From the IMG/VR virus record IMGVR_UViG_3300043434_000971, positions 1 through 23,495 of that record: 23,495 nt of DNA; one strand, given 5' to 3'. Below the pieces are notes generated by a model. The model worked only from the letters and a program-made list of their open reading frames with translations. It was not told the origin of the DNA and did not search any database. Shown in pieces: positions 1-23,495 of this stretch. Numbering within the stretch: the stretch's first letter is position 1; each line of letters opens with the position of its first letter. The translations under genes were made by a program, and so were the position numbers. The DNA comes from a virus.

Positions 1-262
1 AAACAACAGTGCTAACCAGTACTACGTTGTAGGATACAAGGGTTCTTCACCTTATGATGCTGGTCTCTTCTACTGCCCATATGTACCTCTCCAGATGGTA
101 CGTGCAGTTGGTGAGAATAGCTTCCAACCTAAGATTGGCTTTAAGACCCGTTATGGCATCGTAGCAAACCCATTTGCAGAAGGCACTAACGCAGGTCTAG
201 GTCGTCTCCAGGCAAACAGCAACCGTTACTACAGAAGAGTACGTGTTGACAACCTAATGTGA
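1..262 (+). CDS. 23: Major capsid protein gp23, C-terminal end (partial)
   Basis: The reading frame opens at base 2 and gives 86 residues ending in RVRVDNLM before TGA. The stretch with VPLQMVRAV, FQPKIGFKTRYG and NPFAEG is the conserved C-terminal part of the T4-like major capsid protein, which forms the hexamers of the prohead shell after cleavage by the gp21 protease. The start lies outside the window. Codons here are visibly richer in C (aac, ctc, tac) than in most downstream genes, as often seen for very highly expressed phage structural genes. A strong terminator follows 20 bases after the stop, so this is the last gene of the capsid operon. Family assignment is firm from residue similarity; the fold was not computed. 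Confidence 0.95.
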   Translation, partial: NNSANQYYVVGYKGSSPYDAGLFYCPYVPLQMVRAVGENSFQPKIGFKTRYGIVANPFAEGTNAGLGRLQANSNRYYRRVRVDNLM

Positions 263-282
263 TTCATCACTAAGGAAATTGA

Positions 283-309
283 GGGGGGTCGAAAGACTCC
301 CCTTTTTTT
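283..309 (+). terminator. Rho-independent terminator after gp23
   Basis: An 8-bp stem (GGGGGGTC with GACTCCCC, one G-T pair) closes a GAAA tetraloop and is followed directly by seven T. This is a textbook intrinsic terminator. It ends the capsid transcript just before a late-promoter-like box. Confidence 0.93.
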
Positions 310-314
310 ATGCA

Positions 315-322
315 AATAAATA
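315..322 (+). promoter_or_regulatory. Likely T4-type late promoter upstream of gp3
   Basis: The box AATAAATA differs at one base from the T4 late consensus TATAAATA that is read by the gp55 sigma factor. It lies 5 bases after the T-tract of the gp23 terminator and 26 bases before the GTG start of gp3, a distance like that seen at 21262. In such AT-rich DNA the motif also occurs by chance inside genes, so position is the main support. Confidence 0.6.
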
Positions 323-348
323 GTTAAAAATAATTTTGGAATTTTAAA

Positions 349-903
349 GTGTCGGAAGTATTATTACCTTTACAAAAGCAAATAAGTAATAGAAATTTTT
401 TAACGACTACTGGATTTAAATTTACTCTGGCAAAAAATCCAAAAGTTGATTTTTTTTCTAATACTGCACTTATTCCATCAATAAATTTAGGAGTGGCAAT
501 TCAACCAACATATTTGAAGGATGTGCCAATTCCTGGAGATAAATTATCTTATGACGATTTTTCTTTAGATTTTATTGTTGATGAAGAATTGGAGAATTAT
601 CTATTAATACACAACTGGTTGCGAGGATTTGGTTACCCATCAGAAATATCAGAATACAAAAACCTTTTAGAAGAAGATAAATTAACTCCAGGCAAACAAA
701 CTGCATTTTCTGGGCAATCTGATGGAACTCTTGTCGTATATAACAGCAATTATCAACCAGTTGCGAACGTAATTTTTAAAGGATTATTTCCAGTTTCACT
801 ATCGACAATTTCCTTTGACGCAAAAGATTCAAATGCCAATTATGTAACGGCACAAGTTACATTTAAATACACAATTTACGATATTAAAAAATTTGAAGCA
901 TGA
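349..903 (+). CDS. 3: Tail completion and sheath stabilizer protein gp3
   Basis: The 184-residue product is close to T4 gp3 (about 176 residues), which caps the tail tube and locks the last sheath ring before head joining. It has the pattern SNRNFLTTTGFKFTL near residue 13, then an LGV-QPT segment and a VDEELENYLLIHNWLRGFG segment near residues 77-95, all typical of gp3 in marine T4-like phages. The start is GTG, preceded by GGA 8 bases upstream; no better start exists nearby. It is the first gene after the gp23 terminator and a late-type promoter box, which suits a structural protein. The stop overlaps the next start as ATGA. The assignment rests on motif recognition and conserved position after gp23. 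Confidence 0.82.
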   Translation: MSEVLLPLQKQISNRNFLTTTGFKFTLAKNPKVDFFSNTALIPSINLGVAIQPTYLKDVPIPGDKLSYDDFSLDFIVDEELENYLLIHNWLRGFGYPSEISEYKNLLEEDKLTPGKQTAFSGQSDGTLVVYNSNYQPVANVIFKGLFPVSLSTISFDAKDSNANYVTAQVTFKYTIYDIKKFEA

Positions 904-1328
904 ACCTTGAAGAAATCCAAACATTATGGGAAGAAGATTCTAAAATAGATCCAGATAATTTACATTCCGAGTCAATAAAAATACCCTCATTACATGCAAA
1001 GTATTACAAAATATATAATAATATTCTTTTACTTAAAAAACTAGAAGAAAATAAATTTAAATTATTAAAAAAAGAAAAGTGGATGTATTACTCTGGAAAG
1101 GCAGAACCAGAAGTTTATATAGAAAAACCATTTGATCATAAAGTATTAAAACCAGATATGGACAAATACATGGATGCCGATGGTGATATTATTAAATCCA
1201 TATCAAAAATTGAATATTACCAGACCATGTTAAATTATTTGGATAGTATACTAAAAACAATATTAAACAGAACCTACCAAATAAAAAATGCTATTGAATT
1301 TATGAGATTTACTGCAGGATATGACTGA
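900..1328 (+). CDS. uvsY: UvsY recombination mediator
   Basis: This 142-residue protein matches T4 UvsY (137 residues) in length and in landmarks: a lysine-rich helix, then YYSGKA at residues 63-68, a DADGDIIK stretch near 92-99 and a C-terminal MRFTAG close to the end. UvsY forms hexamers that load the UvsX recombinase onto single-stranded DNA coated with gp32, so it supports recombination-dependent replication. It overlaps gp3 by 4 bases and UvsW by 8 bases, so translation is probably coupled. Having uvsY directly before uvsW is the T4 arrangement as well. Confidence 0.9.
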   Translation: MNLEEIQTLWEEDSKIDPDNLHSESIKIPSLHAKYYKIYNNILLLKKLEENKFKLLKKEKWMYYSGKAEPEVYIEKPFDHKVLKPDMDKYMDADGDIIKSISKIEYYQTMLNYLDSILKTILNRTYQIKNAIEFMRFTAGYD

Positions 1329-2784
1329 TATTAAAATTAGAAAAAAGAATGAAGTATATCTAACTATAACTGCTGATCCGCATATTCAGCACGAACTTAG
1401 TGATTATTTTACTTTTGATGTACCTGGGGCAAAGTTTATGCCCCAGTATAGAAGCAAATATTGGGATGGAAAAATAAGATTATTTTCTATCGCAAGTGGA
1501 GAAATATATGTTGGACTTTTAGACAAAGTTATATCCTGGGCAAAAAAATCAAATTACAAAATTGAATTTGAAAATAATAAATTTTATGGAACACCATTCG
1601 AAGAGAATGAATATATCTCTTATGAAGGTGTAAAAGAGTTTATGTTCAGAATCTCAAAACATAAACCAAGAGATTATCAAATTGATGCAGTGTATGATGC
1701 TCTTAAATATAATCGCAAACTATTAATATCACCAACTGCTTCTGGAAAATCTTTAATGATTTATTCCATAGTTAGATATTTTGCAGAAAAGAATGAAAAG
1801 ACTCTTCTAATTGTCCCAACGACATCTTTAGTTGAGCAAATGTTCAAAGATTTTCAGGATTATGGATGGAATGCTGAAGACTATTGCCATAGAATTTATA
1901 GTGGTCGTGAGAAAACAAATAAATGTCCAGTAGTAATCACTACTTGGCAATCAATTTATAAACTCCCAAGAACTTTTTATGAATCTTTTGATGTTGTAAT
2001 TGGTGACGAAGCACATCAATTCAAATCTAAATCTCTAGTTAATATTATGACAAAAATGGATAATACTAAGTATAGATTTGGATTTACTGGAACATTAGAT
2101 GGTTCACAAACTCATAAATGGGTATTAGAGGGTTTATTTGGTCCATCGTATAAAGTAACTCAAACAAAAGAACTTATAGAACAAGGACATTTATCCAAAT
2201 TACAGATAAAAGTACTTTTACTAAAGCACAATGAGCACCAATTTAATGAGTATGAGGAAGAAATACAGTATTTAATTAATCATAAAAAAAGAAATAATTT
2301 TATTAAAAATCTTTCCTTGGACTTAAAGGGGAATACTTTAATTCTTTTCAATAGAGTAGAAACTCACGGAGTCCCTATCTTTAATTTAATAAATAGTTCT
2401 GCATCAAAAGAAAGAAAAATATTCTTTGTTCATGGTGGTGTTGACACAGAAGAAAGGGAAAAAGTTAGAGAAATTACTGAGAAAGAAAGTAATGCTATTA
2501 TTGTGGCATCCTATGGAACTTTTAGTACAGGAATTAACATTAAGAATTTGCATAATGTTATTTTTGCTTCACCTTCAAAGTCTAGAATCCGCAATCTCCA
2601 ATCAATCGGAAGAGTTTTAAGAAAGGGTGATAATAAATCAAAAGCAATTTTATATGATATTGCTGATGACATTACTTATAAGTCTAAAAAAAATTACACA
2701 TTAAATCATTTAATAGAAAGAATTAAAATTTATAACGAAGAAAATTTTAATTATGAAGTACTACAAATTAACTTTAAAGAGTAA
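1321..2784 (+). CDS. uvsW: UvsW superfamily 2 DNA/RNA-DNA helicase
   Basis: The 487-residue product is an SF2 helicase like T4 UvsW, which unwinds R-loops and branched DNA and so helps the change from origin-dependent to recombination-dependent replication. Motifs in order: an N-terminal region with KFMPQYRSKYWDGKIRLF near residues 38-55, Q-motif-like PRDYQ (116-120), Walker A SPTASGKS (137-144), DEAH (229-232), motif III GFTGTL (254-259), motif V with SYGTFSTGINI (397-407) and motif VI QSIGRVLRKG (427-436). It is about 100 residues shorter than T4 UvsW with no sign of a break. The start overlaps the uvsY end; 8 bases separate its stop from the next gene. Confidence 0.95.
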   Translation: MTDIKIRKKNEVYLTITADPHIQHELSDYFTFDVPGAKFMPQYRSKYWDGKIRLFSIASGEIYVGLLDKVISWAKKSNYKIEFENNKFYGTPFEENEYISYEGVKEFMFRISKHKPRDYQIDAVYDALKYNRKLLISPTASGKSLMIYSIVRYFAEKNEKTLLIVPTTSLVEQMFKDFQDYGWNAEDYCHRIYSGREKTNKCPVVITTWQSIYKLPRTFYESFDVVIGDEAHQFKSKSLVNIMTKMDNTKYRFGFTGTLDGSQTHKWVLEGLFGPSYKVTQTKELIEQGHLSKLQIKVLLLKHNEHQFNEYEEEIQYLINHKKRNNFIKNLSLDLKGNTLILFNRVETHGVPIFNLINSSASKERKIFFVHGGVDTEEREKVREITEKESNAIIVASYGTFSTGINIKNLHNVIFASPSKSRIRNLQSIGRVLRKGDNKSKAILYDIADDITYKSKKNYTLNHLIERIKIYNEENFNYEVLQINFKE

Positions 2785-2792
2785 TTATAAAC

Positions 2793-3185
2793 ATGGAAGA
2801 AGAATTTTATGCGGTTATTAAATTAATATCAGGAGAAGAAATCTTTTCAAAGGTTTGTCCTTGCGAGGAAGATGAAAGAATTATATTAATTTTAGATAAT
2901 CCTGTTACAATACAAACAGTGAATTTAAAACAAATAGGACTTACAGGATTTAAAATAAATCCATGGATTAAGTTTACGGACGATTCAATGTTTATTCTTA
3001 ACATGGATAAGATATTAACTATGTCCGAAGTAAGAGATCCAGACCTCATACAGATGCATGATAAATATATCAAAGGTAAAGATAAAAAATCTAGACCAGC
3101 AAAACCCACATCAAACATGGGGTATCTATCATCTATTGCTGATGCAAGAATTTATCTAGAGAAACTCTATAAACTAGAAAATTAG
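2793..3185 (+). CDS. Small conserved protein, Sm/SH3-barrel-like family (paralog A)
   Basis: I do not recognise a characterised homologue. The 130-residue protein starts with a short beta-rich block: IKLISGEEIFSKV (9-21), ILDNPV (33-38), INPWIKF (55-61), ILTMSEV (74-80), then a helix with HDKYIKG. The same order of motifs (K-L-x2-[ST]-GE-[ED]-[VI], NPV, PW, I-x-T-[IM]-x-E, Y) recurs in three other proteins of this window at 9441, 11212 and 11504, so these are paralogs. The pattern resembles a small five-strand barrel such as Sm/LSm, but that is inference. This copy alone has a C-terminal extension of some 35 residues (KDKKSRPAK, then a final helix). It closes the uvsY-uvsW unit before the gp55 promoter. 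Confidence 0.8.
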   Translation: MEEEFYAVIKLISGEEIFSKVCPCEEDERIILILDNPVTIQTVNLKQIGLTGFKINPWIKFTDDSMFILNMDKILTMSEVRDPDLIQMHDKYIKGKDKKSRPAKPTSNMGYLSSIADARIYLEKLYKLEN

Positions 3186-3202
3186 ATATTATATAGTTAT
3201 CA

Positions 3203-3221
3203 AACTCCACAGAGTTATTTT
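3203..3221 (+). terminator. Possible weak terminator after the UvsW unit
   Basis: A 5-bp stem (AACTC with GAGTT) with loop CACA is followed by ATTTT. The stem is short and has only two G-C pairs, so termination would be partial at best. Its place, 18 bases after the stop and just before a promoter, is the main support. Confidence 0.3.
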
Positions 3222-3239
3222 ACATGCTATTGTGGGTCC

Positions 3240-3269
3240 TTGTCAATCTCCACTTCATCATGGTATAAT
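3240..3269 (+). promoter_or_regulatory. Sigma70-type promoter upstream of gp55
   Basis: The boxes are TTGTCA (3240-3245) and a perfect TATAAT (3264-3269) with an 18-base spacer, in a 113-base gap between genes. Host RNA polymerase could start near 3276, giving a leader of about 23 bases before the gp55 ATG. This would make the late sigma factor an early or middle gene. Confidence 0.78.
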
Positions 3270-3298
3270 TTAAACCATAAACAAAAGTTAATTAAATA

Positions 3299-3769
3299 AT
3301 GAGTAAGGAAAGAAAAAATCCCCATTACGTAAATAATAAGGAATTTCATTTGGCTCTTATTGAGCATAAAAAGAAAGTAGATTTAGCTAAGAAAAAAGGT
3401 CTACCTCCTCCAAGAATTTCTAATTATTTGGGTGATTGCTTTTTGAAGATTGCAAATCATTTGTCATATCGTCCCAATTTCGTGAATTATATGTTCAGGG
3501 AAGATATGATTAGTGATGGAGTAGAAAATTGCGTTCACTACATCAATAATTTCGATACGGAAAGAACAAATCCATTTGCATATTTCACTCAGATTGTATA
3601 CTATGCATTTTTGAGGAGAATCCACAAAGAGAAGAAGCAAATGGAAATTAAAGAAAAAATTATCGAAAGGGGTGGATACGACCAAGTATTTTCTGTGGAT
3701 GGTGACGGAACCAATAGTTCGGAGTATAATACTATAAAGGATAATATTCAAATTAAATTATATCAATGA
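3299..3769 (+). CDS. 55: Late-transcription sigma factor gp55
   Basis: The 156-residue product is a diverged sigma70-type factor like T4 gp55 (185 residues). It directs the host RNA polymerase to TATAAATA late promoters and is activated by the gp45 sliding clamp. Visible landmarks are the basic N-terminus, a region-2-like stretch (REDMISDGVENCVHYINNF near residues 67-85) and the NPFAYFTQIVYYAFLRRIHKE helix near 91-111, typical of gp55 and of sigma region 2. The short C-terminus (IKLYQ) may be the part that contacts the clamp, by analogy with T4. It has its own sigma70-type promoter and overlaps gp47 as ATGA. The presence of its target motif at several gene starts here supports the call. Confidence 0.9.
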   Translation: MSKERKNPHYVNNKEFHLALIEHKKKVDLAKKKGLPPPRISNYLGDCFLKIANHLSYRPNFVNYMFREDMISDGVENCVHYINNFDTERTNPFAYFTQIVYYAFLRRIHKEKKQMEIKEKIIERGGYDQVFSVDGDGTNSSEYNTIKDNIQIKLYQ

Positions 3770-4809
3770 AAATTGCTTTAATAACTGATACTCATTATAA
3801 TTTTAAAAAAGCAAATAAGAATTTTCATGACTACTTTGCTAAATTTTATAGCAAAGTATTTTTTCCTTACTTAGAAAAAAACAATATAACGACAGTTATC
3901 CATTTGGGAGATGCCTTTGATAATCGTAAAGGGGTAGATTATTGGGCACTGAAATGGGCAAAGGAAAATGTTTACAATAAATTTAGAGATTTGGGAATAA
4001 CAGTTTATAGTATTGTTGGAAATCATGATACTTACTATAAAAATACTAACCAAGTAAACTCGATAGAACTTTTATTGGATGAATATGAAAATATAGTTAA
4101 TATTTCAAATCCAAAAGAAGTATCAATTAATGGACTTGATATCTTACTTCTTCCTTGGATTTGTCCAGAAAATCAAGAAACTATCTTTTCATTATTGGAA
4201 GAAACAAAATCTAAAGTTGTATTTGGGCACTTGGAACTTAAGGGGTTTTCTGTTTTTCCTGGACAACTGCAACCTCATGGGTTGGATAAAAAAATATTTG
4301 AGAAATTTGATAGAGTTTTTTCTGGACATTATCACACTCGTAGTGATGATGGAAAAATATTCTATTTGGGAAATCCATATCAAATGTTTTGGAATGATTA
4401 TAATGATAGAAGGGGATTTAATATATTCGATACCGAAACACTAGAATTAAATTTTGTTGAAAATCCTTATACTATATTTGAAAAAATTTACTACGAAGAT
4501 TCTAGTGTAGAAGAAATTTCTCCCCAAAAATATAAGGATAAGATAATAAAATTAATTATAAGAAAAAAAACAAATCAAAAGAAATTTGATCTTTTTCTAG
4601 ATGAACTAACTAAATGTTCATTTATAGAGTTAAAGATTTCGGAAATCTTAGATATTGATGATTCAAATTATCAATATACTGAAAGTGACATTGAGGACAC
4701 TTTGAGTATATTGAATGGATATGTTGAAGATTCTGAATTTAAATTGAATAAAAATATTGTAAAAAAAATTATAAAAGATATTTACAATGAAGCATTAGAA
4801 ATAGAATAG
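3766..4809 (+). CDS. 47: Recombination nuclease subunit gp47 (SbcD/Mre11-like)
   Basis: The 347-residue protein is a metallophosphoesterase nuclease subunit like T4 gp47 (339 residues). Catalytic motifs are all visible: DTH (8-10), GDAFDNRKG (48-56), GNHD (85-88), a GHLELKG segment (154-160) and GHYH (187-190). Together with gp46 it resects DNA ends and acts in recombination-dependent replication and in breakdown of host DNA. The ATG overlaps the gp55 stop by 4 bases. The partner gp46 follows after one small gene. Length and motif spacing are normal and nothing suggests inactivation. Confidence 0.95.
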   Translation: MKIALITDTHYNFKKANKNFHDYFAKFYSKVFFPYLEKNNITTVIHLGDAFDNRKGVDYWALKWAKENVYNKFRDLGITVYSIVGNHDTYYKNTNQVNSIELLLDEYENIVNISNPKEVSINGLDILLLPWICPENQETIFSLLEETKSKVVFGHLELKGFSVFPGQLQPHGLDKKIFEKFDRVFSGHYHTRSDDGKIFYLGNPYQMFWNDYNDRRGFNIFDTETLELNFVENPYTIFEKIYYEDSSVEEISPQKYKDKIIKLIIRKKTNQKKFDLFLDELTKCSFIELKISEILDIDDSNYQYTESDIEDTLSILNGYVEDSEFKLNKNIVKKIIKDIYNEALEIE

Positions 4810-4815
4810 TATTTT

Positions 4816-4823
4816 AATAAATA
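4816..4823 (+). promoter_or_regulatory. Possible late-type promoter box between gp47 and the DUF3110-like gene
   Basis: AATAAATA lies in the 37-base gap, 23 bases before the next ATG. It matches the late consensus at seven of eight positions. Since gp46 and gp47 are replication genes this would be an unusual place for late transcription, and a chance match is possible. Confidence 0.35.
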
Positions 4824-4846
4824 GAAAAAACATAGTTTGCCATGAG

Positions 4847-5134
4847 ATGTATATATTAGCAATTAGGGGGCAAGAAGACGAAGGTGCTTATGCAGTTTTA
4901 GATGAAGATGGAGAGCAATTTGTCTACTTCTTTGAGGAAGAAGATGATGCGGAACGATATGCAGGACTCCTAGAGGCAGAAGATTACCCCCCAATGGCAG
5001 TTGTTGAAGTTGATGGCGACCTAGCAGTTAAAACTTGTGAGATGTATGAATATAATTATGTTATAATTACCAATAATGACTTTGTAATTCCACCTAGAAC
5101 CAATGATTATCTTCGACAAAATAAGATTTCGTAA
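4847..5134 (+). CDS. Small acidic protein, DUF3110-like
   Basis: The 95-residue acidic protein begins MYILAIRG and then has AYAVLDEDGEQFVYFFEEEDDAERYAGLLEAE-type sequence: strands followed by a helix, then PMAVVEVD. This pattern (protein folds as 'reports value, then residues DAERYA') recalls DUF3110, a family found mainly in cyanobacteria and their phages; function is unknown. The nearby ATG at 4842 is out of frame and stops at once, so 4847 is the start. Its last 32 bases overlap the start of gp46, which suggests coupled translation. If the DUF3110 link holds, it is a mild pointer to a cyanobacterial host. Family call is from memory of the pattern, not a search. Confidence 0.7.
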   Translation: MYILAIRGQEDEGAYAVLDEDGEQFVYFFEEEDDAERYAGLLEAEDYPPMAVVEVDGDLAVKTCEMYEYNYVIITNNDFVIPPRTNDYLRQNKIS

Positions 5135-6821
5135 TTTTTTATCAACAGGGAATAATTTTACAGAGATAAATTTAAGAGAAACTAATACTACACTAATAAT
5201 CGGAAGCAATGGCAGTGGCAAATCCACACTTTTGGATGCATTGTGTTTTGTGTTATTCAATAAAGCATTTAGAAAAATTACAAAAAATCAATTAATTAAC
5301 TCAACAAATGAAAAAGAGTGTTTGGTCGAGATAGAATTTCTTGCATCAAATTCAAATTGGTTGATTAGAAGAGGAATTAAACCAGCAATATTTGAAATTT
5401 ATAGGGATGGTAAGTTAATTGACCAATTGGCATCCAATAATGATCAACAAGATTGGTTAGAAAAACAAGTCTTAAAACTAAATTATAAATCTTTTACTCA
5501 AATTGTAATATTAGGAAGTGCATCTTTTGTCCCTTTTATGCAATTATCTACTGCACATAGAAGAGAGATAGTTGAAGATTTGTTGGATATCAAGATATTT
5601 TCTTCAATGAATTCTATAATTAGAGAAAAATTAAAAGCAAATAATGAAAAACTAAAAGAAATAACAATAAGTCACCAAATGACTGGTGAAAAGATTGAAA
5701 TGCAAAAGCAATTTATTGAAAATATAGAAAAAAATATTAAAATTCAAATAGAAGAAAAGCAAAATAAAATATCTGACATAGAACTAAAAACTAAAAAGAT
5801 AGAAGAAGAAAATTTTAGTAAGCAAAATATAATTGAAAATGAATTTCAACCAAGACTTGAAGAACTTTCATCATCTACGAAAAAGATAAAACAGTTATCC
5901 TCTATAAAAGTTAAACTTCAAGAAAAACTTAGTAATTTTGACGAACAAAAATATTTTTTTGAAAATAGTTCGGAATGCCCAACTTGTACTCAAAAGATAG
6001 ATGAACGATTCAGATTAAATAAAATAGAAGAATGTGGAGAAAAAATCAATGAGTTAGAAAATGGATTTAAGGAATTAGAAAAATCAATTCTCGAAGAAGA
6101 AAAAAGAGAAGAGAAATTCAATAAAATTTCTAAAAAAATCCTGCTAATTAACAATGAATTATCTAACAATAATGTTAAAATTTCTCAATATAATAAACAA
6201 ACAAGGGAACTTCAGCAAGAAATTCAAAAACTTATCACAAGAAACCAAGATAAAAATATTGAAAGAAATGTCTTAATAGAGTTAGAAAAATCTTTTTCGA
6301 AATTAGAAAATGATAGAGCAAAGTATAAGGAATTAAATTCTTACTATGAATTTGCTCAAAATTTGTTAAAGGATGGTGGAGTAAAGGCAAAAATTATACA
6401 AAAATATCTTCCCGTGATGAATCATCAGATAAACAAATATTTGCAGATGATGGATTTTTATATTAATTTTACTCTTGATGAAGAATTTAATGAAAGTATA
6501 AAATCACCCATTCACGAAGACTTTAGTTATGAGTCCTTTAGTGAAGGTGAAAAAATGAGAATAAACCTTGCACTTCTTTTCACATGGAGAGAAATTGCTA
6601 GAATCAAAAATTCAGTAAGGACAAATTTATTGATACTTGATGAAGTATTTGATAGTTCTTTGGATGGAACTGGTATAGAATATTTTAGTAAAATAATAAG
6701 ATATGTAATTAAAGATTCTAATATTCTAGTTATATCTCATAAAACTGATGAGATGATAGATTCATTTGACCGTGTGATTAAGGTGGAAAAGATAAAGGGA
6801 TTCAGTAAAATTGTTTCTTGA
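5103..6821 (+). CDS. 46: Recombination nuclease subunit gp46 (SbcC/Rad50-like)
   Basis: The 572-residue protein is an SMC/Rad50-type ATPase like T4 gp46 (560 residues). It has Walker A GSNGSGKST (34-42), long Lys/Glu-rich coiled coils (about 170-290 and 300-410), a zinc-hook CPTC (292-295) between them, the ABC signature FSEGEK (479-484), Walker B LLILDEVFD (509-517) and an H-loop ISH (544-546). With gp47 it makes the end-processing nuclease needed for recombination-dependent replication. The start lies inside the previous gene. The stop TGA overlaps the -35 box of the next promoter. Confidence 0.95.
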   Translation: MIIFDKIRFRNFLSTGNNFTEINLRETNTTLIIGSNGSGKSTLLDALCFVLFNKAFRKITKNQLINSTNEKECLVEIEFLASNSNWLIRRGIKPAIFEIYRDGKLIDQLASNNDQQDWLEKQVLKLNYKSFTQIVILGSASFVPFMQLSTAHRREIVEDLLDIKIFSSMNSIIREKLKANNEKLKEITISHQMTGEKIEMQKQFIENIEKNIKIQIEEKQNKISDIELKTKKIEEENFSKQNIIENEFQPRLEELSSSTKKIKQLSSIKVKLQEKLSNFDEQKYFFENSSECPTCTQKIDERFRLNKIEECGEKINELENGFKELEKSILEEEKREEKFNKISKKILLINNELSNNNVKISQYNKQTRELQQEIQKLITRNQDKNIERNVLIELEKSFSKLENDRAKYKELNSYYEFAQNLLKDGGVKAKIIQKYLPVMNHQINKYLQMMDFYINFTLDEEFNESIKSPIHEDFSYESFSEGEKMRINLALLFTWREIARIKNSVRTNLLILDEVFDSSLDGTGIEYFSKIIRYVIKDSNILVISHKTDEMIDSFDRVIKVEKIKGFSKIVS

Positions 6822-6845
6822 CTATTCTTCTGAATCTGATATACT
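6818..6845 (+). promoter_or_regulatory. Sigma70-type promoter for the clamp/clamp-loader operon
   Basis: TTGACT (6818-6823) and TATACT (6840-6845) are separated by 16 bases. The -35 box overlaps the gp46 stop codon. Transcription would begin near 6852, about 16 bases before the next ATG. It serves the DUF3310-like gene and probably gp45 to RegA, since no other promoter or terminator is visible until 10577. Confidence 0.75.
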
Positions 6846-6867
6846 GATATTGAACTGAATATTTGTC

Positions 6868-7407
6868 ATGGATAGTAGCAATTTTACAACTTTGAATATT
6901 AAAATGGACAATCTTCCTGCCCAAACAACTACTAATGCTAATATTGCTGATGATGTAATTACTTTGGGTAAAGATGCTCTTATTGGCACAAATAATAGTG
7001 ATACAATTTATTCGTCATCTCATCCAAGTCAAGATTTTTGGTATGATGATGGGTTTAGTCTTACTGGTAATCCTGGTCCATATTCCCCCGACACCATTAC
7101 TTTTAATATGAACACCGATACAAACAAAAATGGATTTTGGAAATATAATGAAGATAAAATTCTGAAACAACTTGAAGAATATCTTGCAAGCACCTATAGT
7201 CAGCATTATGTTGATGAAACAAATGGAGTAATGCAACAGACCTTGGATAAAATTAAGTACAATCGACGTGAAGGATTTTGTGCTGGCAATGTGACAAAAT
7301 ATATTGACCGATATGATACAAAGGGAACTCCCAGGCAAGACTTGTTTAAAGTCCTTCATTATACTATGCTACTGATTAATCATCTTAACCTTATTGAAAA
7401 CAAGTGA
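6868..7407 (+). CDS. DUF3310-like protein
   Basis: The 179-residue protein has a polar, Asn/Thr-rich N-terminal half (1-90) with no motif I know. A C-terminal domain follows (about 97-175) with helix, REGFCAGNVTKYIDRYDTKG (134-153), then QDLFKVLHYTMLLINHL. The N-x2-KYIxRYDxKG...DLxKxxHY pattern matches DUF3310, a small helical domain common in phages, often near nucleotide metabolism genes; its function is not established. Start ATG 6868 is the first after the promoter but has no clear ribosome site; ATG 6904 (residue 13) is an alternative. Its end overlaps the upstream extension of the gp45 frame but not the true gp45 start. Confidence 0.75.
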   Translation: MDSSNFTTLNIKMDNLPAQTTTNANIADDVITLGKDALIGTNNSDTIYSSSHPSQDFWYDDGFSLTGNPGPYSPDTITFNMNTDTNKNGFWKYNEDKILKQLEEYLASTYSQHYVDETNGVMQQTLDKIKYNRREGFCAGNVTKYIDRYDTKGTPRQDLFKVLHYTMLLINHLNLIENK

Positions 7408-7420
7408 ACTGAGATTTTAT

Positions 7421-8086
7421 ATGAAACTTTCTCCTGAAACTATTACCACTCTTAAAAATTTTGCTTCAATTAATCAATCTATTTTGGTTAAGTCTGGGTC
7501 AAAACTTCGCACGATTAGTGTGATGAAAAATATTCTTGCAGAGGCAGAAGTAAAAGAAACTTTCCCAAAGGACTTTGCAATTTATGACCTTAACCAATTT
7601 TTGAATGGATTGAGTCTCCATCAAGATCCTGATCTTGATTTTTCTAATGATTCTCATTTGATTATTAGGGAAGGTAAAAGAAGGGTAAAATACTTTTTTG
7701 CAGACCCTGAAGTTATTGTTACACCACCAGAAAAAGAACTGGAACTTCCATCTCAAGATGTTTGTTTTCAACTAGAGCATTCGCAACTTGATAAACTAAT
7801 TAAAGCATCTGCAGTTTATCAACTTCCAGATTTGTCTGCAGTTGGTGAGGCAGGTGTTGTTAAACTTGTTGTCCGTGACAAGAAAAATGACACCTCCAAT
7901 GAATTTTCTATCATTGTTGGTGAGACTGATTCGGTATTTACTTTCAACTTTAAGGTTGAAAATATCAAGATTATTCCTGGTACTTATGATGTTGTAGTTT
8001 CCAAAAAACTGCTATCTAAGTTTACTAATCCCAAGTATAATCTTAATTATTATATTGCTCTTGAACCTGACTCTACTTTTTCGTAA
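7421..8086 (+). CDS. 45: Sliding clamp gp45
   Basis: The 221-residue product matches T4 gp45 (228 residues): MKLSPETITTLKNFASINQS at the start corresponds to the T4 start, followed by the FAIYDLNQFLNGLSL segment (about 48-62) and an end with YYIALEPDST. gp45 is the trimeric ring that tethers gp43 polymerase to DNA and also activates late transcription through gp55. I chose ATG 7421 because it aligns with T4; the frame runs upstream to a TTG at 7394, which adds nine residues without a homologue. The stop TAA shares its last A with the next ATG (TAATG). Confidence 0.95.
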   Translation: MKLSPETITTLKNFASINQSILVKSGSKLRTISVMKNILAEAEVKETFPKDFAIYDLNQFLNGLSLHQDPDLDFSNDSHLIIREGKRRVKYFFADPEVIVTPPEKELELPSQDVCFQLEHSQLDKLIKASAVYQLPDLSAVGEAGVVKLVVRDKKNDTSNEFSIIVGETDSVFTFNFKVENIKIIPGTYDVVVSKKLLSKFTNPKYNLNYYIALEPDSTFS

Positions 8087-8493
8087 TGGATTTTCTTCTT
8101 TATCTTACTCCTATTGGAAATCAAATACTTAACAAAATTATTGCTAAAAATTATGTTATTAGGGAAAATGCTCCAATATGTAGGAATAAAGAATTATTTG
8201 GAACTTTAACTAGACCAGATTTTGTTATTTGTACTAATAATATTAAAAATACAATTAGTCCAGTAAAACATTACGTAAATGAAACTGTATATCACGAAGC
8301 AGTTCATGTAATTCATTCATGTAAACAGGGTCCAATTGGGATTAAAAATATACAGTTGGACTCTTGGAAACTGAATGATGTTATGAGGTCTTCAAAGATA
8401 ACAAAACAGCATCAAGTCTATGAACTTGAGGCATATTGGTTAGAAGATAAACCAGAATTGGTTAATGAGTATCTACAAAAATTTTGCTTTTAA
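8086..8493 (+). CDS. Small HExxH protein, putative zinc metallopeptidase
   Basis: The 135-residue protein carries HEAVH at residues 70-74 inside the helix-like stretch VYHEAVHVIHSC, then YELEAYW (112-118) about 40 residues later, where Glu113 or Glu115 could be a third metal ligand. HExxH with a downstream glutamate is the gluzincin-type zinc site, and the HEAVHVIHSC form resembles the compact ATP23-like peptidases. No signal peptide or membrane segment is visible, so it would act in the cytoplasm. It is inserted between the clamp and clamp-loader genes, joined to gp45 by TAATG and 3 bases from gp44. Whether it cuts proteins, and which, cannot be read here. Confidence 0.75.
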   Translation: MDFLLYLTPIGNQILNKIIAKNYVIRENAPICRNKELFGTLTRPDFVICTNNIKNTISPVKHYVNETVYHEAVHVIHSCKQGPIGIKNIQLDSWKLNDVMRSSKITKQHQVYELEAYWLEDKPELVNEYLQKFCF

Positions 8494-8496
8494 ATT

Positions 8497-9444
8497 ATGA
8501 GTCGTGATGAATTTCTTTGGGTCGAAAAGTATCGTCCCAAAACAATTGAAGAATGTATCCTCCCAGAGAATATTAAGAAAACGTTTAGAGATTTTCTAAA
8601 TAAGGGTGAAGTGCCTAATTTGCTTCTTGCTGGACCTGCAGGATGCGGAAAAACCACAGTTGCTAAGGCACTCTGTAATGAATTGGGAGTAGATGTTTAT
8701 GTCATTAACGGATCCGACGAAGGTAGATTCCTCGATACTGTCAGAAACAATGCGAAAAACTTTGCTTCGACCGTATCGCTTACGGCAACTGCTAAACACA
8801 AAGTCATCATCATTGATGAGGCAGATAATACAACCAACGATGTACAACTCCTCCTACGGGCGTTTACTGAGGAATTTAGTGGCAATTGCAGATTTATCTT
8901 CACCTGCAACTACAAAAACAAAATTATTGAACCTCTCCATTCCCGTTGTGCCGTTGTGGAGTTTTCAATCACATCCAAACAAAAACCCGCAATCGCAGCA
9001 GGATTTTTCAAAAGACTCCAGCAAATTCTTGAACTGGAAAACATTAAGTTCGATGCAAGAGTCCTTGCAGAACTCATCAATAAGCACTTCCCAGACTGGA
9101 GAAGAGTTCTCAACGAGTGCCAGAGGTATTCAGTGGGTGGAGAAATTGATACAGGTATTCTTTCTTCGTTCTCGGAGATAAAAACTGACGACCTTATTCG
9201 TAGTCTTAAGGAAAAGAATTTTCCCGATGTCCGTAAATGGGTAGTGAGTAATTTGGATAATGATTCTGGAACTCTTCTGCGTCGTGTTTATGATGCTTGC
9301 TATGAGTGTCTGGATGGACCTTCTATTGCTGCTGCTGTTCTTATCGTTGCTAAGTATCAGTATCAGGCAGCATTTGTAGCAGACCAAGAAATTAATCTTC
9401 TTGCTGCGTTAACTGAAATTATGGTGGATTGTAAATTTAAATGA
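8497..9444 (+). CDS. 44: Clamp loader large subunit gp44
   Basis: The 315-residue AAA+ ATPase matches T4 gp44 (319 residues). It has the WVEKYRPKTIEECILP N-terminus of clamp loaders, Walker A GPAGCGKTT (46-54), Walker B with DEAD (107-110), sensor 1 around FTCNYKNKI (135-143) and the arginine-finger SRC motif (149-151). With gp62 it opens and loads the gp45 ring onto primed DNA. The middle of the gene (about 8640-9170) is visibly richer in G+C than both ends and its neighbours (for example 26 of 60 bases in 8701-8760, against 12 of 60 in 8101-8160). The stop overlaps the next start as ATGA. Confidence 0.96.
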   Translation: MSRDEFLWVEKYRPKTIEECILPENIKKTFRDFLNKGEVPNLLLAGPAGCGKTTVAKALCNELGVDVYVINGSDEGRFLDTVRNNAKNFASTVSLTATAKHKVIIIDEADNTTNDVQLLLRAFTEEFSGNCRFIFTCNYKNKIIEPLHSRCAVVEFSITSKQKPAIAAGFFKRLQQILELENIKFDARVLAELINKHFPDWRRVLNECQRYSVGGEIDTGILSSFSEIKTDDLIRSLKEKNFPDVRKWVVSNLDNDSGTLLRRVYDACYECLDGPSIAAAVLIVAKYQYQAAFVADQEINLLAALTEIMVDCKFK

Positions 9445-9734
9445 TTAATGTAAAACTGCTTCGTATTACAACTGGTGAAGAAGTAATTGCTGAACTTCTT
9501 TCCGAAACGGAAGATACCATTACAGTTCAGAATGGTCTTGTAGTTCTTCCTACAAACAATGGAGTTGGTTTTGCTCCTTGGGCAACAGTAATTAGTAAAG
9601 ACAATCCAGAAATCACTGTTTCTAAGCAGCATATTGTCTACATTGTGGAACTCCAAGAAGAAGTTGCCCAAAAATATAATGAAATGTTTGGGAGTAAATT
9701 GATTACTCCAAATGATAAAAAAATTATTATTTGA
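9441..9734 (+). CDS. Small conserved protein, Sm/SH3-barrel-like family (paralog B)
   Basis: This 97-residue protein is the shortest complete form of the family also found at 2793, 11212 and 11504. It has MINVKLLRITTGEEVIAEL (1-19), a TITVQNGLVV strand (26-35), GFAPWATV (43-50), IVYIVEL (65-71) and KYNEMFG (78-84). Five short strands and a C-terminal helix would fit an Sm/SH3-like barrel, but the fold is inferred. It sits inside the clamp-loader operon, overlapping gp44 by 4 bases and lying just before gp62, so it should be made together with them. No function is known to me. Confidence 0.8.
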   Translation: MINVKLLRITTGEEVIAELLSETEDTITVQNGLVVLPTNNGVGFAPWATVISKDNPEITVSKQHIVYIVELQEEVAQKYNEMFGSKLITPNDKKIII

Positions 9735-9736
9735 CG

Positions 9737-10129
9737 ATGAGTAATTCAATTGAATTGAAAGATTGGTTAAACTCAATTAATCAATCCAAAAAGAATCTTA
9801 TTGATGAAGATTCCTCGTATGAGAAAGAATATCCACCATATATTGTAAATAAATGTCTTAGTGGAAGTATTGATTGTATTATGTTAGTCAATGAGTTAAA
9901 TATAAACAATCGATTGGATAAAAAACTTCAATATGATTTTCTTATAAATACTGTGAGAACCAAGAAGAGATTTTCTCCTTGGATAAAAAAAGAAAAAATT
10001 AAAGACCTTGAATACGTCAAATCTTACTATGGTTATAGTACCGAGAAGGCAGAGCAAGCGTTGAGAATTCTTTCTAAAGAACAAATCGATTTTATTAAAC
10101 AAAAACTTGATGTTGGAGGAACAAAATGA
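9737..10129 (+). CDS. 62: Clamp loader small subunit gp62
   Basis: The protein (130 residues from ATG 9737) is called from position between gp44 and regA and from the pattern YPPYIVNKCLSGSIDCIMLV, then RTKKRFSPWIKKEK and a helical end with ALRILSKEQIDFIKQKL. This parallels T4 gp62, where a similar N-terminal segment is followed by RGKRYGKWAK. T4 gp62 has 187 residues, so this form is short, as I recall for marine relatives. It forms the one-to-four complex with gp44. TTG at 9731 would add two residues and overlaps the previous stop; ATG 9737 is the more usual choice. Confidence 0.85.
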   Translation: MSNSIELKDWLNSINQSKKNLIDEDSSYEKEYPPYIVNKCLSGSIDCIMLVNELNINNRLDKKLQYDFLINTVRTKKRFSPWIKKEKIKDLEYVKSYYGYSTEKAEQALRILSKEQIDFIKQKLDVGGTK

Positions 10130-10569
10130 GTGTCGTTCAAGAACCTGAGGTGAAATGGTCACCAGACCAAATGGTGGAAGTTATTCTTAATGAACCAGAT
10201 GATTTTTTGAAGGTTCGTGAGACTCTTACCAGAATTGGTGTCGCATCACGGAAAGAGAAAAAGATTTATCAATCTTGTCATATTTTGCATAAGCAAGGTA
10301 AGTATTATCTAGTTCACTTTAAAGAATTGTTTGCACTGGACGGTAAACCAGCAAACCTTACTGTAAATGATATTCAACGTAGAAATAGAATTTCCCAACT
10401 ACTTGCTGACTGGGGACTTATAACAATCGTTGATGTATCTAAAATTTCCGATATTGCACCATTAAATCAAATTAAAGTTTTATCGTTTAAAGATAAGGGT
10501 GATTGGATTTTGGAAACAAAATATAATATTGGTGCCAAAAAAAAGAGGGGTGAAGGGGAAACCGAATAA
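10126..10569 (+). CDS. regA: RegA translational repressor
   Basis: The 147-residue product contains the T4 RegA core: EPDDFLKVRETLTRIGVAS, YQSCHILHKQGKYYLVHFKE and LLADWGLITIV, all nearly collinear with T4 RegA (122 residues). RegA binds the start regions of many phage early mRNAs, including clamp and clamp-loader messages in T4, and blocks translation. Compared with T4 it has about 15 extra N-terminal residues; T4 would start at Met16. I keep ATG 10126 because GGAGG lies 6 bases upstream and the start overlaps the gp62 stop as ATGA. A lysine-rich tail (KKKRGEGE) follows the core. A terminator lies just downstream. Confidence 0.95.
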   Translation: MSVVQEPEVKWSPDQMVEVILNEPDDFLKVRETLTRIGVASRKEKKIYQSCHILHKQGKYYLVHFKELFALDGKPANLTVNDIQRRNRISQLLADWGLITIVDVSKISDIAPLNQIKVLSFKDKGDWILETKYNIGAKKKRGEGETE

Positions 10570-10576
10570 TTTTGTA

Positions 10577-10600
10577 GGGAGGGCAACACCTCCCTTTTTT
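10577..10600 (+). terminator. Rho-independent terminator after RegA
   Basis: A 6-bp G-C-rich stem (GGGAGG with CCTCCC) with a 6-base loop GCAACA is followed by six T. It ends the clamp/clamp-loader/RegA transcript 8 bases after the regA stop. Confidence 0.9.
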
Positions 10601-10609
10601 GTTTGGGTG

Positions 10610-10620
10610 TGATATATAAT
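10610..10620 (+). promoter_or_regulatory. Probable promoter for Hsp20
   Basis: The stretch TGATATATAAT contains TATAAT (10615-10620) and, in a second register, an extended -10 form TG-A-TATATA. No good -35 box lies at 16-18 bases upstream, where the terminator T-tract is. Its place between a terminator and a leader favours a real promoter. Confidence 0.6.
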
Positions 10621-10624
10621 AATA

Positions 10625-10670
10625 CGGATGCCTTCGGGGTCCACAAAAAACAAACTCGCTTTTAAAGGAG
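10625..10670 (+). promoter_or_regulatory. Structured leader and ribosome site of Hsp20
   Basis: Bases 10626-10642 can form a hairpin (GGAT, bulged G, CC, TTCG loop, GGGTCC) with a very stable UUCG tetraloop at the expected 5' end of the message. An unstructured A-rich stretch follows and then AAAGGAG (10664-10670), 8 bases before ATG 10679. A 5' UUCG hairpin usually protects mRNA from decay. This leader type looks familiar to me from cyanophage highly expressed genes, but that is memory, not a search. Confidence 0.55.
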
Positions 10671-10678
10671 CTACAATA

Positions 10679-11113
10679 ATGACTAATCTTACCCGTTATA
10701 CGGCTGCGGATCTTACTACCTTAATGGATAGAATTACTCGCAATAGCATTGGAATGGATCAATATTTTGATAAACTGTTTAATATTCATGAGACCGCATC
10801 AAATTATCCACCATACAATCTTGTTCAAGTAAGTAATGTAGAATCAAAACTTGAAATTGCACTTGCTGGGTTTAAAAAGGAGGAAGTACATGTATACACA
10901 GAGTATGGAAAACTTTTTATCGAAGGACAAAAAGAGGATAAAGAGTCTGATACCAACTACGTCTATAAGGGATTGGCTCAGAGAAGTTTCAAAAGAGCAT
11001 GGACATTATCAGACGACACCGAAGTACGAGAGGTTGTATTCGAGAATGGACTATTGACAGTTGCTCTTCGAAAAATCGTACCAGAGCACCACACAAGAAA
11101 AGATTATCTATAA
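10679..11113 (+). CDS. Small heat-shock protein Hsp20 (IbpA-like)
   Basis: The 144-residue product has a helical N-terminal arm (1-40), then an alpha-crystallin domain (about 45-132): YNLVQVSNVESKLEIALAGF, KLFIEGQKE, the QRSFKRAWTL strand and FENGLLTVALRK (121-132) with the conserved G-x-L. Small Hsps hold unfolded proteins without ATP; in marine T4-like phages they are widespread and are thought to help folding or scaffold assembly during infection. The reading frame opens earlier, at ATG 10628, but that codon lies in the leader hairpin and has no ribosome site. ATG 10679 has AAAGGAG at proper distance, so I use it. It is a single-gene unit between two terminators. Confidence 0.93.
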   Translation: MTNLTRYTAADLTTLMDRITRNSIGMDQYFDKLFNIHETASNYPPYNLVQVSNVESKLEIALAGFKKEEVHVYTEYGKLFIEGQKEDKESDTNYVYKGLAQRSFKRAWTLSDDTEVREVVFENGLLTVALRKIVPEHHTRKDYL

Positions 11114-11116
11114 ATA
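11109..11116 (+). promoter_or_regulatory. Perfect late-promoter box at the Hsp20 stop codon
   Basis: TATAAATA, an exact match to the T4 late consensus, overlaps the hsp20 stop codon. A transcript from here would start near 11121 and meet the terminator at 11139-11179, giving an RNA of about 60 bases unless polymerase reads through. Confidence 0.5.
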
Positions 11117-11138
11117 TATTTGAATATCGTCGGCGCAT

Positions 11139-11179
11139 GGGGAGCAACTGGCAAAATCCAGTTGACTTCCCCTTTTTTT
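11139..11179 (+). terminator. Strong Rho-independent terminator after Hsp20
   Basis: The stem has two parts: GGGGAG pairing with TTCCCC (one G-T pair) and CAACTGG pairing with CCAGTTG, separated by a 2-base bulge, with loop CAAAAT. Seven T follow (11173-11179). With 13 pairs it is the longest terminator of the window. Confidence 0.95.
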
Positions 11180-11190
11180 CTTGCTAAAAT
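11162..11190 (+). promoter_or_regulatory. Sigma70 promoter embedded in the terminator
   Basis: TTGACT (11162-11167), inside the 3' arm of the terminator stem, is 17 bases from TAAAAT (11185-11190), which carries the extended -10 TG at 11182-11183. Transcription would start near 11197, about 15 bases before the next ATG, which has GGAG at 11203-11206. It would drive the two small paralogs and gp43 polymerase and probably the genes to 17389. Confidence 0.72.
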
Positions 11191-11211
11191 TATGATACGT
11201 GTGGAGTAAAA

Positions 11212-11544
11212 ATGACCGTAAAACTTGCTGTCCTTAAGTCTGGGGAAGATGTAATTGCAGACATCAAAGAACTGGTTGATGATGAAGGAAATGTAGTTTC
11301 GTTAATTTTTTCAAATCCAGTCATAGTGAAATTAATTTCACCACAAACTTTACTTGAGGGTGAAAAGGAGCATGAATATAAAATTGCTTTTTATCCCTGG
11401 ATGCCATTATCTTTTGATAAAAATATTCCAGTAAAAAAAGATTGGATTGTTACTATTGTTGAACCTGTTGAAATGGTAAAAAAATCATATGAGGAGAGAA
11501 TGAATGGAAAAGGACAAGACAATAATGTTGATATTATTGATTGA
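11212..11544 (+). CDS. Small conserved protein, Sm/SH3-barrel-like family (paralog C)
   Basis: The 110-residue protein is the third family member: MTVKLAVLKSGEDVIADI (1-18), LIFSNPVIVKLIS (31-43), FYPWMPLSF (60-68), WIVTIVEPVEMV (78-89) and SYEERMNG (92-99). It keeps the central NPV and PW motifs and has a longer loop (about 44-58) before PW than paralog B. It is first in the transcript that leads to gp43, with GGAG 5 bases before its ATG. Its last 41 bases overlap the next gene in another frame. Function unknown; the barrel fold and a nucleic-acid role are inference. Confidence 0.82.
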   Translation: MTVKLAVLKSGEDVIADIKELVDDEGNVVSLIFSNPVIVKLISPQTLLEGEKEHEYKIAFYPWMPLSFDKNIPVKKDWIVTIVEPVEMVKKSYEERMNGKGQDNNVDIID

Positions 11545-11767
11545 TAATATCTCTTTAATATCTGAAATTGAAGAAGTAGTAGTAGATTTTGGTGAACCAA
11601 ATTGCAAGCTAACAAATCCATATCTGATAAAAGATAATATCGAACTATCTCCCTGGTTGACCGAATATACGAAAACAAAGGAATTGATGATAAGTTCGGA
11701 TAAGATTCTGACTATCGTTGAACCAAAGAAAACCTTGCTTGACAAATATCTAGAACTTACACAATGA
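11504..11767 (+). CDS. Small conserved protein, Sm/SH3-barrel-like family (paralog D, diverged)
   Basis: The 87-residue product keeps the second half of the family pattern: KLTNPYLI (35-42), ELSPWLTEY (47-55), KILTIVEPKKTLLDKYLEL (67-85). The first strand has lost the GE-[ED] signature (LLIDNISLISEIEEV), so it is the most diverged paralog. Two starts are possible: ATG 11504 with GGAG 7 bases upstream, and ATG 11525 with AAAGGA about 10 bases upstream; the latter would bring its N-terminus in line with paralogs B and C. It overlaps paralog C by 41 bases and gp43 by 4 bases, so its making is tied to both. Confidence 0.75.
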   Translation: MEKDKTIMLILLIDNISLISEIEEVVVDFGEPNCKLTNPYLIKDNIELSPWLTEYTKTKELMISSDKILTIVEPKKTLLDKYLELTQ

Positions 11768-14262
11768 GATTTTACACCAACGTCTATGAAAAATTTAATA
11801 AAATGTTGGTCCGTGGATATGACAATGGTGAATATTTTCAAATAGAAGAAGACTATCAACCTACACTATTTGTTCCTTCAAAGAAAAAAACAAAGTATAG
11901 AACTCTGGACGGTTATGCAGTAGAACCAATTCAACCTGGAAAAATTTCTGATTGTAAGGAATTTCTTGATAAGTATTCTAAGGTTGAGGGTTTTACTGTT
12001 TATGGAAATGATAACTATAAAGCACAATACATTTCCGACAAATATCCAGAGGATGAAATCAAATTTGATATTGCAAAGATTAGACTCTTTACCATCGATA
12101 TTGAGGTTTCCGCCGAAAGTGGATTCCCCAATGTATTTGATTGTGCCGAAGAGATTCTAACAATCACTCTTCAGAATTATGCAACAAAGCAAATTATTTG
12201 TTTTGCTAATAGAAGGGATTATGAAAATACTCGTAAAGACCTAGCATATGTTAAGTGTTCTGATGAGATTGATTTGATTAATCGGTTTCTTGCATTTTGG
12301 CAACAAAATACTCCAGATGCCATTACTGGATGGAACTGTGAATTGTATGATATTCCATATATCGCAGGACGTATTGAACGTATTCTTGGAGAAAAGGAAG
12401 CACGTCGTCTTTCTCCTTGGGGAAACATTCGTAGAAAAGAACTTGTAATTCAAGGAAGAGAGCAAATCTCTTATGAGATTGCAGGAGTATCTGTGATTGA
12501 CTATCTTGATTTGTATAAGAAATTTACTTATACAAATCAGGAGTCATATCGTCTTGACCATATTGCATTTGTGGAATTGGGACAGAAAAAACTTGACCAC
12601 TCCGAGTTTGATACTTTTCGAGAGTTTTATACAAAAGACTGGCAAAAATTCGTTGATTATAACATCAAAGACGTTGAACTTGTTGACCAATTGGAAGACA
12701 AGATGAAACTTATTGAGTTGTTATTAACTATGGCATATGATGCTAAAGTTAATTACAATGATGTGTTTTTTCAGGTAAGAACTTGGGATGCTATTATTTA
12801 CAACTATCTTAAAAAAAGGAATATTGTTATTCCTCCAAAAGATAAGTCATCAAAAGATGAAAAGTATGCTGGAGCATATGTTAAAGAACCAATTCCTGGC
12901 ATTTATGATTGGGTGGTGAACTTTGACCTTAATTCTCTATATCCTCACCTAATTATGCAGTACAATATTTCTCCAGAAACTTTGGTGGATGAAAAGCACC
13001 CGCAAGCAACTGTAGATAAGATTCTACATGAAAAAATAAATTTTGAATTATATAAAGACTATGCGGTATGTGCTAATGGTGCGATGTATCGTAAAGATAT
13101 AAAGGGATTTCTTCCAGAGTTGATGGAAAAGATGTATGGAGACCGAGTTATCTTCAAAAAGAAGATGATTGAGGCAAAACGGGCATACGAGAAAACTCCA
13201 ACCAAAGAATTGGAAAAGGAGATTGCCCGTTGTAATAACATTCAGATGGCAAAGAAGATTTCCCTGAACTCTGCTTATGGTGCCATTGGAAATCAGTATT
13301 TTCGTTACTATAAGTTGGCAAACGCAGAAGCAATTACCCTATCTGGTCAGGTTTCAATTCGTTGGATTGAAGGTAAAATGAACAAGTATCTAAATAAAGT
13401 GTTGAAAACGGAAGACATTGATTATGTTATTGCTTCAGATACTGATTCTATCTATCTTAATATGGGTCCTTTGGTTGAACGTGTATACAAAGGAAGAGAG
13501 ACGACTCGTGAGAAGGTTGTTGATTTCCTTGACAAGATCTGTAAAGTGGAACTTGAGCCTTATATTGAAAGTTCTTACCAAGAATTGGCTGACTATGTGA
13601 ATGCGTATGAACAGAAAATGCAGATGAAACGGGAGAATATTGCCGACCGTGGAATCTGGACTGCCAAGAAACGATACATTCTTAATGTTTGGGATAGTGA
13701 AGGTGTTCGATACGAACAACCAAAACTTAAGATTATGGGACTAGAAGCAGTTAAGTCTTCTACTCCTGCTCCTTGTCGTCAAATGATTAAGGATGCCCTT
13801 AAACTTATCATGACTAAGACTGAAGATGATATGATTAACTATATTGAAAAATCCAGACAAGAGTTTAGTAATTTTTCTGTAGAAGAAATTTCCTTTCCAA
13901 GAACTGTATCTGATGTAGTTAAACATAAAGCACATGCAACAATCTATGGAAAGGGAACACCAATTCATGTTCGTGGTGCTCTTCTTTATAATCATCTTAT
14001 TAAAGAGAAAAAATTGGATAAAAAATATGCAGCAATTCAAAATGGTGAAAAGATTAAATTTTGCTATTTAAAACTTCCAAATCCTATCCGAGAAAATGTA
14101 ATTTCTTACATTCAAGAATTTCCAAAGGAACTCGGTCTGGACAAATACATTGACTATGAATTACAATTCAATAAAGCATTCTTGGAACCCATGAAGGTTA
14201 TTCTTGATGCAATTGGATGGAAAGTAGAAAAAACAATTACCCTAGAATCATTTTTTGCCTAA
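11764..14262 (+). CDS. 43: DNA polymerase gp43 (family B)
   Basis: The 832-residue protein is the replicative polymerase with 3'-5' proofreading (T4 gp43 has 898 residues). Exonuclease motifs: Exo I DIEV (112-115), Exo II with NCELYDIPY (191-199), Exo III Y299-x3-D303. Polymerase motifs: A FDLNSLYP (387-394), B KKISLNSAYG (497-506), C DTDS (559-562). All catalytic aspartates are present. It works with the gp45 clamp, loaded by gp44/62. The start overlaps paralog D as ATGA and the stop overlaps the next gene as TAATG. I see no intein or intron; the frame is uninterrupted through the motifs. Confidence 0.97.
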   Translation: MRFYTNVYEKFNKMLVRGYDNGEYFQIEEDYQPTLFVPSKKKTKYRTLDGYAVEPIQPGKISDCKEFLDKYSKVEGFTVYGNDNYKAQYISDKYPEDEIKFDIAKIRLFTIDIEVSAESGFPNVFDCAEEILTITLQNYATKQIICFANRRDYENTRKDLAYVKCSDEIDLINRFLAFWQQNTPDAITGWNCELYDIPYIAGRIERILGEKEARRLSPWGNIRRKELVIQGREQISYEIAGVSVIDYLDLYKKFTYTNQESYRLDHIAFVELGQKKLDHSEFDTFREFYTKDWQKFVDYNIKDVELVDQLEDKMKLIELLLTMAYDAKVNYNDVFFQVRTWDAIIYNYLKKRNIVIPPKDKSSKDEKYAGAYVKEPIPGIYDWVVNFDLNSLYPHLIMQYNISPETLVDEKHPQATVDKILHEKINFELYKDYAVCANGAMYRKDIKGFLPELMEKMYGDRVIFKKKMIEAKRAYEKTPTKELEKEIARCNNIQMAKKISLNSAYGAIGNQYFRYYKLANAEAITLSGQVSIRWIEGKMNKYLNKVLKTEDIDYVIASDTDSIYLNMGPLVERVYKGRETTREKVVDFLDKICKVELEPYIESSYQELADYVNAYEQKMQMKRENIADRGIWTAKKRYILNVWDSEGVRYEQPKLKIMGLEAVKSSTPAPCRQMIKDALKLIMTKTEDDMINYIEKSRQEFSNFSVEEISFPRTVSDVVKHKAHATIYGKGTPIHVRGALLYNHLIKEKKLDKKYAAIQNGEKIKFCYLKLPNPIRENVISYIQEFPKELGLDKYIDYELQFNKAFLEPMKVILDAIGWKVEKTITLESFFA

Positions 14263-14426
14263 TGGATTTGCCTATTAACGATAAAGAACTGGACACGATT
14301 GTAAAAGCAATGTCTCTTGGTGGAGATACTGCTTTATATCAAAAACTTAAACTTGTGAAGGAACTGAAGGAACAGGGACTTCCTTATAAAAAAATTCTCC
14401 GTGAAGATTATGGGATGGTAGCATAA
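14262..14426 (+). CDS. Small conserved protein between gp43 and UvsX
   Basis: The 54-residue product ([17 protein letters not shown]..., ending LREDYGMVA) is linked at both ends by TAATG overlaps to gp43 and uvsX, which supports it as a real coupled gene. The frame extends upstream into gp43, but the natural start is ATG 14262. It is highly charged and probably all helix, with no motif I recognise. I recall a small gene at this place in other marine T4-like phages. Function unknown; position suggests a replication or recombination accessory. Confidence 0.8.
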
Positions 14427-15433
14427 TGGATTTTCTTAAAGATATTGTAAAAGAAATAGGTGGTGAGTATACACAACTTGCTGCTGATATTGATGAGACT
14501 GAAACTTATGTTGACACAGGTTCGTTCATTTTTAACGCACTGGTTTCGGGTAGTTTACTTGGTGGTGTATCTGGGAATAAGATTACTGCTATTGCTGGAG
14601 AGTCTTCTACTGGAAAGACTTTCTTCTCTCTCGCTGTGGTTAAGAACTTTCTTGATAATAACCCCGATGGTTATTGCCTCTACTTTGATACTGAGGCTGC
14701 TGTAACTAAGTCTTTACTTCAAAGTCGTGGTCTTGATATTAATCGAATCGTTGTAGTCAATGTTGTGACTATTGAAGAATTTCGTTCAAAGGCACTTAAA
14801 GCAGTTGATTTGTATCTAAAGAAGAAAGAAGCAGAACGCAAACCTTGTATGTTTGTATTAGACTCCTTAGGTATGCTTTCAACTGAAAAAGAAATTCAAG
14901 ATGCATTAGATGATAAGCAAGTCCGTGATATGACAAAATCACAACTTGTAAAAGGTGCATTTAGGATGCTAACTTTGAAATTGGGACAAGCAAAAATCCC
15001 AATGATAGTTACTAATCATACTTATGATGTTGTTGGTTCTTATGTGCCAACTAAGGAAATGAGTGGAGGTTCGGGACTTAAGTATGCAGCATCCACAATC
15101 ATCTATCTGTCTAAGAAAAAAGAAAAAGATGGAACAGAAGTTGTTGGAAATATAATTAAAGCAACAACTCACAAGTCTCGTTTGAGTAAAGAGAATAAAA
15201 CAGTTGAGGTTCGTTTGTTCTATGATGAACGTGGACTCGATAAGTATTACGGTCTTCTTGACCTTGCAGAGAAGTATGGTATCTTTGAAAAATCTGGGAC
15301 AAGATATCAAGTTCCCGATGGTACTTCGCAATACGGAAAAACCATTATGGATAATCCAGAAAAGTATTTTACTGGAGATGTAATGCAAGCACTTGACGAG
15401 GTAGCACAAAAAGAATTTTCATACGGAGGGTAA
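14426..15433 (+). CDS. uvsX: UvsX RecA-like recombinase
   Basis: The 335-residue protein has the RecA core: Walker A GESSTGKT (58-65), YFDTEAAV (86-93), Walker B MFVLDS (142-147), a [20 protein letters not shown] segment with L2-type [10 protein letters not shown]4 UvsX has 391 residues. UvsX forms filaments on single-stranded DNA, loaded by UvsY, and carries out strand exchange for recombination-dependent replication and repair. TAATG overlaps join it to the 54-residue gene before it and to gp41 after it. Confidence 0.95.
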
Positions 15434-16806
15434 TGGAAAAAGTCGAAACTACTATTCTCAGAAATCTTCTCTTCAATAATGACTATTGCAGAAAAGTTCT
15501 CCCCTTTATTAAAAATGAATACTTTGAAAACTTGCATGAGAAAGTAGTTTTTGAGGAGATTTGTAAGTTTATTGTTGCTTATGAAAAACTTGCAACTAAA
15601 GAAGTTCTCCTCATTGAAACTGAAAAAAGAACAGATATTACTGAGGACACATACAAAACTATTTGTGATTATGTGTCTAAACTGGATAACAACGATGTTG
15701 ACTATAAATGGTTAGTCGATACTACTGAGAAGTGGTGTAGAGACCGTGCTATATATCTTGCACTTATGGAATCTATCAAGATTGCAGATGGTCAAGATGA
15801 AAAGAAGAATCGAGATGCAATTCCAAGTATTCTGTCTGATGCTCTAGCAGTTTCTTTCGATAATAATATTGGACACGATTACTTCAAGGATATCGAAAAA
15901 CGATATGAGTTCTACCATCAACGTGAGGACAAAATTCCTTTCGATTTGGAATTCTTCAACAAGATTACAAAGGGTGGTCTTCCTAACAAAACTCTCAACA
16001 TTGCTCTTGCGGGTACTGGTGTTGGTAAGTCTCTATTCATGTGTCATGTCGCTGCTTCTGTTTTACTTCAGGGTAAAAATGTTCTCTATATTACTTTGGA
16101 GATGGCAGAAGAGAGGATTGCGGAACGTATTGACTCAAATCTTTTGAATGTAAACATCAAAGATATTGAAACTCTACCCAAAGTAATGTTTGAATCAAAG
16201 GTAAGTAGTATCAGCAAAAAGAGTCAAGGTACTTTAATTATTAAAGAGTATCCAACTGCATCAGCACATGCAGGACACTTCAGAGCACTTCTTAATGAGT
16301 TATCACTTAAGAAGTCATTTAAACCCGATATTATCTTTATTGATTATCTGAATATTTGTGCTTCTTCAAGGTACAAGGGAAACAGCAATATCAACTCATA
16401 TACTTTTGTGAAAGCAATTGCTGAAGAACTTCGTGGATTGGCAGTTGAAACAAATGTTCCTATTGTATCTGCTACTCAGACCACTCGTTCTGGTTATGGT
16501 AACTCTGATGTTGAACTCACTGATACTTCTGAAAGTTTTGGTCTCCCTGCTACTGCTGACCTTATGTTTGCTCTTATCTCAACAGAGGAACTAGAGCAAC
16601 TTGGTCAGATTATGGTTAAACAATTGAAGAACAGATATAATGATCCTACAATGAATAAGAGATTTGTACTGGGAATCGATAGAGCAAAGATGCGTCTTTA
16701 TGATGTGGAGCAAAGTGCTCAAAAAGATATACTTGACTCTGGACAAGAAGACGAGTATAGTGATAATGAAGAAAAAACAAGTAAATTTTCTGGATTTAAA
16801 TTTTAA
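15433..16806 (+). CDS. 41: Replicative helicase gp41 (DnaB-like)
   Basis: The 457-residue product corresponds to T4 gp41 (475 residues), a hexameric 5'-3' helicase that works with the gp61 primase. It has a helical N-terminal domain (1-140), a linker, then the RecA-like domain starting near PFDLEFFNKITKGGLPNKT, with Walker A AGTGVGKS (193-200), the catalytic Glu in ITLEM (220-224), Walker B IIFIDYLN (300-307) and SATQTTRSG (346-354). The acidic C-terminus (SGQEDEYSDNEE) ends in FSGFKF. Starts and stops overlap neighbours as TAATG. The start of gp61 lies at the window end. Confidence 0.96.
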   Translation: MEKVETTILRNLLFNNDYCRKVLPFIKNEYFENLHEKVVFEEICKFIVAYEKLATKEVLLIETEKRTDITEDTYKTICDYVSKLDNNDVDYKWLVDTTEKWCRDRAIYLALMESIKIADGQDEKKNRDAIPSILSDALAVSFDNNIGHDYFKDIEKRYEFYHQREDKIPFDLEFFNKITKGGLPNKTLNIALAGTGVGKSLFMCHVAASVLLQGKNVLYITLEMAEERIAERIDSNLLNVNIKDIETLPKVMFESKVSSISKKSQGTLIIKEYPTASAHAGHFRALLNELSLKKSFKPDIIFIDYLNICASSRYKGNSNINSYTFVKAIAEELRGLAVETNVPIVSATQTTRSGYGNSDVELTDTSESFGLPATADLMFALISTEELEQLGQIMVKQLKNRYNDPTMNKRFVLGIDRAKMRLYDVEQSAQKDILDSGQEDEYSDNEEKTSKFSGFKF

Positions 16807-17216
16807 TGGAAAAGCAAGTTGATTTTGGCAAATATCAAGAATTTGTAGATGCAGTTACATCTGATGCTTCTAGAGATTTTGTATCTCTTGCAGATAGGAT
16901 GGTTGAACTGGATGAAAAGGGTGCAAACATCGAACGTCTTCTGACTGCTGGTGTTGGTATTAATGCTGAGGGTGGGGAGTTTCTTGAAATCATTAAAAAA
17001 ATGATTTTCCAAGGGAAACCTTGGAATGCAGATAACAAAGAGCATCTTATCATTGAACTTGGTGATTTGATGTGGTATGTGGCACAAGCATGTATGGCAC
17101 TTGAAGTTTCATTTGATGAAGTTGTTGCTCGTAATGTAAAAAAACTAGAAAAACGTTATCCTGGTGGAGCATTTGATGTTTATTATTCTGAAAATCGTGA
17201 GGAGGGAGATTTGTGA
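16806..17216 (+). CDS. mazG: MazG-type nucleotide pyrophosphohydrolase
   Basis: The 136-residue protein shows the all-alpha NTP pyrophosphatase signature: E55-x2-E58-x2-E61 in AEGGEFLEIIKK and E84-x2-D87 in IIELGDLMWYV, the four-plus acidic residues that hold Mg. This family splits nucleoside triphosphates to monophosphates; published work on a cyanophage MazG points to deoxynucleotides such as dGTP and dCTP rather than ppGpp, which would recycle host nucleotides. It follows gp41 by TAATG and overlaps the next start by 4 bases. The gene name is used for the family; the enzyme is a single-domain short form. Confidence 0.88.
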   Translation: MEKQVDFGKYQEFVDAVTSDASRDFVSLADRMVELDEKGANIERLLTAGVGINAEGGEFLEIIKKMIFQGKPWNADNKEHLIIELGDLMWYVAQACMALEVSFDEVVARNVKKLEKRYPGGAFDVYYSENREEGDL

Positions 17217-17389
17217 GTAAAGTAGTTATTGAAATGGATGTACGTTCTGCTGCTGCAATTCGGCAAGTCCTTTTTGAATCTCAAAAAGGATATACGACAG
17301 ATGTAAATACTGTTCCTCCTCGTATTTTTGATATTCGTGAAGTAATCACTGACCTTGATGATGCAATTAGTCAAGTAATAGAAAAATAA
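17213..17389 (+). CDS. Small conserved protein after MazG
   Basis: A GTG start at 17213 (GTGA overlap with the mazG stop, with GGAGGGAG 4-11 bases before it) opens a 58-residue frame: residues 2-12 SKVVIEMDVRS, then AAAIRQVLFESQKGY and an end in DDAISQVIEK. Alternating hydrophobic residues suggest a strand followed by helices. I do not recognise a domain. The strong ribosome site, overlap with mazG and terminator right after it support it as the last gene of the polymerase transcript. ATG 17234 is a weaker alternative start. Confidence 0.75.
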   Translation: MSKVVIEMDVRSAAAIRQVLFESQKGYTTDVNTVPPRIFDIREVITDLDDAISQVIEK

Positions 17390-17397
17390 AATATTTT

Positions 17398-17433
17398 AAA
17401 TCCCAATTTTCTAAATAAAAGAAATTGGGATTT
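17398..17433 (+). terminator. Terminator with a perfect 12-bp stem
   Basis: AAATCCCAATTT (17398-17409) pairs perfectly with AAATTGGGATTT (17422-17433), loop of 12 bases, and the last T run extends to 17436. The A-tract before and T-tract after the G-C core are those of a terminator that could work on both strands. It starts 8 bases after the stop of the 58-residue gene. Confidence 0.85.
17411..17418 (+). promoter_or_regulatory. Late-promoter variant in the terminator loop
   Basis: The loop contains CTAAATAA, close to the late consensus, 19 bases before ATG 17438. A late transcript starting near 17424 would contain only the 3' arm, so the hairpin would not form and the GGGA at 17427-17430 would be free as a ribosome site. 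Confidence 0.5.
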
Positions 17434-17437
17434 TTTA

Positions 17438-18580
17438 ATGGCAATTATTAACAGTAGTGGATATAGAATATTAAATGCTACAACAGTGATTAATATTTTA
17501 AATTCTAGTGCAGTTCAAAATAAAAATTATCCCCATATAAGAGCAAATTTTTATAATTTAAAAAAATCAAGTGATAGTAAACTTATAGTTATTATTAAGC
17601 AGCAATATTCTAGCAATATTGAGAGAATATATGATGACATTGCTAAATTGTTTGCTACTGATGTTTTGTTGGGTGGTCAAAAAGTTTTTACTACTGGTGA
17701 AAAATCCAATTTACTTGGCATTGATTATGAATTAACCCTTCAGAGAGCTACAAAAAAAGTTCAGATATTTTTTAAAAGTCAAAAGACAACTAAACCAAAA
17801 GTTCCAGAATTGCTTAGACCTGGAGTTTTGAATGAGGAGTATTTTGTCTCTAAGATAAATGACCAAGTAAAAAAAATTAATGAGGTAAAAATTGCAGTCG
17901 GTCTTCCTGATATATTTGACCCAAGTTTAAATCTTGTATTGTATGAAGATAATAGGCAAAAATATACAATAAATGGAATAACTTCAATTGAAAGAGTTGG
18001 TCAGGAGCTTGGAAAATCTGATGTTAGAATTAAAACTAAAAATAGAACTGAGGTAAATATATCTCTAAAAAAGGAAAATTTTTCTTTTTGGAGTAGTGCC
18101 AGTAAGTACTCTGCTGCAAAAGATGTTTTAGATTATCTTTCAAAAAATAATATTATTTCCATTTCCAGTAAGAATGGAAAAGGAAGTCTGACCGATAACT
18201 CCACTGGTAATAATTTAATTGGTATTAGATTAAAGGCAACTATTGGTGAAATTAAAAAATATTGTTTTGGTGGTGAGGGAAACCAAGTTGACTATATTCT
18301 TATTCAATCTTTTAATGTTGGTGATTTTAGAGATGTTAGAAAAGTTGGGGGTGGACAAGAATATAAATTGGAGTTAAACTCGGCATTAATCTATAAAGAA
18401 ATTGCAAATGATATTATAAGAATGAGAGATAATGTTTATTTGACTATTGTTCCTAGTTCTGATAATGCATCTGCTCTTACTCCAAATTACCCTGGGTTTA
18501 GGATACAGTTTGCAACTGCTGCTGCATCCTCCAAATACTATGAACCAACTATACCTGCAAATTCATTGGGAAGACTGTAA
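17438..18580 (+). CDS. Unknown late protein with possible nuclease-like motif
   Basis: I do not recognise a characterised family for this 380-residue protein, although similar proteins exist in marine myoviruses as far as I recall. It has no signal peptide or membrane segment. A striking stretch is VGQELGKSDVRIKTKN (187-202) followed by VNISLKKENFSFW (206-218): E190, D195, then S209-x-K211, which resembles the E / D / (S)xK layout of some PD-(D/E)XK nucleases where the middle acid is replaced. A second glycine-rich part is FGGEGNQVDYILI (277-289). Start ATG 17438 has GGGA 7 bases upstream. The late-promoter box and following internal-protein genes suggest late expression. The nuclease idea is low confidence. 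Confidence 0.7.
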   Translation: MAIINSSGYRILNATTVINILNSSAVQNKNYPHIRANFYNLKKSSDSKLIVIIKQQYSSNIERIYDDIAKLFATDVLLGGQKVFTTGEKSNLLGIDYELTLQRATKKVQIFFKSQKTTKPKVPELLRPGVLNEEYFVSKINDQVKKINEVKIAVGLPDIFDPSLNLVLYEDNRQKYTINGITSIERVGQELGKSDVRIKTKNRTEVNISLKKENFSFWSSASKYSAAKDVLDYLSKNNIISISSKNGKGSLTDNSTGNNLIGIRLKATIGEIKKYCFGGEGNQVDYILIQSFNVGDFRDVRKVGGGQEYKLELNSALIYKEIANDIIRMRDNVYLTIVPSSDNASALTPNYPGFRIQFATAAASSKYYEPTIPANSLGRL

Positions 18581-18581
18581 A

Positions 18582-18589
18582 TATAAATA
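18582..18589 (+). promoter_or_regulatory. Perfect late promoter upstream of the nucleotidyltransferase
   Basis: TATAAATA, exact consensus, lies in the 27-base gap, 18 bases before ATG 18608. It is the best placed late promoter of the window. Confidence 0.75.
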
Positions 18590-18607
18590 TTTAAAAACCA
18601 AGTAATA

Positions 18608-19804
18608 ATGAAGACTTTTGCTAAATTTTTTAACGAAGCAGTAGAGACCCAAGCATCTACCGAGGCAAAGAACCGTGGACTTGTTGGTAATGGGCATGGT
18701 GATTGGTATGATAAGCAGGGAAATTTTGTTGCAAAAACAGTTAAGGGGAAGTTAAAGTTTTTTGGGCAAGGCGATACCATATCTCAAGATGGAATACCTG
18801 GGGAAGAGATAAAAAAGGAACCTAAGAAACAACAAGCAACCATTGCACCAGAGAAAGAAGAGCAACCCCAGGTGAATGGAGTGGCAATCGTTGTTGGTAG
18901 ATTCAATCCGCCATCTAAAAATCATGAAGCACTTTTAAAAGTTGGAATGTCCCAAGCAAAAAGACGTGGATTTGAATATAGAATTTACCCCAGTAGGATT
19001 CAGGATTATATGACTAATCCACTAAATCCTTCTACTAAAATTGCATATATGCAGGCACTTTTTCCTGACTATGCCGAATATATTGTTGATGATGAAGAGG
19101 CAAAAACAGTTTTTAATATACTGGAATCTGTCTATGGGAGTGGATATACTGACGTAATAATTGTTGTTGGGCAAGATAGACTTGGAGAATTTCAGAGTTT
19201 AATTCATAAGGGTGATGGGCAAAACTATCAATTTAATAGTATTGAAGTTATTCCATCTGGAGTTAAAGACCCAGATAGTGAAGTGGAAACTCCAGGGTCT
19301 TCTGCATTGATGAGAGCAGCAGCAGCAGTTAATGATTATGATAAATTCATAATGGGACTTCCTTCTAGTGTAAATGAAAATGATGCTGCAGCATTATTTG
19401 ATGATGTAAAAAAATCATTGAAGGTGACGGAAGATACTGAGGTTTGGAAAATAGAACCACTTTTGGATTATGATGCTTTGAGGTGGAACTATAAGAATGA
19501 TGGATTATATGAGGTAGACACTTTAGTAGAGAATTTAAACACTGGACTTGTTGGAAAAATTATTCGCAGAGGAGCAAATTATTTAATTTGTGTAACAGAG
19601 TCTGGAGTAATGTTTAAGAGTTGGTTGAAGGATGTGAGGGAAGTATTTGAGATCGGAACGACTGAGTATTTACAGCACGCACAAGAAATGACACCAGGAC
19701 AACCAGTTCTTTCATTTACTGATATTTTAGTAAAAAGGACTATTCCCCAATTCAGACCAAAAATACTAAATACTAGTAGGAAAAAATTGTCTAGGGTAAA
19801 ATGA
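18608..19804 (+). CDS. Nucleotidyltransferase with capsid-targeting-like N-terminus
   Basis: The 398-residue protein has four parts. Residues 1-10 (MKTFAKFFNE) closely match the T4 internal-protein capsid-targeting peptide, with Glu10-Ala11 where gp21 cuts in T4. Residues about 19-55 form a GHGDWYDKQGNFVAKTVKG module seen in phage proteins. Residues 92-250 are a cytidylyl/adenylyltransferase core: VVGRFNPPSKNHEALL (95-110, the second His of HxGH kept as H106, the first replaced), VVGQDR (186-191) and GSSALMR (230-236) in place of the ISSTxxR motif. A C-terminal domain (about 300-350) contains LVENLNTGLVGKIIRRG. It overlaps the next gene by ATGA. Substrate unknown. Similar phage genes are sometimes annotated as cytidylyltransferases. 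Confidence 0.82.
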   Translation: MKTFAKFFNEAVETQASTEAKNRGLVGNGHGDWYDKQGNFVAKTVKGKLKFFGQGDTISQDGIPGEEIKKEPKKQQATIAPEKEEQPQVNGVAIVVGRFNPPSKNHEALLKVGMSQAKRRGFEYRIYPSRIQDYMTNPLNPSTKIAYMQALFPDYAEYIVDDEEAKTVFNILESVYGSGYTDVIIVVGQDRLGEFQSLIHKGDGQNYQFNSIEVIPSGVKDPDSEVETPGSSALMRAAAAVNDYDKFIMGLPSSVNENDAAALFDDVKKSLKVTEDTEVWKIEPLLDYDALRWNYKNDGLYEVDTLVENLNTGLVGKIIRRGANYLICVTESGVMFKSWLKDVREVFEIGTTEYLQHAQEMTPGQPVLSFTDILVKRTIPQFRPKILNTSRKKLSRVK

Positions 19805-21246
19805 CCTATTGGGAAAAGTATATTTCTGAAGAAATGACTGCTGCTCAAAAAAAGAAAGCAGCAGAAGGAATTTTGGACGACTTAACGGGAAAGGGAAAAG
19901 ATAAAAAAAATAAAAAGAATAAAAAAGGTGCTTCTGCTTATCAAGAATATCTCAATAAGCAGTTGGAATTTAAGAAGAAAAAATACGAAGACCAGAAAAA
20001 AAGACAACTGGAAAAGATAAAGCAAAAGGGTGAAAGTGAAACTAAATCTGAGAAGGAAAAAGCAAAAGAGGCATTGAGAAATGTCAAAATGCAGAGAATA
20101 TCCTATAAAGATGATGATTTGAGTTCTCATGCCAAAGCAATAGAAAATCTTGGATCTCTTGCTTCTGGTGTTACGAAAGCTGCTTATCATGGAGTAAAGT
20201 CACTACAAAAGAAAAAAGAGTCAGAGTCTGCAGCAAAAAAAGCAGTAAAAACGCAACCAGAAAAGAAAGAGCCAGGAAAACCAGGAAGACCAAAAAGTAA
20301 AAGTGCGGATAGAAATACTAACCCCGCAACTGAAGCACCAGAAAGAAAAATACTAGTTCCGTCAACAAAAAGACTTTTGCCAGCAAATAAAAAAATTGCA
20401 CCTTCTGGTGGAACACCATATCAAGCATCTCCTGCTCCAGATAGAGAAACTGGGATGAGACTTGGGCAAAGAGCAAGAAGAAATCCAGCACTAAAATCAG
20501 CACTCATTAAATCTAGAATGGAAGAATACTCGAATTGGAAAGAGGAATTTATTTTTGAAGTTGATGATAAGATGAGTAAAGTTGAAAAGAAAAAAGTTAT
20601 CGATATTATGAAAGGCAAAAATAATATAGAAATCAATCCAACTGTTTCTGAAGACCATAAAGAAATAGCAAGTGGAAAAAAGAAAGATGATGAGGGATAC
20701 ATGGTAAATGTTGAATTGGACCAAATGGAAAGAGCAATAAAAGCACTTCGCAAAAAGGTAAAAAAATCCGATATGCAACTTCCTGCTTGGGTGCAATCAA
20801 AAATTACTAGGGCAGCAGAATATGTTGATACTGCATCCGAGTATCTCCAAAGCGATGAAAAACTTTCAGAAGAAATTGATAAAAAAAAACTTTTATTGAT
20901 GCTTGTTTTAAAAGCAGCAGATAATGCAAAAAGAAAAAAAAATTCCCAATTAATTAATGGTATTATTGGAGAAGCAATTGATAAGTCCAAAATGAAGTGC
21001 AATAAACCAAAAGCACAAGCACATGGATCGGGAGAAACTGGGAAATCTCATGTTGTTAAGGCATGTGAAGATGGAAAGGAAAAATTGATTCGTTTTGGGC
21101 AACTTGGAGTTAAAGGTTCTCCAAAAAAAGAGGGTGAATCCGATGCATATGCAAGTCGTCGTCATAGATTTCAAACAAGACACGCAAAAAATATTGCAAG
21201 GGGAAAAATGAGTGCTGCCTACTGGGCAAATAAAGTTAAGTGGTGA
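19801..21246 (+). CDS. Lysine-rich DUF5872-like protein, possible internal head protein
   Basis: The 481-residue protein is very rich in Lys and Glu. It begins MTYWEKYISE, again ten residues ending in Glu and similar to the T4 capsid-targeting peptide. A charged helical region follows (30-95), then an AT-hook-like PGRPKSK (161-167), a conserved helical segment LPAWVQSKITRAAEYVDTA (327-345) and a C-terminal domain (about 397-481) with SHVVKACEDGKEKLIRFG and SAAYWANKVKW that matches DUF5872, a domain seen in phages and giant viruses, of unknown role. Base composition and the repeated AAA/AAG runs reflect the lysines. Translation is coupled to the nucleotidyltransferase. A DNA-bound protein packed inside the head is the likeliest idea, but only inferred. 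Confidence 0.8.
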   Translation: MTYWEKYISEEMTAAQKKKAAEGILDDLTGKGKDKKNKKNKKGASAYQEYLNKQLEFKKKKYEDQKKRQLEKIKQKGESETKSEKEKAKEALRNVKMQRISYKDDDLSSHAKAIENLGSLASGVTKAAYHGVKSLQKKKESESAAKKAVKTQPEKKEPGKPGRPKSKSADRNTNPATEAPERKILVPSTKRLLPANKKIAPSGGTPYQASPAPDRETGMRLGQRARRNPALKSALIKSRMEEYSNWKEEFIFEVDDKMSKVEKKKVIDIMKGKNNIEINPTVSEDHKEIASGKKKDDEGYMVNVELDQMERAIKALRKKVKKSDMQLPAWVQSKITRAAEYVDTASEYLQSDEKLSEEIDKKKLLLMLVLKAADNAKRKKNSQLINGIIGEAIDKSKMKCNKPKAQAHGSGETGKSHVVKACEDGKEKLIRFGQLGVKGSPKKEGESDAYASRRHRFQTRHAKNIARGKMSAAYWANKVKW

Positions 21247-21261
21247 TTAAAGACACTTTGG

Positions 21262-21269
21262 AATAAATA
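21262..21269 (+). promoter_or_regulatory. Late-type promoter box upstream of the 59-residue gene
   Basis: AATAAATA lies 16 bases after the previous stop and 27 bases before ATG 21297, nearly the same spacing as at gp3. It matches seven of eight consensus bases. Confidence 0.62.
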
Positions 21270-21296
21270 AGTTTAGTCCAACATACGGAGGTCATT

Positions 21297-21476
21297 ATGG
21301 ACTTTATTGTAGCTGTTGCAAAACCACTTCTTCTTAGAATTGCAACCCATCCATCAGTTAAGAATCTTGTTATTGAACTTCTTGAAAAGTATGTAAATAC
21401 CACAGATAATAGCATTGACAATATGATTCTTGCTACTGTTAAGGAATTACTTTTCAAACCACAATCTAATTCATAA
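21297..21476 (+). CDS. Small conserved protein
   Basis: The ATG at 21297 has GGAGG 5 bases upstream (21287-21291) and opens a 59-residue frame: MDFIVAVAKPLLLRIATHPS, then VKNLVIELLEKYVNTTDN and an end in LLFKPQSNS. It looks amphipathic and helical with a hydrophobic N-terminus, but it is not a clear membrane protein. It is alone between a late-type promoter and a terminator, so it is probably a late product made in large amounts. I recall similar short proteins in marine T4-like phages, without known function. Confidence 0.8.
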   Translation: MDFIVAVAKPLLLRIATHPSVKNLVIELLEKYVNTTDNSIDNMILATVKELLFKPQSNS

Positions 21477-21497
21477 TTTAGATAATATGAATCGTGA

Positions 21498-21523
21498 GGG
21501 CAAAGAAACACTTTGCCCTTTTT
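21498..21523 (+). terminator. Rho-independent terminator after the 59-residue gene
   Basis: GGGCAAAG (21498-21505) pairs perfectly with CTTTGCCC (21511-21518), loop AAACA, followed by five T. It is a compact strong terminator. Confidence 0.93.
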
Positions 21524-21530
21524 ATAAATA
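21523..21530 (+). promoter_or_regulatory. Perfect late promoter fused to the terminator
   Basis: TATAAATA begins with the last T of the terminator T-tract and lies 32 bases before ATG 21563. It would drive the Ig-like virion protein and the genes after it. Confidence 0.75.
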
Positions 21531-21562
21531 TCTTTAGGAAAAAAATTACGGAAAAGAACAAA

Positions 21563-22369
21563 ATGGCACTCTGGGGTAAAAAGGACGACATTTATTCTGC
21601 TGGCACTATTACAGTGAATTATTCCAATAAAACTGTAACTGGTTCTGGCACCACATTCACTGCACTGAGTGTCGGTGATGTTATCACTGTCGGAGCTGGT
21701 GCTACCTTTGGTGAAGCAGTTGTATCTGGAATTACTTCCGATACTGTAATCTCGATTGCTTCTACACAATATTTAAGTGGTGCAGCAATTTCTGGAGTCG
21801 AGTGGACTGCATCACAAAAACCAAAATACACTTTGCATGATTCTAATTATTCCGCAACTGAAATTCTTGGTGCTGATGAGAATGAAGTGGCATCATCCAC
21901 ATTAGAATTATCTCATGCTGGATGGGTTGGAGTTCATACTTATATTGATAGTCACGGAACTCTTAGAAGAAAGACCGAAGTTCTTGTTGCTATGTCTGGC
22001 ATCACTACTGGGGTGGCAAGCACAACAGGGGTTGGTGGTGATGCGGCAGATGATACACTACTTCCAGATACTGTTATTTCTATTGTAACTCAACCATCTA
22101 ATGTTGGTGTTGCTACTACAGCACTTCCACAAACAGTTAACTTTAGTGTCGTTGCTTCCACATCACCTGTTTCTCAGGCAGTCACATATCAGTGGCAAAG
22201 AAGCACAAATGGAGGAACTTCGTACACCAATGTTGGTGGAGCAACTACCTCTGCTGTTAGTGTTGCGGTAACCGACACCACACCAAATGGTTACCTATAT
22301 CGTGTTGTTCTCAACTCTACTGGTGCTACACAAGTTACATCTAACTCCGCAACTCTCACCGTATCTTGA
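21563..22369 (+). CDS. Virion protein with Ig-like domain
   Basis: The 268-residue product starts MALWGKKDDIYSAGTITVNY; the first part (10-85) is Gly/Thr/Val-rich beta sequence of the type found in phage surface proteins. Residues 105-150 contain AGWVGVHTYIDSHGTLRRKTEVLVAM, a conserved end block of marine phage structural proteins. The C-terminal part (about 172-268) has VTYQWQRSTNGGTSY (207-221) and NGYLYRVVLNS (242-252), the W and Y-x-(C) positions of an Ig-like fold. Such domains decorate heads or tails and can bind cell-surface sugars, as in T4 Hoc. The frame extends to 21494 through the terminator, so ATG 21563 with GGA 10 bases upstream is used. Confidence 0.83.
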   Translation: MALWGKKDDIYSAGTITVNYSNKTVTGSGTTFTALSVGDVITVGAGATFGEAVVSGITSDTVISIASTQYLSGAAISGVEWTASQKPKYTLHDSNYSATEILGADENEVASSTLELSHAGWVGVHTYIDSHGTLRRKTEVLVAMSGITTGVASTTGVGGDAADDTLLPDTVISIVTQPSNVGVATTALPQTVNFSVVASTSPVSQAVTYQWQRSTNGGTSYTNVGGATTSAVSVAVTDTTPNGYLYRVVLNSTGATQVTSNSATLTVS

Positions 22370-22375
22370 TGAAAT

Positions 22376-22747
22376 ATGAGATTTGATGAGTTGAATGAGG
22401 ACAATTATCTCCTTTTTGCCATTAAACATTATGAAAATCCTCAAGCAGTAACAAAAGAAGATTTTTATGATGATTTAAAACGTTTTAAGTGGATAAAAAA
22501 GTTACTAAGAAGATATAAAAAAGATGGGGAACTAAAAGTACATCTTTTAATTAATCACTTCATTATTTTATATAATGTATTTGGTGATGCTGCTACTCCC
22601 CTCTTATTTTATAAATTAGATGAAGAATTTTGGGAAGTATTGAAAACTTTTATTGTTTATCTTGGCAGACTGCCAGAATATCCTTTAACCAAAATTCACG
22701 ATATACCACTTGATGATGAATGTCTAAAAATACTTAGTTCAATCTAA
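22376..22747 (+). CDS. Conserved phage protein of unknown function
   Basis: The 123-residue protein begins MRFDELNEDNYLLFAIKHYENP and has a basic helix FKWIKKLLRRYKKDGELK followed by LLINHFIILYNVFGDAATPLLFYKL, then LKTFIVYLGRLPEY. This pattern is strongly conserved among marine T4-like phages, to my memory (a DUF7207-type protein), without known role. It is likely all helix and cytoplasmic or virion-associated. No good ribosome site is visible 5' of ATG 22376; coupling with the Ig-like gene, which ends 6 bases before, may supply ribosomes. It overlaps the next start by TAATG. Confidence 0.8.
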   Translation: MRFDELNEDNYLLFAIKHYENPQAVTKEDFYDDLKRFKWIKKLLRRYKKDGELKVHLLINHFIILYNVFGDAATPLLFYKLDEEFWEVLKTFIVYLGRLPEYPLTKIHDIPLDDECLKILSSI

Positions 22748-22950
22748 TGAAAGATAGAATTTTAGAAAAAATTATTTCAATAATTAGAAATAATTTAAAT
22801 GAGGAAGGTGCAATGATAGTGCCAACTAATAATGTTGGTTCTGGAAATATTGCTGGAACACCAGAAGCAGACCCAGGAAATCCACCAGTAAGAAGAAAAA
22901 AGAAAAAATTTATTTACCAAAAAAACACTCGTAAACTTTGGAAAATATAA
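22747..22950 (+). CDS. Small conserved basic protein
   Basis: The 67-residue product has an amphipathic N-terminal helix (1-20), then GAMIVPTNNVGSGNIAGTPE, a proline-rich link and a very basic end (VRRKKKKF, KNTRKLWKI). The VPTN-x5-GNIAG-x-P motif is, as I recall, shared by short proteins of many marine T4-like phages. Its start overlaps the previous stop as TAATG. The internal ATG at 22813 (residue 23, Met before IVPTN) is a possible second start, preceded by GAGGAAGG. Function unknown; a minor virion component is a guess. Confidence 0.72.
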   Translation: MKDRILEKIISIIRNNLNEEGAMIVPTNNVGSGNIAGTPEADPGNPPVRRKKKKFIYQKNTRKLWKI

Positions 22951-22954
22951 GACC

Positions 22955-23374
22955 ATGTTTTCGCAAGAATCAAAACTAGCAGTTCTCGAATCGAAGCTTA
23001 ATATCTACGAGGATTTATCCAGGGAGATGTTAACCAAGTTGGAATCTGCAGTAGAAAAAATTTCAGAGGGCAATAATCGCATTGCTACTATTCTTGCGAA
23101 GCATGATGAGAGAATTGAACAAAGTATAAAAACTGATGAACTTATCATCAGAATGATAGAAGATGTTAAAGAAGCAAATTCTAAAGAACATGCTGCGGTT
23201 ATTAAAAGATTAGAAACGGTAGAAAATAACGTAGCAGAATTATCAAAGTTTAAATGGCAAGCAGCAGCTCTTGTGGGTGCTGCTGTTTTAATAGTTGGGT
23301 TTGTTGTCCCGTTCATTGACAACATGCTTCCAGGGCACTATAATGGAGGTTCCCAGACCACCCAAACTAGATAA
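22955..23374 (+). CDS. Coiled-coil protein with one C-terminal membrane segment
   Basis: The 139-residue protein is a long helical coiled coil (about 5-98, with regular Leu/Ile/Val heptads such as LAVLESKLNIYEDL and VIKRLETVENNVAEL) followed by one membrane span (about 101-120, WQAAALVGAAVLIVGFVVPF) and a short polar tail. The layout resembles XhlA-type phage membrane proteins associated with lysis, and also generic membrane-bound coiled-coil proteins. No lysis enzyme is visible here, so a lysis role is only a possibility. The gene follows the 67-residue gene by 4 bases and overlaps the primase start by TAATG. Confidence 0.78.
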   Translation: MFSQESKLAVLESKLNIYEDLSREMLTKLESAVEKISEGNNRIATILAKHDERIEQSIKTDELIIRMIEDVKEANSKEHAAVIKRLETVENNVAELSKFKWQAAALVGAAVLIVGFVVPFIDNMLPGHYNGGSQTTQTR

Positions 23375-23495
23375 TGAGTTTTATTGATTCCAAATATATC
23401 GGGTTGGTTTCATCCCGTCTGCATAAGTTCGCCAAGAAAAAAGAAGGTCTTTATAATTTTCGTTGTCCTTATTGTGGAGATAGTCAGAGGACTAA
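23374..23495 (+). CDS. 61: DNA primase gp61, N-terminal end (partial)
   Basis: The window ends after 40 residues. They begin MSFIDSKYIGLVSSRLHKFA and contain FRCPYCGDS with Cys31 and Cys34, half of the zinc ribbon that starts T4-type gp61 primase. gp61 makes the RNA primers for lagging-strand synthesis together with the gp41 helicase. Start ATG overlaps the previous stop (TAATG). The identity is well supported by the CPYCGDS motif and its N-terminal position; the catalytic TOPRIM part lies outside the window. Confidence 0.88.
   Translation, partial: MSFIDSKYIGLVSSRLHKFAKKKEGLYNFRCPYCGDSQRT

Follow-up and report, generated by a model that had tools for sequence, protein, structure and literature searches.

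The window analysed here, the 23,495 nucleotides of IMG/VR virus record IMGVR_UViG_3300043434_000971, carries two adjacent genes, ORF1 and ORF2, which encode a putative nucleotidyltransferase and a lysine-rich basic protein (Table 1). The pair is preceded by mazG and one unidentified gene, and is followed by a head-protein homologue. As the window begins inside gp23, and as gp21, gp22 and gp23 are contiguous in its relatives, with the gp21 protease gene immediately 5′ of gp22/gp23, the window is a fragment of a T4-like cyanophage. No gp21-type prohead protease is encoded within the 23.5 kb; Peptidase_S77 (gp21) is present in seven of ten relatives' contigs, and the gp23 of relatives contains a site-like FL[YG]E sequence near the position of the T4 gp23 cut. 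ORF1 matched 513 phage records; the nearest annotated phages belong to the Kyanoviridae, with protein identities below 60%, and many of the relatives found on 80 IMG/VR contigs are much closer than these. A search for near-identical DNA in known phages returned none. A small ORF of 59 residues, under the 60-residue cut of the ORF list, lies 3′ of ORF2 at 21297-21476, and S-SM1 and S-SCSM1 have small genes resembling it in roughly this position.

Table 1. Features of the ORF1/ORF2 locus and of the window start (positions in the window; CTS, capsid-targeting sequence).
Feature	Position	Strand	Remarks
gp23 major capsid protein, C-terminus	2..262	+	ends RYYRRVRVDNLM, as in L106 and L109
T4-type late promoter TATAAATA	18582..18589	+	exact match, 26 nt before ORF1
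ORF1, nucleotidyltransferase (putative), 398 aa	18608..19804	+	phrog_395 'cytidyltransferase', E=1.2e-71
CTS of ORF1, MKTFAKFFNE	18608..18637	+	predicted gp21 cut before Ala11; M1, K2, F4, F7, E10 in 54/54, A11 in 53/54
Post-CTS module, residues 11-60 (..STEAKNRGLVGNGHGDWYDKQGNFVAKT..GKLKFFG)	18638..18787	+	HMM matches in other cyanophage proteins
Nucleotidyltransferase domain (putative), residues 89-272	18872..19423	+	VIA-align Z ~13 to NMNAT/PPAT; GRFNPPSKNH (97-106), SSALMR (231-236)
ORF1 C-terminal domain (..GLVGKIIRRGANYLICVTESGVMFKSWLKD..)	19472..19657	+	conserved in A1
ORF2, Lys-rich basic protein, 481 aa	19801..21246	+	pI 9.87, 18.7% Lys
CTS of ORF2, MTYWEKYISE	19801..19830	+	predicted gp21 cut before Glu11; aromatic 4 in 47/48, E10 in 41/48
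ORF2 C-terminal domain, phrog_7595 type (..AAYWANKVKW)	20983..21243	+	phrog_7595, E=9e-26

The late promoter that the first-pass annotation placed ahead of the gene pair is borne out by an exact TATAAATA element, the placement of which is kept in relatives. The raw count of this element is uninformative, with four seen in the window against 3.3 expected, and positional conservation was used instead. Among 46 distinct ORF1 upstream sequences, 20 contain TATAAATA, always from -26 or -27, against an expectation of about 0.015 per sequence, and most of the remainder carry a near variant, such as [AG]ATAAATA, at the same spot. Within 60 nt, ORF2 lacks a separate TATAAATA-type site, and its ATG shares the sequence ATGA with the ORF1 stop codon, a 4-nt overlap found in most relatives as well; together, these features suggest translational coupling. 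A further well-placed TATAAATA is found at 21523-21530, before the head-protein homologue at ~21563.

Both genes open with ten residues ending in glutamate (MKTFAKFFNE/A and MTYWEKYISE/E, the slash marking the predicted cut), and the coordinates and N-termini first reported for them proved accurate. As in the CTS peptides of T4, hydrophobic or aromatic residues occupy positions 4 and 7 of both, a hydrophobic residue occupies position 8, glutamate stands at the cut, and the peptide is N-terminal and falls within 10-19 residues. Targeting of T4 IPIII is determined mainly by residues 4 and 7, and its processing by residues 8 and 10 (PMC9026906). Comparison of homologous N-termini, which had been set beforehand as a test of the packaging proposal, shows the key residues of ORF1 to be invariant among 54 distinct relatives, with column 8 occupied by Ile, Phe, Val or Leu and columns 3, 5, 6 and 9 varying, such that the conserved and variable positions coincide with the determinants of IPIII. 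In the relatives of ORF2, the key CTS residues are kept while the body diverges and the C-terminal domains are exchangeable: position 4 is Trp or Phe in 47 of 48 N-termini, and the strict motif is present in 43 of 54 relatives. The deviating ORF2 starts (MNFFSEEE.., MKKGIFEAK and MTSWDYNLYE) count against a CTS reading.

The frequency of such N-termini was assessed with a loose pattern, M..[FYWILVM]..[FYWILVM][ILVMFAY].E, fixed beforehand from T4 IPII, IPIII and Alt. At internal positions of cyanophage proteins, this pattern occurs at a rate of 0.28% and its aromatic version at 0.05%. Three of the 31 genes in the window begin with the loose pattern, namely ORF1, ORF2 and UvsX/RecA, and the aromatic version is confined to ORF1 and ORF2, where about 0.02 would be expected (~1e-5 for an adjacent pair). 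UvsX/RecA was rejected as a false positive, its start being conserved in other phages and the protein being absent from the virion lists compared. In the neighbourhoods of the relatives, 56 of approximately 566 distinct ORFs start with a CTS-like sequence, and all of these are ORF1, ORF2 or members of a third family, phrog_1742 (~105 aa, MK.F.QF.SE/S.NISGDFNGN.YI). Members of this third family, which is absent from the published virion lists compared, include L037:7779-8084, an ORF on L081 from 10426, S-SZBM1_191 and S-SCSM1_30.

The enzymatic assignment of ORF1 comes from fold comparison, PDB chain sequences searched with a profile of ORF1 having yielded no genuine match. In the AlphaFold2 model (mean pLDDT 71, with the core at ~91-270 mostly above 75), ORF1 is predicted to be a nucleotidyltransferase of the NMNAT/PPAT fold. 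Because NadD, NadM and CoaD tie in this comparison, no substrate is named, and a role in NAD metabolism is the leading guess. An SSxxMR-type motif is present in most relatives, and the first histidine of HxGH is replaced by serine (SKNH or SKLH) in 53 of 54; the motif lies at 18896-18925 in the window. This SKNH sets ORF1 apart from the NMNAT/cytidylyltransferase known from cyanophage virions, HxGH being intact in the homologues from S-CREM2 and S-SZBM1. Pfam gave nothing convincing for either ORF1 or ORF2 of the window, and the earlier description of ORF2 as DUF5872-like was not confirmed. In place of the phrog_7595-type domain, the ORF2 relatives on L029, L037, L052, L076 and L081 carry DUF6321 (PF19846) at the C-terminus. 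Domains of the phrog_7595 type were also found in SIO1-type roseophages.

Not all homologues of ORF1 possess the N-terminal region. The enzyme of P-HM2 and S-RIM32 is short (183 and 187 aa, respectively), starts at the catalytic core and has neither tag nor module, and the homologues in jumbo phages are likewise core-only. Sequence resembling the C-terminal domain of ORF1 forms a separate gene beside the core-only enzyme in P-HM2 (L120:3071-4387) and S-RIM32 (L121:3049-3330), and that of P-HM2 has a CTS-like start, MKSLSDFTKKSKVAEA.

The segment that follows the CTS in ORF1 recurs in other cyanophage proteins. An HMM of this module matched the kinase gp14 of S-CREM2 in two copies (9e-16) and the Cas9-like virion protein gp12 of the same phage (1e-9), and the module is also found in the S-H34 kinase, its 977-residue neighbour and S-CRM01_128; furthermore, ACG-2014f_184 matches residues 2-70 of ORF1, CTS included (BLAST, 8e-10). 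Both gp14 and gp12 thus resemble ORF1 in combining a CTS-like peptide with the module, but they are other enzymes, and the module is doubled in gp14. In gp12 (L082:7704-10313, minus strand; no Pfam domain), the peptide is internal, LRFASFMAE/A at residues 17-26, and was spotted by eye outside the fixed pattern. In S-CREM2, S-CRM01 and S-SZBM1, the ORF1 homologue begins with a CTS-like peptide but lacks the module, and since the homologues of S-CREM2 and S-SZBM1 were detected in virions, the module is dispensable for presence there. A match to half of the module at residues 347-364 of the S-CREM2 major capsid protein (E=6e-5) is probably coincidental and was disregarded.

Homologues of ORF1 have been detected in the purified virions of four phages: T4-GC190 of S-SM1 (PMC3037559), ORF91 of S-SCSM1 (PMC9602691), S-SZBM1_140 (PMC9146016) and gp154 of S-CREM2 (PMC10665884). 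These begin MKKFSAFLNE/A, MKSFLQFLKE/A, MRFRQFIIE/A (with its glutamate at position 9) and MKNFSSFLTE/A, respectively, and thus have in common the start F..F[LI].E/A. Of the 173 CDS of S-CREM2 that were examined, six carry the strict motif; five of them were detected in virions, compared with 44 of 173 overall (Fisher p=0.004), an association that is suggestive only, as it comes from one genome and gp12 was recognised outside the fixed pattern. The five are the SAM hydrolase gp6, gp13, the APH-like kinase gp14, gp136 and gp154, and the sixth is RecA. The two best CTS-like proteins of S-SZBM1, _191 and _192, were not detected in virions. S-SCSM1 adds little statistically, because a convincing CTS is found only on ORF91 and ORF30, of which ORF91, but not ORF30, is annotated as belonging to the virion. 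No homologue of ORF2 appears in the published virion mass spectrometry lists compared, and by BLAST the virion-detected neighbours S-SZBM1_139, S-SCSM1_92 and S-CREM2 155 and 156 are not homologous to ORF2.

The first-pass annotation proposed that both proteins are packed in the head, and that the enzyme could modify a host molecule as infection begins, as Alt does in T4. For ORF1, packing is well supported, the motif, its conservation, the module and the operon having been computed here and the presence of homologues in virions, all with CTS-like starts, coming from the data of others. For ORF2, the motif, the basic composition and the operon position suggest the same, and the protein would thus be a candidate for packaging. 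Taken together, ORF1 and ORF2 are likely to be CTS-bearing internal head proteins, with greater confidence for ORF1 than for ORF2. The two genes are probably co-transcribed from the late promoter, and their products would be synthesised while heads are being assembled, with Phe/Trp4 and Phe/Tyr7 bringing them into the prohead core. The gp21 protease would then cut off the ten-residue peptide behind Glu10, so that mature ORF1 begins at Ala11 and mature ORF2 at Glu11, and the mature proteins would sit among the packaged DNA until they enter the host. ORF2 may act as a basic DNA-binding internal protein, like IPIII, and ORF1 as a delivered NMNAT/PPAT-type nucleotidyltransferase, working early on a nucleotide cofactor or another host target.

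The N-terminus of ORF1 could instead be part of the fold, or an amphipathic helix serving membrane contact or dimerisation, with no packing role and with virion detection reflecting carry-over of an abundant enzyme. The model does place a helix over residues 4-22, albeit with low confidence at its start, the RecA start is similarly amphipathic, and the authors of the virion proteomes left open the carry-over of abundant proteins in CsCl. Yet the same pattern is found on the unrelated ORF2, on phrog_1742 and on the SAM hydrolase and kinase of S-CREM2, core-only homologues lack any such peptide, the pattern of constant and variable residues agrees with the T4 determinants, and detection was repeated in four phages, all of which render this explanation quite improbable. 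It is somewhat easier to envisage, though still unlikely, that ORF1 is packed but is targeted mostly by the module at residues 11-60, and that ORF2 serves as scaffold or core and is consumed in head maturation rather than delivered. Conservation is indeed higher in the module than across the full CTS (mean entropy 0.26 at residues 11-27 versus 0.69 at residues 1-10), the module recurs in other virion proteins, and ORF2 is Lys-rich and variable in length. However, the homologues from S-CREM2, S-CRM01 and S-SZBM1 are CTS-like without the module, two of them being virion-detected, and ORF2 is basic, in contrast to the acidic core protein gp67 of T4.

Two statements made at the outset about the T4 proteins needed correction. 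MKTYQEFIAE, given as common to the internal proteins and Alt, belongs to IPII and IPIII only, IPI starting MKTFKEFTSTTTPVSTITE/A and Alt starting MELITELFDE, and Alt is not cut after Glu10 but is processed at ITE-6 and LTE-619 (PMC5694885). The two proteins share with IPII and IPIII the ten-residue peptide with its aromatic residues at 4 and 7, hydrophobic residue at 8 and Glu10, and the T4-type late promoter; ORF1 also shares Ala11, and ORF2 the basic Lys-rich body (pI 9.87 versus 9.65 for IPIII). No sequence relation to IPII and IPIII was seen outside the CTS, and further differences are the much greater size of ORF2, the cyanobacterial host and the cut, which is a predicted one. ORF1 resembles Alt, a head-carried ADP-ribosyltransferase, as a putatively head-delivered enzyme with an N-terminal propeptide and a gp21-type site, but is an enzyme of a different kind, with a site unlike those of Alt. 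A further counterpart is the homologous virion enzyme of S-SM1, S-SCSM1, S-SZBM1 and S-CREM2, for which the respective papers propose no packing signal; in the first three phages, the gene also lies between mazG and nrdA, as ORF1 does.

The CTS itself is known. In the literature searched, which covered papers outside subscription, no report of a CTS in cyanophages was found, nor of a CTS on cyanophage enzyme cargo or of the shared module. The peptide is found here on otherwise unrelated proteins, namely ORF1, ORF2, phrog_1742 and gp6, gp13, gp14 and gp136 of S-CREM2, and, because relatives of ORF1 are found in virus particles, the tag is probably the means by which cyanophages bring preformed enzymes into the host. 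Whether this extends to a modular system of head delivery, in which a gp21-cleavable CTS, often followed by a ~45-residue GHGxWxD module, is fused to exchangeable effectors such as a nucleotidyltransferase, a protein kinase and a Cas9-like nuclease, is an evenly balanced question; if so, a set of enzymes would be injected ahead of all phage gene expression. Cyanophage proteomics has repeatedly met enzymes in virions and left cargo or contamination undecided. A CTS signal that marks such enzymes would provide a mechanism, predict their exact mature N-termini and allow cargo to be read from the genome of any T4-like cyanophage, uncultured ones included. It would also offer a first clue to DUF6321 and phrog_7595, both of them domains of candidate head proteins, and the CTS is a possible tag for laboratory protein delivery into marine cyanobacteria.

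In S-SCSM1, most genes in the stretch of the mazG-to-primase segment that holds ORFs 89-93, 95 and 97 are annotated as virion proteins, the majority without a CTS, and the segment in its entirety may form a cluster of head-cargo genes.
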